Assembly: GCF_900142515.1 (NCBI RefSeq)
Contig: NZ_FRBC01000020.1
Location: 1-64,000 of the forward strand
Reading direction: 5' to 3'
Length of the DNA stretch: 64,000 bases
Source: Pseudoselenomonas ruminantium
Lineage (GTDB): Bacteria > Bacillota > Negativicutes > Selenomonadales > Selenomonadaceae
Part shown: piece after piece, positions 1-64,000 of the stretch
Layout of the letters: each line of letters begins with the position of its first letter
Numbering within the stretch: position 1 is the first letter of the stretch
The notes under the pieces: generated by a model
The model's database searches: none
What the model was told of the DNA's origin: nothing
Seen by the model: only the letters and a program-made list of their open reading frames with translations
Translations under genes and position numbers: made by a program

Positions 1-370
1 CTTTTTTTATTGCGGGCAGACTGGAGCGGGGCAGTTCTACGAAGAGCTTGTTTTCGTTCTGCCAGGCGTGGTCGCGGCTGTCGTGGGGGGGCGGCGTCTG
101 CTTTGTGGCAGCTTTCATTTCCCAGGGGTCGCCGTCCGTGTAGAGTATGGCTTCGTTTTTGAGTTTAGCGCTGTCGTAACGCCAATCCCAGATGGTCAGG
201 ACAGCACCTTCCAATTTTCCTTCTACCGTATGTGAACTCTGGAAGTCAATCCGGCAGTATGCGGACAGGCTTTCTGCTGTGCGATGGTCCACATGCCAGG
301 TATAGGAGAGGCCGAAGATGCCAATGATCATCAGCAGGATACCAAGGCCAATAAATGTTTTCTTTATCAT
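1..370 (-). CDS. Unknown membrane-anchored or exported protein (3' end beyond window)
   Basis: The reverse strand encodes an open frame from an ATG at 370 that runs out of the window; 123 codons are visible (2-370). A good ribosome site (AAGGGG) lies 8 nt upstream. The protein starts MIKKTFIGLGILLMIIG, a single hydrophobic segment at about residues 5-23 that is an uncleaved anchor or signal peptide; there is no lipobox. The rest is polar, with a short Pro run (TPPPHD). I recognise no family. It is divergent from the HAD gene at 518, so the two probably share the 371-517 intergenic region. Confidence 0.6.
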   Translation of the reverse strand, partial: MIKKTFIGLGILLMIIGIFGLSYTWHVDHRTAESLSAYCRIDFQSSHTVEGKLEGAVLTIWDWRYDSAKLKNEAILYTDGDPWEMKAATKQTPPPHDSRDHAWQNENKLFVELPRSSLPAIKK

Positions 371-517
371 TGAATAATCCCCTTTTGCAGTTGAATTGCG
401 AATTTACATAGACAGTATAACATATTCGACTTTTTTCTTGCAATTTCAGCGGGATGTGAGAAAATAGAAGTATTGATTTCCTTGAAATAAGTAAAAATAC
501 CACAAGGGGGCATTTTT

Positions 518-1321
518 ATGGCAATAAAATTACTGGCAACAGATCTGGATGGTACTTTGCTGCGGAGCGGCAAGCCGGTTTCTGCGGGCAATATTGCAGC
601 AGCACAGGCAGCCGCCAGAGAAGGTACGGTGGTGACCATTGCTACGGGTCGCATGTACCAGGCTGCGTTGCCGGTTGCCAAGGCGCTGGGACTGGATGTG
701 CCCATTATTACCTATAACGGGGCTCTCATCAAATCAACGTCTGGTAAGATTTATTATGAGCATTATTTAGATGAAGATATCTGTCGGAGAATCACGGATT
801 TCTGCGCGGAACGTAAATGGTACCTGCAGTCTTATAGCGGAGATAATCTTTATTATTCTGATTCTGGTGAATTCTCCAAACGCTATGAGCTGAGCCAGAA
901 GGTGATTGGCGAAGAGGTGGGATATGCCGGGATGAGGAAGCAGGTCAGTAGGATGTATAAGATGTTGATCATCACTGCCGGGGCGGATGTGACACAGAAC
1001 TGGATGGCAGAATTGCGGGCAGAGTTCGGTGACAGCATTTCCCTGACGCAATCGGCACCAGACTTTATTGAAATCATTGCGCCAGGCGTATCCAAGGCGG
1101 CAGGCCTGCAGAAATTGGCCGATATCCTGGATATTGATATCTGTGAGACGATGGCTATTGGCGATGCTAACAATGACCTGCCAATGCTCAGAGCGGCTGG
1201 TTTCAGCGTGGCTATGGGCAATGCGGCTGATGACATCAAAGCTGTTACCAATGCGGTGACGGGGAATTGTGATGATGATGGCTGGGCGCAGGCGGTCAAT
1301 CAATATATTCTCAAACAGTAA
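518..1321 (+). CDS. Cof-type HAD-superfamily phosphatase
   Basis: A 267-residue cytoplasmic HAD hydrolase of the Cof/YkrA subfamily (type IIB cap), a group that dephosphorylates sugar phosphates, FMN or other small phosphoesters. Motif I is DLDGTLL at residues 9-15 (nucleophile Asp9, acid/base Asp11). The C-terminal motif IV is GDANND at about 215-220. The stretch between them fits the C2 cap. Start ATG 518 follows an AAGGGGGC ribosome site. The gene stops 15 bp before rapZ and probably begins the rapZ-yvcK-whiA transcription unit. The substrate cannot be told from sequence. Confidence 0.9.
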   Translation: MAIKLLATDLDGTLLRSGKPVSAGNIAAAQAAAREGTVVTIATGRMYQAALPVAKALGLDVPIITYNGALIKSTSGKIYYEHYLDEDICRRITDFCAERKWYLQSYSGDNLYYSDSGEFSKRYELSQKVIGEEVGYAGMRKQVSRMYKMLIITAGADVTQNWMAELRAEFGDSISLTQSAPDFIEIIAPGVSKAAGLQKLADILDIDICETMAIGDANNDLPMLRAAGFSVAMGNAADDIKAVTNAVTGNCDDDGWAQAVNQYILKQ

Positions 1322-1335
1322 GGCAGGTGGATATT

Positions 1336-2262
1336 ATGGAAGAAACAGAAGTGTTGGAACAACCCAGGGAAGAAAAATTCCGGCTGGTTATTGTCACGGG
1401 TATGAGTGGTGGTGGCAAGACGCAGGCCTGCCGGTATATGGAAGATCTGGGCTATTTTGTGGTGGATAATCTGCCACCGGTCTTTATCCCGAAATTCGTG
1501 GAACTCTGCAAGCATGCTGGCGACCATGTGGGGAAAGTTGTGCTGGTTGTGGATACCCGCAGCCGTGAATTTTTCGATACCTTTATCCATGTATTGGATG
1601 ATATGGACAAGGATGATGTGCCCTATGAGATGCTCTTTATGGATGCCTCTGATCCAGTGATTATCCGCCGGTACAAGGAAACCCGCCGCCGTCACCCTAT
1701 GGCACCTTCCTCGCGGATCTCGGACGGGATTGCCAAGGAGCGGGAGCGGTTATCTCCTGCTCGGGCAAAGGCTACATACATCATTGATACCTCTGAACTC
1801 AAAAAGGTGGAACTGCGGGATAAGATTCACCGGATCTTTGGTAAAAGTGACGAGGAGCAGATGAGCATCAATGTGCTGTCTTTTGGTTTCAAGTTTGGCA
1901 TGCCGTTGGATGCAGATATGGTCTTTGATGTGCGCTTCTTGCCGAATCCGTTCTACATTGAAGCTATGCGCCATAAGAGCGGTGCTGTGCCAGAGGTGGC
2001 GGAATATATTGCCAAATGGCCGGTTACGCAGGAATTTGTGAAACATTTGGATGGTATGATGGAGTTCCTCGTGCCCCAGTATGTGAAAGAAGGCAAGAGC
2101 CAGCTGGTCATCGCGGTGGGCTGTACCGGTGGCATGCACCGCAGCGTTTTTATCGCCAAGCATATTTTTGACCAGCTGAAGGACAAGGGTCTGCCAGTCA
2201 AACTGGAACATCGGGATTTGATGAAAAACGATGTGTGGGAACACGTGCGTGAGGAGTGCTAA
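1336..2262 (+). CDS. rapZ: RNase adapter/nucleotide-binding protein RapZ (YvcJ family)
   Basis: P-loop NTPase of the RapZ/YvcJ family, which binds ATP/GTP; in E. coli RapZ steers RNase E to the GlmZ sRNA and in Bacillus YvcJ affects competence. Walker A GMSGGGKT lies at residues 22-29, followed by the family-typical DLGYFVVDNLPP stretch. The C-terminal domain contains VGCTGGMHRSV, the conserved CTGGxHRSV motif. I take ATG 1336 rather than an in-frame GTG at 1327, because AGGTGG at 1325-1330 then sits 5 nt upstream as the ribosome site. The 308-aa length is slightly above the family norm. Only 3 bp separate it from yvcK, so the two are translationally linked. Confidence 0.95.
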   Translation: MEETEVLEQPREEKFRLVIVTGMSGGGKTQACRYMEDLGYFVVDNLPPVFIPKFVELCKHAGDHVGKVVLVVDTRSREFFDTFIHVLDDMDKDDVPYEMLFMDASDPVIIRRYKETRRRHPMAPSSRISDGIAKERERLSPARAKATYIIDTSELKKVELRDKIHRIFGKSDEEQMSINVLSFGFKFGMPLDADMVFDVRFLPNPFYIEAMRHKSGAVPEVAEYIAKWPVTQEFVKHLDGMMEFLVPQYVKEGKSQLVIAVGCTGGMHRSVFIAKHIFDQLKDKGLPVKLEHRDLMKNDVWEHVREEC

Positions 2263-2265
2263 GGT

Positions 2266-3582
2266 ATGCATTTGTTAAAATGGCTCTATCCCGGCATGAA
2301 ATTCAAGCGTTGGCTCCTGCTGTTTTCAGCGGGGGTGATGCTGGTCAGCCTGGGTTTGGCTTTGATTTTTAACTATAAATACTTGGACGCTATTGAGGAA
2401 ACAATCTTTCAGGCAGTGTATCTCTGGAAGGGAACTTATGATTATTCGATCACTACCTTCATTGGGATTTTGGTGGTGGTTATGGGCGCTGTGCTTATGC
2501 TGGCAGCTACCCGCTATGTGATTCGTTCTGTTATCATGGTGCTTTTGCCAGATAGTTCGGAACGTCTGGTGGATATCATCTACGAGAAGCGTCGTTTAGG
2601 CAAAGGGCCTAATGTAGCTGTGGTAGGTGGTGGTCATGGGTTATCGGTACTGCTCAGGGGCATCAAGGCTGCTACCAGCAATGTCACTGCTGTGGTGACC
2701 GTAGCTGATGATGGCGGGTCTTCCGGAAGGCTTCGCGAAGAATTCGGGATTATCCCGCCTGGGGATTTGCGCAACTGCCTGGTGGCACTGGCCGATACAG
2801 AGCCCTTGATGGAAAAATTGTTCCAATACCGCTTCAAAGGGGACTCGGAATTGGCGGGGCATAGCTTTGGCAATCTCTTTATTGCGGCAATGAATGAGGT
2901 TACAGGGGATATGGAACAGGCCTTGCGGGAATCGTCGAAGGTCCTGGCCGTAAAGGGGCAGGTCCTTCCGGCGTCCAAGGACCATGTGCGGCTGGATGCC
3001 GTCATGACCGATGGTACCGTGGTGAAAGGCGAATCGCAGATTCCTGAGGTGCACAAGCAGATAAAGCGGGTACGGCTTTTCCCGGAACGGGTACAACCTG
3101 TGCAGTCGGCTCTGGATGCACTGACCAATGCCGATGCCATTATCCTGGGGCCGGGCAGCCTCTACACCAGTATTATGCCGAATTTGCTGGTAGATGGTGT
3201 AGCGGAAGCCATCCGCAAGAGCAAGGCAATCAAGATCTATATCTGTAATGTCATGAGTCAGCCGGGGGAAACCGATGGTTATACGGCTTCCATGCATGCC
3301 AAGGCTATTATCGACCATGGTGGCAAGGGCATTATTGACTATATGCTGGTCAATGATGCAACCATCTCGCCGGAGATGCAGGACTATTATGCGTCCAAGG
3401 GAGCATATCCTGTAGAGGTGGATGAGGAAGCCATCAATGCGTTGGGGGTAGGCTTTGTCAAAGCGGACATCATCAACGAAAATGAAGTGATCCGCCATGA
3501 CCCGGACAAGCTCAGCAAGGCTGTGATGAATATGGTTTATCATCTGCAGCCCAGTGCTTTGAAAAAATTTGAAGTGAAATGA
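2266..3582 (+). CDS. yvcK: Gluconeogenesis factor YvcK/CofD-like, membrane-anchored
   Basis: Member of the YvcK (2-phospho-L-lactate-transferase-like fold) family, which in Bacillus binds UDP-sugars and is needed for cell shape on gluconeogenic carbon. The nucleotide-sugar motif GGGHGLS is at about residues 121-127, followed by TVADDGGSSGRLR. This copy carries an N-terminal extension of about 110 residues with two predicted membrane helices (about 15-37 and 62-85) that the 317-aa Bacillus protein lacks; such extended forms occur in other Firmicutes. It sits between rapZ and whiA in the usual order. 438 aa, ATG start. Confidence 0.93.
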   Translation: MHLLKWLYPGMKFKRWLLLFSAGVMLVSLGLALIFNYKYLDAIEETIFQAVYLWKGTYDYSITTFIGILVVVMGAVLMLAATRYVIRSVIMVLLPDSSERLVDIIYEKRRLGKGPNVAVVGGGHGLSVLLRGIKAATSNVTAVVTVADDGGSSGRLREEFGIIPPGDLRNCLVALADTEPLMEKLFQYRFKGDSELAGHSFGNLFIAAMNEVTGDMEQALRESSKVLAVKGQVLPASKDHVRLDAVMTDGTVVKGESQIPEVHKQIKRVRLFPERVQPVQSALDALTNADAIILGPGSLYTSIMPNLLVDGVAEAIRKSKAIKIYICNVMSQPGETDGYTASMHAKAIIDHGGKGIIDYMLVNDATISPEMQDYYASKGAYPVEVDEEAINALGVGFVKADIINENEVIRHDPDKLSKAVMNMVYHLQPSALKKFEVK

Positions 3583-3597
3583 TTTAAGGAGGCTGGC

Positions 3598-4530
3598 ATG
3601 CCATCTTTTGCCACTGAGGTAAAAAATGAACTGGCCCGCCTGTATTATGAGGATTCCTGCTGCCGTGGGGCGGAATTGGCAGCTCTCCTGCGTATGGGAG
3701 CTACGCTTACCATTGGTGCAGGACATACCTTTGGCCTGAATTTTACCTCGAAAAATGCTGCCGTTGCCCGTAAGGTCCTGCAGCTTTTGAAAAGTGAAGG
3801 GGAGAACCTGCGGACGGAAATCACCGTGCGCCGCTCGCGGCAGCTCAATAAAAATAACAGTTATACCGTGCGGGCCGTGCCGTCGTTGAAGGTCAATGAA
3901 CTTTTCCAACGCATTGGTTTCCTTCATGATGACAGCCTCAATATGGGCAATGACCGCGGCATTTTGAAAAAGCAATGCTGCCGGATTGCTTATCTCAGAG
4001 GGGCTTTCCAGGGCGGCGGCAGTGTGAACCGGCCTGAAGCGGCTTACCATCTGGAAATGGTGGCCGGCAGTTATGAATTGGGAAACCTTTTGCATGATCT
4101 ATTGCGCCGTATGGGCTTTCCTGCTGGTTTTGTGGATCGGAAAGATGCGTACGTGGTGTATATAAAAGAAGGGGATTCTGTCATTGATTTCCTGGGGATG
4201 TTAGAGGCTGATGAAGCGGTGGAGAGCTTCGAGGTGGCTCGCAATGTCAAGGAAGTCCGTGAACAGGTGAACCGGCTGGTTAACTGTGAGACGGCCAATC
4301 TGCAGAAGGCTGTGGATGCTGCCGGCAGGCAGCTGGACATTATCCGGAATCTGGAAAAGAGTGGCCGCCTGGCTAAGCTTCCGCCTAAGGTGCGGGCGGC
4401 GGCCAAGGCCCGTCTGGAAAATCCCGATGCCACTCTGCAGGAACTGGCCGAAATGCTGGGCATCAGCAAGTCTGGCATAAACCATCGGATGCGAAAATTA
4501 AAAGAAATTGCAGAGTGCGGCTCCGTTTGA
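3598..4530 (+). CDS. whiA: DNA-binding protein WhiA
   Basis: WhiA combines an N-terminal LAGLIDADG-homing-endonuclease-like fold with a C-terminal helix-turn-helix. It controls sporulation-septation genes in actinobacteria and influences division in Firmicutes. The 310-residue length is typical. The C-terminal HTH is visible as LQELAEMLGISKSGINHR near residues 280-297, and the N-terminus MPSFATEVKNELARL is characteristic. TTAAGGAGG at 3583-3591 supports ATG 3598. It closes the rapZ-yvcK-whiA cluster. Confidence 0.95.
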   Translation: MPSFATEVKNELARLYYEDSCCRGAELAALLRMGATLTIGAGHTFGLNFTSKNAAVARKVLQLLKSEGENLRTEITVRRSRQLNKNNSYTVRAVPSLKVNELFQRIGFLHDDSLNMGNDRGILKKQCCRIAYLRGAFQGGGSVNRPEAAYHLEMVAGSYELGNLLHDLLRRMGFPAGFVDRKDAYVVYIKEGDSVIDFLGMLEADEAVESFEVARNVKEVREQVNRLVNCETANLQKAVDAAGRQLDIIRNLEKSGRLAKLPPKVRAAAKARLENPDATLQELAEMLGISKSGINHRMRKLKEIAECGSV

Positions 4531-4587
4531 AGGGCTGGGTGAAGTCCGGACGGGGCGCTGTTTGCGAGAAGGAAGTGTGATTCGAAA

Positions 4588-5385
4588 TTGCGTTATGTAA
4601 AGTACGGCTTGGGGCTTATCGCTTTTGGCCTGTTGGTTTTTATTTCCTGGCTGACCATGACTCCGGCGCCACAGGGAGTGCTGGTGTTGGAATATCATCA
4701 TATCTGTGATGATATTGGTGATGACGGTGAGTCTTATGCCGTGCCGCCGGCAGATTTCCAGGAACAGCTGGACTATTTACAGCGAGCAGGGTATACTACC
4801 ATTACCATGCAGGATTTCATGCGGGCGAAGAAGGGCAAGCAGGAACTGCCTGCCAAGCCTGTGATCCTCACATTTGATGATGGCTATGAGGATAATTACA
4901 CCACATTGCTGCCTATCCTGGAAGAACGCCATATGAATGGTACTGTCTATATGATCACCAATAGCATTGGACGTAAGGGGTACCTCAGCTGGAATCAATT
5001 GCGGGATATGCAGAATCGTGGCATCGAATTGGGCAGCCATACGGCAAATCATCAACCTTTGACCAGTCTGGAGCGGGAGAAGCAGATCGAGGAAATGAAA
5101 CTTTCCAAGCTGCTGATGGAATGGAATGGCCTGAAGACCATATACACATTCTCCTATCCCAATGGAGCCTATGATGAAACGATGCCGGAACTGTTACAGG
5201 AAAATGAGTATTTGACGGCGGTGACAGGTGATGGAGGCCTGAATACCTTTCAGACGAATCCCTATTTGCTGCAGCGGATCAATATCCCTCGGCCAAGATT
5301 GGGGCTGACGGAGTTCAAGCTGCGTATTTTCAAGGCCGAAGCCTTGACGAAATTAGGAATCAAGCAACATTTAGTGAAGGAATAA
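4588..5385 (+). CDS. Polysaccharide deacetylase family protein (NodB domain)
   Basis: A membrane-anchored carbohydrate esterase-4 enzyme that likely removes N-acetyl groups from peptidoglycan or another surface polysaccharide. A single N-terminal membrane segment (about residues 5-24) precedes the NodB domain. Motif 1 is TFDDGYEDN (95-103; metal and catalytic Asp) and motif 2 is SHTANH (150-155; metal-binding His residues). The start is TTG 4588 with AAGGAAG 12 nt upstream; no ATG lies in frame near the NodB domain. It begins 57 bp after whiA and ends 15 bp before the next gene. Confidence 0.88.
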   Translation: MRYVKYGLGLIAFGLLVFISWLTMTPAPQGVLVLEYHHICDDIGDDGESYAVPPADFQEQLDYLQRAGYTTITMQDFMRAKKGKQELPAKPVILTFDDGYEDNYTTLLPILEERHMNGTVYMITNSIGRKGYLSWNQLRDMQNRGIELGSHTANHQPLTSLEREKQIEEMKLSKLLMEWNGLKTIYTFSYPNGAYDETMPELLQENEYLTAVTGDGGLNTFQTNPYLLQRINIPRPRLGLTEFKLRIFKAEALTKLGIKQHLVKE

Positions 5386-5400
5386 GGAAGTTAGGAACGA

Positions 5401-6684
5401 ATGATTTTTTCAAGAAAAATATTAGCTGTGCTGGCTGCAGGGACTTTTTGCCTGCCCCAGACGGCATTGGCCCGGCATGCTGCTACCAGTGGGGCGACTA
5501 CAGTCGTGCAGCGGCATGCTGTGCAGCAGCCTGCTGCTAAGACGGTGAAAGAGGGTGAGACTACGGATTTCATGGCACGCATCCAACGTATATTGGACGA
5601 GAACAAAGCCGCCAAGAAGACTGAGAAGAAAAAGGTTGTCTCCAAACCTGCCTCCTGGCCGCAAAATGTCACCCGTTGGGATATGGAGGCACGGGATGAA
5701 GGGGGCACGTTGCTTTTTTCCGATAGCCCTGAGTATGTAACGCAGAACGGGATACTCTATCAGGATACGGTATCCGGAGATGCCCGGGTGCTTTTCTATC
5801 ATCTGAACAACAGCGATGAGCCGAAGAAATTGGCCGTTGTGCTTAAAAATGAATACAATGGCCGCAATGAGATCACCATCACCCGCAGTGGCAATGGCCA
5901 GCCCAGCAGCGACTATCTGCAGGTGGGGAAGGCCACGCAGATGGAATACTTTCGGGAGGAAAAGCGGCAGAAGATAATCCTGCCTGTGGGGACTTCCCGT
6001 TTGATTCAGGAAAAAATGAATATGACCATCCTGCAGCCTGGAGAACTGACTTACGGTGTCTTTGACTTCCATGCGGAACATCCTGTGCAGGTGTCCGTGC
6101 TGATGCTGGATGCTTACGGTGATCCTGTGACAGCTGCTGAAGTTTTGCCGATATTGCCCAAGGACGAGATGCGTCTGCGGGGGACTTTTCAGGGGATGGA
6201 CCGTGTCCTGACCGCTAAAAAAGTCTACAATCCGGCTGAGGATGGCGGTGTTTATTTCATGCTGGCTGATGACAAAGTGGATAAATACCGTACGGGCATT
6301 GACGCTACGGATGGTAGCAGCGTGATCAATTACGGCAATTACGGCATCAATTATCGCTTGGAACTGCCTGTGGAAGCCGGGAATGTCAAATATTATCTGA
6401 GTCCGCTTGGGGGCGTATATGCTGGCGCTGTCCGCAGCTTCCATAGTACGAAAAATTACACGTTGTTCCCCACGCCGGGAGAAAGTGTTTATTTTGGACA
6501 GCACACTGCTCCGGAAACAGATGAAGTACAGACCCGCCGTGAAGCCGGTTTTTGGCAGATTGAAAAAAACACGGAGTTGGCACCGTTAGGCCAAAGCAAC
6601 ACGCAGGGCGAGACGGTCTTTGAATTCTCGCCGCCGGGAGCATCCAACCTGCCGGTAGCTATCGTCATGCTGCCGAATAAATAA
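5401..6684 (+). CDS. Exported protein of unknown function
   Basis: A 427-residue protein with a clear Sec signal peptide (MIFSRKILAVLAAGTFC..., likely cleavage after ALA near residue 24). A low-complexity linker with Ala/Thr/Lys-rich stretches follows to about residue 85, then a long region rich in beta-strand-forming residues and no membrane segment, so probably periplasmic or surface. I do not recognise a family. It starts 15 bp after the deacetylase with GGAAG upstream, so the two are likely co-transcribed and may act on the same envelope polymer; that link is inferred from position only. Confidence 0.75.
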   Translation: MIFSRKILAVLAAGTFCLPQTALARHAATSGATTVVQRHAVQQPAAKTVKEGETTDFMARIQRILDENKAAKKTEKKKVVSKPASWPQNVTRWDMEARDEGGTLLFSDSPEYVTQNGILYQDTVSGDARVLFYHLNNSDEPKKLAVVLKNEYNGRNEITITRSGNGQPSSDYLQVGKATQMEYFREEKRQKIILPVGTSRLIQEKMNMTILQPGELTYGVFDFHAEHPVQVSVLMLDAYGDPVTAAEVLPILPKDEMRLRGTFQGMDRVLTAKKVYNPAEDGGVYFMLADDKVDKYRTGIDATDGSSVINYGNYGINYRLELPVEAGNVKYYLSPLGGVYAGAVRSFHSTKNYTLFPTPGESVYFGQHTAPETDEVQTRREAGFWQIEKNTELAPLGQSNTQGETVFEFSPPGASNLPVAIVMLPNK

Positions 6685-6693
6685 AGCTGAAAT

Positions 6694-6714
6694 CGTCCGA
6701 ATCATTTGCGGACG
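6694..6714 (+). other. Short hairpin upstream of metG
   Basis: CGTCCG and CGGACG form a 6-bp stem with a 9-nt loop in the 54-bp gap before metG. No T-run follows, so it is at most a weak pause or processing element. Confidence 0.3.
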
Positions 6715-6738
6715 TCAATATAAGGAGGATCATTTTCC

Positions 6739-8688
6739 ATGTCTGAAAAGAAACCATTTTACATCACTACGCCGATTTACTACCCCAGTGCCAAACTGCA
6801 TATTGGTCATGCTTACTGCACGACCATTGCGGACTCCATTGCCCGCTACCACCGCCTGGCCGGGGATGATGTGTTTTTCCTGACGGGCTCTGATGAGCAC
6901 GGCCAGAAAATCCAGCAGAAGGCTGAAGAAGCCGGCATCAAGCCTATCGAATACACGGACAAGATCGTGGCAGGCTTCCAGAACCTCTGGAAGAAGCTCA
7001 ATATCAGTAACGACGACTTCATCCGCACGACGGAGAAACGCCATGAAAAAGTGGTGCAGGAGATTTTCCGCCGCATCTATGCCAAAGGGGATATCTACAA
7101 AGGCTCTTACAAAGGCCTCTACTGCACGCCCTGCGAAAGCTATTGGACGGAACATCAGCTCGACGAGAACGGCTGCTGCCCGGATTGCGGCCGCCCCGTG
7201 CAGGAAGTTTCCGAGGAAGCTTACTTCTTCAAGATGAGCAACTATCAGGACAGGATTCTCTCCTATATCGAGGAACATCCGGAATTCATCCAGCCGGTTT
7301 CCCGCCGCAACGAGATGATCAACTTCATCAAGCAGGGCCTCGAAGACCTCTGCATTTCTCGTACGTCCTTTGACTGGGGCATTCCCGTGCCGATGGATGA
7401 GAAGCATGTCATCTATGTGTGGTTCGATGCCCTGACCAACTATCTGACGCCGATTGGCTTCCTGGATGATCCCGAGAAGTTCAACAAATACTGGCCGGCC
7501 AATCTGCATCTCGTGGGCAAGGAAATCGTGCGTTTCCACACCATCATCTGGCCCTGCATCCTCATGGCTCTTGACCTGCCGCTGCCGGAAAAGGTCTATG
7601 GACATGGCTGGCTGATTGTGGACGGCGACAAGATGAGCAAGTCCAAGGGCAATGTCATTGACCCGATCGGCCTCATCGATGAGTTTGGCGCCGACGCTAT
7701 CCGCTACTTCCTGCTGCGCGAGATCAACCTCGGCCAGGACGGCAACTTCAGCCGCGATGCCCTGATCCAGCGCATCAACAGCGATCTGGCCAACGACCTG
7801 GGCAATCTGCTGCACCGTACCCTCAACATGGTGGGCAAGTTCCAGGATGGCGTGCTCGTGGCACCGCAGGGCGAAAGTGAAATCGACAAGAGCCTCAAGG
7901 CTGATGCTGCGGAAACGGTCAGCTATTTTGCGGATAATATGGATAAGATGGAACTTTCCCTGTCCATCAAGAAGGTCTGGGCCTTCATCAGCCGAGCCAA
8001 CAAATATATCGACGAAACGGCTCCCTGGGCTTTGGCCAAGGACGAGACGAAGAAACAGGAACTGGCTAACGTCATGTACAATCTGGCTGAATCCCTGCGC
8101 CATATCAGCGTGCTCATCAGCCCGTTCATGCCGATCACGGCAGAGCGCATCTGGCAGCAGCTCAATCTGCCGGGGCAGTTTGCTGATGTACAGCTGGCGG
8201 ATATCCAGGAATGGGGCGGCATTGCCGGCGGCCATAAGGTCGGCACGCCGGAACAGCTCTTCCCCCGCATCGAAGTAGAGAAGGAAGAAGCTCCTGCCAA
8301 GGAAGCCAAGCCTGTCAAGAAGAACAAGCAGGATAAGAAGGCTGCCAAGGTGCAAGAGAGTGAAGAAGAAGCTGAAGTCAGCATTGACGATTTTGCCAAG
8401 ATTCACCTGCGGGTAGTCAAGGTGCTTTCCGCTGAACCTGTACCCAAGACGGAAAAATTGCTGAAACTCACCGTTGATTTGGGCGACGAGCAGCGCGAGA
8501 TCGTCTCCGGCATCGCCAAGCATTACGAACCGGCTGACCTCATCGGCAAGAATGTGGTTATGGTCATCAATCTGAAACCGGCCAAGATCCGCGGCATCGT
8601 TTCCCATGGTATGGTGCTGGCCGCTTCTCAGGGCGACGATCTGAAAGTCCTGTCTGTGGATATGCCGGTTGGCTCCACGGTGCGCTAA
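6739..8688 (+). CDS. metG: Methionine--tRNA ligase
   Basis: Class I aminoacyl-tRNA synthetase that charges tRNA-Met. The HIGH-type motif is in YYPSAKLHIGHAY (near residue 20) and the KMSKS loop is DKMSKSKGN (about 297-305). A single zinc knuckle with four Cys (CxxC...CxxC, about 130-150) marks the short-knuckle type. A charged linker leads to a C-terminal OB-fold tRNA-binding domain (about 545-649, Trbp111-like) as in Bacillus MetG. 649 aa is a usual length. AAGGAGG at 6722-6728 precedes the ATG. No T-box is visible upstream. Confidence 0.98.
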   Translation: MSEKKPFYITTPIYYPSAKLHIGHAYCTTIADSIARYHRLAGDDVFFLTGSDEHGQKIQQKAEEAGIKPIEYTDKIVAGFQNLWKKLNISNDDFIRTTEKRHEKVVQEIFRRIYAKGDIYKGSYKGLYCTPCESYWTEHQLDENGCCPDCGRPVQEVSEEAYFFKMSNYQDRILSYIEEHPEFIQPVSRRNEMINFIKQGLEDLCISRTSFDWGIPVPMDEKHVIYVWFDALTNYLTPIGFLDDPEKFNKYWPANLHLVGKEIVRFHTIIWPCILMALDLPLPEKVYGHGWLIVDGDKMSKSKGNVIDPIGLIDEFGADAIRYFLLREINLGQDGNFSRDALIQRINSDLANDLGNLLHRTLNMVGKFQDGVLVAPQGESEIDKSLKADAAETVSYFADNMDKMELSLSIKKVWAFISRANKYIDETAPWALAKDETKKQELANVMYNLAESLRHISVLISPFMPITAERIWQQLNLPGQFADVQLADIQEWGGIAGGHKVGTPEQLFPRIEVEKEEAPAKEAKPVKKNKQDKKAAKVQESEEEAEVSIDDFAKIHLRVVKVLSAEPVPKTEKLLKLTVDLGDEQREIVSGIAKHYEPADLIGKNVVMVINLKPAKIRGIVSHGMVLAASQGDDLKVLSVDMPVGSTVR

Positions 8689-8689
8689 G

Positions 8690-9469
8690 ATGAGCACGAT
8701 TGAACTGGTTGATACCCATACCCATCTCAATGATGGCAAATTTGCCGGTCAGGAAGCCGAGGTCATTGCCCGCTCCCGTGAGGCGGGGGTAACCCGGCTG
8801 ATCAATATGGGCGATACTATGGACTCATCGGCCAAAGCTGTGGAACTGGCAGCGCAATATGAAGGTGTCTATGCCGGTGTGGGCATTCATCCGGAGGAAA
8901 TATATGAACTCACGCAGGCGGATAATGATCAGCTGGCTGCGTGGGCACAGGAAAAACGTGTGGCAGCTATTGGCGAAATCGGTCTGGACTACTATTGGGA
9001 AAAGGATGAAGCCAAACGGGAATTGCAGCGCCGGATGTTCATCCATCAGCTGGACTTAGCCCGGCAGCTGCATTTGCCTGTCTGCATCCATGACCGGGAG
9101 GCCCACGGAGACACGCTGGCCATCCTCAAAAAAGAGGGAAAAGGTATCCGGGGCGTGTTGCACTGCTTCTCGGGCAGCTGGGAAATGGCTCAGGAAATCT
9201 ATAAAATGGGCTGGTATATCGGCGTGGATGGCCCTTTGACCTACAAGAACGCAGCCAAACTTCCCGAGATTGTGGAAAGATTTCCTCTGGAGCGCATTTT
9301 AGTGGAAACAGATGCCCCATATCTGGCACCTGTACCCATGCGCGGCAAGCAGAATGAACCCGCTTTTGTGGCCTATGTGGCGGCGAAAGTGGCCGAAATC
9401 AAGGGGATTTCCGTGGAAATGGTGGCTAAACAAACCTCAATCAATGCTGAGGAATTATATGGCATCTGA
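8690..9469 (+). CDS. tatD: TatD-family metal-dependent deoxyribonuclease
   Basis: TIM-barrel amidohydrolase-fold hydrolase of the TatD family, reported as 3'-5' exonuclease/DNase. The metal ligands are visible as DTHTHLND near the N-terminus, EIGLDYYW in the middle and ETDAPYLAP toward the C-terminus. Start ATG 8690 lies 1 bp after the metG stop, so translation is probably coupled; an in-frame upstream ATG at 8669 would overlap metG. metG-tatD is a common Firmicutes pairing. 259 residues, the family norm. Confidence 0.95.
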   Translation: MSTIELVDTHTHLNDGKFAGQEAEVIARSREAGVTRLINMGDTMDSSAKAVELAAQYEGVYAGVGIHPEEIYELTQADNDQLAAWAQEKRVAAIGEIGLDYYWEKDEAKRELQRRMFIHQLDLARQLHLPVCIHDREAHGDTLAILKKEGKGIRGVLHCFSGSWEMAQEIYKMGWYIGVDGPLTYKNAAKLPEIVERFPLERILVETDAPYLAPVPMRGKQNEPAFVAYVAAKVAEIKGISVEMVAKQTSINAEELYGI

Positions 9470-9500
9470 ACCCTGAAAATGACCGTTTTTAGGCAAAAGT

Positions 9501-9539
9501 GGTGGGCGAACACTGAAAAGTGGCGTTCACCGCTTTTTT
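9501..9539 (+). terminator. Rho-independent terminator after tatD
   Basis: An imperfect hairpin (GGT/ACC, GAAC/GTTC and CAC/GTG paired segments) is followed by TTTTTT 31 bp past the tatD stop. Confidence 0.6.
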
Positions 9540-9583
9540 ATTCCCATTTTTCATGTGTTTTTCAGCAAAATGTGGGAGAATAG

Positions 9584-9624
9584 TAGCATGGAATTTGACA
9601 AGGTATTAAATTCCATGCTATACT
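9584..9624 (+). promoter_or_regulatory. Promoter embedded in a 13-bp inverted repeat
   Basis: TTGACA (9595-9600), 18 bp, then TATACT (9619-9624) form a near-consensus sigma-70/A promoter. Perfect 13-bp arms, TAGCATGGAATTT (9584-9596) and its complement (9608-9620), overlap both boxes with an 11-bp spacer, as expected of a repressor operator. Confidence 0.75.
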
Positions 9625-9662
9625 ACGCAAAGTTCTTCACCAAGTTTACAAGGGGGCTTTCA

Positions 9663-10478
9663 ATGAGTATAAAAAAGATATTATCCTTCAACCATAAAGA
9701 AAAAAAAGTCATGCTGTGCCTGATGCTCGCAGCTATGATGATGATGACAACGGGGTTTACCAAGACCACGTTGCCGGACGACTGGCATCAAGTGACCATT
9801 GTGGCCGATGGCAAGACAATTACGACCACGACGAATCATACGAACCCAGCCTTTATTTTAGGCAAGAATGGTGTGAAACTTAGCGCCAATGACGAATACC
9901 ATCTGGAAAAGGATGGCAAGAACACGAAAATCACCGTTTACCGCGCGGTCCCGGTAACGGTATCGTATAATGGTCAGGTAAAGAATATCATGACCAGCAA
10001 GCAGACCGTAGGCGACGCCCTGATCGAGTTGGGCTACAATCTGGATGATGTGGAGGCATCCCAGGGACTGGATAAGAAGATTCAGGCAAACATGGACATA
10101 GTATTAACTGACAGTGCCAAAAAGAAAGCGGCATTGCAGCGTATGCGTGAAGAACAAATGCGTCCTAAAGTACAGACGGAAGAGGGAGTTCTGAATTACT
10201 CGGTTGTCTATACGATGGAAGCAACGGCTTACCTGCCTACCGATGGCAGCCCTGAAGGCCTTACGGCCATGGGGATTCCTGCCCGTCGTGGCGTAGTGGC
10301 CGTGGATCCAAGGGTCATTCCCTTAGGTTCGAGAGTATTTATTCCTGGCTACGGTGTAGCCATTGCCGCCGACACCGGCGGTGCCATCAAAGGCCAGAAG
10401 GTTGACCTGTGCATGGAGACCTATGGCGAATGCATGAACTTCGGCAGAAGAAATATCGAAGTTTACGTACTGGTATAA
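9663..10478 (+). CDS. 3D-domain cell-wall protein (YabE/YocH-like, DUF348 plus 3D)
   Basis: A secreted peptidoglycan-active protein of the type seen in YabE/Rpf-like factors. A signal anchor lies at residues 15-36. DUF348 ubiquitin-like repeat sequence follows (about 40-130), and the C-terminal 3D domain (about 180-271) carries the three conserved Asp residues, in ATAYLPTDG, VAVDPRVIPLGS and AADTGG. The 3D fold resembles MltA lytic transglycosylases, so cleavage of glycan strands is likely. ATG 9663 is chosen because AAGGGGG (9650-9656) lies 6 nt upstream. It is monocistronic between its own promoter and terminator. 271 aa. Confidence 0.88.
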   Translation: MSIKKILSFNHKEKKVMLCLMLAAMMMMTTGFTKTTLPDDWHQVTIVADGKTITTTTNHTNPAFILGKNGVKLSANDEYHLEKDGKNTKITVYRAVPVTVSYNGQVKNIMTSKQTVGDALIELGYNLDDVEASQGLDKKIQANMDIVLTDSAKKKAALQRMREEQMRPKVQTEEGVLNYSVVYTMEATAYLPTDGSPEGLTAMGIPARRGVVAVDPRVIPLGSRVFIPGYGVAIAADTGGAIKGQKVDLCMETYGECMNFGRRNIEVYVLV

Positions 10479-10510
10479 GAAAAGAGAGGCTTCAGCCTCT
10501 CTTTTCTTAT
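10477..10510 (+). terminator. Strong bidirectional-type terminator
   Basis: A perfect 14-bp stem (10477-10490 with 10495-10508) and TTCA loop directly overlap the stop codon of the 3D-domain gene, followed by a T-rich side. Confidence 0.85.
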
Positions 10511-10542
10511 GCCGGTTTTTGCTGGAAAGTGTTGCAATTACA

Positions 10543-10567
10543 GAAAAAGCCACTGCAAAGCAGTGGC
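10543..10567 (-). terminator. Terminator of tRNA-Gly
   Basis: On the reverse strand GCCACTGC-TTT-GCAGTGGC is followed by TTTTT, 13 nt past the tRNA 3' end. Confidence 0.85.
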
Positions 10568-10579
10568 TGAAATCTCTAA

Positions 10580-10653
10580 TGGAGCGGGCAATGGGAGTCG
10601 AACCCACCTCTAAAGCTTGGGAAGCTTTCATTCTACCGATGAACTATGCCCGC
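10580..10653 (-). tRNA. tRNA-Gly (anticodon CCC)
   Basis: A 74-nt cloverleaf on the reverse strand: acceptor GCGGGCA pairs with TGCCCGC, the anticodon stem is AAAGC/GCTTT around loop TTCCCAA (anticodon CCC), the T-arm contains GGTTCGACTCC, and the 3' CCA is encoded. Confidence 0.96.
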
Positions 10654-10665
10654 AACGACTTTTTT

Positions 10666-10694
10666 AGTATAGCATTTTTATTTTTCCTTTGCAA
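10666..10694 (-). promoter_or_regulatory. Promoter of tRNA-Gly
   Basis: On the reverse strand TTGCAA (10694-10689), 17 bp, TATACT (10671-10666) lies just upstream of the tRNA 5' end. Confidence 0.7.
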
Positions 10695-10702
10695 GGGGGA
10701 AT

Positions 10703-10731
10703 TTGCAAGGGAAAGCACGAAATTATATAGT
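10703..10731 (+). promoter_or_regulatory. Probable promoter of the Ydj-like cassette
   Basis: TTGCAA (10703-10708), 17 bp, TATAGT (10726-10731) precede the SPFH gene; a second divergent promoter serves the tRNA. Confidence 0.5.
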
Positions 10732-10784
10732 TCATAGAGACTGTTAGAGATGAAGGCAGATTATTTTACAGGAGGAAAAGCATT

Positions 10785-12083
10785 ATGGGACTTTTGCAAG
10801 CAGGAATGGGTGCCGTAGGCGGCGTGCTGGGCGACCAGTGGAAGGAATATATCTACTGTGACAGTCTGCCGCCTGATGTGCTGATGGCCAAGGGGCACAA
10901 AAAGACTGGTTCGGGTTCGTCCAACAAGGGGGATGACAATATCATCTCTCAGGGGTCCCGTGTGGCAGTGAACAATGGCCAGTGCCTCATCATTGTGGAA
11001 AATGGCGAGGTAGTGGATATCTGTGCCGAGCCGGGCGAATACACTTACGACAGGGAGACGGAACCCTCGCTTTTTGCCGGTGACTTGTCTAAGACCATTC
11101 CCAAGGTCTTTGCGGAAATCGGACGACGTTTTTCTTTTGGTGGGGATACGGGCCGTGACCAGCGTGTCTATTATGTGAATACCAAGGAAATCTATGGCAA
11201 CAAGTTTGGCACGCCCTCGCCGATTGCCTTCAAGGTGCGGGATGATACGTTGAACTATGAGCAGACCATTCAGATTCGCTGTTTCGGTGAGTATAGCTAC
11301 AGGATTACCAATCCCATTCTGTTCTATACCAATATCGCCAGCAATGTCAGTGATACATTCAACCGCGAGGAGATTGACAGCCAGCTGAAATCCGAACTAA
11401 TGATGGCTTTGAAGCCGGCGATGGCGAAAATCTCGGCCATGCGGGTGGGCTATGATGAACTCGAGGCCCATTCGGCAGATATTGCCGATGCCTTGAACGA
11501 GAATCTCAGCCAGAAGTGGGGCAATCTGCGTGGCATTGAAGTGGTATCGGTAGCCGTGGCCAGTGTGAGCCTGACGGATGAAAGCCAGGCCGTGCTGGAG
11601 AAATTGCAGAAGATGCAGGAGGCCGCAGTATTGGGCCGTGATCCGTCGCTTATGGCTGGTTTTTATGGGGCAGCGCAGGCCGATGCCCTGCGTGATGCTG
11701 CCAAAAACGAGGGTGGTGCCGCTGTTGGCTTCATGGGTATGAATATGGTCGGTCAGACTGGTGGCGTCAATGTGGGCGATCTGATGGCACAGGGGCAGGC
11801 GCAAAGAGCGGCGCAGGCCGCACAGGCTCGGCCCGCAGCTCCAGCGGCGAGTGCCGGGGGCTGGACCTGTGCCTGCGGCAAGGCTGGCAATACGGGCAAG
11901 TTCTGTTCGGAATGCGGGGCAGCCAAGCCGGATGATGGCTGGACCTGTGAATGTGGGGCAAAGAATACAGGCAAGTTCTGTTCAGAATGTGGCAAGCCCC
12001 GTCCTGCTGGTGACTGGGTATGCAGTTGTGGGGCGAAGAACAGCGGCAAGTTCTGTGCAGAGTGCGGCAAGCCGCGTCCATGA
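10785..12083 (+). CDS. SPFH-domain protein with triple C-terminal zinc ribbon (YdjI-like)
   Basis: A 432-residue protein whose body (about 1-320) matches the SPFH/'virion core protein' YdjI family: an N-terminal GMGAVGGVLGDQWKEYI segment and a long domain ending in a helical part. The last 75 residues hold three nearly identical zinc ribbons, each of the form WxCxCG...GKFCxECG (about 360, 387 and 412). Bacillus YdjI belongs to the PspA (YdjF) membrane-stress complex with YdjG and YdjH; the next two genes here resemble YdjG and YdjH. AGGAGG precedes the ATG. A membrane-stress scaffold role is inferred from family and neighbours. Confidence 0.85.
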   Translation: MGLLQAGMGAVGGVLGDQWKEYIYCDSLPPDVLMAKGHKKTGSGSSNKGDDNIISQGSRVAVNNGQCLIIVENGEVVDICAEPGEYTYDRETEPSLFAGDLSKTIPKVFAEIGRRFSFGGDTGRDQRVYYVNTKEIYGNKFGTPSPIAFKVRDDTLNYEQTIQIRCFGEYSYRITNPILFYTNIASNVSDTFNREEIDSQLKSELMMALKPAMAKISAMRVGYDELEAHSADIADALNENLSQKWGNLRGIEVVSVAVASVSLTDESQAVLEKLQKMQEAAVLGRDPSLMAGFYGAAQADALRDAAKNEGGAAVGFMGMNMVGQTGGVNVGDLMAQGQAQRAAQAAQARPAAPAASAGGWTCACGKAGNTGKFCSECGAAKPDDGWTCECGAKNTGKFCSECGKPRPAGDWVCSCGAKNSGKFCAECGKPRP

Positions 12084-12111
12084 GTGGCAATGTTGATTGG
12101 GAGGTGAATTT

Positions 12112-13221
12112 ATGGCCAGTAATTCTGTGGCTTATAAATGCCCTAATTGTAGCGCGCCACTGGATTTCAAGCCGGGGACTCAGAAGATAACCTGTGATTA
12201 TTGTGGGACAGAGCTGGACGCGGCAGCGCTGGAAGACCTGTTTGCCAAAAAGGAAGCCATGGCGGCAGAGGCGGCTGATAAACAGGATGAGAAATGGGAT
12301 ACGAAGGTGGCTGGCGGCGATTGGACGGCAGAGGAAGCTGCAGCGTTCAAGACCTTTGTCTGTGAGTCCTGTGGGGCAGAGATCGTGGCCGATGGCAATA
12401 CCATGGCTACAGAGTGTTGCTATTGTGGTCATGCGGTGATGATTCCCCAGCGTTTTGACGGCATGCTGCGGCCGGATTATATCATTCCGTTCAAGAAAAC
12501 GAAGGAAGAAGCCAAGGCCGCGCTCAAGGAATTCTACGATGGCAAATGGCTGCTGCCAAGTCTGTTCAAGTCGCAGAACCGTATCGAAGCGATTCAGGCC
12601 ATGTATGTGCCGTTCTGGCTCTTTGATTCCGATGTGGATGCTTATGCCACCTTCAAGGCAGAGAAGGTCCGTGTCTATGAGACAAGTGATGAGCAGGTGA
12701 CAGAAACCAGTCATTACCGTTGCCTGCGTTCTGGCAGCATGAGTTTTGCCAAGATTCCTGTGGATGGCAGCGAGAAGATGGCCGATGACTATATGGAGAG
12801 CATTGAGCCTTTTGATTACAGCGAGATGGTGCCGTTCAGCAATGCTTATATGACGGGGTTTTTGGCAGATAAGTACGATGTGGATGCAGAGACTTCTGCT
12901 CCCCGGGCTGATACGCGCGTGCGGCAGAGTGCTATCGATGTGCTGACGGAGACGGTTGAAGGATTTGATAGCTGTTCCTGTGAGGAAGCCACGGTGAAGA
13001 AACAGGCGGGCAATGTGGTCTATGCCATGGCACCAGTATGGATTGTCACCACCCGTTATGAAGGCCAGCCTTATACGTTCATGATGAATGGCCAGACGGG
13101 GAAAGTGGTGGGCAGTCTGCCCTATGACCAGAAAAAATCGCTGTTCTATGCAGCATTGGCTTTCGCGGTCACTTTGCCCATCGTTTATTATGTGGCGAAG
13201 TTTATATTGAGTCTATGTTGA
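12112..13221 (+). CDS. Zinc-ribbon membrane protein (YdjG-like)
   Basis: 369 residues with two TFIIB-type zinc ribbons (CPNCSAPL...CDYCGTEL near 8-30; CESCGAEI...CCYCGHAV near 80-105), a central beta-rich domain and one C-terminal membrane helix (about 345-366). This matches B. subtilis YdjG, which with YdjH anchors PspA (YdjF) at the membrane. Start ATG 12112 follows GGGAGGTG (12099-12106); an in-frame TTG at 12097 lacks a site. It lies 28 bp after the SPFH gene and 16 bp before the TPM gene, so one operon. Confidence 0.85.
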   Translation: MASNSVAYKCPNCSAPLDFKPGTQKITCDYCGTELDAAALEDLFAKKEAMAAEAADKQDEKWDTKVAGGDWTAEEAAAFKTFVCESCGAEIVADGNTMATECCYCGHAVMIPQRFDGMLRPDYIIPFKKTKEEAKAALKEFYDGKWLLPSLFKSQNRIEAIQAMYVPFWLFDSDVDAYATFKAEKVRVYETSDEQVTETSHYRCLRSGSMSFAKIPVDGSEKMADDYMESIEPFDYSEMVPFSNAYMTGFLADKYDVDAETSAPRADTRVRQSAIDVLTETVEGFDSCSCEEATVKKQAGNVVYAMAPVWIVTTRYEGQPYTFMMNGQTGKVVGSLPYDQKKSLFYAALAFAVTLPIVYYVAKFILSLC

Positions 13222-13237
13222 GCCAGGAGGTATGGAT

Positions 13238-14068
13238 ATGAAAAAACTGATGATACACCTGGCTTTGGCAGTGGTCTGTATTGCCATGGTGCTGGGGAGT
13301 GCGGCACCGGTTATGGCAGCTGCACAGCAGGCACAGGTGGAGCAGAAGGCTGCCCGCCCTGCAAAGCCGGAGACAGTTGGGCCGGTGGTAGATCAGGCGA
13401 AAATCCTGACGCAGGCGCAGGTGGGGAAACTCACAGAGAAAATCAAGGCCGTTGAGGAAAAACATCAGGTCAAAATCGGCATCTATATCATGCAGAGTCT
13501 GCCGGCAGGTATGGTGGCTGGCAAGATGGCTAATAATGTTCTGGATAAGTATTATGCCAATGGGCAGAATGGCAGTATCGTGTTATTGCTGGCCATGGGC
13601 AGCCGGGACTGGTATATTTCCACAGACAACACGATGCGGCAGCGCATTGTGGATGGTGTGGGCATTGATGGCTTGAAGGAAATGTTCCTGGAAGATCTGT
13701 CTGATGGGAATTATGCGGAGAGCTTTGGTGCCTTTGTAGATGGTGTGGATAAATATCTGGCCTATTATGAGGAAACCGGAGAGCCTTATGATCCGGCAGA
13801 AGAATTCAGCTGGGTGGCAGCTGTGGTAGCCGTGTTGGTGGCCCTGGTATTTGGCTGGGGGTTCCGGGAATACCTCATCAGCTGCATGAGTAATGTGGCT
13901 CCGGCGGCTGAAGCCTCCGCTTATCTGAAGCAGGGCAGTTTCCAGCTGGCGCAGAGCCATGATAATTATCTTTATACTACGGTCACGCGTGTGGCCAAGT
14001 CCAAGGATAATGATAGCTCATCTTCCAGCAGTGACAGCAGTCACGGCGGGGGCGGCGGCAAGTTTTGA
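13238..14068 (+). CDS. TPM-domain membrane protein (YdjH-like)
   Basis: A 276-residue protein with a Sec signal peptide (about 1-28, ending PVMAAA), a TPM domain (about 45-175; VVDQAKILT... and RDWYISTDNTMRQ, typical of TPM_phosphatase/YgcG folds), one membrane helix (about 188-205) and a Ser- then Gly-rich tail ending HGGGGGKF. B. subtilis YdjH has the same architecture and works with YdjG and PspA. ATG 13238 is favoured over ATG 13232 because AGGAGG (13225-13230) is 7 nt upstream. Last gene of the cassette; no PspA homologue follows. Confidence 0.87.
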   Translation: MKKLMIHLALAVVCIAMVLGSAAPVMAAAQQAQVEQKAARPAKPETVGPVVDQAKILTQAQVGKLTEKIKAVEEKHQVKIGIYIMQSLPAGMVAGKMANNVLDKYYANGQNGSIVLLLAMGSRDWYISTDNTMRQRIVDGVGIDGLKEMFLEDLSDGNYAESFGAFVDGVDKYLAYYEETGEPYDPAEEFSWVAAVVAVLVALVFGWGFREYLISCMSNVAPAAEASAYLKQGSFQLAQSHDNYLYTTVTRVAKSKDNDSSSSSSDSSHGGGGGKF

Positions 14069-14104
14069 GCTGAGGTCATAAATCAAACAAGTGGAATAAA
14101 AAGA

Positions 14105-14160
14105 CAGGTGGTACTGTTTCTGGCGCGTTTGGCGCGTAAGAAACAGTACCACCTGCTTTT
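14105..14160. terminator. Bidirectional terminator between the Ydj-like cassette and the lacI-type gene
   Basis: A perfect 17-bp stem (14105-14121 with 14139-14155), 17-nt loop, A-run on the left and T-run on the right. It serves the converging genes on both strands. Confidence 0.92.
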
Positions 14161-14170
14161 TATGTTTTTG

Positions 14171-15187
14171 TCAGTCGGCTACGTTTTCCAAAATACGGAT
14201 TTCATTGCGCATGATATAGGCGGTCTGTTCGGGTTTGCTGCCATTTACGAGGTAGTCGAACATCACCTGCATGGCGCGGCGCCCCTGCTGGTGGGGATGC
14301 TGGTAGAGGGCGGCTTTGATCAGCCCTTTCTGCATCATGTCGATGGTGCTGGGAATGGTATCGAAGGCCACGATGGTGATATCCTGGCGGTTGGCTGCCT
14401 GAATGGCACGGGCAGTTCCGTAGCCACCGGAGGATACGACAAACAGAGCGTTGATCTCCGGATGTTCGTCAATCAGCTTGCGGGCAGCTTCATAAGCCTG
14501 CATATCATCATCGGCAGTCTCCTCGACACCTAACAGGGTGAAGTCATGACCCGCCATAACCTCCTGAAATCCCTGCAGGCGCTGCTGGTGCCCCAGCATG
14601 TTGCGGGAGCCAAGGAGCACTGCTGCCTTGAGGCTGGGAGGACAGATCATCTTCATGAGGGCACCGGCGGTGCGGCCGCCCTGCAGATAATCGCTGCCCA
14701 CATAGCAGTGGCGGCGGCTGGATTCGACATCGTTGTTGAGCGTGACTACGAACAGGCCGTCTGTCACGCATTCATTGATCTTTTCGATAACCCTGGTGTC
14801 GTTGACGGGATTGATGATAAGTCCGCTGCATTGCGTTTTGAGTTCGTCGATGATGCGGCACTGTTCAGTGGCATCGAAGCCCTTCATGCTGCGCCAAATG
14901 ACTTCCAGACCGTAAGAAGCAAAGCGGTCGGCAGCATGGTGCATGGTGGTGAGTACGTCGTCAAAGAATTGTACGCCTTCGGAGGCAATCAGCACGCCTA
15001 GTACAGGATGTTTTTTGCGGGCTGCCAGAGCTTTGCCAGCGGGGTTAGGGTGGTAGTTGAGTTTTTTTGCCATTTCTACGATGAGGCGCTCTTTCTCGGG
15101 CTTGACGTTGCCACGTTTGTTGAGAACCCGGTCAACTGTGCCCCGGGACACGCCACAGAGCTCGGCTATTTGCTTTATCGTAACCAT
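14171..15187 (-). CDS. LacI-family transcriptional regulator
   Basis: 338 residues: an N-terminal LacI HTH (VTIKQIAELCGVSRGTVDRV, residues 2-21) and a periplasmic-binding-protein-like effector domain (about 60-335). ATG 15187 is chosen because it directly precedes the HTH and has GGAAGG upstream; the longer open frame begins in non-conserved sequence. The effector domain resembles sugar-responsive members, but the ligand is not readable. It stands alone between two terminators, so its targets are probably elsewhere or it controls itself. Confidence 0.9.
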   Translation of the reverse strand: MVTIKQIAELCGVSRGTVDRVLNKRGNVKPEKERLIVEMAKKLNYHPNPAGKALAARKKHPVLGVLIASEGVQFFDDVLTTMHHAADRFASYGLEVIWRSMKGFDATEQCRIIDELKTQCSGLIINPVNDTRVIEKINECVTDGLFVVTLNNDVESSRRHCYVGSDYLQGGRTAGALMKMICPPSLKAAVLLGSRNMLGHQQRLQGFQEVMAGHDFTLLGVEETADDDMQAYEAARKLIDEHPEINALFVVSSGGYGTARAIQAANRQDITIVAFDTIPSTIDMMQKGLIKAALYQHPHQQGRRAMQVMFDYLVNGSKPEQTAYIMRNEIRILENVAD

Positions 15188-15195
15188 TGGTTGTA

Positions 15196-15250
15196 CCTTC
15201 CTTTGCCTAGTGTTATTCTCTAGTATAGTATATTCGCAAAGGAAGGGCAA
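15196..15250 (-). promoter_or_regulatory. Promoter of the lacI-type gene with flanking inverted repeat
   Basis: On the reverse strand TTGCCC (15250-15245), 17 bp, TATACT (15227-15222). Perfect 11-bp arms (15196-15206 and 15236-15246) flank the -10 box; the left arm contains the ribosome site. Confidence 0.6.
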
Positions 15251-15349
15251 ATCCCTTTCGTGCTCGGGCAAAAAAGTTATGGGACTTTTACAAATGCTGC
15301 GTTATAAAAATATCTTCTCGTAAGAGGCGTTAAAAGCGTAAAGGGGGCA

Positions 15350-15385
15350 AAAATCCCCCCACAACCGCCATTGTGGGGGGATTTT
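15350..15385. terminator. Terminator between panD and the lacI-type gene
   Basis: A perfect 15-bp G/C-rich stem (15350-15364 with 15371-15385) with 6-nt loop and A/T ends; ends the panC-panD transcript on the reverse strand. Confidence 0.85.
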
Positions 15386-15461
15386 CTGATTCTATGTTCT
15401 CCGTTGATTTCATTAATAGCATTATGTATCAGGAGAGGCAATATTCTTTGTTATTGATATT

Positions 15462-15845
15462 TCAATTGATCTGTCCGTGGTATTCGACTTCCCGGACTTC
15501 CCGGATTTGGTTTTGCTCGTCTACCATAACTACCTTAGGCTTATGGGTACGGCCTTCTTCTTCGGTGAACAGGGCATAGGCCATGATGATGACGATATCA
15601 CCTGGCTGGGCGAGACGGGCGGCGGCGCCGTTGAGGCAGATGACGCCGGACCCTCTGGGGCCGGGGATGGTGTAGGTTTCGAGGCGGGCGCCGTTGTTAT
15701 TGTCTACAACCTGTACGCGTTCGTTGGGCAGGATGCCTGCCTTTTCCATGAGTTCCTCGTCGATGGTTATGCTGCCCATGTAGGCGAGGTTGGCTTCGGT
15801 TACGGTGGCGCAGTGGATTTTTCCTTTGAGCATATGTAAAAGCAT
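15462..15845 (-). CDS. panD: Aspartate 1-decarboxylase (precursor)
   Basis: Pyruvoyl enzyme that converts L-aspartate to beta-alanine for pantothenate/CoA synthesis. The self-cleavage site Gly24-Ser25 is visible in AYMGSITID; Ser25 becomes the pyruvoyl group, and its numbering matches E. coli PanD when ATG 15845 is the start. AAGGAAGG lies 10 nt upstream. 127 residues, the usual size. It follows panC by 17 bp, so both products for pantothenate condensation come from one transcript. panB is not in the window. Confidence 0.97.
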
Positions 15846-15862
15846 GGTTATTTGTCCTTCCT

Positions 15863-16711
15863 TTAGGCAGAGAGTATCACATTGTCAATCAGGCGGGTCT
15901 TGCCAATCTTCACGGCGATGGCCAGCAAGGTGTCTTCGTTGGCCTCCGTCAGTGGTTTGAGGGAGGGGTAGGCATAGGCCTTGACGTAGTCGATGCTTGC
16001 CATGGGTTCCTTATTCAGTTCCTCGGTAACGATGTTTTCCAGCGCCGAAATATTCCGTTCGCCTGCGGCATAAGCCTGCTTGGCAACCTTAAGGCTGCGG
16101 GAGAGCACGAGGGCTGCTTCTTTTTCCGTGGCGGATAAATAGGTGTTGCGGGAACTGCGGGCAAGGCCGGACTTTTCCCGGGCAATGGGCACCATGTTGA
16201 TATGGACATTGATATTGAGGTCTTCCACGAAACGGCGGATGACCGTTACCTGTTGGGCATCTTTCTGGCCGAAGAAGGCTTCGTCAGCCCGGGCCAGGTT
16301 GATGAGTTTCGTCACGACCGTAGCTACGCCGCGGAAATGGCCGGGGCGCTGAGCACCGCAGAGCTTATGGGTGATATCGCCGTCCACATTGACATAGGTG
16401 CAGTAACCTTCGGGATACATTTCGGCGGGTTCCGGATGGAAGACGGCGTCCACGTTCACGCTCTCAAGCTGTTCACAGTCGGCAGCAAACTGGCGGGGGT
16501 AGGCATCGTAGTCTTCGTTAGGGCCAAACTGGGTGGGGTTCACGAAGACCGAAGCGATGACGATATCGCATTTTTCCCGGGCGGCCCGCATAAGGGTCAG
16601 ATGCCCTTCATGCAGGGCACCCATGGTGGGGACGAGACCAATGGTCTTGCCCTGTTTTTTTGCCTGAGCGGCATATTCTCTGATGGCTTTGACGGTGGTT
16701 AAGATTTCCAT
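15863..16711 (-). CDS. panC: Pantothenate synthetase
   Basis: Condenses pantoate and beta-alanine with ATP, cytoplasmic, last step of pantothenate synthesis. The nucleotidyltransferase HxGH-type motif is in [10 protein letters not shown] near residue 34, and the family stretch [14 protein letters not shown] follows at about 60-73. The KMSKS-like region is [12 protein letters not shown]. 282 aa is the norm. AAGGAG is 8 nt upstream of ATG 16711. A terminator-like hairpin (16752-16784) lies about 40 bp upstream of the start and may attenuate or insulate the gene. Confidence 0.97.
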
Positions 16712-16751
16712 GATATCTGCTCCTTAAAATAGATTTAAGGCAAAAGAAAAA

Positions 16752-16784
16752 GCGTATCTTTGGGTAGATAGCCAAAAGATACGC
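16752..16784 (-). terminator. Terminator-like hairpin in the panC leader
   Basis: On the reverse strand GCGTATCTTTTGG pairs with CCAAAGATACGC (one bulge), followed by TTTTTCTTTT. It lies between the acyl-CoA ligase and panC, so it is either an insulator or an attenuator of panC. Confidence 0.7.
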
Positions 16785-16901
16785 ATGTTTACTGATTGCG
16801 AGAGTAACCTGAAAAGACGCAGGGTTCCTGTATGCTGTCCTGGTTCCGCAGAATCCCGGCAGTGAAAGGCGTTTGCGTGCAAAGTTATTCTGATTCATAA
16901 A

Positions 16902-16947
16902 AGTATGACTCACAGCAATGATGTCATCTTTTGCCATGAGTCATATT
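16902..16947 (-). terminator. Terminator of the acyl-CoA ligase gene
   Basis: An inverted repeat (AGTATGACTCACAGCA, 16902-16917, with 16932-16947; mismatches near the loop) lies just past the ligase stop; on the reverse strand TTTT follows the stem. Confidence 0.6.
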
Positions 16948-16979
16948 TTAGCACTTATACGCTTATTGGTAAAGAGCGG

Positions 16980-18473
16980 TTATTTTTTCTTTTTGCTCTT
17001 GTTGAATTCGTCGAGGATCTGGCGCTTGGCAATCTTGCCCGTGGAAGTGCGCGGCAGTTTTTCCATCAGGTGGAATTCGCGGGGAATCTTGTAGAGAGCC
17101 AGGTTGGCCTGCAGGAATTTCTTGAGTTCCCGTACATTGATATCCTTGCCGTCGTGGGTGCTGTAGAAGCAGGCTCCTGCCTGGCCGCGCAATTTGTCCT
17201 CGATGCCGATGACGGCTGCTTCGAAGATACCAGGGAACTGGTAAACAAGTTCCTCAACCTCGCGGGGATAGATATTTTCCCCCATGCTGATGATCATGTC
17301 CTTGATGCGGTCCACGATGTAGATATAGCCTTCCTCATCAGCGCGGGCCACATCGCCGGTATGGAACCAGCCGCCGCGCATGGCATCCTGGGTTACATCC
17401 GGCAGGTTCCAATAACCAAGCATGATGTTCTCACCCTTGATGATGAGCTCACCGGCTTCGCCCTGAGGTACCTCTTTGCCTTCGCCATCGATGAGTTTCC
17501 ACTGGATGCCCGGCACGATTTTGCCGCAGGAGCCTACGATGGGTTTTTCCGGTGGGTTCATGGTGACAACTGGCGACGTTTCGGACAGGCCATAGCCCTC
17601 ACAGATATCTACACCGAACTTGTTGATGAAGTCCTGCTGTATCTGCAGGGGCAGCGTCGTGCCGCCGCTGACCACGAGGCGCAGGGATTTCATGTCCTCA
17701 GTTGTGGCAAGCTTCGTCAGCAGGCTGCAGATGGAAGGCACGATATAGAGGTCGGTGACCTTCTCGTCCCGGATGACGGCGATGGTTTCTTTCGGTGTGA
17801 AAGAGTCGAGAATGACCACTTCGGCACCGCAGAAGAACGGATAGAGCACGGAGCAGGTCCAGCCAAAAGCGTGGTACATGGGCAGCACACAGAGTACATG
17901 GTGTTCGGCTTTGCAGCCCATGCCGTTATCCCGCATCTGCTCGCAGTTGGCCACGAGGTTGCGGTGGGAAAGTACCGCGCCCTTGGGATTGCCCGTGGTG
18001 CCGGAGGTGTAGATGGTTGCACAGGGCTTGTGTTCGTCGAAGTCAGCGCGCAGGACTGGCGCCTCTACAGCTTTTTTATCGGCTTTGCCCATGGTCTTGA
18101 TATCGTACTGAGTGACTTTGAGGTCGCAGCGCAGGGCGGCCAGTGCGTCCACCAGATTCAGCGGCTGGTAGGTAAGGAGTACCTGAATGCCGGAATCCTT
18201 GATGATGTAGGCGATTTCGCGATTGCTGAGCTGGAAGTTGATGGGCACGGCGATGGCACCCAAAGAAACGATTGCCATATAAGCGAGTACGAAATCCGCG
18301 CTGTTGCGGGAGAAGATACCGACACGGTCACCTTCCTTGACACCAGCAGTGTGCAGGCGGTTGCGGCAGTTGTTGACCGCCGTCTGTAATTCTTTATAGG
18401 TAAAGCGACGCTCATGGTCTACAATGGCCATAGCATCTGGTTTTCCTTGTAAAATGAGCTCATGCACAAACAT
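16980..18473 (-). CDS. AMP-forming acyl-CoA synthetase (long-chain fatty-acid--CoA ligase-like)
   Basis: A 497-residue adenylate-forming enzyme that activates a carboxylic acid with ATP and CoA. The nucleotide motif YTSGTTGNPKGA is at about 150-161. The middle motif EGYGLSETSPV and the hinge region GWFHTGDVA...IVDRIKD are intact, and the C-terminal catalytic lysine region reads PRTSTGKI. ATG 18473 has GAGG upstream. The motifs resemble medium/long-chain acyl-CoA ligases (FadD/YngI types); chain length is not readable. It stands alone. Confidence 0.9.
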   Translation of the reverse strand: MFVHELILQGKPDAMAIVDHERRFTYKELQTAVNNCRNRLHTAGVKEGDRVGIFSRNSADFVLAYMAIVSLGAIAVPINFQLSNREIAYIIKDSGIQVLLTYQPLNLVDALAALRCDLKVTQYDIKTMGKADKKAVEAPVLRADFDEHKPCATIYTSGTTGNPKGAVLSHRNLVANCEQMRDNGMGCKAEHHVLCVLPMYHAFGWTCSVLYPFFCGAEVVILDSFTPKETIAVIRDEKVTDLYIVPSICSLLTKLATTEDMKSLRLVVSGGTTLPLQIQQDFINKFGVDICEGYGLSETSPVVTMNPPEKPIVGSCGKIVPGIQWKLIDGEGKEVPQGEAGELIIKGENIMLGYWNLPDVTQDAMRGGWFHTGDVARADEEGYIYIVDRIKDMIISMGENIYPREVEELVYQFPGIFEAAVIGIEDKLRGQAGACFYSTHDGKDINVRELKKFLQANLALYKIPREFHLMEKLPRTSTGKIAKRQILDEFNKSKKKK

Positions 18474-18575
18474 GATATTACCTCTTTCTGTTTTACAAAA
18501 TTGATTATTGACTTATATAGATAAATTTTATACTAGGTCATAAAGAAAGTAAAGAGATTTATTTTTGTCCATGAA

Positions 18576-18911
18576 TTATCCGTGTTGTTTTGCTTCTAAT
18601 TTATCGATACGTTTGTAGGCAGCGATAAATTCCTGAGCAATGGTCTTGAACCCTTCGGCGCTCATAAGCTGATCCTCAGCATGCAGGATGAGCAATGATA
18701 TGTTGATTCCCTGATCTGAACCAGCTTCGCGGGCTAAAAGTTCTGTATGGGCCTTATGTCCCTCTACAAAGTTTTCATCTCCTTCGGTAATAAGTTTTTC
18801 GGCTCTTTCGTAGTTTCCGGCTTTTGCTGCCTGAATGGCTTCGATGTAACAACTGCGGGCTGCACCGACACCGGAAATGATTTTAAAAGCGATGAGTTCG
18901 AATTCTTCCAA
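18576..18911 (-). CDS. PTS lactose/cellobiose-type EIIA component
   Basis: A 111-residue all-helical PTS EIIA of the Lac family (LacF/ChbA), which passes phosphate from HPr to a IIB. The phosphorylated His is His77 in LILHAEDQLM, matching LacF His78. I prefer TTG 18911: AAAGGTGG (18927-18920) lies 8 nt upstream and MEEFELIAFKI aligns with family N-termini; GTG 18923 would overlap the ribosome site. No lactose-type IIB or IIC lies nearby. Instead it diverges from mannose-type IIB/IIC/IID genes, so its partner is uncertain. Confidence 0.85.
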   Translation of the reverse strand: MEEFELIAFKIISGVGAARSCYIEAIQAAKAGNYERAEKLITEGDENFVEGHKAHTELLAREAGSDQGINISLLILHAEDQLMSAEGFKTIAQEFIAAYKRIDKLEAKQHG

Positions 18912-18975
18912 GGGTAAATCCACCTTTCATAAAAGCATGATCTAATCAATAGATATTAGATTCTATAATGGAAAT

Positions 18976-18996
18976 TCCTGCTTTTATATAGCAGGA
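18976..18996 (-). other. Hairpin in the EIIA leader
   Basis: TCCTGC and GCAGGA form a 6-bp stem upstream of the EIIA start; it has no T-run and no assigned function. Confidence 0.3.
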
Positions 18997-19046
18997 TAAA
19001 GATAATAAATTTTGATGATATAAAAACTATTATTTATTTTTTATAA

Positions 19047-19075
19047 ATGTAAACGATATCTATGACAAATGTCAT
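19047..19075. promoter_or_regulatory. Catabolite-response (cre) site and adjacent palindrome
   Basis: ATGTAAACGATATCT (19047-19061) fits the cre consensus WTGNAANCGNWNNCW at every position, suggesting CcpA control of the divergent PTS genes. Next to it ATGACA-AA-TGTCAT (19062-19075) is a perfect 14-bp palindrome that may bind a second regulator. Confidence 0.7.
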
Positions 19076-19107
19076 GGGGATTTTTGACAAGATATGACAG
19101 ACTTCAG

Positions 19108-19136
19108 CTGACTTTAATCGGGTTTTCTCGTATAAT
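19108..19136 (+). promoter_or_regulatory. Promoter of the mannose-type PTS operon
   Basis: CTGACT (19108-19113), 17 bp, TATAAT (19131-19136). I saw no -24/-12 sigma-54 promoter of the LevR type. Confidence 0.65.
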
Positions 19137-19222
19137 TCTTATTGTCAGAAAAAAACAAAGCTTAAATATCTTGTAGTAATGGGGTTTGGTACAAGATAAT
19201 GATTCCGAAAGGGGAATGAATT

Positions 19223-19714
19223 ATGGAAATCGCATTTTGCCGTATTGATGACCGTCTGATCCATGGTCAGGTCGCTACTGTTTGGACGAAGGTAACGGGC
19301 TGCAACCGTATCATGTGCTGCAGTGATGAAGTCGCGCAGGACACGATGAGAAAGAAGCTCCTGCTGCAGGTTGCTCCTCCGGGAATCAAAGCTTACGTCG
19401 TGCCTGTGGAGAAGGCCTGCGAAGCTTATAAGAACCCGAAGTATGATGCGTTCAAGACGTTGTTCCTGTTCACGAAGCCGGCCGATGTGGTCCGTGCGGT
19501 GAAGGGTGGCATCCCGTTCAAGTCCGTAAACCTGGGTGGTATGACGTACAAAGACGGCGATACGCTGATTTCCAGTGCGGTTGCGGTCAACCCGGATGAT
19601 GTCAAAGCCCTGCTCGAACTGCAGGAAATGGGCATCGAAGTGGAAATCCGCAAACTGGCCAGCGAGCCGAAAGGGGATTTGATGTCGGCTCTGAAGGCTA
19701 AAGGTTTGGCTTGA
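19223..19714 (+). CDS. PTS mannose/fructose/sorbose-family EIIB
   Basis: A 163-residue cytoplasmic EIIB of the mannose superfamily (4.A.6), accepting phosphate on a His and giving it to the sugar. The phosphorylation loop RIDDRLIHGQV has the active His at residue 14. The length equals a free-standing IIB domain. GAAAGGGGA precedes ATG. It is followed by IIC (42 bp) and IID (15 bp). No mannose-type IIA lies in the window; that component is probably encoded elsewhere or fused to another IIB. The sugar is not readable from sequence. Confidence 0.93.
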   Translation: MEIAFCRIDDRLIHGQVATVWTKVTGCNRIMCCSDEVAQDTMRKKLLLQVAPPGIKAYVVPVEKACEAYKNPKYDAFKTLFLFTKPADVVRAVKGGIPFKSVNLGGMTYKDGDTLISSAVAVNPDDVKALLELQEMGIEVEIRKLASEPKGDLMSALKAKGLA

Positions 19715-19756
19715 TTTTTTAGGGAATCATAGAATACTTTAGGGGGAAATATTATT

Positions 19757-20554
19757 ATGACGAGTGTACAATTTATTTTGCTCATCGTTGTGGCCGCCAT
19801 TGCTGGTATGGGAAGTGTGCTCGATGAAGCGCAGTTCCATCGTCCGCTGGTTGCCTGCACGTTAGTTGGTCTTGTCCTCGGTGATATGACGACTGGTATT
19901 ATCTTAGGTGGTACGCTGGAAATGCTGGCTCTGGGCTGGATGAACGTCGGTGCAGCCATGGCACCGGATGCGGCTCTGGCTTCTGTCGTTTCGGCAATCC
20001 TCGTAATCGTCGGCCACCAGTCCATCGGTGCTGGTATCGCTTTGGCCGTACCTCTTGCCGCTGCTGGCCAGGTGCTCACGATCTTCGTGCGTACGATTAC
20101 GGTATTCTTCCAGCATTTAGCCGATAAATTCGCGCTCGAAGGCAACGCTTTCGGCATTGAGATGTGCCATATCGGCGGTCTGCTGCTGCAGGGCATCCGC
20201 GTAGCCGTTCCGGCTGCTATCGTCGCCGCTGTTGCTGGTACGGACACGGTCAACTCCATGCTGGCTTCCATTCCGGAAGTAATCACCCGCGGCCTGCAGG
20301 TTTCCGGTGGTTTCATCGTCGTTGTCGGTTATGCGATGGTCATCAACATGATGAACGCCAAATCTCTGATGCCGTATTTCTTCCTGGGCTTCCTGATTGC
20401 CGTATTCACGAACGTCAACCTGATCGGTTTCGGTGCTATCGGCCTCATCGCTGCTTACTTCCACATCCGTGGCCTGCAGCGTGAACTGAACGGTGCTGGC
20501 GCTGGCGGCTCTTCCGATCCGCTGGATGCAATCGACGATTCCGATCTGATGTAA
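19757..20554 (+). CDS. PTS mannose-family EIIC (membrane channel)
   Basis: 265 residues, strongly hydrophobic with several membrane helices. Family signatures are LDEAQFHRPLVACTLVGLVL near residue 24 and GGTLEMLALGWMNVGAAMAP, which fit the EIIC-Man (ManY/SorA) domain. With EIID it forms the sugar-translocating channel. The gene lies between IIB and IID in the standard order, with AGGGGGAA before ATG 19757. The start is supported by MTSVQFILLIVVAA, a normal EIIC N-terminus. Confidence 0.93.
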   Translation: MTSVQFILLIVVAAIAGMGSVLDEAQFHRPLVACTLVGLVLGDMTTGIILGGTLEMLALGWMNVGAAMAPDAALASVVSAILVIVGHQSIGAGIALAVPLAAAGQVLTIFVRTITVFFQHLADKFALEGNAFGIEMCHIGGLLLQGIRVAVPAAIVAAVAGTDTVNSMLASIPEVITRGLQVSGGFIVVVGYAMVINMMNAKSLMPYFFLGFLIAVFTNVNLIGFGAIGLIAAYFHIRGLQRELNGAGAGGSSDPLDAIDDSDLM

Positions 20555-20569
20555 TAGGAGGCACGACTC

Positions 20570-21394
20570 ATGGAAAAACAGCTCACAAAAGGCGATCTCG
20601 TATCGATTTTCATTCGTTCCAACTTCCTGCTCGGCTCCTTCAACTTCGAGCGTATGCAGGCTATCGGCTTCTGCGTGTCCCTGATTCCGGCACTCAAGAA
20701 GCTCTATAAAGATGATCCCGAAGAATACAAGCGTTCCCTGAAACGCCATCTGGAATTCTTCAACACCCAGCCGTTCCTGGCAACCCCGATCATGGGTATC
20801 ATTGCCGCTATGGAAGAGAAAAAAGCCAACGGCGCCGATATCGGTGAGGACACCCTTTCCGGCGTCAAAGTAGGTCTGATTGGCCCTCTGGCTGGTGTGG
20901 GCGACCCGATTTTCTGGGGCACGCTGCGTCCGGTGCTGGCAGCTCTCGGTGCTGGTGTGGCTCTCACGGGCAGCATCGTCGGCCCGCTGATCTTCTTCAT
21001 CGCCTTCAACGTGATTCGCCTGCTGACCAACTGGTACGGCGTAATGTACGGCTATGATAAAGGTACGGAACTCGTCAACGAAGTAGGCGGCAACCGCATG
21101 CGCTACCTCACCGAAGGTTCCTCCGTACTCGGTCTTCTCGTCATGGGCGCCCTCGTGGCCAAATGGACGACCGTCAATATGCCCTTGGTACTGTCCTCTT
21201 ACACGAACAGCCAGGGCGAACAGGTGGTCACCACGGTTCAGAGCCTCTTGGACAGCCTGATGCCTGGCATCGTGCCGCTGCTCATGACATTCGCTTGCAT
21301 GTATCTGTTGAAAAAGGGTGTTAATCCTCTGGTTATCATCCTGGGGCTCTTCGCCCTTGGCATTGCCGGCTACGCTGTTGGTCTTTTCGCCTAA
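20570..21394 (+). CDS. PTS mannose-family EIID
   Basis: 274 residues matching EIID-Man (ManZ): an N-terminal amphipathic region with the signature RSNFLLGSFNFERMQAIGF (about 14-32), GPLAGVGDPIFWGT (about 106-119) and several C-terminal membrane helices. It partners EIIC in the membrane. AGGAGG lies 9 nt upstream of the ATG. It is the last gene of the operon and is followed by a strong terminator. Confidence 0.94.
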   Translation: MEKQLTKGDLVSIFIRSNFLLGSFNFERMQAIGFCVSLIPALKKLYKDDPEEYKRSLKRHLEFFNTQPFLATPIMGIIAAMEEKKANGADIGEDTLSGVKVGLIGPLAGVGDPIFWGTLRPVLAALGAGVALTGSIVGPLIFFIAFNVIRLLTNWYGVMYGYDKGTELVNEVGGNRMRYLTEGSSVLGLLVMGALVAKWTTVNMPLVLSSYTNSQGEQVVTTVQSLLDSLMPGIVPLLMTFACMYLLKKGVNPLVIILGLFALGIAGYAVGLFA

Positions 21395-21446
21395 GATAAG
21401 TCCAGTAGTAGTCTACATACACATTCCATTATATATTCATTCCCAA

Positions 21447-21477
21447 AAAAGCTCCGCGATTTTTCGCGGAGCTTTTA
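21447..21477 (+). terminator. Terminator of the PTS operon
   Basis: A perfect 13-bp stem (21447-21459 with 21464-21476) and TTTT loop, 52 bp past the EIID stop. Confidence 0.88.
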
Positions 21478-21501
21478 GGTATATATAATATAGAAAGGAG
21501 G

Positions 21502-21777
21502 TCAAATCCACATATGCCGCAGGCACAGGGCGATGAAGCAGACGACAGACACGCCGAAGGTGAAGTATTCCACGCATTTCACGGGATAGGCATAGTGCAG
21601 GGGGATATCCATGACCCGCGGCACGTTGCTGGCCAGAAGGGATGAGGCTATGGAAACATAGAGCAGCACGTTGATGATGGGCATGGACAGATGGGCAGAG
21701 AAAGCCCGAATCAATAGGTAAAGGGCGAAGGCAATGAAGAAATAGGCAATCTTGTCTCCGTGCAGTTTCATGTTCAT
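21502..21777 (-). CDS. Small integral membrane protein, unknown
   Basis: 91 residues with about three hydrophobic segments (about 11-27, 33-48, 68-86). AAGGAAG is 7 nt upstream of ATG 21777. I recognise no family. It is divergent from the symporter gene at 22030 and converges on the PTS terminator. Confidence 0.6.
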   Translation of the reverse strand: MNMKLHGDKIAYFFIAFALYLLIRAFSAHLSMPIINVLLYVSIASSLLASNVPRVMDIPLHYAYPVKCVEYFTFGVSVVCFIALCLRHMWI

Positions 21778-21856
21778 AGCATCACTTCCTTGTCAGCAGA
21801 TTCGATAATAGATTTCGGATAATTATTTATATTCATTCATTCGCTTTATCGGGCGG

Positions 21857-21883
21857 AAAATCCTGCTGTTGGGCAGGATTTTT
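21857..21883 (+). terminator. Terminator-like hairpin in a divergent intergenic region
   Basis: AAAATCCTGC (21857-21866), 6-nt loop, GCAGGATTTTT (21873-21883). No known gene ends here, so it may end a short transcript or act in a leader. Confidence 0.55.
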
Positions 21884-21927
21884 GTGTGGAAGCAACGAAA
21901 AATATGCAGGGAAATGTTCTATAAAAG

Positions 21928-21972
21928 TTACATTTTACTCTTGAAAAAAGTTAAAAATATGTTAAAATGTAA
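21928..21972 (+). promoter_or_regulatory. Promoter of the symporter gene with a 10-bp inverted repeat
   Basis: TTGAAA (21941-21946), 16 bp, TAAAAT (21963-21968). Perfect arms TTACATTTTA (21928-21937) and TAAAATGTAA (21963-21972) bracket the -35 and cover the -10. Confidence 0.65.
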
Positions 21973-22029
21973 AACATATTAATTTACTAGGTTTTATTGA
22001 TTATTCAGCAAGAGAAAGAAGGAATCATT

Positions 22030-23334
22030 ATGGCAGACGAAAACAAGACCGTGGCCAAGGCCCGGGAAGAGGCCTTGCGGGCTCATAATCCCAAGGCCAG
22101 TCGCAAGCAGCTGGTGCTGTGGTTCAGTGCGCTGATCATCGGCGGCTTTTTGGGCTTTTTAGGCATTGCGCCGCTCAATGAATTGTTCAACTTTATCGCC
22201 ACGGTATTCACGCGGCTGTTCCAGTTCATTGCAGTGCCGACGATTGCGCTGGCGGTCATCACGACGCTGGCCGCACTGGGAGGCCAGAAGGAAACAGGGC
22301 GCATCTTTGCCCATGCGGTAAGTTACACGTTCTTGACGACGTTGGCTGCTGCTGCTGTGGGGCTGGGACTTTATATCCTGATTTCGCCGGGCAACCTGCC
22401 GGCAGAAATCGTGGGAGCAGGTGCAGCCAACGTGCCCTTGGATAAAGTGGGCAAGCTGACCTATTATGACCATATCCTCTCGGTCATCCCGAACAATGTC
22501 CTGCAGCCGTTCCTGGCGGGCAACGTGCTCTCGGTGATGCTGATTGCCGCCTCCGTTGGTTTGGGGCTGGCCTTTATGCCGAAAACAGAAAACCGCGAGG
22601 TGCTCCTGAAAGGTCTGCATGGCTTGCAGGAACTGCTGTTTACGCTGATCCGGGCAATTCTCTGGGCACTGCCGGTGGGCATCCTGGCTTTTGCTGGCCA
22701 GCTGTCGGCGCAGATCGAAGCGGGTGTGATTGTGGGGGCACTCAGCCAGTATGTGGCGGTGGTCATGGGCGGCAATCTGCTGCAGATGTTCGTCGTTCTG
22801 CCGCTGTTTTTGCTTCTGCGTGGACTGAATCCGCTGGATGTGTTCCGCAAGATGTCTCCGGCCATTGCGGTGGCACTGTTTACCAAGAGTTCTGCTGGTA
22901 CGCTGCCGGTGACGCTGGCTTCTGCTGAGAACAATCTCAAGGTCAATCCCAAGGTTTCCCGTTTTGTGCTGCCCATCTGCACGACCATCAATATGAATGG
23001 CTGCGCGGCGTTTATCCTCGTGACTTCGTTGTTTGTGATGCAGAATGCTGGTTTTGAGCTCACGTTAGGTACCATGATTGCCTGGGTGTTTATCGCGGTG
23101 CTGGCGGCTATCGGCAATGCGGGCGTACCGATGGGCTGCTATTTCCTGACGCTTTCGCTCATGAGCTCCATGGGCGCACCTATCGGCTTGATGGGAGTTA
23201 TCTTGCCAATCTACACCATTATTGATATGATAGAGACAGCAGAAAATGTCTGGTCCGATGCCAGCGTTTGCGCCATGACAAATCATGATTTGGCTGGTGA
23301 GCTGGAGGAGGCAAGTCCGGTAATCCAGTCCTGA
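22030..23334 (+). CDS. Dicarboxylate/amino acid:cation symporter (DAACS family)
   Basis: A 434-residue secondary transporter of the glutamate/aspartate/C4-dicarboxylate family, importing substrate with Na+ or H+. Family motifs are the re-entrant loop KSSAGTLPVTLASAE (about 288-302) and the helix-7 motif INMNGCA (about 319-325, normally NMDGTA), with many membrane helices. The Asp-to-Asn change in that motif alters the canonical cation site, and substrate preference is uncertain. ATG 22030 is chosen because AGAAGGA is 7 nt upstream; the frame opens earlier without a ribosome site. It ends 14 bp before apbE. Confidence 0.9.
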   Translation: MADENKTVAKAREEALRAHNPKASRKQLVLWFSALIIGGFLGFLGIAPLNELFNFIATVFTRLFQFIAVPTIALAVITTLAALGGQKETGRIFAHAVSYTFLTTLAAAAVGLGLYILISPGNLPAEIVGAGAANVPLDKVGKLTYYDHILSVIPNNVLQPFLAGNVLSVMLIAASVGLGLAFMPKTENREVLLKGLHGLQELLFTLIRAILWALPVGILAFAGQLSAQIEAGVIVGALSQYVAVVMGGNLLQMFVVLPLFLLLRGLNPLDVFRKMSPAIAVALFTKSSAGTLPVTLASAENNLKVNPKVSRFVLPICTTINMNGCAAFILVTSLFVMQNAGFELTLGTMIAWVFIAVLAAIGNAGVPMGCYFLTLSLMSSMGAPIGLMGVILPIYTIIDMIETAENVWSDASVCAMTNHDLAGELEEASPVIQS

Positions 23335-23348
23335 AGGAGTGGAGCGGA

Positions 23349-24413
23349 ATGCCCGTCAAAAAAATAGTTGTTTGCATGCTGCTCCTCGTGCTGTGCCTTT
23401 GCGCCGGCTGCGGGGAGCAGTCTGACGTAAAAAAGAGTGATATCGTCCTCGATACGGCGGTGACACTCACGGCCCGTGGCGAGGATGCCCAAGCCGCCAT
23501 CGATGAGAGCATGGCCAGGCTCAGGAATATCGACAATATGGTCAATCCCAATGTGCCGGCCAGCGATGTGAATAAGCTGGCCCAAAATGCCGGCACGGGC
23601 AAATGGGTGGCTCTGCAGCCGGAGACCTTCAAGATGCTGGTTGTGGCGCAGGATTATGCCCGTAAGACTAATGGTGCCTTTGATGTGACCACGAAACCTT
23701 TGGTGGATCTATGGGGCATCGGCACCGACCATGCCAAAGTGCCAACGCCAGCGGAGCTTTCCGAGGCGCAGAAAAAGGTAGGCTGGCAGAAGCTGGAACT
23801 GGACGAGGGGACGCAGAGTGCCCGTCTGCTCCAGAAGGGCATGGGCGTGGATTTGGGCGGTGTTGCCAAGGGCTTTGCCGTGGACGAGGTACGCAAGATA
23901 TATGCCCGCTATGGTATCAAGGACGGCCTGATCAACTTGGGCGCCAGCTCCATGTATGCGCTGGGCGTGAACCAGGAGGGGACAGCCTGGCGCATCGGCT
24001 TGCGCCATCCCCGCAAGGAGGATGCACAGGAGAAGATGGCCATCCTGCCCTTGACGAATGAAGCGTTATCCACGTCGGGCGATTATGAGCGCTTCTTTGA
24101 GGCGGGGGGCATTCGCTATCATCATATCATTGATCCGCGCACCGGCTGGCCTGCTAAGAGCGGAGCCATGAGTGTGACCATCGTAGCAGCCGATACCGTG
24201 GAAGATGGCGGCATGCTCACAGATATCCTGACGACGGCGGTATTTGTGCTGGGACCGGAGCAAGGGGCACGCTTTCTGCGCGGGCAGGATGGCATTGAAG
24301 GGGCTGTCACGGATGGCCGCTATCAGCTTTGGACGACTGGTGATTTAGCGAAGGAACTTGTGGACGTATCGCCTGATTTTCATTTTTGGCAGGAGAGTGG
24401 AGAAGGATTATGA
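23349..24413 (+). CDS. apbE: FAD:protein FMN transferase (lipoprotein)
   Basis: ApbE attaches FMN through a phosphodiester bond to Thr/Ser of flavoproteins such as RnfG/RnfD, NqrB/C and FMN-binding reductases. A lipoprotein signal with CAGC at residues 18-21 places it at the outer face of the inner membrane. The core motif MGVDLGGVAKGFAVD (about 165-180) and the metal-binding C-terminal region (DGGMLTDILTTAVFVLG) are intact. 354 aa. Its last codons overlap the start of larE (ATGA). Its flavoprotein target is not in the window. Confidence 0.95.
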   Translation: MPVKKIVVCMLLLVLCLCAGCGEQSDVKKSDIVLDTAVTLTARGEDAQAAIDESMARLRNIDNMVNPNVPASDVNKLAQNAGTGKWVALQPETFKMLVVAQDYARKTNGAFDVTTKPLVDLWGIGTDHAKVPTPAELSEAQKKVGWQKLELDEGTQSARLLQKGMGVDLGGVAKGFAVDEVRKIYARYGIKDGLINLGASSMYALGVNQEGTAWRIGLRHPRKEDAQEKMAILPLTNEALSTSGDYERFFEAGGIRYHHIIDPRTGWPAKSGAMSVTIVAADTVEDGGMLTDILTTAVFVLGPEQGARFLRGQDGIEGAVTDGRYQLWTTGDLAKELVDVSPDFHFWQESGEGL

Positions 24414-25231
24414 TGGATGGAATGTTACAGCGCAAGACGGAAAAGCTCAAGGCTCTGCTCACATCCTATGGACAGGTGGCAGTGGCTTTTTCCGGGGGAG
24501 TGGACTCCACGCTGCTCCTGAAGGTGGCGCGGGATGTGCTGGGAAAAGAGCGGGTGCTGGCCATAACGGCGGAAAGTGATTTCGTGCCGGTCAGTGATGT
24601 GCGTGAAGCGCAGGACTTCTGCCAGCAGGAAGGGGTACAGCATCAGCTGGCCGTGTTGGAGCCGCTGCGTCATTATGATGTGCGCAGGAATCCCGCTGAC
24701 CGTTGCTACTTCTGCAAGCGGCTGGTTTTTGGCAGGTTGCGGGAAATCGCCGGTGCCGCAGGTATCGTGCATCTGTTGGATGGTTCCAACGTGGATGATC
24801 AGGGAGATTACCGCCCCGGCGCCAAGGCCGTTAAGGAGCTGGGGGTCCTGAGCCCTTTGCTGGAAGCGGGCTTCACCAAAGCTGACGTCCGCGCCCTGTC
24901 GGCAGCTTTGGGACTGAAGACCGCGCAAAAGCCCTCGGCGGCCTGTCTGGCTTCCCGCATTCCCTATGGAGAGGAAATCACGCCGGCCAAGCTGAAACGC
25001 GTGGAGGAGGCGGAAAATTTCCTTCATGAGGTAGGCTTCCTGCAGGTGCGGGTGCGCAGTCATGCGGATTTGGCACGAATCGAATTGCCCAAGACGGATA
25101 TCGCCGCCTTTATGGACGGTCATTACGAGCAGGTTGTCCCAAAACTCAGGGCCCTGGGTTTTGCCTATGTGACGTTGGATTTGGAAGGCTATCGTACAGG
25201 CAGCCTCAATGAAGCTTTGAAAGGAAAATGA
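24410..25231 (+). CDS. larE: ATP-dependent sacrificial sulfur transferase LarE
   Basis: PP-loop enzyme that donates sulfur for the nickel-pincer cofactor (lactate racemase and relatives). The PP-loop is SGGVDSTLLLK (about 30-40), and the sulfur-donating Cys is probably within NPADRCYFCKRLVF, a typical LarE stretch. Start ATG 24410 overlaps the apbE stop; ATG 24413 is equally possible, with GGAGAAGG at 24399-24406 for both. larB, larC and larA are not nearby, so the cofactor pathway must be completed elsewhere. 273 residues. Confidence 0.92.
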   Translation: MMDGMLQRKTEKLKALLTSYGQVAVAFSGGVDSTLLLKVARDVLGKERVLAITAESDFVPVSDVREAQDFCQQEGVQHQLAVLEPLRHYDVRRNPADRCYFCKRLVFGRLREIAGAAGIVHLLDGSNVDDQGDYRPGAKAVKELGVLSPLLEAGFTKADVRALSAALGLKTAQKPSAACLASRIPYGEEITPAKLKRVEEAENFLHEVGFLQVRVRSHADLARIELPKTDIAAFMDGHYEQVVPKLRALGFAYVTLDLEGYRTGSLNEALKGK

Positions 25232-25232
25232 T

Positions 25233-25754
25233 ATGCCCAAAAGCAATCTGACAACGTTGTGTTATGTCGAACGCGACGGCAAATACCTGATGATGCACCG
25301 GGTAAAGAAGGAAAACGACATCAATAAGGATAAATGGGTAGGCATCGGCGGCCACTTCGAAGCCGACGAAAGTCCCGAAGAATGCCTGCTGCGGGAAGCC
25401 CGGGAAGAAACGGGGCTCACTTTGACGGATTACAAGCAGCGGGGCATCATCACCTTTATCTCCGACAGATGGCAGACGGAATACATGTTTCTCTACACAG
25501 CCACGGCCTATGAAGGAAAAATCGGGGAGTGCAACGAAGGCACATTGGAATGGATCGACAAGGATGCGGTCTATGACCTGCCCCTATGGGAAGGCGATAA
25601 GATATTCTTCCGGCTGCTGGAGGAAAAACATCCCCACTTCTCTCTGAAGCTTCGGTATGAGGGCGAAGAATTGGTGGAAGCGGTGCTGGATGGTAGAGAC
25701 ATCCAGACGCACAATAAAAAAGCTGCCCCCCTTCAGGGGGAAGTGAGTCCGTAG
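25233..25754 (+). CDS. Nudix hydrolase (8-oxo-dGTP diphosphatase-like)
   Basis: 173 residues with a complete Nudix box, GX5EX7REUXEEXGU, starting GGHFEADESPEECLLREARE near residue 40 and ending EETGL. The N-terminal strand LCYVERDGKYLMMHR is typical of the MutT/YtkD group that removes oxidised dNTPs. It begins 1 bp after larE, so it is co-transcribed. The final ten codons, including the stop, lie inside the palindromic repeat at 25723; the native C-terminus probably ended near RDIQTHNKK. Confidence 0.9.
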   Translation: MPKSNLTTLCYVERDGKYLMMHRVKKENDINKDKWVGIGGHFEADESPEECLLREAREETGLTLTDYKQRGIITFISDRWQTEYMFLYTATAYEGKIGECNEGTLEWIDKDAVYDLPLWEGDKIFFRLLEEKHPHFSLKLRYEGEELVEAVLDGRDIQTHNKKAAPLQGEVSP

Positions 25755-25856
25755 GACTCGAAAGGGGGAACTCTTTGACAAGTCAGGTATTTACCAACTT
25801 GTCAGAGAGTTACCCCTTCTGCCCTTGTGGGCACCTCCCCCTGAAGGGGGAGGCAG
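25723..25856. repeat. Intergenic palindromic repeat, copy 1
   Basis: A 134-bp element with complementary ends (CTGCC...GGCAG) that folds into successive hairpins: a G/C-rich end hairpin around TTCA, GAGTCC/GGACTC, a long central stem (AACTCT.../...AGAGTT), TGCCC/GGGCA and a terminal CTCCCCC/GGGGGAG. A second element with the same layout is at 53943-54046. Confidence 0.7.
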
Positions 25857-25862
25857 GATATT

Positions 25863-26483
25863 TTAGCTTATTTGTTCAAAATCCGAGGCCGGGTGCTTGC
25901 AAAGGGGGCAGATGAAGTCGGCGGGGAGTTCGTCGCCGATGTATTCATAGCCGCAGATCTTGCAGCGATAGACATGTTTGCCTGCCGGGGGCGGGGCTGT
26001 CTGTTGTGGTTTGGGTTTGATGTTTTGCTGATAGTAGTTATAGGTGGCGGAGGGAATGTTCGTCAGAACATCCATATCTGTGACTGACGCGATAAAGAGA
26101 GTATGGGAGCCCAGGTCGATTTCCTGGGTTACCCAGCCGGCGATATAGGCGTTGGTGCTGGCGGTGATGATGGGCGCCCCATTGGCGCCACGTTTCCAGT
26201 CCGTAAAGCCCGCAAATTTGTCTACGTTCCGGCCGGATTGGAAGCCGAAGTGTTTGAAGAGGTCGAAACTGGCGGCTTCGCTGATGATGGAGGCGGTGAA
26301 TTTCTTGCTGGCCGCTACGAGTTCGCGGGTGTAGTTGGCTTTGTTGACGGCAATGGTGATCTGGTCCGGGGTATTGGCCACCTGGCAGACCGTGTTGATG
26401 ATGCAGCCGTTGTCCTTACCATCGAGGTTGGCAGTGAGGACGTAGAGGCCGTAGGGGATATTGAATAGAGTCTTCGGATTCAT
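25863..26483 (-). CDS. High-molecular-weight rubredoxin (flavin reductase-rubredoxin fusion)
   Basis: 206 residues: an N-terminal flavin-reductase-like FMN-binding domain (about 1-150), a Pro-rich linker (PQQTAPPPAG) and a C-terminal rubredoxin domain with two Cys pairs (YRCKICGYEYIGDE... and ICPLCKHPASDF). Such fusions (Hrb of Moorella, others) carry electrons from NADH to flavodiiron proteins and serve oxygen/peroxide detoxification in anaerobes. AAAGGAGG precedes ATG 26483. No flavodiiron gene is adjacent; the partner is inferred from the family. Confidence 0.92.
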   Translation of the reverse strand: MNPKTLFNIPYGLYVLTANLDGKDNGCIINTVCQVANTPDQITIAVNKANYTRELVAASKKFTASIISEAASFDLFKHFGFQSGRNVDKFAGFTDWKRGANGAPIITASTNAYIAGWVTQEIDLGSHTLFIASVTDMDVLTNIPSATYNYYQQNIKPKPQQTAPPPAGKHVYRCKICGYEYIGDELPADFICPLCKHPASDFEQIS

Positions 26484-26690
26484 GGGGAAACCTCCTTTCG
26501 TTTACCGTTTAACTACGCTGTTTATGGGAAAAATCCTGCCACGAAGACGCCTGAATGACCGTAATATTTTTCTTCAGCTGAGGCGGCTGACTCCGCCAAA
26601 CGCTTCGGAAAAACATCACGTCCAGCCGGGCTTAGTGTATGCAGAAATACGGTGAGGGGAAGAGTAGTTAGAAGCCATCAGGATTTTGTA

Positions 26691-27053
26691 GGCAAGGTTT
26701 ATGACTTTGTTCTTCACCACTAAGCAGTGGATGGGACCAATCCAGATGTCCGTCCGCTGTTCCACAGCGCTAGAGGATTTCAATATACAAACAGGAATTT
26801 CCACCACAACTTGGAAAAACAAGGAATGACACAAAGTATGTCTCGTGTAGTCCACTGCATTGACAACGGGCCTATGGAAGGATTATGGGGCATTCTTAAA
26901 CGAGAGATGTACTATGGCCGGCGTTTTACCAGCAAGCGTGATCTTATGTGTTCGATTGAAACATACATTCATTATTACAACCACAAACGTGTGCAACGGA
27001 ATCTTGGCATCCTGACACCGATAGAGAAATATATCTTGTATTTAGCCGCGTAA
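26691..27053 (+). pseudogene. IS3-family transposase OrfB fragment, inactive
   Basis: The reading frame keeps only the C-terminal third of an IS150/IS3-type DDE transposase: PLFHSARGFQYTNRNF, then HCIDNGPMEGLWGILKRE and YYNHKRVQRNLGILTPIEK. The Asp of the FHSDRG motif, the second catalytic residue, is Ala (GCT). A TAA at 26721 interrupts the matching frame and the 5' part is missing. After the stop, 27056-27130 probably holds the old right end of the IS. No intact copy lies in the window. Confidence 0.85.
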
Positions 27054-27139
27054 AAAGGCCGACAGACGAATCTGCCGACCAAAGAAATTTTATATTTTTT
27101 ATTGTCCTCTTGACGGGGAACAGCCCATTGTGCTGGGGG

Positions 27140-28324
27140 TTAATGGTTGGCCAGTTTGTAGATTTCGATGGCCGCTATCTTGTCGATGGGGTGGAAGTTG
27201 GCTACTGTTTTGGTGCCGCCGGCGGTGCAGGAGTCGGCAAGTTTCGCCAGAACGTCCTCGCTTTGGATGCCGATGCCCAGTTCGGTGAAGTTGGTGGGCA
27301 TATGGATTTCTTTGAAGTAGGCGACAGTCCGCTTAATACCGGCTTGGGCACGTTCTTCCTCGGTGCCGTCTTTGATGTTCCAGACTTTTTCAGCGAACTT
27401 TGCAAAGCGGGGGATATCATCCCGATAGACGTATTTGGCCCAGGAGCCCCAGACTGCAGTGAGGCTGGCACCGTGGGTGACATCGAAGCGGCCGGAAAGT
27501 TCATGGCCGAGCTTGTGGCAGGCGAAGTCTTTGCAGCGGCCTAGTTCAGTGAGGCCGCAATGAGAGATGGTGCCGGCGTACATGATCTCGCTCATGGCAT
27601 CATAATCGGTCTGATTTTTGATCGCGCGGTAGGAGCAATCGATGACCGTGGTCATAAGAGCCTCGGCGATGCGGTCAGTCAGGGCATTTTCTTCCTTGAC
27701 ATTAGTGAAGTATCGCTCCAGTGTATGCATAAGGATATCTGCGATGCCGCAGACCAGCTGTTTTTTCGGCACGGTGAAGGTCAGCTCTGGATTCATAAAG
27801 GCCAAAGCCGGACGGTTGAAGGGGGTATTGAGTCCTGCTTTTTTGCCTGTTTCCTCGTTGGTGATGACGGCAGAATCGCTGGTCTCACTGCCGGCTGCAG
27901 AGAGTGTCAGCACGGCGCCAACGGGCAGGCTTTTTTCGAGCTTCACAGTGCCATTCCAGAAGGACCAGACGTCGATTTCAGGATTAGCGGTACCGTGAGC
28001 GGTGGCCTTTGCGGAGTCAATAACGCTGCCGCCGCCGATAGCGAGGATAAAGTCTGCCTTGAAGTCGATGGCCTCTTTTACGGCTTCACGAACCCATGAA
28101 AGTCGGGGATTTGGCTGGACACCTCCCTTGCTCTTGGTGAACAGGCCGGCAGAGTGCAGCTGGTTTTCGATTTTGCCTAGCAGGCCGCTTTTGACAATGC
28201 TGCCGCCTCCATAGACGATGAACACCCGATGGGCGTTATAGGTGGGGAGCTTTTCGGCAACTTTTTCCTCGGCGCCACGGCCAAAAACGATTTCTGTAGG
28301 AACTTTGAAGTTGAATGCTTGCAT
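27140..28324 (-). CDS. Iron-containing alcohol dehydrogenase (butanol dehydrogenase-like)
   Basis: A 394-residue group III alcohol dehydrogenase of the BdhA/YqhD type, reducing aldehydes with NAD(P)H. The nucleotide-binding region AIGGGSVIDSAK is near residue 95. Metal ligands are Asp and His in GIADILMHTLE and two His in CHKLGHELSGRFDVTHG. The length and motif spacing are typical. The gene is alone, with AGGTATCAC upstream of ATG 28324. A role in fermentative redox balance is inferred. Confidence 0.92.
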   Translation of the reverse strand: MQAFNFKVPTEIVFGRGAEEKVAEKLPTYNAHRVFIVYGGGSIVKSGLLGKIENQLHSAGLFTKSKGGVQPNPRLSWVREAVKEAIDFKADFILAIGGGSVIDSAKATAHGTANPEIDVWSFWNGTVKLEKSLPVGAVLTLSAAGSETSDSAVITNEETGKKAGLNTPFNRPALAFMNPELTFTVPKKQLVCGIADILMHTLERYFTNVKEENALTDRIAEALMTTVIDCSYRAIKNQTDYDAMSEIMYAGTISHCGLTELGRCKDFACHKLGHELSGRFDVTHGASLTAVWGSWAKYVYRDDIPRFAKFAEKVWNIKDGTEEERAQAGIKRTVAYFKEIHMPTNFTELGIGIQSEDVLAKLADSCTAGGTKTVANFHPIDKIAAIEIYKLANH

Positions 28325-28523
28325 AGTGATACCTCCATAGATTGCTTGCTATCATATTGAGTATTATATAAAAAAAGGAAAAATCCTGCTATATATTTGT
28401 GGAAAATACGTCTGCATGCGGGAGGATATTTTCTGGTGTTGAGACGGATAAGCCTTTAGATGCTCCGGGTGACGCCAAGGGATGAGGCAGGGAGAGGGAG
28501 TGTGTTTTCACTGGTGTTTTTTG

Positions 28524-28552
28524 TTGACACTGACTGATGTCTTTGCTATTAT
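28524..28552 (+). promoter_or_regulatory. Promoter of purB-purA
   Basis: TTGACA (28524-28529), 17 bp, TATTAT (28547-28552), a near-consensus promoter about 145 bp upstream of the purB start. Confidence 0.8.
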
Positions 28553-28579
28553 AAGAAAGGGAAACTGTAAACAAATTCT

Positions 28580-28640
28580 CCAAACTCAAAATGAGGCTGG
28601 ACTTCGCAAGTGGCGGGGCAGTCAATTTGAGTTTTATTTT
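28580..28640 (+). promoter_or_regulatory. Structured purB leader with terminator-like stem
   Basis: AAACTCAAA near 28582 pairs with TTTGAGTTT near 28627-28635, followed by a T-rich stretch. Inside the stem lies a smaller hairpin ACTT-CGC-AAGT. It may be an attenuator; I cannot match it to a known riboswitch. Confidence 0.45.
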
Positions 28641-28698
28641 CGTGTTTTCACTTCCGCGGTACAGAGATGCCGCAAGAATCCTGAGGAGGAATTCACTA

Positions 28699-29991
28699 AT
28701 GATTGAACGCTACACCAACCCGGAGATGGGTCATCTTTGGTCCATCGAGAACGAATGGCAGCAAATCCTGAATGTGGAGCTGGCTGCCTGCGATGTTATG
28801 GCAGAACTGGGCGAAATCCCGGTGGAGGCTGCGAAGAACATTCGCGCCAAGGCAAAGTTTGACGTGAAGCGCATCAAGGAAATTGAATCCGTGACGCATC
28901 ATGATATCATTGCCTTCCTGACCAACGTCGCTGAAAATGTTGGTGAAGATTCCAAGTATGTGCATAAGGGGCTGACGTCCAGCGACGTAAAGGATACCGC
29001 TTATTGCATGATGATGCGGGATGCTGCAGACATCATCCTCGACGACCTGCGCAAATTCCGTGAGGTTCTGCGCCGCCGCGCCGTGGAATTCAAACATACG
29101 CCTTGCATTGGCCGTACCCATGGCATTCATGCTGAGCCCATGACCTTTGGCCTCAAGATGGCTCTCTGGAGTGCAGAGATTGAACGCGATATCGACCGTG
29201 TGGAACATGCGAAAAAGACGGTTTCCGTCTGCAAGCTCTCCGGTGCGGTTGGCACTTACTCCAACATCGACCCGGAAATCGAGCAGCGTGTGGCCAAGAA
29301 GCTGGGCTTGACTCCGGTTCCCCTGGCAACCCAGGTTATCCAGCGTGACCGTCATGCTGAATTCGTGACGACGTTGGCTATCGTTTCCAGCACGCTGGAA
29401 AAAATCGCTACGGAAGTCCGCAACTTGCAGCGCACGGATATCCGTGAAGCTGAAGAGTACTTCTCCCCGGGGCAGAAGGGTTCTTCTGCTATGCCGCATA
29501 AGCGCAATCCCATCAACTGCGAACGAATCTCCGGTATGGCCCGCCTTGTACGTGGTAACGCTGTCGCAGCGCTGGAGGATATCACCCTCTGGCATGAGCG
29601 CGATATTTCCCATTCCTCCGTTGAGCGCGTGATCCTGCCGGACAGCACCATCAACGTGGATTATTGCACTCGCAAGCTCACGAACATCATCGATAAGCTG
29701 CTGGTTTATCCGGATAAGATGCTCCATGATATGGAACGCACCGGCGGCCTTATCTACAGCCAGCGCATCATGCTGAGTGTTGTCAGCAAGGGCGTGCTGC
29801 GTGAGGATGCTTATAAGTGGGTACAGCGCAATGCCATGAAGCGCTGGATGGAAGGTCAGGATTTCCGCACGAGTGTGGAAAATGACCCGGATATCACGAA
29901 GTATCTGACGAAGGAAGAAATCGACGATTGCTTCGATTACAAGTATTTCCTGCGTCATGTCGATATGATTTTTGAACGTTTCGGACTTTGA
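28699..29991 (+). CDS. purB: Adenylosuccinate lyase
   Basis: Acts twice in purine synthesis, splitting SAICAR and adenylosuccinate to release fumarate. The fumarase/aspartase signature GSSAMPHKRNP is present (about residues 262-272) with the SSD motif region GLTSSDVKDTAY. ATG 28699 follows TGAGGAGGAATTC; the longer open frame lacks a ribosome site and runs into leader sequence. 430 aa. purA follows 32 bp later, so the two AMP-branch enzymes are co-expressed. Confidence 0.97.
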   Translation: MIERYTNPEMGHLWSIENEWQQILNVELAACDVMAELGEIPVEAAKNIRAKAKFDVKRIKEIESVTHHDIIAFLTNVAENVGEDSKYVHKGLTSSDVKDTAYCMMMRDAADIILDDLRKFREVLRRRAVEFKHTPCIGRTHGIHAEPMTFGLKMALWSAEIERDIDRVEHAKKTVSVCKLSGAVGTYSNIDPEIEQRVAKKLGLTPVPLATQVIQRDRHAEFVTTLAIVSSTLEKIATEVRNLQRTDIREAEEYFSPGQKGSSAMPHKRNPINCERISGMARLVRGNAVAALEDITLWHERDISHSSVERVILPDSTINVDYCTRKLTNIIDKLLVYPDKMLHDMERTGGLIYSQRIMLSVVSKGVLREDAYKWVQRNAMKRWMEGQDFRTSVENDPDITKYLTKEEIDDCFDYKYFLRHVDMIFERFGL

Positions 29992-30023
29992 TTCTGGAAT
30001 CAAAGCATTAAGGAGAGAGACAT

Positions 30024-31310
30024 ATGTCAACAGTAGTAGTAACCGGTACCCAGTGGGGCGATGAAGGTAAGGGGAAAATCGTCGATTATCTGGCTCAGCA
30101 GGCAGATACGGTAGTCCGTTTTCAGGGCGGCAGCAATGCCGGTCATACGGTCATGGTAGACGGCGAGGCCTATAAGCTGCGCCTGATGCCTTCCGGAATC
30201 CTGTTCAAAGGTTCCCATTGCATTGTCGGCAATGGCGTGGCTTTTGATCCCATGGTCATGCTGGAGGAAATGGATGGTCTGGCTGCAAGAGGCGTTGACC
30301 TGTCCGGCATCCGCATTTCCAACCGTGCTCATGTGGTGCTGCCGTACCATCGCCTGATGGATGGCATCGGTGACGAAGCCCGCGGTGACAACAAGATCGG
30401 CACCACCAAACGTGGTATCGGCCCCTGCTACATGGACCGCGACAACCGCATCGGCATCCGCGTCTGCGACTTGATGGATGAGGAAGAATTCGCTAAGCGT
30501 CTGCAGGAGAACCTGGAAATCAAGAATAAGGAACTGAAGCTCCTCTATGACCATGAGCCGCTGTCCTATGATGAGATCCTCAAGGAATATCTGGGTTATG
30601 CAGAGCGCCTGCGCCCCTATGTCTGCGATACCATTGCTCTGCTGAATGACGAAATCAAAGAGGGCCGCAAGATTCTCTTCGAAGGTGCTCAGGCTACGAT
30701 GCTGGATATTGACTATGGCACTTATCCGTATGTTACCGCTTCTCATCCCATTTCTGGTGGTGTAGGCGTGGGCGCTGGCGTGGCTCCCAACAAGATCGAC
30801 AAGGTTGTGGGTATCGTCAAGGCTTACTGCACCCGTGTGGGTGAGGGACCCTTCCCCACGGAACAGCTCAATGCTATCGGCGAGAAGATCCGTGAAGAAG
30901 GTCATGAGTACGGTGTTGTTACGGGCCGTCCCCGTCGTACGGGCTGGCTCGATGCCTGCGTGGTCCGCTATGCCGGCCTGATTTCCGGTATCGACTACAT
31001 GGCTGTGACACGTCTCGACATTCTCGACAACTTCGAGGAGATCAAGATGTGCGTGGCCTACAAGTACAAAGGCGAAATTCTCAACGAGATTCCGGCCAGC
31101 CTCAAGGTGCTGGCGGAAGTTGAACCGGTCTACGAGACTTTCGAGGGCTGGAATACGGATATCAGCAAGGTGCGCAAGTACGAAGATCTGCCAGAAAACG
31201 CCAAGAAATATCTTGAACGCATGGCAGAAGTGACCGGCATCAAGCTGGGCATCGTATCCGTTGGCCCGAACCGCGATGAAACCATCGTCCTGGCACAGGA
31301 TATTTTCTAA
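30024..31310 (+). CDS. purA: Adenylosuccinate synthetase
   Basis: GTP-dependent enzyme joining IMP and aspartate, first step of AMP synthesis. The P-loop-like GTQWGDEGKGKIVD is at residues 8-21, with GGSNAGHT, a tRRGIGP-type loop (TTKRGIGPCY) and the C-terminal GTP-binding VGPNRDET intact. 428 aa is standard. AAGGAGAG precedes the ATG, 32 bp after purB. The unit ends at a strong terminator. Confidence 0.98.
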   Translation: MSTVVVTGTQWGDEGKGKIVDYLAQQADTVVRFQGGSNAGHTVMVDGEAYKLRLMPSGILFKGSHCIVGNGVAFDPMVMLEEMDGLAARGVDLSGIRISNRAHVVLPYHRLMDGIGDEARGDNKIGTTKRGIGPCYMDRDNRIGIRVCDLMDEEEFAKRLQENLEIKNKELKLLYDHEPLSYDEILKEYLGYAERLRPYVCDTIALLNDEIKEGRKILFEGAQATMLDIDYGTYPYVTASHPISGGVGVGAGVAPNKIDKVVGIVKAYCTRVGEGPFPTEQLNAIGEKIREEGHEYGVVTGRPRRTGWLDACVVRYAGLISGIDYMAVTRLDILDNFEEIKMCVAYKYKGEILNEIPASLKVLAEVEPVYETFEGWNTDISKVRKYEDLPENAKKYLERMAEVTGIKLGIVSVGPNRDETIVLAQDIF

Positions 31311-31320
31311 GATTATGAAT

Positions 31321-31370
31321 AAAAACAGGTATTTCCGCTACCGTATCGTTTCGGAAATACCTGTTTTATT
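31321..31370. terminator. Bidirectional terminator between purA and flagellin
   Basis: A perfect 16-bp stem (31322-31337 with 31352-31367) with A-run and T-run sides, between convergent genes. Confidence 0.9.
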
Positions 31371-31388
31371 TTTAGGCTGTTGAAGTGG

Positions 31389-32921
31389 CTATTGCAGTAA
31401 TTTTAAGACATTGCCGCTATTTTTGTTAGCCTGTGCCAGCATGGCCTGTGCAGACTGGTTTAAGACATTGGATTTGATATAGCCGGTCATTTCCTTAGCC
31501 ATATCGGCATCACGAATCAGGCTCTCCGCCGATTCGGTGTTTTCCTCGCCGGTCACCAAATTGCTTTCTGTTTGGTTAAGCCGCATCTGATAAGCACCCA
31601 TGCGGGTGATCTCATTCAAGGCATAATCAACAGCATGATCCAAAAGCCCCATGGCTACCAAAGCTGCCTCCAATGGAGTAACGTGGGCATTTTCTATCCC
31701 CATGTCCTTGGGCCACATGGCATTGATGAATACCCGCAAATTCTGGTTGGCCTTAGGTCCGGTATGAATAATCAAGGGATCTCCGATCACAAGGTCGGTA
31801 CTTTCGAATTCGTTCCGTGGTTCGCCATAAATGCCATTGATGAACTGCAAGGGGCACTTGTCATCATTTTTTAAGAAATAATAACTGCCGTTGATTTCAG
31901 CTAAACGCAAGTAGTGCAATTCATCAATCAAAAGATTAGATGAAGTTGTGTCAAAGGTGTTGGAGGTCACATATTGTTTTATGGGCATTTGGCCTTGTGC
32001 AGATTTTACGGCATTAAATACTGCCTGTGCCAAATCTGTTGCGTTGGTCACGTTTTGAATACCTACGGTATAAGCCCGGGCAAAACCATTGACCAGTTGG
32101 CCGGCTGGGGGCGTTGGAGAAGTAGTATAGGAAGAGGAAGTGGTACTGGCATCAAAAATAAAATTAATATACTGTGAACATTCGCCACAAAGGATGGCGA
32201 ATCCCTTTCCGTCCAAAGCACTGGGGTAATTTACCGATAGGTTGGAAAAATCCATGGCTACAGCAATTTGTTTACGCTGGGCACTATTAGGTGGTCGTAG
32301 CTGACCTTGTCCCACCCAGTAATTCCAATTCCCGTTGCCGCTGCCCACATAACTGCTGTCTACTGGTACACCGGTTCGTCCGCCGGAAATGATGCGATTA
32401 TCCGAAGCACAGGTGTTAAAGGCTGGCTGAAAACCGCTGATTAATGTGTTTTGTCCGCTGCCTCCACTTCCAGAGGTGTCCAGCCGGTATTGGGCATAGT
32501 CCCCCGTCAGTAACAGTCGGCCATTGTAGTTGGTGGTGGCTGTGATCTCCGTAATGCTTTCCATGCGGCTGGAAAATTCTTTTTCGAGAGTCTCTCTGTC
32601 CAAATCTGTATTGTGGTCGTTAGCCGAATTGATGGCTAACTCCTTCATGGAGCGCAGGTTATTGATAATTTCCTGCATGCCGCCTTCGGCGGTAGCTACT
32701 AAATTCCTGCCGGTTTGTGTGTTTTGAATATCCTGCCCCAGGGATCGGATCATCACGCGCATCCGTTCCGAAATGGAGTAGCCAGAAGCATCATCACCGG
32801 CACTGTTGATGCGCATCCCGCTGGCAACCTTCTGTAGCTGCTGGTTCCGGCTGGAATCATTTTTCTTCATTTGTCCCAGCGCCATCATACTGCTGCTGTC
32901 ATTGCGAATTGTCATAGCCAT
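31389..32921 (-). CDS. Flagellin
   Basis: A 510-residue flagellin. The conserved N-terminal D0/D1 domain (QLQKVASGMRINSAGDDASG, SISERMR) and C-terminal D0/D1 domain (AESLIRDADMAKEM, MLAQANKN...LKLLQ) bracket a variable region of about 290 residues. ATG 32921 is chosen because GAAGGGA is upstream and MAMTIRND fits flagellin starts. No other flagellar gene is in the window, so it may be an extra filament subunit. A TTGCCG-18-TACAAT promoter lies upstream; I see no good sigma-28 site. Confidence 0.93.
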   Translation of the reverse strand: MAMTIRNDSSSMMALGQMKKNDSSRNQQLQKVASGMRINSAGDDASGYSISERMRVMIRSLGQDIQNTQTGRNLVATAEGGMQEIINNLRSMKELAINSANDHNTDLDRETLEKEFSSRMESITEITATTNYNGRLLLTGDYAQYRLDTSGSGGSGQNTLISGFQPAFNTCASDNRIISGGRTGVPVDSSYVGSGNGNWNYWVGQGQLRPPNSAQRKQIAVAMDFSNLSVNYPSALDGKGFAILCGECSQYINFIFDASTTSSSYTTSPTPPAGQLVNGFARAYTVGIQNVTNATDLAQAVFNAVKSAQGQMPIKQYVTSNTFDTTSSNLLIDELHYLRLAEINGSYYFLKNDDKCPLQFINGIYGEPRNEFESTDLVIGDPLIIHTGPKANQNLRVFINAMWPKDMGIENAHVTPLEAALVAMGLLDHAVDYALNEITRMGAYQMRLNQTESNLVTGEENTESAESLIRDADMAKEMTGYIKSNVLNQSAQAMLAQANKNSGNVLKLLQ

Positions 32922-32980
32922 AGGAAAAGTCCCTTCTTCCTTTTGTAATCCCTGACAAAACAATACATCTTATATACTAT

Positions 32981-33010
32981 ATTGTATAATAATTTTTTTT
33001 ATTTCGGCAA
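32981..33010 (-). promoter_or_regulatory. Promoter of the flagellin gene
   Basis: On the reverse strand TTGCCG (33010-33005), 18 bp, TACAAT (32986-32981). GCCGAAAT at the same place resembles a sigma-28 -10 (6 of 8) but lacks a TAAA -35. Confidence 0.5.
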
Positions 33011-33290
33011 GTCTTTTTTGGAGAAAATAAATCGGGGACAACTGCCTGTGAATGTATGCCCCCTCCAATTTATTATAAAAAATCTTTCTGCAAGGGGGAT
33101 ATTTTCTTTTTATGGCGAACAATTACACTAATAGAAAACCATGGCGCACTGTTTATGTATACATTACTTAAATTTACAAAAACAGTGGATTTTTATGCAA
33201 ATATCTGCTATGATGTAAAAGTATATAAGAAATAGATATATTTAATATGTAAATTGAGTTATATTGATTGTGTAATTGGAGGCGGGTTTC
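33011..33290. other. Intergenic region between flagellin and korD
   Basis: It holds a CCCCCT/AGGGGG hairpin near 33058-33101, an 8-bp stem CACTGTTT/AAACAGTG (about 33148-33188) followed by a short T-run, and an extended -10 promoter TGCTATGAT (33206-33214) that probably drives korDABC. No gene is supported here. Confidence 0.5.
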
Positions 33291-33503
33291 ATGAAGGCTG
33301 AGATTAGCGTCAAGTTGGCGCGGTGTAAAGGCTGCGGCATCTGCGCGGCTTTTTGCCCCAAGTCGGTTCTCGGAATTGACGAGCTGGGCAAAGTCGTTGT
33401 CGCACATCCGGAAGACTGTATTGGCTGTGGGCAGTGTGAGCTGCGCTGTCCGGATTATGCAGTATTTGTGGATAAAGTTACAGCAAAGGGGGGCGCAGCA
33501 TGA
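33291..33503 (+). CDS. korD: 2-oxoacid:ferredoxin oxidoreductase delta subunit (ferredoxin)
   Basis: A 70-residue 2[4Fe-4S] ferredoxin with two clusters of Cys: CKGCGICAAFCP and CIGCGQCELRCP. Placed first in the korDABC operon, it passes electrons from the catalytic subunits to free ferredoxin. ATG 33291 follows GGAGGCGGG; an in-frame ATG-like start further up lies inside the ribosome site. Its stop overlaps the korA start (ATGA). Confidence 0.93.
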   Translation: MKAEISVKLARCKGCGICAAFCPKSVLGIDELGKVVVAHPEDCIGCGQCELRCPDYAVFVDKVTAKGGAA

Positions 33504-34642
33504 GTGAGGCAAGATTGATGCAGGGCAATGAGGCCTGCGCGGAAGCTGCTATTGCGGCTGGAGTGAACTTCTTTGCAGGGTATCCGATCACGCCGTCCAC
33601 GGAGATTGCAGAGACCATGGCCAAGCTACTGCCGAAAGCTGGCGGCAAGTTCATCCAGATGGAAGATGAGATTGCCTCCATGGGCGCAATCCTCGGTGCT
33701 TCCCTGGCTGGCTGCAAGGTGATGGACGCTACTTCCGGCCCGGGCTTTTCCTTGAAGCAGGAACTTATCGGCTATGCTGCCTGTGCGGAGATTCCCTGCG
33801 TGTTGGTGGATGTGCAGCGTGTCGGTCCCTCCACGGGTCAGCCGACCGCGCCTTCTCAGGGCGATGTGATGCAGGTGCGCTGGGGCACGCATGGTGACCA
33901 TCCGGTGATTGCGCTCTCTCCCTGGAGTGTCCGCGAAACCTATGATGCCACGGTGATGGCGGTGAATTATGCAGAGCGTTTCCGTACGCCGGTTATGCTG
34001 CTGATGGATGAGATGGTCGGTCATCTGCGGGAAAAGGTGGAACTGCCCGAGAAAATCGATATCTATCCGCGCCGTAAGCCGACGAAAACCCGCGCTGAAG
34101 GCTATCAGCCTTTCGCGTCGGAGGATGATCTGGTGCCCAATGTGGCAGATTTCGGTGAGGGCTATCATATCCATGTGACGGGCCTCATCCATGATGAGAC
34201 AGGGTTCCCGGTGGGCAGCCCGAAGGTCACGGAGGATTCCATCCGCCGTCTGCATGAGAAGATTGCGCGGGCCGGTGAGGAAATCATCCATACGGAAAGT
34301 TACTTCATGGAAGATGCGGAGTATGCCGTGGTATCCTTTGGCGGTACGGCCCGTACGGCTTATGAGGCGGTGCGCGAAGCTCGTGCCGCCGGACAGAAGG
34401 TTGGACTGGTGCGCTTGTTGACCATCTGGCCTTTTGCCGATCAGGTGATTGCGGAACTGGCTAAGAAAGTCAAGGGCATTGTGGTGGCCGAGCTCAACTA
34501 CGGCCAGATTGTCCATGAGGTACGTCGTGCGGCAAATGGTGCCTGCCCCGTGAGCCTTTGCGGCAAGTATAATATGCGGGCATTTGAACCCGCAGAGATT
34601 TTGGCCAGCATTCATGAAATGGTAAAGGAGGTTGAAGGCTGA
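33500..34642 (+). CDS. korA: 2-oxoacid:ferredoxin oxidoreductase alpha subunit
   Basis: A 380-residue subunit carrying the pyrimidine-binding and transketolase C-terminal domains: GYPITPSTEIAE near residue 24, ATSGPGFSLKQE near 79, and the C-terminal region VAELNYGQIVHEVRR. Together with KorB it oxidises 2-oxoglutarate (or another 2-oxoacid) with CoA to acyl-CoA and CO2, reducing ferredoxin; the reverse reaction supports reductive carboxylation. Tight overlaps with korD and korB mark translational coupling. Substrate choice between 2-oxoglutarate and branched 2-oxoacids is inferred from operon form. Confidence 0.93.
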   Translation: MSEARLMQGNEACAEAAIAAGVNFFAGYPITPSTEIAETMAKLLPKAGGKFIQMEDEIASMGAILGASLAGCKVMDATSGPGFSLKQELIGYAACAEIPCVLVDVQRVGPSTGQPTAPSQGDVMQVRWGTHGDHPVIALSPWSVRETYDATVMAVNYAERFRTPVMLLMDEMVGHLREKVELPEKIDIYPRRKPTKTRAEGYQPFASEDDLVPNVADFGEGYHIHVTGLIHDETGFPVGSPKVTEDSIRRLHEKIARAGEEIIHTESYFMEDAEYAVVSFGGTARTAYEAVREARAAGQKVGLVRLLTIWPFADQVIAELAKKVKGIVVAELNYGQIVHEVRRAANGACPVSLCGKYNMRAFEPAEILASIHEMVKEVEG

Positions 34643-35472
34643 TGGCAGCAGAAAGAGAATATGAACAGTATTTCCGTCAGAATCGCCTCCCGCACCTCTG
34701 GTGCCCCGGCTGCGGCAATGGCATTGCCATGAAGGCAATCGTGCAGGCGATAGCGAAGCGCCCGGAACTCAATCAGGATAATACGGTGATCGTGTCCGGT
34801 ATCGGTTGTTCTTCCCGTGCTTCAGGTTATATGGATTTTGATACGCTGCATACGGCGCATGGGCGCGCGATTCCCTTTGCCACGGGCATCAAACTGGCAA
34901 GACCAGAACTCAATGTGGTGGTTATCACCGGTGATGGTGACTGCACAGCTATCGGCGGCAATCACTTCATCCACGGCTGCCGCCGTAATGTGGATCTGAC
35001 GGTGGTTCTTTTCAACAATAATATCTACGGCATGACCGGCGGACAGGCATCTCCGATGACGCCGACAGGCCGCAAGGCTACCACAGCGCCCTATGGTTCC
35101 GTTGACCGTCCTTTTGATGCCTGTGCCCTGGCCGAAGCAGCTGGCGCCACTTATGTGGCTCGCTCCACGGCTTACCATGTGCAGCATCTGACGGATATGA
35201 TCGCCAAAGCCTTTGACAATCATGGTTTCTCTTTTGTAGAAGCGCTGGTGCAGTGTCCCACGGCCTATGGGCGCAAGAATAAACTCGGTTCTCCTGCTGA
35301 TATGATGAAGTGGATGCGGGACAACGCCGTGATGAAGGCGGCCTGGGATAAGCTCAATCCGAGTGCGGTTGAGCCGGAAAAATTCCCCATTGGCCTGCTC
35401 TATGAAGCAACAGCCATGGATTATGATACAGCCTATGATCAGGTCATTGAACGGGCAGGAGGGATGAAGTGA
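34642..35472 (+). CDS. korB: 2-oxoacid:ferredoxin oxidoreductase beta subunit
   Basis: The 276-residue thiamine-diphosphate subunit. HLWCPGCGNGIAMKAI (about 17-32) and CSSRASGYMDF are family signatures, and GDGDCTAIGGNHFIH is the ThDP/Mg motif (GDGX~N). Its start overlaps the korA stop (TGATG), and its stop overlaps the korC start. It forms the catalytic core with KorA. Confidence 0.94.
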   Translation: MAAEREYEQYFRQNRLPHLWCPGCGNGIAMKAIVQAIAKRPELNQDNTVIVSGIGCSSRASGYMDFDTLHTAHGRAIPFATGIKLARPELNVVVITGDGDCTAIGGNHFIHGCRRNVDLTVVLFNNNIYGMTGGQASPMTPTGRKATTAPYGSVDRPFDACALAEAAGATYVARSTAYHVQHLTDMIAKAFDNHGFSFVEALVQCPTAYGRKNKLGSPADMMKWMRDNAVMKAAWDKLNPSAVEPEKFPIGLLYEATAMDYDTAYDQVIERAGGMK

Positions 35473-36002
35473 TGAAAAAGCAATTAAGACTCTCCGGTTC
35501 CGGTGGTCAGGGCGTGATTACGGCAGCAATCCTTCTGGCAGAAGCAGCTGTAGCCGAGGGGAAAGAGGCGGCTCAGAGCCAGTCCTATGGACCTGAGGCC
35601 CGTGGTGGTGCATCCAAGGCCGAGGTCATCATCAGTGATGAGACGATTTACCATCCTCATGTGGAAACGCCGGATCTTGTTCTGGCCATGACACAGAAGG
35701 CTGCGGATAAATACTACAGCGACCTGCATAAAGACGGCCTGCTGATATTGGATGACAGTCTGGTGCCGGAAACGCCGGACTTCCCGAATGTCGTGCGCCT
35801 GCCGATTACGAAGCTGGCGGTAGAAGAACTAGGCAAGGCTCTGTTCGCCAATATCGTAGCCTTGGGGGCTTTGGTGCGCATCACCGATCTGGTGCAGTTT
35901 GATACGGTCAAGGCGTTTGTCGCCAAACGCGTGCCGCCCCATACGGTTGAAGCCAATATGAAGGCCTTGCAGTTGGGCTGGGATGCAGCAGAAAATATCT
36001 GA
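35472..36002 (+). CDS. korC: 2-oxoacid:ferredoxin oxidoreductase gamma subunit
   Basis: A 176-residue gamma subunit: LSGSGGQGVITAA near the N-terminus, SYGPEARGGASKAEV near residue 38 and an alpha/beta domain as in PorG/KorC. GGAGGG at 35458-35463 supports ATG 35472, which overlaps the korB stop. It completes the four-subunit enzyme and is followed by a terminator. Confidence 0.93.
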   Translation: MKKQLRLSGSGGQGVITAAILLAEAAVAEGKEAAQSQSYGPEARGGASKAEVIISDETIYHPHVETPDLVLAMTQKAADKYYSDLHKDGLLILDDSLVPETPDFPNVVRLPITKLAVEELGKALFANIVALGALVRITDLVQFDTVKAFVAKRVPPHTVEANMKALQLGWDAAENI

Positions 36003-36007
36003 ATGGG

Positions 36008-36033
36008 AAAGCCGCTTTGTTAAGCGGTTTTTT
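36008..36033 (+). terminator. Terminator of korDABC
   Basis: CCGCTT-TGTT-AAGCGG stem with flanking A-run and TTTTTT, 10 bp past the korC stop. Confidence 0.8.
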
Positions 36034-36065
36034 CGTGTTTGCTCGTTTTCTAATCAAATTATAAT

Positions 36066-36105
36066 TTGTCAAACACTTGCAAATTGCTATTATCTATGCT
36101 AAGAT
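36066..36105 (+). promoter_or_regulatory. Promoter region of the SLH porin
   Basis: Two overlapping options: TTGTCA-16-TATTAT (36066-36093) and TTGCAA-17-TAAGAT (36077-36105). Either leaves a 5' leader of more than 100 nt, common for abundant envelope proteins. Confidence 0.6.
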
Positions 36106-36220
36106 TAACAAGGTCTTGGAAATGGATTAGGATTTGCTGAGGAAACATGGACACTCATGGAAAGAATAATCCGCCTTCAAGACGAATATTAACACTATAT
36201 TATTGAAGGAGGAGTTTCTT

Positions 36221-37456
36221 ATGAAGAAGACTCTCGTATCCGCTCTGACGACCGCTCTGGTTGTTGGTGCAGCTAGCACGACTTTCGCAGCTAGCAACCC
36301 GTTCTCCGATGTACCGCAGGGTCATTGGGCATATGATGCCATCAACCAGCTGGTTGAAGACAACGTAATCAATGGTTATGGCGACGGCACGTTCCGCGGC
36401 GACCGTACCATCACTCGTTACGAAGCTGCTAAGATGGTAGCACAGGCTATGGCTAAAAACCCGACTGGCAACGATGCAGCTGTTGTTGACAAACTGAAAG
36501 CTGAGTTCGCTGATGAACTGAACAACCTCGGTGTTCGCGTTAGCAACCTCGAACGCAATGCTGACAAAGTGAAATGGAATGGCGTTGCTGAGTACACGGC
36601 TACGAGCAAACATGAAAAGGTATATGGCGATAAGACGAAGACCAACAACTCCAACCTGTTGTTCCGTCTCGAGCCGAAAGCTGAAGTTAACGACAACTGG
36701 CATGTAAATGCTCGTCTCGATGCTAATACGCAGCTGCACACGGACCGTGGCAACAACGGTAACGTTGAACTGAAGCGTGTATGGGCACAGGGCGACTATG
36801 ACAAGTTCACCGTTAAACTCGGTAAGTTCGCTTCCCTGAACGATGACAGCATTGCTGATACGCCGTTCTCCGGTGCTGAAGTTTCCTTCGGTAACGTTGT
36901 AAAGGCTAAAGTTGGCGCTGGTCGTCTGAGCGATGGTATTTTCAATGCTGACCCGGCTAACTATCAGTATGTTGGTCTCGAAGCTAGCAAAGAAAAGCTC
37001 TCCGGTGGCCTTGCTTGGCATCACCTGAACAGCAACTCCATCAAGAACGTTGCTGGTTACAAGAAAAATGGCGTTTCTGACGAAGCTAACATCGTAATGG
37101 TTAAGGGTGGTTATGCATTCGACAAGAATGTAAGCGCAAATGCTTGGTACTCCAACAACCACGATGCTGATCGTTACGAACAGGCTGCCAGCGCTGAAGT
37201 AGACTACAAGGGCGCTCAGAAAGAAAACCAGGGCACTTGGGGTGCATGGCTGGCTTACCGTCATCTCGGCGGCAATGCTCTGATCCACAGCACTTATGAT
37301 GTTATCGATGCCAACTACAAAGGTTGGGAAATCGGTGGTAACTACACGGCCTTCAAGAACGTTGTAGCTACGCTCCGTTATGGTAACGAAAAGGGCATCT
37401 TCAACAAGAACGTTAAGGCTCAGAACTTCTTCGGCCGCGTTGAATTCTTCTTCTAA
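36221..37456 (+). CDS. SLH-domain outer-membrane porin (OmpM/Mep45-like)
   Basis: 411 residues: signal peptide (about 1-23, TTFAAS), one SLH domain (about 26-85, NPFSDVPQGHWAYDAINQLV) that binds polyaminated/pyruvylated peptidoglycan in Negativicutes, a short coiled region (about 90-115), then a beta-barrel of alternating strands ending in FFF. This is the tether-plus-porin design of Selenomonas OmpM/Mep45, a major outer-membrane protein that links membrane to cell wall. ATG 36221 has GAAGGAGG upstream. Codon use is strongly biased, as expected for high expression. Confidence 0.95.
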   Translation: MKKTLVSALTTALVVGAASTTFAASNPFSDVPQGHWAYDAINQLVEDNVINGYGDGTFRGDRTITRYEAAKMVAQAMAKNPTGNDAAVVDKLKAEFADELNNLGVRVSNLERNADKVKWNGVAEYTATSKHEKVYGDKTKTNNSNLLFRLEPKAEVNDNWHVNARLDANTQLHTDRGNNGNVELKRVWAQGDYDKFTVKLGKFASLNDDSIADTPFSGAEVSFGNVVKAKVGAGRLSDGIFNADPANYQYVGLEASKEKLSGGLAWHHLNSNSIKNVAGYKKNGVSDEANIVMVKGGYAFDKNVSANAWYSNNHDADRYEQAASAEVDYKGAQKENQGTWGAWLAYRHLGGNALIHSTYDVIDANYKGWEIGGNYTAFKNVVATLRYGNEKGIFNKNVKAQNFFGRVEFFF

Positions 37457-37486
37457 TCTCTGGATTAGCAGATATACGCAAATGAC

Positions 37487-37517
37487 AAAGACCTCCGCTT
37501 CGGCGGAGGTCTTTTTG
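37487..37517 (+). terminator. Terminator of the SLH porin
   Basis: AAAGACCTCCGC-TTCG-GCGGAGGTCTTT followed by further T residues. Confidence 0.92.
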
Positions 37518-37519
37518 AG

Positions 37520-37548
37520 TTGCATTAAGCATTGATTTGTGCTAGACT
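37520..37548 (+). promoter_or_regulatory. Promoter of ddh
   Basis: TTGCAT (37520-37525), 17 bp, TAGACT (37543-37548) preceded by TGC (extended -10). Confidence 0.6.
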
Positions 37549-37562
37549 TGATGTAGAGAAAA

Positions 37563-37660
37563 AGACCACCGACAGATGGCGTGTTTCCTGCCGTTGCAGT
37601 GGTCAGTGCACAGTGAATGCACCAAGGTTATTAGAAAGTAATCTTGGTGCATTGTCAATT
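37563..37660 (+). promoter_or_regulatory. Structured ddh leader
   Basis: About 135 nt of leader contain two stems: GACCAC...GTGGTC (about 37563-37604) with inner pairing, and a long AATGCACCAAG/CTTGGTGCATT stem (about 37617-37654). No T-run follows the second. It does not show the lysine-riboswitch core sequences I know. Confidence 0.5.
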
Positions 37661-37690
37661 TAGCGTACAATTGGGGAAAGAAGGCAGATT

Positions 37691-38680
37691 ATGAGTAGTA
37701 TCCGTATCGGTATCTTAGGCTATGGCAATCTGGGCCGGGGCGTGGAATGCGCTGTGAAGGCCAATGATGATTTGGAACTGGTGGCAGTGTTCACCCGTCG
37801 TGATCCCGCACTCCTGACCATCAAGACTCCTGGTGTACCGGTGGTCAATGTCAGCGATGTGGAAGAATGGGAAGACAAGATTGACGTGATGATCCTCTGC
37901 GGTGGCAGTGCCACGGATTTGCCGGTACAGACTCCGCACTATGCCAAACTCTTCAATGTGGTGGACAGCTTCGATACCCATGCTCGTATTCCCGAGCATT
38001 TTGCAAATGTGGACAAGGCTGCCAAGGAAAATGGCCATGTCGGCATTATCTCTGTGGGCTGGGACCCGGGACTTTTCTCCTTGGCGCGTGTCTATAGCAA
38101 TGCAATTCTGCCCGATGGCAAGGACTATACGTTCTGGGGACGGGGTGTGTCCCAGGGGCATTCGGATGCCATTCGCCGCATTGCAGGTGTGGCCGATGCC
38201 CGTCAGTACACGGTACCTGTAGAAAAAGCACTGGCTGCTGTCCGTGCTGGCGAAAATCCAGACCTCAGCACACGGGAAAAACACACGCGTGAATGCTATG
38301 TGGTGCTGGAAGAAGGTGCAGATGCCGCCAAGGTTGAGCAGGAAATCAAGACCATGCCCAATTACTTCGACGAATACGATACAACGGTGCATTTCATCAG
38401 CCAGGAAGAATTGGATCAGAATCATAAAGGCCTGCCACATGGCGGTTCGGTGATCCGCAGTGGTATTACTGGCCATGATGGTGAAAACAAGCACGTGATT
38501 GAATTCAAGCTGAATCTTGATTCCAATCCGGAATTTACTACCAGTGTGCTTGTCTGCTATGCCCGAGCAGCTTACCGGCTGGCGAAAGAAGGGGCAACCG
38601 GCTGTAAGACGGTGCTCGATATTGCGCCCAGCTATCTCTCGGCCAAAAGTGGTGAAGAATTGCGAGCACACCTGCTGTGA
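37691..38680 (+). CDS. ddh: meso-Diaminopimelate D-dehydrogenase
   Basis: NADPH-dependent enzyme that makes meso-diaminopimelate from tetrahydrodipicolinate in one step, feeding lysine and peptidoglycan. The Rossmann motif is GILGYGNLGRG (residues 7-17). DSFDTHARIPEHF and VGWDPGLFSLARVY are diagnostic of Ddh, and the C-terminal dimerisation domain is complete. 329 residues, the family norm. GAAAGAAGG precedes the ATG. It is monocistronic with its own promoter, a structured leader and a terminator. Confidence 0.96.
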   Translation: MSSIRIGILGYGNLGRGVECAVKANDDLELVAVFTRRDPALLTIKTPGVPVVNVSDVEEWEDKIDVMILCGGSATDLPVQTPHYAKLFNVVDSFDTHARIPEHFANVDKAAKENGHVGIISVGWDPGLFSLARVYSNAILPDGKDYTFWGRGVSQGHSDAIRRIAGVADARQYTVPVEKALAAVRAGENPDLSTREKHTRECYVVLEEGADAAKVEQEIKTMPNYFDEYDTTVHFISQEELDQNHKGLPHGGSVIRSGITGHDGENKHVIEFKLNLDSNPEFTTSVLVCYARAAYRLAKEGATGCKTVLDIAPSYLSAKSGEELRAHLL

Positions 38681-38698
38681 TTTGCTGTAATATAATGG

Positions 38699-38733
38699 AA
38701 AAGGAGCTGTGGATTTTATCCATAGCTCCTTTT
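38699..38733. terminator. Bidirectional terminator after ddh
   Basis: A 15-bp stem (38699-38713 with 38719-38733, one G-T pair), A-run left and T-run right, between convergent genes. Confidence 0.88.
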
Positions 38734-38742
38734 CGCATGTCA

Positions 38743-38925
38743 TCAATTATGGGCTTGCAGGGCTTTCCACAGCACTTGTGAGCTCAGGGAACTGACAGCA
38801 TGTCGTTCAAACGCTTCTTGCATTTTTTTTCCCAGACCGATAGTATCTGAGAGTGTCGCATCCGTTGCTTCTTTCAGGAGAAAGATATTTTCTTCCAGTG
38901 CAGAAAAACTAATGCCTGATTCCAA
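38743..38925 (-). CDS. Small protein of unknown function
   Basis: An open frame with ATG at 38967 (74 codons), but AGGAGG in the coding strand sits 10 nt before an in-frame TTG at 38925, so a 60-residue protein starting (M)ESGISFSALEENIF is more likely. The ATG would give an almost leaderless message relative to the -10 at 38973-38978. The product is helical and polar with no membrane segment; I recognise no family. Its promoter region has a 14-bp palindrome. Confidence 0.5.
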   Translation of the reverse strand: MESGISFSALEENIFLLKEATDATLSDTIGLGKKMQEAFERHAVSSLSSQVLWKALQAHN

Positions 38926-38952
38926 AACGTCCGAACCTCCTATATAGTTGTT

Positions 38953-39002
38953 TGGTTGTACAACCATTTATGATTATACTAAAACGAAATGTCGTTTGGC
39001 AA
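38953..39002 (-). promoter_or_regulatory. Promoter with palindromic operator candidate
   Basis: On the reverse strand TTGCCA (39002-38997), 18 bp, TATAAT (38978-38973); the spacer holds AAACGA-CATT-TCGTTT. Just downstream of the -10, TGGTTGTACAACCA (38953-38966) is a perfect 14-bp palindrome. Confidence 0.65.
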
Positions 39003-39075
39003 TTAAATTTTTGACAAGGATAAAGAGGAATTGTATAATAAATTGCATTGTGACACTTGAATGAGGAGGATTTCT

Positions 39076-39348
39076 ATGATAACGCCAGAACTTATTGCTC
39101 GTATAAATGAATTGTCTCGCAAACAGCGCTCTGTGGGATTGAATGAGGAAGAGAAAAAAGAACAGAAGAATCTGCGGGAGATATATCTGGAAGGTATACG
39201 CGGCCAGATGCGTCAGATGCTGGATAATATTGAAATTGTGGATGATCCGAAGACCGCAGATAACAGCATGGAGGCATCTTTGACCAAAGATACCCGTATT
39301 ACCCATATTAACGAAGTGGCTATCAATCTGCGCCCCTATGTGAACTGA
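39076..39348 (+). CDS. DUF896 (UPF0291) family protein
   Basis: A 90-residue protein of the DUF896/YnzC family; Bacillus YnzC is a small helical protein in an SOS-linked operon, with unknown activity. The hallmark N-terminus is MITPELIARINELSRKQRS followed by LNEEEKKEQKNLREIYLEGIR. GAGGAGG lies directly upstream of ATG 39076; the in-frame ATG at 39061 falls before that site and is unlikely. The C-terminal 25 residues extend past the usual family end. Confidence 0.88.
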   Translation: MITPELIARINELSRKQRSVGLNEEEKKEQKNLREIYLEGIRGQMRQMLDNIEIVDDPKTADNSMEASLTKDTRITHINEVAINLRPYVN

Positions 39349-39365
39349 TGTGAATTTATGTACGT

Positions 39366-39392
39366 GAAAAGGGACTGCCACCCATGGATAGC
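39366..39392 (-). terminator. Hairpin downstream of 6S RNA
   Basis: On the reverse strand AAAAGGGATTGC and GGCAGTCCCTTTT form a long stem after the 6S closing helix, ending in TTTT. Confidence 0.65.
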
Positions 39393-39589
39393 AATCCCTT
39401 TTCAAAGAAGGGGTCCAAACTGCCGCTGCTTTAAATGCCCAAAACCTGCGACTGGCAGGTGGGTGCCCTAAGTCTGGCTTCCGCATGACGCCGAGGCGAA
39501 CTTCCACCAGAATCAAATCAGGCTCCCTGTAAAAAATGTAGGTTGGACATTCTAAAAGCCCGCGCACACCCCAGGCTTATCCTTCTTTG
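39393..39589 (-). ncRNA. ssrS: 6S RNA
   Basis: About 197 nt on the reverse strand with terminal arms CAAAGAAGG (39589-39581) and CCTTCTTTG (39401-39393) forming the closing stem. Inside are elements typical of Firmicutes 6S RNA: GGGGTGTGCGCGGGC near the 5' end, CAACCTACA...ACAGGGAGCC, AAGTTCGCCTCGGCG, CGGAAGCC, and GGGCACCCACCTG near the 3' side. 6S RNA mimics an open promoter and binds sigma-A RNA polymerase in stationary phase. A promoter (TTGCAC-17-TACTAT, 39623-39595) lies just upstream. The family call rests on remembered sequence features. Confidence 0.85.
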
Positions 39590-39594
39590 TTAGT

Positions 39595-39623
39595 ATAGTA
39601 GCATAAAAAAAACACAAGTGCAA
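39595..39623 (-). promoter_or_regulatory. Promoter of 6S RNA
   Basis: On the reverse strand TTGCAC (39623-39618), 17 bp, TACTAT (39600-39595), preceded by TGC. Confidence 0.7.
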
Positions 39624-39683
39624 GACTTGACAAATACAAACTTTTGAAAATATTTATTTTATTTGCTCATATCCGTAAAATAT

Positions 39684-39712
39684 TTGTCATTAAGGGCTAA
39701 ATCATATATAAT
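39684..39712 (+). promoter_or_regulatory. Promoter of the 39750 gene
   Basis: TTGTCA (39684-39689), 17 bp, TATAAT (39707-39712). Confidence 0.75.
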
Positions 39713-39749
39713 TAAGCGTAGATAATGTTGTTTTAAAGGAGAACATACC

Positions 39750-40064
39750 ATGGAAAATAAATTCAGTGTGGCTATCAGTTATGGTCACGATTTAGGTTGG
39801 ATTGACTATGATGGTGACAGCAGGACTGCTGTTGTCAATATTAAAAATGATGAGGCCAAGAGCCTGACCGAAAAATATCTGGCAGAAACGCATAGCATTA
39901 AAGTGCCCCATGCAACATTGATGGATTTTACGGCGGAAGATGTTGATCCGCTGGCTGATGTAAAGAGCTTCAAACTGGCCCTGACCAGGCTGTGGAATGC
40001 TACGAAGGTTCATGTTGATTGGAGCCGTCCGGTGGATTATGTGAAAGCGCATCCCAGTTATTGA
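39750..40064 (+). CDS. Conserved-looking small protein, unknown function
   Basis: 104 residues, soluble, no signal peptide (MENKFSVAISYGHDLGWIDY...). A consensus promoter, AAAGGAG ribosome site and terminator show that it is expressed as a single gene. I recognise no domain. Confidence 0.75.
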   Translation: MENKFSVAISYGHDLGWIDYDGDSRTAVVNIKNDEAKSLTEKYLAETHSIKVPHATLMDFTAEDVDPLADVKSFKLALTRLWNATKVHVDWSRPVDYVKAHPSY

Positions 40065-40068
40065 TGGC

Positions 40069-40090
40069 AAGCCCCCATTGGGGGCTTCTT
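40069..40090 (+). terminator. Terminator after the 104-residue protein gene
   Basis: AAGCCCCC-ATT-GGGGGCTT stem with a short T-rich tail, 5 bp past the stop. Confidence 0.75.
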
Positions 40091-40112
40091 TAGCATTTTA
40101 GGAGGGAGACAT

Positions 40113-41360
40113 ATGAAATTTCGTAGAAGGGTAGCTTCCTTGCTGGTGCTGTTGTGCATGCTGTGTGCCCAATTCGTGCAGGCAGCGGCCAATCCGGATT
40201 CTTTCCATGAAAACTACAAGCTGGTGCAGATGGTAATCCTGTCCCGGCATAATATCCGTGCGCCGCTGGCGGGCCCGGGATCGCCAATGTATGCAGCCAC
40301 AGATCATGTCTGGCATGATTTTGGCGTGAATAAAGGCGAGTTGACGAAACATGGCGGACAGATGGAAAAAGAGATGGGGGCGTATTTCCGCTTGTATGCG
40401 GAGCGGGAAGGCTTGTTTCCAACAGGTGAGCCGCTGCCGCAGGAGCAGGTCTGGTTCCGGGCCAACGCTTTCCAGCGTACTATTGCTACAGCCCGGAATT
40501 TTGCCGTAGGTTTTTCACCGGGACAGGAAATCACTGTACATTACAAAGGGAATGTAGGGGATGCTGATCCGCTATTCATGCCGGGGACAGAGGATCGTGG
40601 GGCCGAGTTTGTCACCCGCAACCAGCAGGAACTGGCGGCTCTGGGCGGTAGTGAGGCTTTGCTGGCCGCGGCTGCACCTGGCGTGCAGGTGGCGGCAAGG
40701 GTGCTGGACAGACCTGTCATTGACCTGTCCACCGTGACGGTGGGCGTGGATACCGGTTTTGTGGTAGAAGGCGCCTTGCGTCCCATCATGATGGCCTGCG
40801 ATGCCCTGATCTTGCAGCATTATGAACTGGGGGACAAACGCGCCAGCTTCGGCCATGAACTCAGCTTCCAGGAATGGCAGCAGCTGGCTGCTGTGAAGGA
40901 TTTGGGTGTTCATGTATACCGTCAGGTGCCGACTTTTGCAAGAGCTGTGGCAAGGCCTCTGCTGACGGAGATGCAGGCGGAGCTCGACAGCCATTCGCAG
41001 AAATTCACCTTCCTCTGCGGTCATGATATCAATATTGCTCCGGTGATGGGAGCTTTGGAAGTCAAGGACATGGTATTGCCGGAAACCATCGAACAGGAAG
41101 CTCCCATCGGCAGCAAGATCGTGGTAGAGGAATGGAAAAATAAGAAAGGGGAGAGCTTTGTCAATCTGAAGCTGGTCTATCCTAAAACCAGCCAGCTGAC
41201 AGGCGCTGTTCCTCTGAACGCCGATAATCCGCCTGAGGCTGTGCCCCTGCATCTGAAGAATATTCGTCCCAACAAGGATGGCCTGCTGTCCATGCAGGAT
41301 TTCCAGCAGCGGATCACGGATGCCATCAGTAGTGATGAAGAACTTTTGGCAAACCGTTGA
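40113..41360 (+). CDS. Histidine acid phosphatase (glucose-1-phosphatase/phytase type)
   Basis: A 415-residue periplasmic phosphatase. Signal peptide about 1-24 (FVQAAA). The catalytic motif RHNIRAP is at residues 45-51 (phosphohistidine His46); Asn in place of the usual Gly matches E. coli glucose-1-phosphatase Agp (RHNLRAP). The proton-donor motif HD is His304-Asp305 in LCGHDINI. Substrate may be glucose-1-phosphate or inositol phosphates, which rumen Selenomonas are known to use; the sequence alone does not decide. AGGAGGGAG precedes ATG 40113. Confidence 0.92.
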   Translation: MKFRRRVASLLVLLCMLCAQFVQAAANPDSFHENYKLVQMVILSRHNIRAPLAGPGSPMYAATDHVWHDFGVNKGELTKHGGQMEKEMGAYFRLYAEREGLFPTGEPLPQEQVWFRANAFQRTIATARNFAVGFSPGQEITVHYKGNVGDADPLFMPGTEDRGAEFVTRNQQELAALGGSEALLAAAAPGVQVAARVLDRPVIDLSTVTVGVDTGFVVEGALRPIMMACDALILQHYELGDKRASFGHELSFQEWQQLAAVKDLGVHVYRQVPTFARAVARPLLTEMQAELDSHSQKFTFLCGHDINIAPVMGALEVKDMVLPETIEQEAPIGSKIVVEEWKNKKGESFVNLKLVYPKTSQLTGAVPLNADNPPEAVPLHLKNIRPNKDGLLSMQDFQQRITDAISSDEELLANR

Positions 41361-41434
41361 GTTAATGAAATCTTGCAAAATAAATCGATTCCGTCTATAA
41401 TGGTAACTATGTTTTTTAGGAGGAATCATTTACA

Positions 41435-41638
41435 ATGGCAAGAAAAGTGAACTACGAAGAAAAGATCAACGCTCTGGAAGCAAAAATCGAAAAGAAGCAG
41501 AGTGAATTGAAAGCACTCAAGGCACAGGTTTCGGAGCTGAAGGCCAAGAAGGCTAAAAGCGATTATCAGGAACTGACTGAATACATGCTGGCTAATAATC
41601 TGACGGCTGAAGAAGTCCTGGCTTGCATTAAGGACTGA
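41435..41638 (+). CDS. Small coiled-coil protein
   Basis: 67 residues, Lys/Glu-rich, with a heptad-like coiled coil at about 7-40 (INALEAKIEKKQSELKALKA) and an acidic C-terminal helix. AGGAGG is 9 nt upstream of ATG and a terminator follows. No family recognised. Confidence 0.75.
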   Translation: MARKVNYEEKINALEAKIEKKQSELKALKAQVSELKAKKAKSDYQELTEYMLANNLTAEEVLACIKD

Positions 41639-41654
41639 ATATCATAAAACATGG

Positions 41655-41681
41655 AACAGGGCCCAAAAGGCCCTGTTTTTT
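41655..41681 (+). terminator. Terminator after the coiled-coil gene
   Basis: AACAGGGCC-CAAAA-GGCCCTGTT followed by TTTT. Confidence 0.88.
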
Positions 41682-41793
41682 GCTGGAAATTTCCCATCTA
41701 TGCTGTCTTTATGATATAATGCCGGTAAGGAAATATGGGGAATATCGAAATTGACATAATGATTATGAATGCATTGCTTATCAGGAGTGTAAA

Positions 41794-44700
41794 ATGGATA
41801 ATGAATTAGTCAAAGTCAAAATAACACAGGGGCTGCGTACTGCATTTGAAGACAGGTCCATTCAATCAGACTGTGAGTATCGGCCGCAATTTGTATTCAA
41901 TGATTTCCGCAAAGGGCGCAAAGTTTTGGCTTCATTAGAGCGCGAATTGGTTCATTGTGATTGTTTTGCGATTAGCGTGGCCTTTATCACAAAAAGTGGT
42001 TTGACGCCTTTGCTGACTGTTTTTCGAGATTTGGAGCGGCGAAATATTCGTGGCAGGATTATCACCACCGATTATTTATGCTTTAGTGAACCTGCTGCTT
42101 TGGCGCAGTTGCAGGAATTCAGCAACATTGAATTGCGTTTATATCATGCAGATAATCAAATCGGTTTTCATACGAAGGGGTATATTTTCCGGCGTGGCGA
42201 TATATATCGCATCATTGTGGGCAGTTCTAACCTTACAGCCAACGCTTTAACACGTAACGAAGAATGGAATACGCAGCTGATTTCACAGGCGCAGGGCGAA
42301 TATAGCTATTCCCTGGTTACCCGCTTTGAACAGTTATGGAATGACGAAAAATGTCTGGATTATCATTTGGTACAGGCAGATTACCAAAATGCCTATGCGC
42401 ACAATAAACGTGCCCAAATGCTTATGTATACGCCGTCAGCGGGAAAATCATCCTGCTATGATATTTCTGGTGAGGATGGTCTGGATGAATATGTGGCGGA
42501 ATCTTTGTCATCTGTCTATGGCCAAAAGTCAGCTTTAGTGACTTTAAATCCCAATGCGATGCAACGGGATTTTATCGAGAATATGCGGCAGTTGCAGGCG
42601 GTGGGGGCCAAGCGTGCTCTGTTGATTTCAGCTACGGGTACAGGGAAAACATATGCCTCAGCTTTTGCGGTAAAGGATTTTGCGCCACGCAGATTATTGT
42701 TCATCGTTCACCGTGAACAAATCGCCAAGCAGGCACTGAAAAGCTATCGCAAAGTTATCGGTGCTGGTGTAAGTATGGGCCTGTTATCCGGGACGAATAA
42801 GGATACGGAGGCAGAATATATTTTTTCCACAATGCAAACCATGGCCAAGGAAAATATATATACCCAATTCTCGCCGGATGCGTTTGATTATATCGTCATT
42901 GATGAAGTTCACCGTGCCGGGGCTGAGAGTTATCAGCGGATTATTAACTATTTCAAGCCCCGGATGTATTTGGGCATGACAGCTACTCCGGACCGCAGTG
43001 ATGGTTATGATATTTATAAGCTGTTCGATTACAATATTGCTTATGAAATCCGGCTGCAACAGGCACTGGAGGAAGACATGCTTTGTCCCTTCCATTATTT
43101 TGGCATTACCGATATCCAGTTAGCCGATAATCCCGAGGTGGAGGATGATAATCTGGCGAATTTTGCCCGCTTAACCAGCGATGAACGCGTACTGCATATT
43201 ATCAAGGAAGCTGGTTTCTATGGATTTAGTGGAAAGCGTGTAAAGGGACTGATTTTTTGCAGCCGCAATGAGGAAGCCGAAGAACTGTCACGAAAATTCA
43301 ATGAACAGGGGCTGCGCACAATCAACTTATCCGGCAGTAATAGCCAGGCGCAACGCGAAGAGGCAATTGACCGTCTGGTTTCAGATGAGCGTGCAGATTA
43401 TCTGGATTATATCTTTACTGTGGATATATTCAATGAAGGTGTGGATGTTCCAGAAATCAATCAGGTCATCATGCTCCGCCCCACGCAAAGCCCGATTGTC
43501 TTTATCCAGCAGTTGGGACGCGGTTTACGTCAGTACGCGGATAAAGAATATGTCGTCATTCTGGATTTTATTGGCAATTATTTAGGGAATAACTTCATGA
43601 TTCCTATGGCTCTAGCTGGTGACCGCAGCTATAACAAAGATAATATCCGCCGCTGTTTGCTGGAGGGTTCAAGGATTATTCCTGGCGCTTCCACCATTCA
43701 TTTTGATGAGATTGCCAAGAAGCGCATATTCCAATCCATAGATGCCACGAATATCAGCGACTTGCGCCGTATAAAAGAAAGCTATCAGAACCTGAAACAC
43801 AAACTGGGACGCATTCCAAAATTGCTGGATTTTGACCGTTATGGGGAGATGGATGTAATTTGTATCTTCCAGAATAAATCCTTAGGTTCTTACCATGCTT
43901 TTCTCAAAAAATACGATAAACGTGATTACAAGGTAAAATTCAACGACAAAGAGGAAATGTTCCTGAAATTCATTTCGATGAAATGGGCCGAAGGAAAGCG
44001 TCCTCATGAGCTGGAACTTTTAGATATTTTGCTAACAGAACCAATGGATATATTTCCGCGTTTGAAAGAACGGTTGCAAGATAAATGGCAAATCGGTTTT
44101 AAGTCCAATACGGTAACCAATCTGGTTAATATCATGACGGCTAATTTTATAACGGGGTCTGGGGCAAAATCGGTTAGTGACTGTATTTTTATTGAACAGC
44201 TTGCTGATGAATATGTTATAGCGGATGGTTTTGCAAAATGCCTGGCCAATGAGGTGTTTAAACAAGCCGTTGCGGAATTGGTGAAATTTGGCCTGCACCG
44301 TTATCAGCTGAATTACAGCAATCCATATAAGGATAGTGGCTTCCAGTTATATCAGAAATACGAATATGAAGATGTTTGCCGTATCTTAAATTGGGATCAG
44401 AATGTCGTACCCTTGAATATCGGCGGCTATAAGTATGATGATACAACTAAAACATTCCCTGTATTTATTAACTATGATAAGGGTGATGATGTGCAGGATT
44501 CGCTGAATTATCATGACCGCTTCATCAATAATTCACAGCTTATTTCCTTATCTAAAAATAAACGTACATTGCAATCGGATGATGTAACGCGCTTTCAGAA
44601 TGCAAAAGCATTGGGGATTGATGTGGACCTTTTCGTGCGCAAAAATAAAAACGACAATATAGCTAAAAGTTTTTATTATCTTGGCCGCATGACGATGGAA

Positions 44701-44817
44701 CGGGGCGAAGCCGTAAAGATGCAGGGGACTGGTGATGATGCTGTTGAAATGTTCTGGAATCTGGATGTTAGTGTACGGGAAGATATTTACGATTATATCA
44801 CCAGTGAAAATGCTTGA
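41794..44817 (+). CDS. PLD-nuclease/SF2 helicase/DUF3427 protein
   Basis: A 1007-residue multidomain protein. Residues about 20-200 form a phospholipase-D-like domain with FHTKGYIF (His126, Lys128) and GSSNLTANAL, a single HKD site that would need to dimerise. About 250-600 is a superfamily-2 helicase: Walker A ATGTGKT (280-286), motif II DEVH (370-373), TATPDR (about 395) and motif VI QQLGRGLRQY (about 572). The last about 350 residues fit DUF3427. Similar proteins are ResIII-like and occur in defence contexts; a DNA-targeting antiphage or repair role is inferred. It is more AT-rich than its neighbours and is followed 17 bp later by a MutT homologue. Confidence 0.85.
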   Translation: MDNELVKVKITQGLRTAFEDRSIQSDCEYRPQFVFNDFRKGRKVLASLERELVHCDCFAISVAFITKSGLTPLLTVFRDLERRNIRGRIITTDYLCFSEPAALAQLQEFSNIELRLYHADNQIGFHTKGYIFRRGDIYRIIVGSSNLTANALTRNEEWNTQLISQAQGEYSYSLVTRFEQLWNDEKCLDYHLVQADYQNAYAHNKRAQMLMYTPSAGKSSCYDISGEDGLDEYVAESLSSVYGQKSALVTLNPNAMQRDFIENMRQLQAVGAKRALLISATGTGKTYASAFAVKDFAPRRLLFIVHREQIAKQALKSYRKVIGAGVSMGLLSGTNKDTEAEYIFSTMQTMAKENIYTQFSPDAFDYIVIDEVHRAGAESYQRIINYFKPRMYLGMTATPDRSDGYDIYKLFDYNIAYEIRLQQALEEDMLCPFHYFGITDIQLADNPEVEDDNLANFARLTSDERVLHIIKEAGFYGFSGKRVKGLIFCSRNEEAEELSRKFNEQGLRTINLSGSNSQAQREEAIDRLVSDERADYLDYIFTVDIFNEGVDVPEINQVIMLRPTQSPIVFIQQLGRGLRQYADKEYVVILDFIGNYLGNNFMIPMALAGDRSYNKDNIRRCLLEGSRIIPGASTIHFDEIAKKRIFQSIDATNISDLRRIKESYQNLKHKLGRIPKLLDFDRYGEMDVICIFQNKSLGSYHAFLKKYDKRDYKVKFNDKEEMFLKFISMKWAEGKRPHELELLDILLTEPMDIFPRLKERLQDKWQIGFKSNTVTNLVNIMTANFITGSGAKSVSDCIFIEQLADEYVIADGFAKCLANEVFKQAVAELVKFGLHRYQLNYSNPYKDSGFQLYQKYEYEDVCRILNWDQNVVPLNIGGYKYDDTTKTFPVFINYDKGDDVQDSLNYHDRFINNSQLISLSKNKRTLQSDDVTRFQNAKALGIDVDLFVRKNKNDNIAKSFYYLGRMTMERGEAVKMQGTGDDAVEMFWNLDVSVREDIYDYITSENA

Positions 44818-44834
44818 TTTTGGGAGATGTGTGA

Positions 44835-45242
44835 ATGAAAACTATAAATGTAGTTGCCGCTGTAATAAAAAAAGGAAATAAAATTCTGGCTACCCAACGC
44901 GGTTATGGTGAATTCAAGGACGGCTGGGAGTTTCCTGGTGGTAAGATTGAAGCTGGAGAAACTCCTGCGGAAGCAATCGTCAGAGAAATAAAAGAAGAAC
45001 TCGATGCTAAAATCAAAGTGGAGGATAACCTCGGCCTTATCGAGTATGACTATCCTAATTTTCACTTACATATGGAATGTTTTTTATGCTCGCTGGTTTC
45101 AGCTGATCTGACATTGTTAGAACATGAGGATATGAAATGGCTTACTGCCGAAACTATGGACAACGTTGACTGGCTACCTGCAGATGTGGAAATGGCCAAA
45201 AAAGTACAGGAAATATTAAAAACAGAAGCTTTGTCCCAGTAA
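44835..45242 (+). CDS. MutT-like (d)NTP pyrophosphohydrolase
   Basis: 135 residues with a complete Nudix box (GGKIEAGETPAEAIVREIKE then EL). The N-terminal VVAAVIKKGNKILATQRGYG and C-terminal EDMKWLTAETMDNVDWLPAD are typical of the MutT/NudG branch that hydrolyses dCTP, CTP or oxidised dNTPs. It is 17 bp after the helicase gene with GGGAGATG as ribosome site, so the two are one unit. It may sanitise or deplete nucleotides together with the helicase-nuclease; that link is inferred. Confidence 0.9.
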   Translation: MKTINVVAAVIKKGNKILATQRGYGEFKDGWEFPGGKIEAGETPAEAIVREIKEELDAKIKVEDNLGLIEYDYPNFHLHMECFLCSLVSADLTLLEHEDMKWLTAETMDNVDWLPADVEMAKKVQEILKTEALSQ

Positions 45243-45751
45243 AAGTCCATGGATAATTTTATCCGCTGAACACGTCAAAGACACAACCAAAAGGCCCGCG
45301 CAAATGCGCGAGCCCTTGAATTCACTGGCAGAGAGGGGGGATTCGAACTTTCATCGGCCAGCCTTTTTGCCCGCCCTGATGTTATCCACTGGAGCGCACC
45401 TGACCCGTCAATCGCCAGCGGACTGGTCGGCTCCGCTCCTTTGTCCAGTCATCCGCTGCGCCGCCAAGATGCCGAGAACAACCGACAACGCTACGGCCTG
45501 CGGTGGCCGGATTGTAACGCGCGGGAGGTGCGTCTGCACGTCCCGCAAGTAGTTAATGGGCGGAAATAAACTTGAGGTGTCAGATTGGAGCCACAGGTTC
45601 AGAGATAAAAAGTAGCAGCGGGCGGCTGACCAGTCAAATGCCAGCAGCATGTGTACGATGGCGATATTGGGGAAATGTCGGATTTTATGACATTATGCGT
45701 TGATAAGGCTGACAGACCTAAGTAAACTGATTATAAAGGTGGCGTTGACTC
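45243..45751. other. Gap holding the left att remnant and unassigned sequence
   Basis: It holds the left att repeat (45288-45348) and then about 400 bp with no gene I can support. Two imperfect 22-bp direct repeats (45400-45421 and 45626-45647, 18 matches) lie here. A reverse open frame at 45408-45650 has one hydrophobic stretch but no ribosome site; it may be the remnant of a phage membrane protein. Confidence 0.4.
45288..45348 (-). repeat. Left attachment-site remnant (tRNA-Ser 3' end plus terminator)
   Basis: It matches 49344-49405 over about 60 nt with a few differences: the terminator stem (GCCCGCGCA...TGCGCGAGC), the encoded CCA (45326-45328), the acceptor and the T-loop (ATTCGAAC). 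The match stops at the T-arm and no tRNA body follows, as left by site-specific integration at a tRNA 3' end. Confidence 0.8.
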
Positions 45752-46066
45752 ATGCACGAAAGATTAAAGTTGGCTCGAAAGGCGTTGCATTTGACGCAGG
45801 AGTTTGTGGGCAATCAGATGGGGATGGCGCGGACGACGATTGTGGCCATCGAGTCGGGCAAGCGGGACGTCAGTGCCAGTGAACTGGCTGCTTTTGCGGA
45901 ACTGTATGGTATCTCTATGGATGAGCTTGTGCATGGAAGGGCACCGGCAGAGGGAAAGACGGCGCAGTTCGCCCGGGCGTTTGCGGAATTGCAAGCTATG
46001 GATCAGGCAGAAATCATCAATCTGATGCAGTTCAAGAAACGCTATCGGGAGCAGTTGAATGATTGA
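45752..46066 (+). CDS. XRE-family transcriptional regulator
   Basis: 104 residues: N-terminal Cro/C1-type HTH (RLKLARKALHLTQEFVGNQM...RTTIVAIESGKRDVSASEL, about 4-55) and a short helical C-terminal part. AAGGTGG precedes ATG 45752. In this setting it may be the element's repressor or an antitoxin; no toxin or metallopeptidase partner is intact next to it. Confidence 0.85.
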   Translation: MHERLKLARKALHLTQEFVGNQMGMARTTIVAIESGKRDVSASELAAFAELYGISMDELVHGRAPAEGKTAQFARAFAELQAMDQAEIINLMQFKKRYREQLND

Positions 46067-46130
46067 CTTATTGATAACGTGCCCTTAGTGGGTACCTGTA
46101 GCTATCGTATAAGGAGATTGAATATTGCAT

Positions 46131-46461
46131 ATGAAAGAAGATAGTGTTGTATCAAGTACTGAGCAATTACAGCTTATAAATACCATAAAGACTCAAATTC
46201 GTCAGGTTCAGTACCAGACCATTCTAAAGGTCAACAGTCTATTGGCAGATTGGTACGCTGTTGAATGAACATGTGGCTTACGGCAATTCTTTTGTCGATC
46301 GTCTGGCAGCGGAAATTGCCCATGATTTTCCGGGAGTAACGGGTTTTTCTGGGCGTAATCTGCGGTACATGAAGAAGTTTGCTGCAATTACGGATCAGGA
46401 GATTTTGCAGACACTGTCTGCACTTTTCGTATGCCTACATATTCATATATCCTGCCCGTAA
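46131..46461 (+). pseudogene. YhcG/DUF1016-type nuclease gene, frameshifted and truncated
   Basis: ATG 46131 with AAGGAG upstream opens a frame reading QLINTIKTQIRQVQYQTILK, the DUF1016 N-terminal domain of YhcG-like PD-(D/E)XK proteins. It shifts frame just before 46246 and continues as QIGTLLNEHVAYGNSFVDRL and FSGRNLRYMKKFAA, also DUF1016 N-domain, then is lost after about 46430. The C-terminal nuclease domain is absent. Bacterial DUF1016 genes often accompany restriction systems and mobile islands. Confidence 0.8.
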
Positions 46462-46721
46462 TCCATTACGCCCCGGGCGATGGCTCTGGCGATGTCTTCG
46501 CCGTGCAAGGTAAGGATACCGACGTCTTCGCTGTCGATAAAGCCGGTTTCGACGAGGACGGCTGGCATGGTGGTATGGCGCAGGACGCAGAAGGAGGGAT
46601 GGGCTTTGACACCGCGGTCTTTGTAGCCTTGGTCAAAGGGGGAGAGGCTGGCTACGAGCTGGTTTTGGATGGCTTGGGCGAGTCTTCCGCCCGCGCCGTT
46701 TTTGTCGTAGCAGTAGGTTTC
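46443..46721 (-). pseudogene. N-acetylmuramoyl-L-alanine amidase, C-terminal fragment
   Basis: The reverse frame encodes the C-terminal half of an Amidase_3 domain: ETYCYDKNGAGGRLAQAIQN, DRGVKAHPSFCVLRHTTMPA and VLVETGFIDSEDVG, including the conserved E of VETGF. The N-terminal zinc-binding half (DxGHGG) is missing, and the frame breaks at a C/G run near 46730. Probably a phage lysis or host wall amidase relic. Confidence 0.75.
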
Positions 46722-47259
46722 TGCGCCCCGCCCGCCTGGTAGGTGTCCTCGCCTTCGTGTTCGTGGGAGTAGACGGTATAGGTGCCGTCGCCGCGCAGGT
46801 CTTCGCTGATGTAGAGGCAGGCGCCCAGGGCGTTCATGCCGTTTTCGAACAGGCGGCGGCCGGCAATGGTGGCACAAGGTCAATGCCATCAAAGTCCAGC
46901 ATGGCATAGCGGGGCAGGATTTCCCGGGCCACATCCCAGGCCAGGCTGGCGTAGAGCTGGGCCCAGAGCCTTGCCATATGGCCATAGCCAAAATCCCCCA
47001 GGGCCAGCGAAATATCTAAGACATCGCCGCCGGACAGGTCAAAATCCGCCGTCAGGTCAAGAACATGGGGGGCGATATGCAGGGGCACCCGCAGACAGAG
47101 GCCCGCATCGGTCAGACGCTCAGCCAGCAACTGATGCCAATAGCCGGCCAGTGTCGGTTTGCCCGCAGGCGTCATGGCCAGCCCTTCTTCCCGTTCCAGA
47201 CAATCCCCGATATAAAGGGCCTGAGGCCCGTCAATCCGCACCTTTACGCTTTGTTCCAT
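46722..47259 (-). pseudogene. Phage-type protein of unknown function, frameshifted
   Basis: ATG 47259 with AAAGGAG upstream opens 141 codons (MEQSVKVRIDGPQALYIGDC...) to 46834. Comparing frames, the sense continues after a shift near 46868 as ATIAGRRLFENGMNALGACL and YSHEHEGEDTYQAGG up to about 46735. I do not recognise the family; its place beside an amidase relic suggests a phage structural or lysis-region gene. Confidence 0.5.
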
Positions 47260-47355
47260 ATTCGCTGCCACTCCTTTCTCGCAGACCATTGCCAGCCTGG
47301 CCACGGGCTGGCCGTTGACCAGTTCGCGGACCTTGACGCTCAGGATGCCAGCGAT

Positions 47356-47682
47356 AATCTGTTCCCCAAGCGGCTCAAATCCCTGCGGCAGGAAATTTCC
47401 CTGCGGCAGAGCGAGATGGCGCAAATCTTAGGGGTGCCCCTTACCACCTATGCCAACTGGGAGCAGGGACGTTCCTTTCCCAGCGTTGACCGCCTGCCGC
47501 GCATCGCGGCCTTCTTCGATGTGACCGTTGACTACCTCATTGGCGCCAATCGGAGCACCGTGAACCGCCGCATTGTTGAGCAGCTGGCCGTCCTCTCGCC
47601 GGAGCAGCGGCAGGCTGTGGAGTTAGTTTTATCCAGTATGAACAGCAGTAATAAAAGCAGCAACAAATCTAGTAATAAATGA
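47356..47682 (+). pseudogene. XRE-family regulator, apparently 5'-truncated
   Basis: Reading NLFPKRLKSLRQEISLRQ then MAQILGVPLTTYANWEQGRS gives a clear Cro/C1 HTH, followed by PRIAAFFDVTVDYLIGANR, normal for phage repressors, and an Asn/Ser/Lys-rich tail with a repeated SSNK unit. No ATG, GTG or TTG lies in frame near the HTH start, and the upstream sequence belongs to the opposite-strand gene, so a deletion probably joined the two around 47345-47356. Confidence 0.65.
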
Positions 47683-47800
47683 CCATAAGATTAGCGGTGT
47701 TTTGGCAGAACCTACCCACTACTATTAAATAGAAGGTTATGTCTTCTCATTGGGTTCGTCTTAGGGAGGCTGGGGGGCCTTGCGTCCCAAGGGTAAGCGG

Positions 47801-47949
47801 CTATCCACAGGGCACAATGTGCCCGCAGTTGTACCCACAGTTGTACCCGAAGATGTGCCTGCAATAGTACCAACATTGCCATTTATCCACCGGATAATCA
47901 CAAGAAATCCACAATTTATCCACATGGTTATCCACAGAAATGTGGATAA
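47801..47949. other. DnaA-box cluster with short iterons (possible origin)
   Basis: Three perfect DnaA boxes TTATCCACA: 47916-47924 and 47928-47936 (+) and 47941-47949 (reverse). Near matches are at 47801-47809 (CTATCCACA) and 47883-47891 (TTATCCACC). Two copies of CAGTTGTACCC lie at 47826-47847. The region is AT-rich between boxes and lies just upstream of the integrase gene. Confidence 0.7.
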
Positions 47950-47988
47950 GTCCACGCCTTTCCTGTGACTAGTAAGGAGTGACAGGAA

Positions 47989-49221
47989 ATGACAACGACA
48001 AAGAAAAAGGCACATCGTTGTGCCGGCGAAGGTTCGATTTACAAGGATAATACCCGTGACCGCTGGATCGCGCAGATAACCGTGGGCTTTGACGGGCGGA
48101 CTGGCCGCCTTATCAAGCGGACGAAATACACCCGCACCCGCAAGGATGCCCAAGCGGCTTTAGAGGAACTCAAGGAGAAATACGCAAGTCAGACGGCGCT
48201 TTTGGCCTGCAGCATGACGGTGGGCCAGTGGCTTGACCGCTGGTTTGATACCTATTCGCGGCCCCATATCCGGCAGAATACAGCGGCGGGGTATATGCTG
48301 ATGATAGACCTGGCCAAGGAATACGTGGGCAACATTGACCTTGGATTCTTGTGCAGTTTCGACCTGCAGAATATCATCAACAAGCGAATCTATGCCCACT
48401 ATCGGCAGGCCCAGTATTTCCGGACGGTCATGCGCATGGCTTTCCGGCGGGCGGTGAAGTTAAAGCTCATCCCCGAAAATCCCGCCGAGGATTTGGAACT
48501 CCCAAAGAAACCGCCGAAACGGCCCTTGGTGGCTCCCACCAAGGAACAGCGGGAGGCCCTCATTGAGGCCCCGTCCATCTATTACTGCTGGCGGCAGATG
48601 ATGCTCACGGAGTTCATGACAGGTTTGCGCCGCGGGGAACTTTTGGCCATTCATTGGGAGGATTCGAATTTGGACGAAGGCTGGTTTAAAGTCCGCCATG
48701 CCCTGGTCAACGGACGGAAGGAGGAGGGCATGGAAGCCTATCCCGTCTATTTGAGCGAGCCTAAGATGGAAAAGAGCCGCCGCCAGCTTTATCTGCCGCC
48801 CGCCCTTTGCAAGGAGCTTGCGGCCTACAAAGTCCGGCAGATGAAACTTCGCTTGCAGAATGGCCATTGGGAGCACCCCGAAATGGTGTTCACGGATAAG
48901 GATGGGGCCTACATCAGCCCCTGCGTCTTTTCCTCTCAATACGTCAAAATCCGCAAGAAACTGGGCATCAAGACCATCTTCCACATGCTGCGCCACGATA
49001 TGGCCAGCCGCATGAAGGCGTCCCACCAGTTTGACATCAAGGATATTCAGGAGCAGCTGGGCCACAGCACCATCCAAATTACTATGGATATTTATACAAA
49101 TATCAATGAAGAAAAAAGGCCGCAGTCAGCAGCTGGCTCCAGGACGACATGGAAAATGTCGTGGACTTCGGAGAATGTGATAAAAGTAAATCATACCAAC
49201 GGAAATGAAAAAAGGGGATGA
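47989..49221 (+). CDS. Tyrosine-family site-specific integrase, C-terminal frameshift
   Basis: A 410-codon phage/ICE-type integrase: N-terminal AP2-like arm-binding domain (GEGSIYKDNTRDRWIAQI, about 12-60), SAM-like core-binding domain (about 75-165) and catalytic domain with Arg214 (GLRRGELL), His332-x-x-Arg335 (HMLRH), LGHST (about 357) and nucleophile Tyr369 (MDIYTNI). All catalytic residues are present. After Tyr369 an A6 run (49112-49117) appears one base short: adding one A gives AAVSSWLQDDMENVVDFGE, a normal C-terminus. It lies beside the tRNA-Ser target site. Confidence 0.9.
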   Translation: MTTTKKKAHRCAGEGSIYKDNTRDRWIAQITVGFDGRTGRLIKRTKYTRTRKDAQAALEELKEKYASQTALLACSMTVGQWLDRWFDTYSRPHIRQNTAAGYMLMIDLAKEYVGNIDLGFLCSFDLQNIINKRIYAHYRQAQYFRTVMRMAFRRAVKLKLIPENPAEDLELPKKPPKRPLVAPTKEQREALIEAPSIYYCWRQMMLTEFMTGLRRGELLAIHWEDSNLDEGWFKVRHALVNGRKEEGMEAYPVYLSEPKMEKSRRQLYLPPALCKELAAYKVRQMKLRLQNGHWEHPEMVFTDKDGAYISPCVFSSQYVKIRKKLGIKTIFHMLRHDMASRMKASHQFDIKDIQEQLGHSTIQITMDIYTNINEEKRPQSAAGSRTTWKMSWTSENVIKVNHTNGNEKRG

Positions 49222-49342
49222 CCAGCGCAGAAAAATCTGCATGATCGTCCCAACCTGTCTGACGGAAAAATGACCTTTGACGCCCTTTGGCGTCAAAATC
49301 ATTGCCCGCCTGTTGCCCGCAGCGCACCCAAAAAACACGCAC

Positions 49343-49372
49343 AAAAAAAGCCCGCGCAATCGCGCGAGCCCT
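49343..49372 (-). terminator. Terminator of tRNA-Ser (right att region)
   Basis: On the reverse strand GGCTCGCGCG-ATT-GCGCGGGC followed by TTTTTTT. Confidence 0.9.
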
Positions 49373-49405
49373 TGATTTCACTGGCAGAGAGGGTGGGATT
49401 CGAAC
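49344..49405 (-). repeat. Right attachment-site copy
   Basis: The right direct repeat, comprising the tRNA-Ser terminator and the 3' part of the gene (acceptor, T-arm); partner of 45288-45348. Confidence 0.8.
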
Positions 49406-49470
49406 CCACGGTGGCTATTAACCACACTTGATTTCGAGTCAAGCACCTTCGACCACTCGGACACCTCTCC
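49382..49470 (-). tRNA. tRNA-Ser (anticodon CGA)
   Basis: An 89-nt class II tRNA on the reverse strand: acceptor GGAGAGG, anticodon stem CTTGA/TCAAG around CTCGAAA (anticodon CGA), a long variable arm (GTGGTTAATAGCCAC), T-arm GGTTCGAATCC and encoded CCA. It is the integration target of the element to its left. Confidence 0.96.
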
Positions 49471-49496
49471 GTATGTTCAGAATTGAACAAGAAATA

Positions 49497-49525
49497 TTAT
49501 AACACAATAGGCTAGTGGGTGTAAA
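49497..49525 (-). promoter_or_regulatory. Promoter of tRNA-Ser
   Basis: On the reverse strand TTTACA (49525-49520), 17 bp, TATAAT (49502-49497). Confidence 0.75.
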
Positions 49526-49600
49526 GAAGAAGTTTTGTACCCAGTGAAATCTTGCCGTTGAGTTATGGGGGCGTGGTTATGGATGATTGTCCATATTCTA

Positions 49601-49629
49601 TTGCTTTAAAAATTTTCTTATTATATACT
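49601..49629 (+). promoter_or_regulatory. Promoter of the glycerol kinase homologue
   Basis: TTGCTT (49601-49606), 17 bp, TATACT (49624-49629). Confidence 0.7.
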
Positions 49630-49669
49630 ATTCTTAGCGAATAACGGAACGAAGGAAGGGATTTGCTCT

Positions 49670-51166
49670 ATGGATGAAAAGTATGTTTTGGCATTGGACT
49701 CAGGGACAATCAAGAACCGCGCAGTTATCTTTGACTCTAAAGGAGAAATGGTTTCCTATGCGGAGAAGAAAATCAGTGTGAACAAGCCTCATAAGGGCTG
49801 GGTGGAGCAGGATCCGGATGAGATATGGAGCACGCAGATATGGGCAGCCAAGGAAGCAATCCAGCTGGCGAAGATCTCCCATCGGGACATTGCGGGCATT
49901 GGTGTGACAAATCAGCGGGAAACCACAATCGTCTGGAACAAGAACACGGGGCGTCCTGTTTATCCGGCTATCAGCTGGGAGTCTCAGCAGACGGAGGGAA
50001 TCTGTAAGCGTTTGGTGGAACAGGGTCTCCAGGAAGAAATCCGGCAAAAGACTTCCTTAATTATTAATCCGTATTTTTCGGCGACAAAACTTTGCTGGAT
50101 CCTGGAAAATGTTCTGGGAGCTCGGGAACTGGCAGAGAAGGGGGAGCTGCTGTTTGGCACCGTGGACACTTGGCTGATGTGGAAACTCAGTGGCGGTGAA
50201 ATCTTCGCCACGGATTATTCCAATGCGTCCCGCACCATGTTGTTCAATTTGCGCAAATTGGAATGGGATGCAGAAATCCTTGAGCAGCTGAGGATTCCCC
50301 GTAAGATGCTGCCAGAGGTCTGTCCCTCCAGCCATGTATTTGGAGAAACAGATGCTGCCATGATTGGTTCCCGTATTCCGATTGCGGGCTGTATCGGCAA
50401 TCAGCAGGCGGATCTGTTTGGCGAAGCTTGCTTCAAGAAGGGCATGGCTAAGAATACCTATGGTGAAGGCTCGTTCTTCCTGATGAATGCGGGTAAGAAA
50501 TACCATAGTTCGAAAAACGGTTTGATCACGACCATCGCCTGGGGCATCGGCAAGGAAATCACCTATGCGCTGGAAGGCAGTGTGTTCGTGTCCGGTGCTA
50601 CACTCAAATGGGTGAAGGAAGGGCTGGGGCTTATCGATTCTATGTCCGATTCCGAATGGCTGGCCAAGCAGGTGCCGGATTCGGACGGCGTGTATTTCGT
50701 GCCGGCATTCCGCGGCCTGTCTGCACCCTATTGGGATACGGAAACCACGGGCATGATCATCGGGATCAATGAGGACACCCAGCGGGCGCATATCGTACGG
50801 GCTGCTTTGGAGGCCTTGGCTTATCAGGTTCGTGATGTCTATGAATCCGTGGTATCTGATACTGGCATGGATATCAAGAGCCTGCATGTGGACGGCGGTG
50901 CCAGCCAGAATCACGCGCTGATGCAGTTCCAGGCAGATCTTTTGAATATCCCGGTAATCCGTCCCTACATTGCGGAAACCACGGCTTTAGGCGCTGCCTT
51001 TATGGCTGGCCTGGCCACTGGCGTCTGGGAAAGCGTGGACGAACTGAAAAAACTTTGGCGCGAAGGGATGCGCTTTAAACCGGCTATGAGTGAACGGGGC
51101 AGAGCCGCCCTTTACGATGGCTGGCAGGAAGCAGTTTCCCGCGTTATGGGGTGGCCGAACAAGTAA
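49670..51166 (+). CDS. glpK: Glycerol kinase homologue (FGGY family) with altered catalytic residue
   Basis: 498 residues, colinear with GlpK (ATP + glycerol to glycerol-3-phosphate). The glycerol pocket is kept with E. coli numbering: Arg83-Glu84 (NQRETT), Trp103 and Tyr135 (NPYFSATK). However, the catalytic base Asp of AGDQQAAL is Asn244 here (CIGNQQADL), the phosphate loop DQGTTSSR is DSGTIKNR, and the nucleotide motif YGTG is YGEG. It may be a slow or inactive paralogue, a regulator, or a kinase with another mechanism. GAAGGAAGGG precedes the ATG. No glpF or glpD is adjacent. Confidence 0.8.
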   Translation: MDEKYVLALDSGTIKNRAVIFDSKGEMVSYAEKKISVNKPHKGWVEQDPDEIWSTQIWAAKEAIQLAKISHRDIAGIGVTNQRETTIVWNKNTGRPVYPAISWESQQTEGICKRLVEQGLQEEIRQKTSLIINPYFSATKLCWILENVLGARELAEKGELLFGTVDTWLMWKLSGGEIFATDYSNASRTMLFNLRKLEWDAEILEQLRIPRKMLPEVCPSSHVFGETDAAMIGSRIPIAGCIGNQQADLFGEACFKKGMAKNTYGEGSFFLMNAGKKYHSSKNGLITTIAWGIGKEITYALEGSVFVSGATLKWVKEGLGLIDSMSDSEWLAKQVPDSDGVYFVPAFRGLSAPYWDTETTGMIIGINEDTQRAHIVRAALEALAYQVRDVYESVVSDTGMDIKSLHVDGGASQNHALMQFQADLLNIPVIRPYIAETTALGAAFMAGLATGVWESVDELKKLWREGMRFKPAMSERGRAALYDGWQEAVSRVMGWPNK

Positions 51167-51194
51167 GGCACATCTACATACGCAATAACGACGA

Positions 51195-51395
51195 GTGGGG
51201 CGGGCAGCCCTGCCGAACGCGAAGCGTTTTGCCTTAGGGCGTCCGAAAGGGATTTTTGCCAACCGCTATATTATCGGGAAAAGTCTGCTGTCTGAGCGCA
51301 GCGAGTTTTGACTTTTTCCGATACTTGATTGAACGGCAAAAATCCCTTTCAGCCCGTAGGCAAAAGCGGAGTCTCGGCAGGGCTGTCTGCCCCAC
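51195..51395. repeat. MITE-like long imperfect palindrome
   Basis: About 200 bp with long complementary arms: GTGGGGCGGGCAGCCCTGCC at the left end and its near complement at the right (GGCAGGGC...GCCCCAC); further in, AAAGGGATTTTTGCC pairs with GGCAAAAATCCCTTT, and the core TATCGGGAAAAGTC pairs with GACTTTTTCCGATA. It encodes no protein and fills the glpK-rpiB gap. Confidence 0.75.
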
Positions 51396-51485
51396 GCTGC
51401 TACGCATTGACAATAATTTTAAGTAGGCATTTTCTTCGTATTGTGCTAAAATGTAACTTAGTATGTAAGAAAGGCGGGAATCTAC

Positions 51486-51929
51486 ATGAAAATAACGATT
51501 GGCAGCGATCATGGTGCTGTGCAGTTGAAAGAAGAAGTGAAGATGGTGCTGAAGGAATACGGCGACATCGAAGTGACGGATGTGGGCACTTTTGGCACGG
51601 ATTCAGTTGACTATCCGGACATTGCCGAGAAGGTCTGCGCTGATGTGACGAGTGGCAAGGCTGACCGGGGCATCGTGCTTTGCGGCACGGGCTTGGGCAT
51701 CTCCATTGCCGCCAACAAGATCAAGGGCATCCGTTGCGCACTCTGCAATGATGTGTTCTCGGCCAAGATGAGCCGTCAGCACAACGATGCCAATGTGCTG
51801 GCTATGGGCGGTCGAGTACTGGGCTTTGGCCCTGCCGGCGAAATCGTTCGGGCCTTTGTGGAAGGCAAGTTCGAAGGCGGTCGTCATGAGCGCCGTGTCA
51901 ACAAAATCATGGCACTGGAAAATAAGTAA
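51486..51929 (+). CDS. rpiB: Ribose-5-phosphate isomerase B
   Basis: 147 residues, interconverting ribose-5-P and ribulose-5-P in the pentose phosphate pathway (some relatives act on allose or galactose phosphates). The RpiB signature starts MKITIGSDHGAVQLKE, with the active-site Cys in VLCGTGLGISIAANK. GGCGGGAA precedes ATG. First of the rpiB-glyA-upp group common in Firmicutes; 86 bp separate it from glyA. Confidence 0.95.
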   Translation: MKITIGSDHGAVQLKEEVKMVLKEYGDIEVTDVGTFGTDSVDYPDIAEKVCADVTSGKADRGIVLCGTGLGISIAANKIKGIRCALCNDVFSAKMSRQHNDANVLAMGGRVLGFGPAGEIVRAFVEGKFEGGRHERRVNKIMALENK

Positions 51930-52015
51930 GTCAAAAGTAAGTTTGAAGCAAGTTAGGTAGTGAAAGTAAGGTAAAGCGTTTTTGGTCCGGGCCGATGGCC
52001 CAAAGGAGGAGTCTC

Positions 52016-53269
52016 ATGAATCTTATGGAAGTTCTGCAGCAGTCTGATCCGGAGGTAGCAAAGCACGTAAATAGCGAACTGAACCGTCAGCGGGAAAAGT
52101 TGGAGCTGATTGCATCGGAAAACATCGTCAGCCCCGCAGTCCTGGCTGCACAGGGCAGCGTGCTCACCAACAAGTATGCGGAAGGTTATCCCGGCAAGCG
52201 TTACTATGGCGGCTGCGAATTCGTGGATGAAGTGGAGACTCTGGCTATCGAGCGGGCCAAAAAACTCTTTGGTGCAGAGTATGCCAATGTGCAGCCGCAT
52301 TCTGGTGCGCAGGCCAATATGGCCGTATTCTTTGCCCTCTTGCAGCCCGGCGATACGGTGATGGGCATGAATCTTAATGATGGTGGTCATCTGACGCATG
52401 GTTCGCCGGTCAATATGTCCGGCAAGTATTTCAACATTGTGCCGTACGGAGTGGACAAGGAAACGGAAACCATTGACTACGATGCGCTGGAGGCAAAGGC
52501 CAAAGAATGCAAACCGAAGCTGATTGTGGCAGGAGCGTCTGCCTATGCGCGCACCCTTGATTTCCCGAGACTTTCGGAAATCGCTCATGGTGTCGGTGCT
52601 TATCTGATGGTGGATATCGCCCATATCGCGGGGCTCGTGGCAGCTGGGGAACATCCAAGCCCGATTCCCTATGCGGATGTGGTGACGACCACCACCCATA
52701 AGACGCTGCGCGGTCCTCGCGGCGGTATGATTCTCTGCAAAGATGCAGAATTTGGCAAGCAGTTCAACAAGGCTGTTTTCCCTGGTATCCAGGGGGGGCC
52801 GCTGATGCATGTTATCGCGGCCAAGGCTGTAGCTTTGGGCGAGGCTTTGCAGCCGGAGTTCAAGGAATATGCTCAGCAGGTGGTCAAGAATGCGGCAGTC
52901 CTCGCTAAGACTTTGCAGGAGGAAGGCTTCCGCATCGTATCTGGCGGCACGGACAACCATCTGATGCTCGTTGACCTTACCAATAAGGGCATTACGGGCA
53001 AGGTGGCACAGACGGTGCTCGACGAGGTCAATATCACCGCCAACCGCAACACCATCCCGTTTGAACCGCTGTCTCCGTTCGTGACCAGCGGCCTGCGTCT
53101 GGGCACGCCTGCTCTTACTACCCGTGGTTTCAAGGAAGCTGACTTGCAGGAAGTCGGCAAGATCATTGCTCTTGTGCTGAGCGATGTGGAAAATGAGGAA
53201 AAGAAAGCAGAAGCACGGCGCCGGGTTGCGGCTCTGTGTGAGAAGTACCCGCTTTATGCAGGTATGTAA
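52016..53269 (+). CDS. glyA: Serine hydroxymethyltransferase
   Basis: PLP enzyme interconverting serine and glycine with tetrahydrofolate, the main one-carbon source. The PLP lysine is in [13 protein letters not shown] (about residues 222-234), and [13 protein letters not shown] and [10 protein letters not shown] are typical. AAAGGAGGAG supports ATG 52016; the in-frame upstream start (51995) would precede that site. 417 aa. Confidence 0.98.
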
Positions 53270-53284
53270 GAAGGAGAAAGAAAC

Positions 53285-53923
53285 ATGTCGGAAAAGCTTA
53301 ATGTAACGGTAATCGATCATCCCCTGATTCAGCATAAACTCACCATGATGCGCCAGAAGGACACGGGCACGAAAGACTTCCGCGAATTGCTGGAAGAAAT
53401 CGCAATGCTCATGACCTATGAGATCACGCGTGATTTCCCGTTGAAGGATATCGAGATTGAAACGCCGGTGGCTAAATGTACGTCCAAGGTTCTTTCGGGC
53501 AAGAAAGTAGGTGTGGTGCCTATCTTACGTGCTGGCCTTGGCATGCTGAGTGGTGTCGTTAACATGATTCCTGCTGCCCGCGTTGGTCATGTAGGTATGT
53601 ACCGTGATCCTAAGACTCTGAAGCCGGTGGAATATTACTGCAAGCTGCCCGGTGATGTGGAAGAGCGTACGCTGATCGTGGTCGATCCCATGCTGGCAAC
53701 TGGCGGCAGTGCCTCCGCAGCCCTGTCTCTGCTGAAGGAAAAGGGAGCAACGTCCCTGATCCTCATGTGCCTCGTAGCCGCTCCGGAAGGCATCAAGGTC
53801 ATCAATGAAGATCATCCGGATGTACCGCTCTATGTGGCTGCCGTTGATGAAAAGCTCAACGAAAAGGGCTACATCGTACCGGGCCTGGGCGATGCTGGTG
53901 ACCGTATCTTCGGCACGTTGTGA
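53285..53923 (+). CDS. upp: Uracil phosphoribosyltransferase
   Basis: Converts uracil and PRPP to UMP (pyrimidine salvage). 212 residues with the PRPP-binding motif [15 protein letters not shown] (about 138-152) and the uracil-binding C-terminus [27 protein letters not shown] precedes ATG, 15 bp after glyA, so it is co-transcribed. Confidence 0.98.
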
Positions 53924-53942
53924 TCCTGACAATAAGTAGTGA

Positions 53943-54046
53943 AGCCTTCCCTATGGGGGAGGGGGACCGTGAAGCGGTGGAAGGGGCCTCTATATGGAAG
54001 CCCCTTCCGTCAGCCTATGGCGGACACCTTCCTCCACGGGGCAGGC
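53943..54046. repeat. Intergenic palindromic repeat, copy 2
   Basis: A series of hairpins: CCTTCCC/GGGGGAGG, ACCG-TGAAG-CGGT, AAGGGGC.../...GCCCCTT, GTC-GCC-TAT-GGC-GAC and CCT.../...AGG. The order matches the element at 25723-25856. It lies between upp and ychF. Confidence 0.65.
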
Positions 54047-54066
54047 AATAAAGGTGGAAAGTAATT

Positions 54067-55173
54067 TTGAGTAATTTAGAAGTAGGTATTGTGGGCCTGC
54101 CTAATGTGGGCAAGAGCACGCTGTTCAATGCCATTACCAAGGCTGGTGCAGAGGCGGCGAATTTCCCGTTCTGCACCATCGAACCGAATGTAGGTGTCGT
54201 AGCCGTTCCCGATGAACGTCTGAATGTCCTGCATGAGATGTATGATTCCAAGAAGACCACGCCGGCATCTGTCCGTTTCGTGGATATCGCGGGCCTTGTA
54301 AAGGGCGCTGCCAATGGTGAAGGTCTCGGCAACAAGTTCCTCGAGCATATCCGTCAGGTGGATGCCGTGGCTCATGTGGTGCGCTGCTTCGATGATGCCA
54401 ATATCACCCATGTGGAGGGCGGCGTAGATCCCCTGCGCGATATTGATATCATCCAGACGGAGCTTTGCCTGGCAGATTTGGAAGTCGTAGAGAAGCGCAT
54501 CATGCGTCTGGCTAAGATTGCCAAATCTGGTAACAAGGAGGCCAAGGTGGAGGATGAGATCCTGCGCCGCATCAAGGAAAGCCTCGATAATGGCAAGCCG
54601 GCCCGTCAGGTGGAACTTTCTGCGGATGATCTGGAAATGATCAAGGACATCAACCTGCTGACGCTGAAGCCGACGCTGTATGTCACCAATGTGGCTGAGG
54701 ATGAAGTGGCAACGGCCTATGATGAGAATCCTTATGTCCAGAAGGTCAAGGAATTCGCCAAGGCGGAAAATGCCGAAGTTGTGGCCATTTCTGCCAAGGT
54801 AGAAGCAGAGATCGCGGAACTCGATGCTGAAGAAGCCAAGGCATTCCTCGAAGATCTGGGTGAAACGGAAAGTGGTCTCGACCGTCTCATCAAGGCGGCC
54901 TTTGATCTCTTGGGCCTGCAGACGTTCCTGACGGCTGGCCCGGATGAATGCCGCGCCTGGACGATTACCAAGGGTACCACGGCACCAAAAGCTGCCGGCA
55001 AGATCCATACGGACTTCGAGCGTGGCTTTATCCGTGCGGAAATCGTCAATTATGATGACCTCGTGGCCAACGGCAGTGTCGCTGCCGCCCGTGAAAAAGG
55101 TCAGGTTCGCGTGGAAGGCAAGGATTATGTCATGCAGGACGGCGATGTGGTGAATTTCCGCTTCAATGTCTAA
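54067..55173 (+). CDS. ychF: Redox-regulated ATPase/GTPase YchF
   Basis: A 368-residue Obg-like P-loop NTPase that favours ATP and associates with ribosomes. G1 is GLPNVGKST (about 10-18), G3 DIAGLVKGA, and the C-terminal TGS domain ends YVMQDGDVVNFRFNV. The TTG start at 54067 has AAGGTGG 9 nt upstream, and the N-terminus SNLEVGIVGLPNVGK is the normal one, so TTG is real. It converges on a nitrilase gene across a shared terminator. Confidence 0.97.
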   Translation: MSNLEVGIVGLPNVGKSTLFNAITKAGAEAANFPFCTIEPNVGVVAVPDERLNVLHEMYDSKKTTPASVRFVDIAGLVKGAANGEGLGNKFLEHIRQVDAVAHVVRCFDDANITHVEGGVDPLRDIDIIQTELCLADLEVVEKRIMRLAKIAKSGNKEAKVEDEILRRIKESLDNGKPARQVELSADDLEMIKDINLLTLKPTLYVTNVAEDEVATAYDENPYVQKVKEFAKAENAEVVAISAKVEAEIAELDAEEAKAFLEDLGETESGLDRLIKAAFDLLGLQTFLTAGPDECRAWTITKGTTAPKAAGKIHTDFERGFIRAEIVNYDDLVANGSVAAAREKGQVRVEGKDYVMQDGDVVNFRFNV

Positions 55174-55178
55174 GTGAA

Positions 55179-55214
55179 TACAAAAAAACTCCCTTAATTG
55201 GGAGTTTTTTTGTA
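55179..55214. terminator. Bidirectional terminator between ychF and the nitrilase-family gene
   Basis: A perfect 15-bp stem (55179-55193 with 55200-55214) with A7 and T7 runs. Its right arm lies inside the last codons of the reverse gene. Confidence 0.92.
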
Positions 55215-55988
55215 AAGTTCCGGACGCCGGTCACCAAATACATCCATGCTCTCTTTGATTTGATTTTGTATCAGCAAGCGTAGATTGCCTTGCAGGATTG
55301 TTTCATCTTCGCTCGCTTCAGCAAGGATTTCGCCCCAGGGATCAATAATGGCGGAATGACCGGCCAATTGTTCTTCCTGGCTGTCCATGCCCGCTTCGTT
55401 GCAGGCAATGACGAAAATCTGGTTTTCGATAGCTCGGGCGCGGATAAGCGTTTGCCAGTGGATCAGTCGTTTTAGTGGCCAGGCGGCTGGGATGAAGAGT
55501 ACCTGGATGCCTGCCAGAGCAAGTTTCCGGGTCACCTCTGGGAAGCGCACATCATAACAGACAATGATCCCGCATTTGATACCGTCCAGCGTGAAGGTCA
55601 CAAGGCTGTTACCGGCTTCAAAATCGTTGTGTTCGCCGCTGGGAGAAAACAGATGGGTCTTATGGTAAGCAGCCACCATATGTCCTGTACGGTCAAATAT
55701 ATAGCTGGTATTGAATACTTTCGAGCCAATGGCATTGGCGACTGTGCCGCCGACAATATTGACTTGATATTTTTGGGAAATAGTGGCGAGGGCTTTACGG
55801 GTTTCTAAGCCATCAGCATCAGCATAGTCAAGGACCGGTTGAGGATAAAATCCCAGTCGCCATAACTCTGGCAGCAGGAGTACATCAGGACGTGATTTCA
55901 TGGCTTGGGCTGCCAAACGGTAGAGTGCGGCGATGTTTCGTTCCGGCTCTCCCAGAGTGACTTGCATTTGGATTACAGCAACCTTCAT
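55194..55988 (-). CDS. Carbon-nitrogen hydrolase (nitrilase superfamily, omega-amidase-like)
   Basis: 264 residues. The Glu-Lys-Cys triad is visible: Glu in LLPELWRLGF (about 41), Lys in YHKTHLFSP (about 110) and Cys in IVCYDVRFPEV (about 144). Members hydrolyse small amides such as alpha-ketoglutaramate, deaminated glutathione or N-carbamoyl compounds; the substrate here is open. The start ATG 55988 has no strong ribosome site in view, but the N-terminus MKVAVIQMQVTLGEP is typical. Confidence 0.9.
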   Translation of the reverse strand: MKVAVIQMQVTLGEPERNIAALYRLAAQAMKSRPDVLLLPELWRLGFYPQPVLDYADADGLETRKALATISQKYQVNIVGGTVANAIGSKVFNTSYIFDRTGHMVAAYHKTHLFSPSGEHNDFEAGNSLVTFTLDGIKCGIIVCYDVRFPEVTRKLALAGIQVLFIPAAWPLKRLIHWQTLIRARAIENQIFVIACNEAGMDSQEEQLAGHSAIIDPWGEILAEASEDETILQGNLRLLIQNQIKESMDVFGDRRPELYKKTPN

Positions 55989-56023
55989 AAGTACCTCGTA
56001 ATATACAAGAAAGGAATGATATC

Positions 56024-56224
56024 ATGGATAGAATAACCTATGATTTAGGGGATATTGTCCGTTTGAAAAAAAAGCATCCCTGTGGAAGCTTTGATTGGGA
56101 AATTCTGCGGACAGGCATGGATTTCCGGCTCAAATGCCAGGGATGCGGACATCTTATCCTGATCCCTCGCACCAAATTTGAGAAAATGGTCAAAGGGAAA
56201 GTAAATGATCAGCCGAAGAACTGA
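56024..56224 (+). CDS. DUF951 family protein
   Basis: 66 residues of the DUF951 type: YDLGDIVRLKKKHPCGSFDWE and the Cys pair in LKCQGCGHLILIPRTKFE. A small zinc-ribbon-like protein often near ychF in Firmicutes; its role is unknown. AAAGGAATG precedes ATG. Its 3' end overlaps the convergent membrane gene by 16 bp. Confidence 0.88.
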   Translation: MDRITYDLGDIVRLKKKHPCGSFDWEILRTGMDFRLKCQGCGHLILIPRTKFEKMVKGKVNDQPKN

Positions 56225-56535
56225 TAATACAGATTCAGCAGGAACAGTGCCACGGCGAGACCGATGGAACCAAGGCTGGCTGCATTTACATAGGCACGGA
56301 TCTTTTCCGGGAAATTGCCATGCCGATAGAGATAGGTCAGAGTCAGGGAAAGGGTCAACAGGAAATACATGGCCCGGTTGGTATTATCAAATTGTTCCCA
56401 ACCTGCAAAAGTCAGGATAAAGGTGATACCGATCATGATCAGCAGCAGATAATCCTTGCCTGGTTTTGCCTCGGGCTCCTTCTTTACTGCTTTAGGGTGC
56501 AATTTGTTCTGCAGTTTCTTGTATTGTTTAGCCAT
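56209..56535 (-). CDS. Small membrane protein, unknown function
   Basis: 108 residues: a basic N-terminal tail (about 1-28) then three hydrophobic segments (about 29-46, 53-69, 82-104). No family recognised. GGAGTTATGAAGT upstream of ATG 56535 is a moderate ribosome site. It overlaps the tail of the DUF951 gene on the other strand. Confidence 0.65.
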   Translation of the reverse strand: MAKQYKKLQNKLHPKAVKKEPEAKPGKDYLLLIMIGITFILTFAGWEQFDNTNRAMYFLLTLSLTLTYLYRHGNFPEKIRAYVNAASLGSIGLAVALFLLNLYYQFFG

Positions 56536-56565
56536 ACTTCATAACTCCAATCTAATATAAATAAT

Positions 56566-56603
56566 AAAAAACCTTCTCTAGTATAACATAGGGACGGTTT
56601 TTT
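56566..56603 (-). terminator. Terminator of the Gx-type transporter gene
   Basis: AAAAAACC (56566-56573) pairs with GGTTTTTT (56596-56603) around an inner imperfect stem, overlapping the stop codon. Confidence 0.6.
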
Positions 56604-57099
56604 AGCTATGCTTATACGGTGCTAAATGACATATTTTTGCCGCCAGCACGCCGATGATGAACCCCGTCACGATACCGCAGATCCCCAAGATGGGGAAATA
56701 CCGAAAGATATGCAAGGTGTCTGCGGTCCAAGCGGCAAAGATCAGTTGTCCCAGATGGTGACTGAAGCCTCCGGCGGCACTGACTGCGGGCAGGGAAAAG
56801 TACCTGCTCTTTTTCAGCAACCACATGCTGAAAAGGCTCAGCATTCCGCCGGAGATACTGAAGAGAAAGATTGTGGGGCCCCCGCCAAAGAATGCAGCCA
56901 GCAGGGTGCGCAGGAGGATGAGCTGTATGGCATCGCGTGTCTGGGGCAGTGTATAGAGGGCGTAGACTGTAACAATATTGGCTAGACCAAGCTTTGCGCC
57001 AGGTGCGATAAAAGGCAGGGGAATGAGCCCCTCTACTAAGAAAAGCACTAAGGAAATGGCGGTGAGCAAGGCTATATGGAGTGTTTCACGCAGATTCAT
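56602..57099 (-). CDS. Gx transporter family protein (heptaprenyl-diphosphate synthase component I-like)
   Basis: 165 residues, about five membrane segments, of the Hpre_diP_synt_I/Gx transporter family, which resembles ECF-transporter S components and often neighbours NusG-II proteins and quinone genes. Family signs are LFLVEGLIPLPFIAPGAKLGLAN near the N-terminus and FGGGPTIFLFSISGG (about 70-84). The gene directly follows the NusG-II-like gene (2 bp gap), so the two act together. Cargo unknown. Confidence 0.85.
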   Translation of the reverse strand: MNLRETLHIALLTAISLVLFLVEGLIPLPFIAPGAKLGLANIVTVYALYTLPQTRDAIQLILLRTLLAAFFGGGPTIFLFSISGGMLSLFSMWLLKKSRYFSLPAVSAAGGFSHHLGQLIFAAWTADTLHIFRYFPILGICGIVTGFIIGVLAAKICHLAPYKHS

Positions 57100-57101
57100 A
57101 T

Positions 57102-57464
57102 TCAGTATTCCTTGATTTCGATAATGAGTTTATGGGGCAGGCAGGCGATGATTTCTCCGGCTTTACAGATAGGGCCTGTTTGTACGCAGACCTTATCGGG
57201 ACAATCGGCTTCAATGATGGATATTTTTTCATTTTCGATGCGGATAAGATTGTGTCCGTCGCTGCCATTGGCGGTAAACGTCACGGGGATTTCCCGGTTG
57301 CCTGTATGACCGGTCAGGGTGACTTTTTCCAAGACTTTACCATCCTGCCGGATTTCGGCGTAGATGGGAGCTGCAGGCCGTTCAAAGGCGAGCAGGGGGA
57401 GCAGAGACAGGATAATCAGCAGGATAATCAGCACAATATCCGCTTTTTTCAGCATTTTCTTCAT
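57102..57464 (-). CDS. NusG domain II-containing membrane-anchored protein
   Basis: 120 residues: one N-terminal membrane helix (about 8-27) and an extracytoplasmic NusG-II-like beta domain with a Cys-rich end (IIEADCPDKVCVQTGPICKAGE and IACLPHKLII). Such proteins pair with Gx transporters in Firmicutes. No Shine-Dalgarno precedes ATG 57464, and a TATAAT box (57476-57471) ends only 6 nt upstream, so the message is probably leaderless. Confidence 0.83.
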   Translation of the reverse strand: MKKMLKKADIVLIILLIILSLLPLLAFERPAAPIYAEIRQDGKVLEKVTLTGHTGNREIPVTFTANGSDGHNLIRIENEKISIIEADCPDKVCVQTGPICKAGEIIACLPHKLIIEIKEY

Positions 57465-57465
57465 G

Positions 57466-57494
57466 TTTACATTATATAACGCTTTTGCTATACT
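57466..57494 (+). promoter_or_regulatory. alr promoter overlapping a divergent promoter
   Basis: TTTACA (57466-57471), 17 bp, TATACT (57489-57494) on the forward strand. Its -35 lies against the reverse-strand TATAAT (57476-57471) of the NusG-II-like gene, so the two promoters should interfere. Confidence 0.6.
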
Positions 57495-57536
57495 TAAAAG
57501 GCAATTTGACAATATGTGATTATAAAAAGGAGCGCG

Positions 57537-58652
57537 ATGATAATGCCGAATCGTCCAGCCTGGGCCGAAATCAATTTACAGGCGTTGCGTCATAATTATA
57601 GAGAGATAAGGAAACAGTTGGCTGAAGGCGTCAGAATGTGTGCGGTTATCAAGGCTGATGCCTATGGTCATGGAGCAACGGTGGCGGCACGTGTGGCGTT
57701 GGAAGAAGGGGCGTCCTACTTTGCAGTGGCGGCATTATCAGAGGCGATTGAACTGCGGCATGCAGGTTTTACCACGCCTATCCTGGTGCTGGGACTGATC
57801 GATCCCAAGGATGCGGCGGAGGTCGTGGACTATGATATCACGCAGGTCGTCTGTGAGCTAGAGCTGGCCAAGGCGTTGTCGGCAGCCGCACAGGCGCAGG
57901 GCAAGGCGGTCAAGGTCCATCTGAAGGTGGATACAGGGATGGGACGGATTGGCGTGCGCAAAGAGGAAATCGGTGCGTTGGCCGCAGCTATATCTGAATT
58001 GCCGGGAATCGTCATTGAAGGCATGTTCTCTCATTTCGCCACAGCTGATCTCAAGGACAAGACTTATACCAAGAAGCAGCTGGCTGAATTCAAGGATGCC
58101 ATTGCTGCTGTGGAAGCGCAGGGCGTAAAGCCTGCCATCCGCCATATTGCGGAGTCGGCGGCTATTTTGGAGATTCCCGAAGCCCATTTCGATATGGTAA
58201 GGGCAGGTATTATCCAGTATGGACTCTGGCCTTCGGAGGAAGTGACCCGTCCAATCGACTTGCAGCCGGTGATGTCCTTGAAGGCTAAAGTTACCTGGAT
58301 CAAGACGGTGAAGCCTGGTGAGAGTGTTGGCTATGGCCGCAGGTTTGTAGCCGAGAGGGTAAGCCGTATTGCCACACTGCCTATTGGCTATGCAGATGGC
58401 TATCTGCGGCTTTATACCAAACATGGCCATGTTATGATCCACGGAAAGAAGGCACCCTTTGCAGGCATTGGTTGTATGGATCAGATGATGGTGGATGTAA
58501 CGGATATTGAAGATGTCAGAATCGGTGATGAAGTCCTCCTTTTTGGGACTCCGGAACTGACTATTGATGAAGTGGCAGCTTGGGGAGAGAGTATCAATTA
58601 TGAAGTGCCTTGCCTGATTAGTGCCAGGGTCCCCCGCGTATATGTCGATTGA
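57537..58652 (+). CDS. alr: Alanine racemase
   Basis: PLP enzyme supplying D-alanine for peptidoglycan. The PLP lysine is in AVIKADAYGHGA (about residues 37-48 from this start), the catalytic Tyr is in CMDQMMVDVTD/SVGYGRRF regions, and the length of 371 fits. ATG 57537 and ATG 57543 both follow AAAGGAG (57526-57532); the second gives the more usual spacing. It is followed 21 bp later by the ArnT-like gene. Confidence 0.96.
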   Translation: MIMPNRPAWAEINLQALRHNYREIRKQLAEGVRMCAVIKADAYGHGATVAARVALEEGASYFAVAALSEAIELRHAGFTTPILVLGLIDPKDAAEVVDYDITQVVCELELAKALSAAAQAQGKAVKVHLKVDTGMGRIGVRKEEIGALAAAISELPGIVIEGMFSHFATADLKDKTYTKKQLAEFKDAIAAVEAQGVKPAIRHIAESAAILEIPEAHFDMVRAGIIQYGLWPSEEVTRPIDLQPVMSLKAKVTWIKTVKPGESVGYGRRFVAERVSRIATLPIGYADGYLRLYTKHGHVMIHGKKAPFAGIGCMDQMMVDVTDIEDVRIGDEVLLFGTPELTIDEVAAWGESINYEVPCLISARVPRVYVD

Positions 58653-58673
58653 GGCAGATTCAGGAGGAATTTA

Positions 58674-60110
58674 ATGTCAGAAGGGAAAAAGCATCTATTG
58701 CTCTTGGGATGTTTGTGGTTTTTTCTCTATGTAGTTGGAAATCATCTGTTGGCTGTTACAGACCCGGTAGAAGGAAATTACGTCGAGACTGTACGGGAAA
58801 TGCTGGTGTCCGGTGATTATATATCGCCGCAGATATATGGCAAGTACTGGTTTGATAAACCAATCCTGTTTTATTGGGAATTGGCGGCAGCCTTTAAGCT
58901 GGGGGGAGTTACAGATTTTGTTGCCCGGATGCCGGCAGCTTTGATGTCACTGGCAGGAATGTGCTTGCTTTATTGGTGGGGACGGCGTCTTTACGGGACT
59001 CGTGTGGCTTTGACGGCTGCGCTTATTATGGCAACCTCGTTGGAATATTGGTATGTGGGGCATGCTGTGATTACAGATATGACCCTGTTGGTGACGGTTT
59101 CGTTCACCTTGTTGGCGTTTTATCATGGCTATCAGTCCCGAAAGTATTACTGGTATTATGGATCTTATGCAGCTGCAGCCTTGGCTGTCCTGGATAAAGG
59201 GCCATTAGGATTATGTCTTCCGGGGCTTATCATACTGATTTTCCTGCTTTGGCAGCGGGACTTGAAGGCGTTGCTGGTCAAGGAGATATTCATTGGCCTG
59301 GGTGTCTTTGGGGTGCTGGTGGGGATTTGGTATATACCTATGTACCGCTTACACGGTCAGGTTTTCCTGGATGTATTCTTGGGTGTCCACAATGCTATGC
59401 GGGCTACCGTGTCCGAGCATCCGGAAGTGGATGTGTGGTATTATTACACGCTTATCTTCCTGGCTGGTTTTTTCCCGTGGGTCTGGGTGGCAATTCCGGC
59501 ACTGATAAAAAAATGGCGTCAGGGCTGGCGCCTGAAGTTGAGCATGGAAACGCGATTCCTGCTAGTCTGGGCAGGAACGGTGTTTTTTGTGTTTCAGTGT
59601 TTTGCCACAAAATATATTACTTATACGCTGCCCTATATGTTTCCGGTTTCCTTGCTTTTAGCACGTTACTTCAGTCAGTGGGGACGGAAGTTCTTTGTCA
59701 TGGTGGGGGCGGCCAGTGTCCTCTATATCGGGTTGTTGTTTGGTGTGGCTGCTCCGCAGACAGCAGCTAATTCTGCCAGGGATGTAGTGGCGGCAGCCAT
59801 GCCCTATCTGGATAATGGTGCGGATATATACTGCTATGGTAAAGTAAGGCCTGTGTCCTGGACGTACTATACAGGGTGTTATCTGTATCAGCTGGTTCCG
59901 GAGGCACAGATCAAAGCGCAGGGAAAAAATGATTGGAGTGTTACGGAGGTTATTCCGTGTAAGGCCATTGAATCTGTGGAAAACTCGAAACCACTCATTG
60001 TGCTGACGCGGGAAAAGTATTTTCAGGCACTGCAGCAGGATTTGCCAGGGAACTGGCGTTTGCTGGACAGCAGTGGAGCATTGCGGGTGTATTATCGTGA
60101 CCCTTTTTAG
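58674..60110 (+). CDS. ArnT-like lipid-linked-sugar glycosyltransferase (PMT_2/GT83)
   Basis: 478 residues, about ten membrane helices, PMT_2 domain. The acidic motif DPVEGNYVETVREML (about 31-45) is the GT-C catalytic region typical of ArnT, which moves a sugar from polyprenyl phosphate to lipid A or another envelope acceptor. YGKYWFDKPILFYWE is another ArnT-like stretch. The adjacent GT2 gene makes the polyprenyl-linked donor. AGGAGG precedes ATG 58674. Confidence 0.87.
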   Translation: MSEGKKHLLLLGCLWFFLYVVGNHLLAVTDPVEGNYVETVREMLVSGDYISPQIYGKYWFDKPILFYWELAAAFKLGGVTDFVARMPAALMSLAGMCLLYWWGRRLYGTRVALTAALIMATSLEYWYVGHAVITDMTLLVTVSFTLLAFYHGYQSRKYYWYYGSYAAAALAVLDKGPLGLCLPGLIILIFLLWQRDLKALLVKEIFIGLGVFGVLVGIWYIPMYRLHGQVFLDVFLGVHNAMRATVSEHPEVDVWYYYTLIFLAGFFPWVWVAIPALIKKWRQGWRLKLSMETRFLLVWAGTVFFVFQCFATKYITYTLPYMFPVSLLLARYFSQWGRKFFVMVGAASVLYIGLLFGVAAPQTAANSARDVVAAAMPYLDNGADIYCYGKVRPVSWTYYTGCYLYQLVPEAQIKAQGKNDWSVTEVIPCKAIESVENSKPLIVLTREKYFQALQQDLPGNWRLLDSSGALRVYYRDPF

Positions 60111-60122
60111 GAGATGTAATGA

Positions 60123-61079
60123 ATGAAGTTTATCTCAATCGTGGTGCCAATATATAATGAAGCGGAAAATGTTTTGCATTTTGCGGCAGCGGTGAAAGAG
60201 GTAATGGAAAATTCCCACTACAAGTGGGAACTTTTGTTTATTGATGATGGTTCTCGGGACAATAGTGTGCAGATTATTCGCGATCTGCAGCGCTGGGAAC
60301 CACAAGTAAAGCTGATTATGCTGGCTCGTAATTACGGGCATCAGATTGCACTGACCTGTGGGCTGGACAGTGCACAGGGAGATGCGGTGATCACAATGGA
60401 TGGTGATATGCAGCATCCGCCGGCGCTTATACCGGTTTTGCTGGAAAAATGGGAAGAAGGCTGTAAGGTCGTGCAAACCATTCGGAAGGATACGGAGGGG
60501 GTATCCTGGCTGAAGAAGGAAACATCACGTCTTTATTATCGCTTTATCAATGCGATGTCTACCGTGGAGGTTTATTCCGGCGGGTCGGATTTTCGTCTGT
60601 TGGATAGAGAAGCTGTAGAAGCGTTGCGCCAGTATCGGGAACACGATCGTTTCCTGCGAGGCATGGTCAGTTCCTTAGGTTTTAAGCGGGCGGAGGTTCC
60701 GTTTGTAGCGCCACCCAGATTTGCAGGGAAATCCAAGTATAATCTGGGGAAGATGCTGAAGCTGGCGACAGATGGCGTGGTAGGCTTCTCTGTGATTCCC
60801 CTTCGCTGGGCTTTTTATATGGGGTTGGTTTTTGCCTTGCTGAGTTTTCTGCTGTTGTGTCATGCCCTGTGGGAGTATGCCCAGCACCAGGTAGTGCCAG
60901 GCTGGACCACAATCATGGTGGCGATGTCCATGTTCGGGGGTATCCAGCTCGTGATCATGGGAATTATCGGTGAGTATGTGGGCCGGATTTTTACTGAGGT
61001 GAAGAATCGACCACTGTATTTTGTCAAGCATAATATGGATTGTGATAATGATGAAGAAACTCATACTAAATGCGGATGA
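60123..61079 (+). CDS. GT2 polyprenyl-phosphate glycosyltransferase (ArnC/GtrB-like)
   Basis: 318 residues: an N-terminal GT-A domain with FIDDGSRDNS (about 40-49) and DGDMQHPP (the DxD metal site), then two C-terminal membrane helices (about 227-247 and 262-285). This is the DPM1/GtrB/ArnC form that loads a sugar onto undecaprenyl phosphate. It starts 12 bp after the ArnT-like gene; its 3' end overlaps the deacetylase gene. Confidence 0.9.
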   Translation: MKFISIVVPIYNEAENVLHFAAAVKEVMENSHYKWELLFIDDGSRDNSVQIIRDLQRWEPQVKLIMLARNYGHQIALTCGLDSAQGDAVITMDGDMQHPPALIPVLLEKWEEGCKVVQTIRKDTEGVSWLKKETSRLYYRFINAMSTVEVYSGGSDFRLLDREAVEALRQYREHDRFLRGMVSSLGFKRAEVPFVAPPRFAGKSKYNLGKMLKLATDGVVGFSVIPLRWAFYMGLVFALLSFLLLCHALWEYAQHQVVPGWTTIMVAMSMFGGIQLVIMGIIGEYVGRIFTEVKNRPLYFVKHNMDCDNDEETHTKCG

Positions 61080-61899
61080 TTTTGGCCGGCATGAAATGAT
61101 CAATAAAAGTGTGCAGCAGGCTGTGCAGAACGGGGCACTGCGTTCTGCCAGCATCATGCCGGGGGCACCTGCTTTTGCGGATGCAGTGGTGATGGCGAAG
61201 GCTCTGCCGAAGTTGGGCGTAGGGGTGCATCTGACCCTGGTGGATGGTGTTCCTGTGCTGCCAGCGGAGCAGGTGCCTACGCTGATTGACCGTGAGGGGC
61301 ATTTCTGGCCGGATCATGGTGCATTTATCCGTCAGTATCTGAAGGGGCGGATAAGCCGGCAGGATGTTGCGCAGGAACTGGCAGCACAATTGGATAAGGT
61401 ATTGGCAGCAGGAATCCGGCCTACCCATGTGGACAGTCATCAGCATCTGCATATGCTACCTGGGATTTTCCCTTTGGTGTTGAAACTGGCGGCTGAACGT
61501 GGGATAAAGCGTGTACGGATTTCCCGAGGCATTTATGGCAATCCTTTTCGTCCCTGGCCCGGATTGGGGGATATGATCGGAAAATTCGGGTTGGAGGTTA
61601 TGGCTTTTCAGGCCCGACGCGAGGCGAAGCGATGCGGTTTTTCCTGTCCGGAACATTTTGTGGGACAGGTTGCCGGTGGTGCGGTAACAGAGCCTTTTTT
61701 GTTGGCACTTTTGGCAGATTTTCCGGAAGGCTCGGTGGAGGTCATGCTGCACCCTGGCCTCGACAATAGTGTGCTGGCCAGGGAATGTGGCTGGCAGCAC
61801 GATTATGAAGGGGAATACAGAGGTGTGTGTGCAGATGTGGTCCTGGAAAGCCTGAAGGCCAAGGGCATACAACTCGCTGGTTTTGCTGATCTGACATAA
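61051..61899 (+). CDS. YdjC/ChbG-HpnK-family carbohydrate deacetylase
   Basis: 282 residues. NADDFG (about 6-11), HLTLVDG (about 67-73) and DSHQHLHMLP (about 129-138) are the metal-binding motifs of this family (ChbG, HpnK). It overlaps the GT2 gene by about 29 bp; ATG 61051, the second of two adjacent ATGs, is chosen since MKKLILNADDFG is the family N-terminus. With GT2 and ArnT-like partners it may deacetylate the lipid-linked sugar, the step ArnD performs in the 4-amino-arabinose pathway; that parallel is inferred. Confidence 0.9.
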   Translation: MKKLILNADDFGRHEMINKSVQQAVQNGALRSASIMPGAPAFADAVVMAKALPKLGVGVHLTLVDGVPVLPAEQVPTLIDREGHFWPDHGAFIRQYLKGRISRQDVAQELAAQLDKVLAAGIRPTHVDSHQHLHMLPGIFPLVLKLAAERGIKRVRISRGIYGNPFRPWPGLGDMIGKFGLEVMAFQARREAKRCGFSCPEHFVGQVAGGAVTEPFLLALLADFPEGSVEVMLHPGLDNSVLARECGWQHDYEGEYRGVCADVVLESLKAKGIQLAGFADLT

Positions 61900-61977
61900 T
61901 CGGAGAAAAAACTAAAAGATGACAAAAATAGTCTTAAAAGACTTAGAGACTTATTAAAAGTGTAATAAATGTGCAAG

Positions 61978-62004
61978 AAAATCTCTGCAGTGGCAGGGAT
62001 TTTT
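61978..62004 (+). terminator. Terminator of the envelope-sugar operon
   Basis: AAAATCTCTGC-AGTG-GCAGGGATTTT (one G-T pair) followed by T residues, about 80 bp past the deacetylase stop. Confidence 0.8.
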
Positions 62005-62126
62005 TCTTTTATAACGAATGTGTATAGCTACAAAAAACTTTTTATCCAATATAACCTTAAATCATTGGTCAAATTTGTCGATATATATCCAAAGGATGGA
62101 TATGAGACAGGAAAGGAGGAAGGACA

Positions 62127-62765
62127 ATGATTTGCAAGAAATGCGGGTGTATTTTAGAACCGGAGGCGAAGATATGTGCTTTTTGCGGTGAGGTGGCAGA
62201 GGCAGGCGAAAGCGATTTGATGACCAACTTTGTAGGGGATGATGGTGCACGGGAAATCCTGGCATCTATGCCGCAACTGGTATCCTTGCACCAATTGGAT
62301 GATGTACCGCTGGAAAAAGAACAACTGTTGGCAGAGCTGAATCGCCTGCAGGGGTATTTTTCTCATATCCGCGGGAAGTATGCAACACTTGGCGATCTGT
62401 GGATGATGCGTGCCCAGTATGCGGAGCCGAAGCTGGCTAATTACACTGTGGGCGGCGGAATCTTCACCTTGTTCTTCTATCTGATCCTGACGGGATTTTT
62501 CCCGACGGTGCCCTGGACGTTTTTCTTTGTGGTATGGCTGGGGGTAACCAGTGTATCCTATGTTCAGGCCGGCAAGGCTTATGAGCGGCGTAAGGCTTAT
62601 CTGGAAGCGGATATCCGGGGAATTGAAAATGAGGTACGTACTTATTATAATCAGGCCGATCATTGTTTTCTGCCGCTGGATTATACCGATCCCAAAGTGA
62701 TCCGTGAACTGATTGCGGGGATAAGCAGCGGCGCGATTACATCATTCCGAGAGGTTAAAGTGTAA
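62127..62765 (+). CDS. Zinc-ribbon membrane protein, unknown function
   Basis: 212 residues: an N-terminal zinc ribbon (CKKCGCILEPEAKICAFCG, residues 3-21), a helical region (about 60-95), two membrane helices (about 110-125 and 129-147) and a charged C-terminal helix. No named family. AAAGGAGGAAGG precedes the ATG. Expressed on its own up to a terminator. Confidence 0.75.
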   Translation: MICKKCGCILEPEAKICAFCGEVAEAGESDLMTNFVGDDGAREILASMPQLVSLHQLDDVPLEKEQLLAELNRLQGYFSHIRGKYATLGDLWMMRAQYAEPKLANYTVGGGIFTLFFYLILTGFFPTVPWTFFFVVWLGVTSVSYVQAGKAYERRKAYLEADIRGIENEVRTYYNQADHCFLPLDYTDPKVIRELIAGISSGAITSFREVKV

Positions 62766-62775
62766 GGATGACGGA

Positions 62776-62805
62776 AAAGCCTTCCCCTTAGGGGAGGGCT
62801 TTGTT
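62776..62805 (+). terminator. Terminator after the zinc-ribbon gene
   Basis: AAAGCCTTCCCC-TTA-GGGGAGGGCTTT followed by TGTTAT. Its stem resembles the end hairpin of the palindromic repeat at 53943. Confidence 0.8.
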
Positions 62806-62845
62806 ATAATGGGAATAAAGTTTACAGAATCATAGGGGGAATTTG

Positions 62846-63655
62846 ATGTCATTCTTTGCGCTTTGTCTGTTGTTGATATGTCCGGTATTGTTATTGCTGT
62901 TGGCGATGCGTTATTTTCGGCATCGGAATTACAGAATGACAGCGCTGTTGCTTTGTCTGGCCATTGCGGTAGGCCTTATCGGAGGAATGAAAGGCTATCA
63001 GGAAATGGACAGCACGGCGAAAAACAACACGATATCGAATTATGATCGTGACCAGAAGGAGAATATGACGCGGCGTTATGAACAGGCCGTGGCAATTTTG
63101 GAACATATTAATTTCAGTCATCCGGATCGGGAGAAAATAGAAGAAGCTGTACGTTTGCTGCGGGATTTTGAAGATAAGAAAGTCGTGGAAAATCTGGAAG
63201 GGGCTTGTCCGGATGCAGATGTGCTGCTCGCTTATGCAGAGGCTATGAACCAGGTTGCGTCGTATCGGGGGCATATGACCAACAAGGATGTGGCAGCAGA
63301 CCGGAAGTTGTTGTCCATCGTCCAGGACATGCCTGCTGGTTATAAGGGAAAACTGGCGGAAAAAATCGTACCTTTTCAGCGATTGATTATTTCCATGAAT
63401 GAGGAAGCAGAAAAGGAAAGCAGGCTGGATCGGGAAAATGCACAAAAGCATGCACAGAATCTTACGCAGGGAAAATATGGAGGAATTAAGCCTGGTGATA
63501 GCGAAGATATTATAACAGCCGCTATGGGAGAACCTGTACGCGTTAATGTGACGCAGGGTGACGGTAAGGAGATGAAACAATACGTTTTCAATCATAACGG
63601 CAAAAGCATCTATGTGTATACGAAGGATGGCATCGTGACGGATGTAGTCCTTTGA
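62846..63655 (+). CDS. Membrane-anchored protein, unknown function
   Basis: 269 residues: two N-terminal membrane helices (about 3-20 and 31-47), then a long charged helical extracytoplasmic or cytoplasmic part and a compact C-terminal segment reading GIKPGDSEDIITAAMGEPVR...VYTKDGIVTDVVL, which resembles the small beta-rich lipoprotein SmpA/OmlA-like pattern but is not a sure match. AGGGGGA (62834-62840) sets ATG 62846 as the start. It is followed 21 bp later by another exported protein gene. Confidence 0.7.
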   Translation: MSFFALCLLLICPVLLLLLAMRYFRHRNYRMTALLLCLAIAVGLIGGMKGYQEMDSTAKNNTISNYDRDQKENMTRRYEQAVAILEHINFSHPDREKIEEAVRLLRDFEDKKVVENLEGACPDADVLLAYAEAMNQVASYRGHMTNKDVAADRKLLSIVQDMPAGYKGKLAEKIVPFQRLIISMNEEAEKESRLDRENAQKHAQNLTQGKYGGIKPGDSEDIITAAMGEPVRVNVTQGDGKEMKQYVFNHNGKSIYVYTKDGIVTDVVL

Positions 63656-63676
63656 TTTGTGAATGAGGTGATTGCA

Positions 63677-64000
63677 ATGCGGAAAAAAATTTTAGCAGTA
63701 TTATTCGGTGTGATGTTGGGAATGTCGGCAGTGACCATGGCAGCAACTCCTGAGGCCGAGATCATGTCTGTGCAGCAAGCCAAGGCTATGGCATGGACAG
63801 ATACGATGCTGGTGAAGAATAAGCCGGCAGATACGTTGAAACTTATGAGCAGTGAAGCACAGAAGGAAATTACGGATAAAAAAATAACTGAGATTGGCAA
63901 GGATATCAGTAAAAACCTGGGCAAATACCAGGGGGCACGGCTGGCGGGCTGGTCTTGCCTAGATCAGTTCCAGCTGGTTTATTTCATGAAGTTTGAGAAG
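63677..64000 (+). CDS. Exported protein, cut by the window edge
   Basis: ATG 63677 with AATGAGGTG upstream opens 108 codons to the last base. Signal peptide about 1-24 (MRKKILAVLFGVMLG...VTMAA). The visible mature part (LMSSEAQKEITDKKITEIGK...) looks like the start of an NTF2-like DUF3887/DUF4878 domain, a weak match by eye. Probably co-transcribed with the preceding membrane protein. Confidence 0.7.
   Translation, partial: MRKKILAVLFGVMLGMSAVTMAATPEAEIMSVQQAKAMAWTDTMLVKNKPADTLKLMSSEAQKEITDKKITEIGKDISKNLGKYQGARLAGWSCLDQFQLVYFMKFEK

What the first reader, a model, noticed from the sequence alone, without database searches (positions are those of the whole stretch)
41794..45242. PLD-nuclease/helicase/DUF3427 gene coupled to a MutT hydrolase, next to an integration hotspot
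Seen: a 1007-aa protein with a PLD-like HxK/GSSNLT site, a full SF2 helicase core and a DUF3427-like C-terminus, then a MutT 17 bp later. The pair is more AT-rich than neighbouring genes and abuts an element integrated at tRNA-Ser. Nuclease-helicase fusions at such sites are often antiphage systems; a Nudix partner suggests nucleotide sensing or depletion. This is the best candidate here for a little-described defence system.
Basis: partly seen in the sequence, partly recalled or inferred. Interest (0 to 1): 0.68.

Follow-up and report, generated by a model that had tools for sequence, protein, structure and literature searches.

The report
Methyl-DNA cutter with nucleotide-cleaning partner
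This bacterial gene pair encodes a known kind of enzyme that shreds DNA carrying methylated cytosine, plus a small enzyme that probably destroys methylated-cytosine building blocks, perhaps so that the cell never builds into its own DNA the mark that its defence attacks.

Summary
The 1007-aa gene is a full-length homologue of SauUSI, the crystallised ATP-dependent type IV restriction enzyme for 5-methyl- and 5-hydroxymethylcytosine DNA, so that half is known. The surprise is the "MutT". A Nudix gene lies within 300 nt of 65 of the 80 best-matching SauUSI-like genes and 1 nt upstream of S. aureus SauUSI itself. In one sample it accompanies 14 of 16 SauUSI-type enzymes but 0 of 40 similar nuclease-helicases lacking the DUF3427/SRA reader. 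Relatives are adjacent or fused to SRA-HNH type IV enzymes, another architecture: 10 of 17 places. The nearest solved Nudix, nested among SauUSI-linked ones, hydrolyses 5-methyl- and 5-hydroxymethyl-dCTP at about 4.5 million per M per s. Proposed: the Nudix clears modified dCTP, so the cell does not incorporate the mark its own enzyme attacks. Adjacency was noted in print without this explanation. Against: 7 of 15 family members lack the Nudix, McrBC lacks it (1 of 63), SauUSI works alone in E. coli, and no window protein was assayed.

The parts
41794..44817 (+). SauUSI-type type IV restriction enzyme, 1007 aa (PLD nuclease - SF2 ATPase - coupler - DUF3427/SRA reader)
   Evidence: PADLOC PDLC03658 694.5 bits over 10-1003; PDB 7clg_A 676.5 bits over 11-1003; Pfam domains
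42169..42177 (+). PLD active-site HTK, residues 126-128 (SauUSI H119, K121)
   Evidence: H and K in 78 of 78 family members; SauUSI residues from PMC7913695 section 24
42220..42237 (+). GSSNLT, residues 143-148, second half of the PLD site
   Evidence: G143, S144, N146, T148 invariant in alignment A1 of 19
42634..42651 (+). Walker A TGTGKT, residues 281-286 (K285)
42901..42912 (+). Walker B / DEVH box, residues 370-373
   Evidence: D370, E371, H373 invariant in A1
43969..44802 (+). DUF3427, residues 726-1003; its C-terminal part is the SRA-fold modified-cytosine reader in SauUSI
   Evidence: Pfam 264 bits; pocket residues D908, F891, Y881, I892 equal SauUSI D858, F841, Y831, I842
44835..45242 (+). 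Nudix hydrolase, 135 aa, predicted 5-methyl/5-hydroxymethyl-dCTP pyrophosphohydrolase (PADLOC PDC-S07)
   Evidence: PDC-S07 166.7 bits; nearest solved relative 3gwy; tree
44940..45008 (+). Nudix box, residues 36-58
   Evidence: G36, E42, R50, E51, E54, E55 in 71 of 71 Nudix proteins lying within 4 kb of a SauUSI-like gene
45183..45185 (+). Asp117, aligned with Asp118 of E. coli NudG and with Asn119 of MutT
   Evidence: position; the role in base recognition is recalled, from no call
45277..45340 (.). outer boundary, not part of the pair: terminator plus tRNA-Ser 3'-end repeat that closes the neighbouring element
   Evidence: repeat D1 with 49333-49396

Best explanation
The pair is a mobile two-gene type IV restriction unit. 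Step 1 (shown by homology): the large protein is a SauUSI-type enzyme; it should recognise 5mC/5hmC by base flipping into its SRA pocket, translocate on ATP and shred the DNA with its PLD nuclease dimer. Step 2 (inferred from relatives): the Nudix splits 5-methyl-dCTP and 5-hydroxymethyl-dCTP to monophosphate and pyrophosphate. Step 3 (inferred): because modified dCTP, from salvaged phage or foreign DNA or from turnover of m5C in RNA, would otherwise be built into the chromosome and make it a target, the Nudix is a self-protection factor acting on the nucleotide pool. My probabilities: step 1 0.93, step 2 0.75, step 3 0.45.
For: SauUSI identity; pocket and catalytic residues. Pairing: Nudix within 300 nt in 65 of 80 best genome hits (44 downstream same strand, 16 upstream same strand, 5 downstream convergent); 14 of 16 SauUSI-type vs 0 of 40 PLD-helicases without DUF3427 (Fisher p 2e-11); S. 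aureus SauUSI itself has it 1 nt upstream, and that Nudix is the PDB 5x1x protein or nearly so. Different architecture: SRA-HNH enzymes adjacent or fused in 10 of 17 places; six fused ORFs inspected (five of them also). Substrate match: 3gwy, best sequence and fold match and nested among SauUSI-linked Nudix, takes 5-Me-dCTP 4.8e6 and 5-hydroxymethyl-dCTP 4.4e6 M-1 s-1 (PMC5158307); SauUSI and TagI cut 5mC and 5hmC but not glucosylated 5hmC. The window genome has no C5-methyltransferase (PF00145) hit; hosts of the enzyme have fewer than chosen others, 7 of 28 vs 25 of 50. PDC-S07 and RM type IV co-localise in 23 of 23 S. suis cases (PMC12813430).
Against: No assay of either window protein. SauUSI alone is active in vitro and as a clone in E. 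coli (PMC3874153 passage), so the partner is not needed for cutting and its absence is tolerated there (E. coli has its own NudG). In the window's own family only 8 of 15 full-length homologues have the Nudix within the roughly 1.5-kb flanks seen; the 7 without are in two genera. Divergent DUF3427 enzymes: 7 of 25. McrBC, another family with 5mC-dependent members, has no link (1 of 63), so not every such enzyme needs it. Asp117 is also in 19 of 19 unlinked Nudix, so it marks the subfamily, not the partnership. SauUSI W868 is S918 here and E126 is R133. C5-methyltransferases do occur in some hosts, and within the family the depletion is not significant (4 of 15 vs 18 of 34, p 0.12). Nothing shown here tells self-protection from phage starvation.
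Confidence: 0.5

Rival explanations
1. The Nudix is itself an antiphage arm: it drains 5-hydroxymethyl- or 5-methyl-dCTP made by phages with fully modified DNA, starving their replication, while the restriction enzyme cuts what has been made.
For: Same substrate evidence. SRA-HNH-Nudix pairs are common in the viral-contig collection, presumably prophages: 20 of 29 Nudix loci with at least 100 bits.
Against: Less modification would also help such a phage to escape the linked enzyme (inference). Several of those viral loci are near copies of each other (one search shows repeated neighbours).
Confidence: 0.25
2. An ordinary MutT/NudG-type housekeeping gene (oxidised nucleotides) that happens to travel with the restriction gene.
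For: TIGR00586 MutT is the top NCBIfam hit (85.9 bits). Homologues occur away from any such enzyme.
Against: Below the MutT cut-off of 97.9 bits. Asp, not Asn, at the aligned MutT Asn119 position. 14 of 16 vs 0 of 40, several gene orders and fusions do not look like hitch-hiking.
Confidence: 0.12
3. The Nudix is a sensor or regulator of the nuclease: modified dCTP or another nucleotide is the infection signal that it reads or removes.
For: Fusion in one chain with SRA-HNH nucleases. A review raises pool monitoring in general (PMC12707154, passage).
Against: Nudix box complete in 71 of 71, so an active enzyme is expected. SauUSI cleaves as a single polypeptide (PMC3874153).
Confidence: 0.1

Closest known systems
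SauUSI (Staphylococcus aureus; PDB 7clg)
   Same: Full-length match, same four domains, catalytic H and K, most pocket residues. Also has the Nudix, 1 nt upstream.
   Different: W868 to S918 and E126 to R133. Nudix downstream here, upstream there.
Bacteroides fragilis Q5LBB1 / PDB 3gwy, 5-methyl-(d)CTP hydrolase
   Same: Best sequence and fold match of the Nudix; nested among SauUSI-linked Nudix proteins.
   Different: 42-43% identity in the fold alignment; its own gene neighbourhood was not examined.
TagI-type SRA-HNH type IV enzymes
   Same: Reads 5mC/5hmC but not glucosylated 5hmC; often linked or fused to the same Nudix kind.
   Different: HNH nuclease, no ATPase motor.
PADLOC candidate PDC-S07
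   Same: The window Nudix matches it over residues 1-126.
   Different: PADLOC holds it as a candidate under its own name; that the letter S means a one-gene system is recalled. Here it is read as the partner of a type IV enzyme.
E. coli NudG (Orf135)
   Same: Nudix fold, Asp at the aligned 118 position; 5-methyl-dCTP is listed as its likely substrate (PMC5158307).
   Different: Far in sequence (52.6 bits); placed outside the SauUSI-linked clade, on a long branch whose place is unsure.

Membership tests
SauUSI-type type IV restriction enzyme | PLD nuclease with HxK and second-site Asn | tested here: met
   H126, K128, GSSNLT; PLDc_2 35.5 bits, cut-off 27
SauUSI-type type IV restriction enzyme | SF2 helicase-like ATPase | tested here: met
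   ResIII and Helicase_C; K285 invariant in A1
SauUSI-type type IV restriction enzyme | C-terminal DUF3427 with SRA pocket | tested here: met
   264 bits; Y, F, I, D pocket residues kept; the fold of this protein was not modelled
SauUSI-type type IV restriction enzyme | pocket Trp868 and E126 of the HxKx4E motif | tested here: not met
   S918 and R133; but W in only 16 and E in only 4 of 78 family members, so not defining for the family
SauUSI-type type IV restriction enzyme | cuts Sm5CNGS or Shm5CNGS DNA with ATP | not testable with these tools
   needs enzyme assay
5-methyl/5-hydroxymethyl-dCTP pyrophosphohydrolase (Q5LBB1/NudG kind) | complete Nudix box | tested here: met
5-methyl/5-hydroxymethyl-dCTP pyrophosphohydrolase (Q5LBB1/NudG kind) | groups with the assayed enzyme 3gwy | tested here: met
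   42-row clade, 100/99, holds the window Nudix, 3gwy and 5x1x; few columns, bootstrap not settled
5-methyl/5-hydroxymethyl-dCTP pyrophosphohydrolase (Q5LBB1/NudG kind) | hydrolyses 5-modified dCTP in preference to dCTP | not testable with these tools
   needs enzyme assay
MutT (8-oxo-dGTP diphosphatase) | NCBIfam TIGR00586 score over 97.9 | tested here: not met
   85.9 bits
NudG equivalog (NCBIfam PRK10546) | score over 156 | tested here: not met
   77.8 bits

The most novel reading that the evidence does not exclude
SRA-type type IV restriction is in general a two-component trade: the nuclease attacks modified cytosine in DNA, and a dedicated Nudix (in a few loci with a MazG-like enzyme too) keeps modified cytosine out of the cell's own dNTP pool, an immunity factor that acts on the precursors, where the methyltransferase of a type II system acts on the DNA. 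PDC-S07 is then an antidote rather than a separate defence.
Probability: 0.4. Interest if true: 0.78.

Novelty: new variant of a known kind. Interest (0 to 1): 0.62.

Why it matters
Type IV enzymes are usually held to need no partner, because the host simply lacks the modification (general knowledge, not from a call). A conserved, sometimes overlapping or fused, modified-dCTP hydrolase would mean that these enzymes do threaten their host, and that safety is ensured at the nucleotide pool. It gives a function to PADLOC's PDC-S07 and to the S. aureus 'MutT' whose structure (5x1x) is solved, and it turns an old question, how hosts of 5mC-directed nucleases tolerate modified nucleotides, into a simple deletion-and-feeding experiment. 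It also matters for DNA transfer, since SauUSI is called a major barrier to it in S. aureus (PMC7913695, title and abstract).

Tried and rejected
Reading the large gene as a new defence gene: rejected. Reading the Nudix as plain MutT: (below cut-off). Pair as cargo of the tRNA-Ser element: rejected, the repeats bracket 45.3-49.4 kb only. Asp117 as a mark of linked Nudix: rejected, unlinked ones have it too. McrBC as a third linked family: rejected, 1 of 63, and that one lies beside a divergent DUF3427 gene. EVE domain beside the Nudix in L190 and L351: not supported by Pfam; only a shared N-terminal stretch with HNH_2 proteins was found. Looking for Vsr-Nudix relatives in viral contigs: of 61 loci the reported matches lie in the Vsr half or in the Nudix half, none spans both. 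Promoter scan: as many hits as in shuffles, not used. A survey of Staphylococcales was planned and not run.
Full report
OBSERVATION. Both genes are present as described: 41794-44817 (1007 aa) and 44835-45242 (135 aa), same strand, 17 nt apart. The large protein has PLDc_2, ResIII, Helicase_C and a complete DUF3427; the small one NUDIX. GC is 42.5% and 40.0% against 50.6% for the window. A direct repeat of the tRNA-Ser 3' end and its terminator (45277-45340 and 49333-49396, 84%) bounds the element with the integrase at 47989-49221. The pair lies just outside it.

MOBILITY. A full-length homologue is in 2 of 22 genomes of the genus, the window's own and G006. In two relatives with the syntenic kinase gene (L345, L346), window 37.6 kb is followed within about 290 nt by window 49.6 kb, so 12 kb including the pair is missing at that place; two further relatives (L347, L348) align only from 49.6 kb on. 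G006 carries the pair on another contig: of the 18 kb of window compared, only 41790-45208 aligns with its 13.6-kb locus (75% of bases). G006 has the same match coordinates and contig length as the public Selenomonas ruminantium S137 record L076, so the window is very probably from a Selenomonas.

WHAT THE LARGE GENE IS. PADLOC mREase_IV PDLC03658 matches over 10-1003 with 694.5 bits, and the SauUSI crystal chain 7clg over 11-1003 with 676.5 bits. According to PMC7913695 (abstract and two sections read), SauUSI is a PLD nuclease dimer with an SF2 ATPase, a coupler and an SRA domain modelled to flip 5-methylcytosine; it translocates and shreds DNA. PMC3874153 (passages) lists cleavage of m5C and hm5C and none of glucosylated hm5C, and says that the single polypeptide suffices in vitro and as a clone in E. 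coli. Among 78 family members with a frame over 850 aa, H119 and K121 are invariant, F841 in 77, D858 in 75, Y831 in 53 (F in 18); W868 is W in only 16 and E126 E in only 4. The window has H126, K128, F891, D908, Y881, but S918 and R133.

THE PARTNER IS THE NEW POINT. A Nudix lies within 300 nt in 65 of 80: 44 downstream on the same strand, 16 upstream on the same strand, 5 downstream convergent. Five more are 301-3826 nt away. Ten show none, of which five have a contig end within 350 nt. Hosts with the pair include Methanobrevibacter, a Spirochaetales MAG and a Duodenibacillus MAG. In PLSDB six records hold a SauUSI-like gene; five were opened: in L341-L343 a gene annotated as (deoxy)nucleoside triphosphate pyrophosphohydrolase is directly upstream, the S. 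aureus record L356 has it too, a Fusobacterium record has none; the sixth was not opened.

CONTROL. In 398 genomes drawn evenly from the phylum, regions with up to 5 kb on each side were fetched and classed with profiles made here (recounted). SauUSI-type, full length: 14 of 16 have a Nudix within 300 nt (window included; one 475-aa fragment, L274, with a Nudix 1562 nt away, and G006, which is outside the sample, set aside). Divergent DUF3427 enzymes of about 1050 aa: 7 of 25. PLD-helicases, mostly of about 800 aa, without DUF3427: 0 of 40 (two rows set aside, L253|762 and L263|4521; six of the 40 have under 350 nt on one side; absence of DUF3427 was judged by my profile and checked with Pfam for one, L036). 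Fisher p 2e-11 for the first against the last. So the Nudix follows the modified-base reader, not the nuclease-motor. In the window's own family the rate is lower: 8 of 15, the misses all in genera g3 and g5, with flanks of about 1.5 kb.

A SECOND ARCHITECTURE. Starting from the Nudix profile A2 (116 of 398 genomes at E 1e-20), I looked at neighbours of 20 chosen places and found SRA-HNH proteins (SAD_SRA sub-threshold in one, HNH in others; PADLOC mREase_IV PDLC03656). Of 17 SRA-HNH places in the same genomes, 6 have the Nudix next to them on the same strand (in G221 a transposase-like gene splits the nuclease gene) and 4 are fused with it in one frame; 7 are not linked. Two more fused frames came up from the Nudix side. 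All six fused ORFs, L306-L311, were read. Pfam finds NUDIX in all six and HNH in four; the five scanned with PADLOC (all but L307) have PDC-S07 plus PDLC03656 in one chain. L306 matches TagI 6ghc in the HNH part and, weakly, ScoMcrA 5zmn in the N-terminal part. McrC, in the same genomes, is near a Nudix in 1 of 63 places. In viral contigs, 20 of 29 Nudix loci with at least 100 bits have an SRA-HNH neighbour or fusion against 1 of 49 weaker ones (2 of the 80 gave no ORF; several rows are near copies). TagI cuts 5mC and 5hmC but not glucosylated 5hmC (PMC6212794, passages).

SUBSTRATE. The nearest solved relative of the window Nudix is 3gwy by sequence and by the fold of an AlphaFold2 model (pLDDT 95.2); next by fold is M. 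smegmatis MutT2 with 5mdCTP (5zro). In PMC5158307 (passages) this B. fragilis enzyme gives kcat/Km 4.8e6 for 5-Me-dCTP, 4.4e6 for 5-hydroxymethyl-dCTP, 6.7e6 for 5-Me-CTP and 8.5e4 for 5-OH-dCTP (M-1 s-1). In a tree of 76 Nudix rows, 33 of the 34 SauUSI-linked rows, the window's among them, fall with 3gwy and 5x1x in one 42-row clade (100/99) that also holds 5 unlinked rows and 2 linked to divergent DUF3427 genes; 3gwy is nested among linked ones (97/88). Rows linked to divergent DUF3427 or to SRA-HNH enzymes are scattered, needing at least 7 and 4 changes, which suggests repeated recruitment. The alignment has few columns and the bootstrap had not settled. The S. aureus-type Nudix next to SauUSI is 120 of 124 identical to 5x1x in L340, and in L356 a Nudix of the same kind sits 1 nt before a gene that begins as SauUSI. 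The enzyme's DNA targets and the Nudix relative's substrates are thus the same two modifications.

HOST METHYLATION. The window genome has no PF00145 match, while 10 of 14 control genomes ring. Genomes with a SauUSI-type gene have one in 7 of 28 (6 over the curated cut-off), 50 others chosen by me in 25 of 50 (p 0.03). The others lack a SauUSI-type gene, though some have a divergent DUF3427 gene; the test is not corrected for kinship; within the family it is 4 of 15 vs 18 of 34, p 0.12.

MECHANISM. Shown by homology: a modification-directed, ATP-driven nuclease. Inferred from close relatives: a pyrophosphohydrolase for 5-methyl- and 5-hydroxymethyl-dCTP. Inferred from logic only: the Nudix keeps these out of the host chromosome so that the nuclease has no self targets. 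Sources of such dCTP could be salvage of shredded DNA or of m5C from RNA (possibilities, not tested). The main rival is starvation of phages that use modified dCTP.

WHAT IS IN PRINT. PMC7641849 (passage and section 11) says in a figure legend that small proteins beside Streptococcus SauUSI homologues are MutT homologues; no function is discussed in that section. PMC12813430 (passages) reports PDC-S07 and RM type IV co-localised in 23 of 23 cases in S. suis; in its held main text neither 'Nudix' nor 'MutT' occurs. Searches SauUSI+Nudix (one paper, passages), SRA+HNH+Nudix+restriction (two papers, passages of one), type IV restriction+Nudix (two papers, listing only) and SauUSI/MutT/pyrophosphohydrolase (40 of 135 listed) showed no paper that proposes the modified-dCTP role. 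Most subscription papers are not in the library, and the original SauUSI paper is not held.

VERDICT. A known kind of restriction enzyme with an overlooked, widespread and probably functional nucleotide-cleaning partner.

Noticed in passing
L353:5001-5990: Collinsella aerofaciens record: one 329-aa protein joins this kind of Nudix to a Vsr endonuclease (the enzyme of 5mC deamination repair, recalled); Pfam NUDIX and Vsr both over cut-off.
   Followed up: partly
L342:3553-8948, L357:4007-7913, L203:3616-6662: Recurrent set: Nudix, a modified-base-directed protein (SauUSI-like, MrcB_N, or SRA-HNH), a Schlafen-group-3 helicase, and in L342 and L357 a MazG-like pyrophosphohydrolase.
   Followed up: partly
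L115:3754-8922: A Bacteroidales SauUSI-like gene without a Nudix lies near a C5 cytosine methyltransferase gene (PF00145, 250 bits), an apparent conflict.
   Followed up: no
L132:5543-9339: One SauUSI-like gene flanked by two different Nudix genes, one on each side.
   Followed up: no
L190:5841-6371, L351:5450-5980: A 176-aa protein beside an unlinked Nudix shares about 145 residues with the N-terminal half of HNH_2 nucleases that also lie beside the Nudix in L444 and L354; Pfam knows no domain in it. Possibly an undescribed modified-base reader.
   Followed up: partly
L116:6001-8943: In Mycoplasma testudinis the SauUSI-like gene is split into several frames under table 11, perhaps because TGA is read as Trp; the Nudix search there used table 11 only.
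   Followed up: no
window 45277-49407: Small tRNA-Ser element: tyrosine integrase, HTH gene, and an amidase-like reading frame; looks like a remnant.
   Followed up: partly
L271:4242-6677 (own genome, contig C38): The window genome also has an 811-aa PLD-helicase without DUF3427 and without a Nudix neighbour.
   Followed up: no
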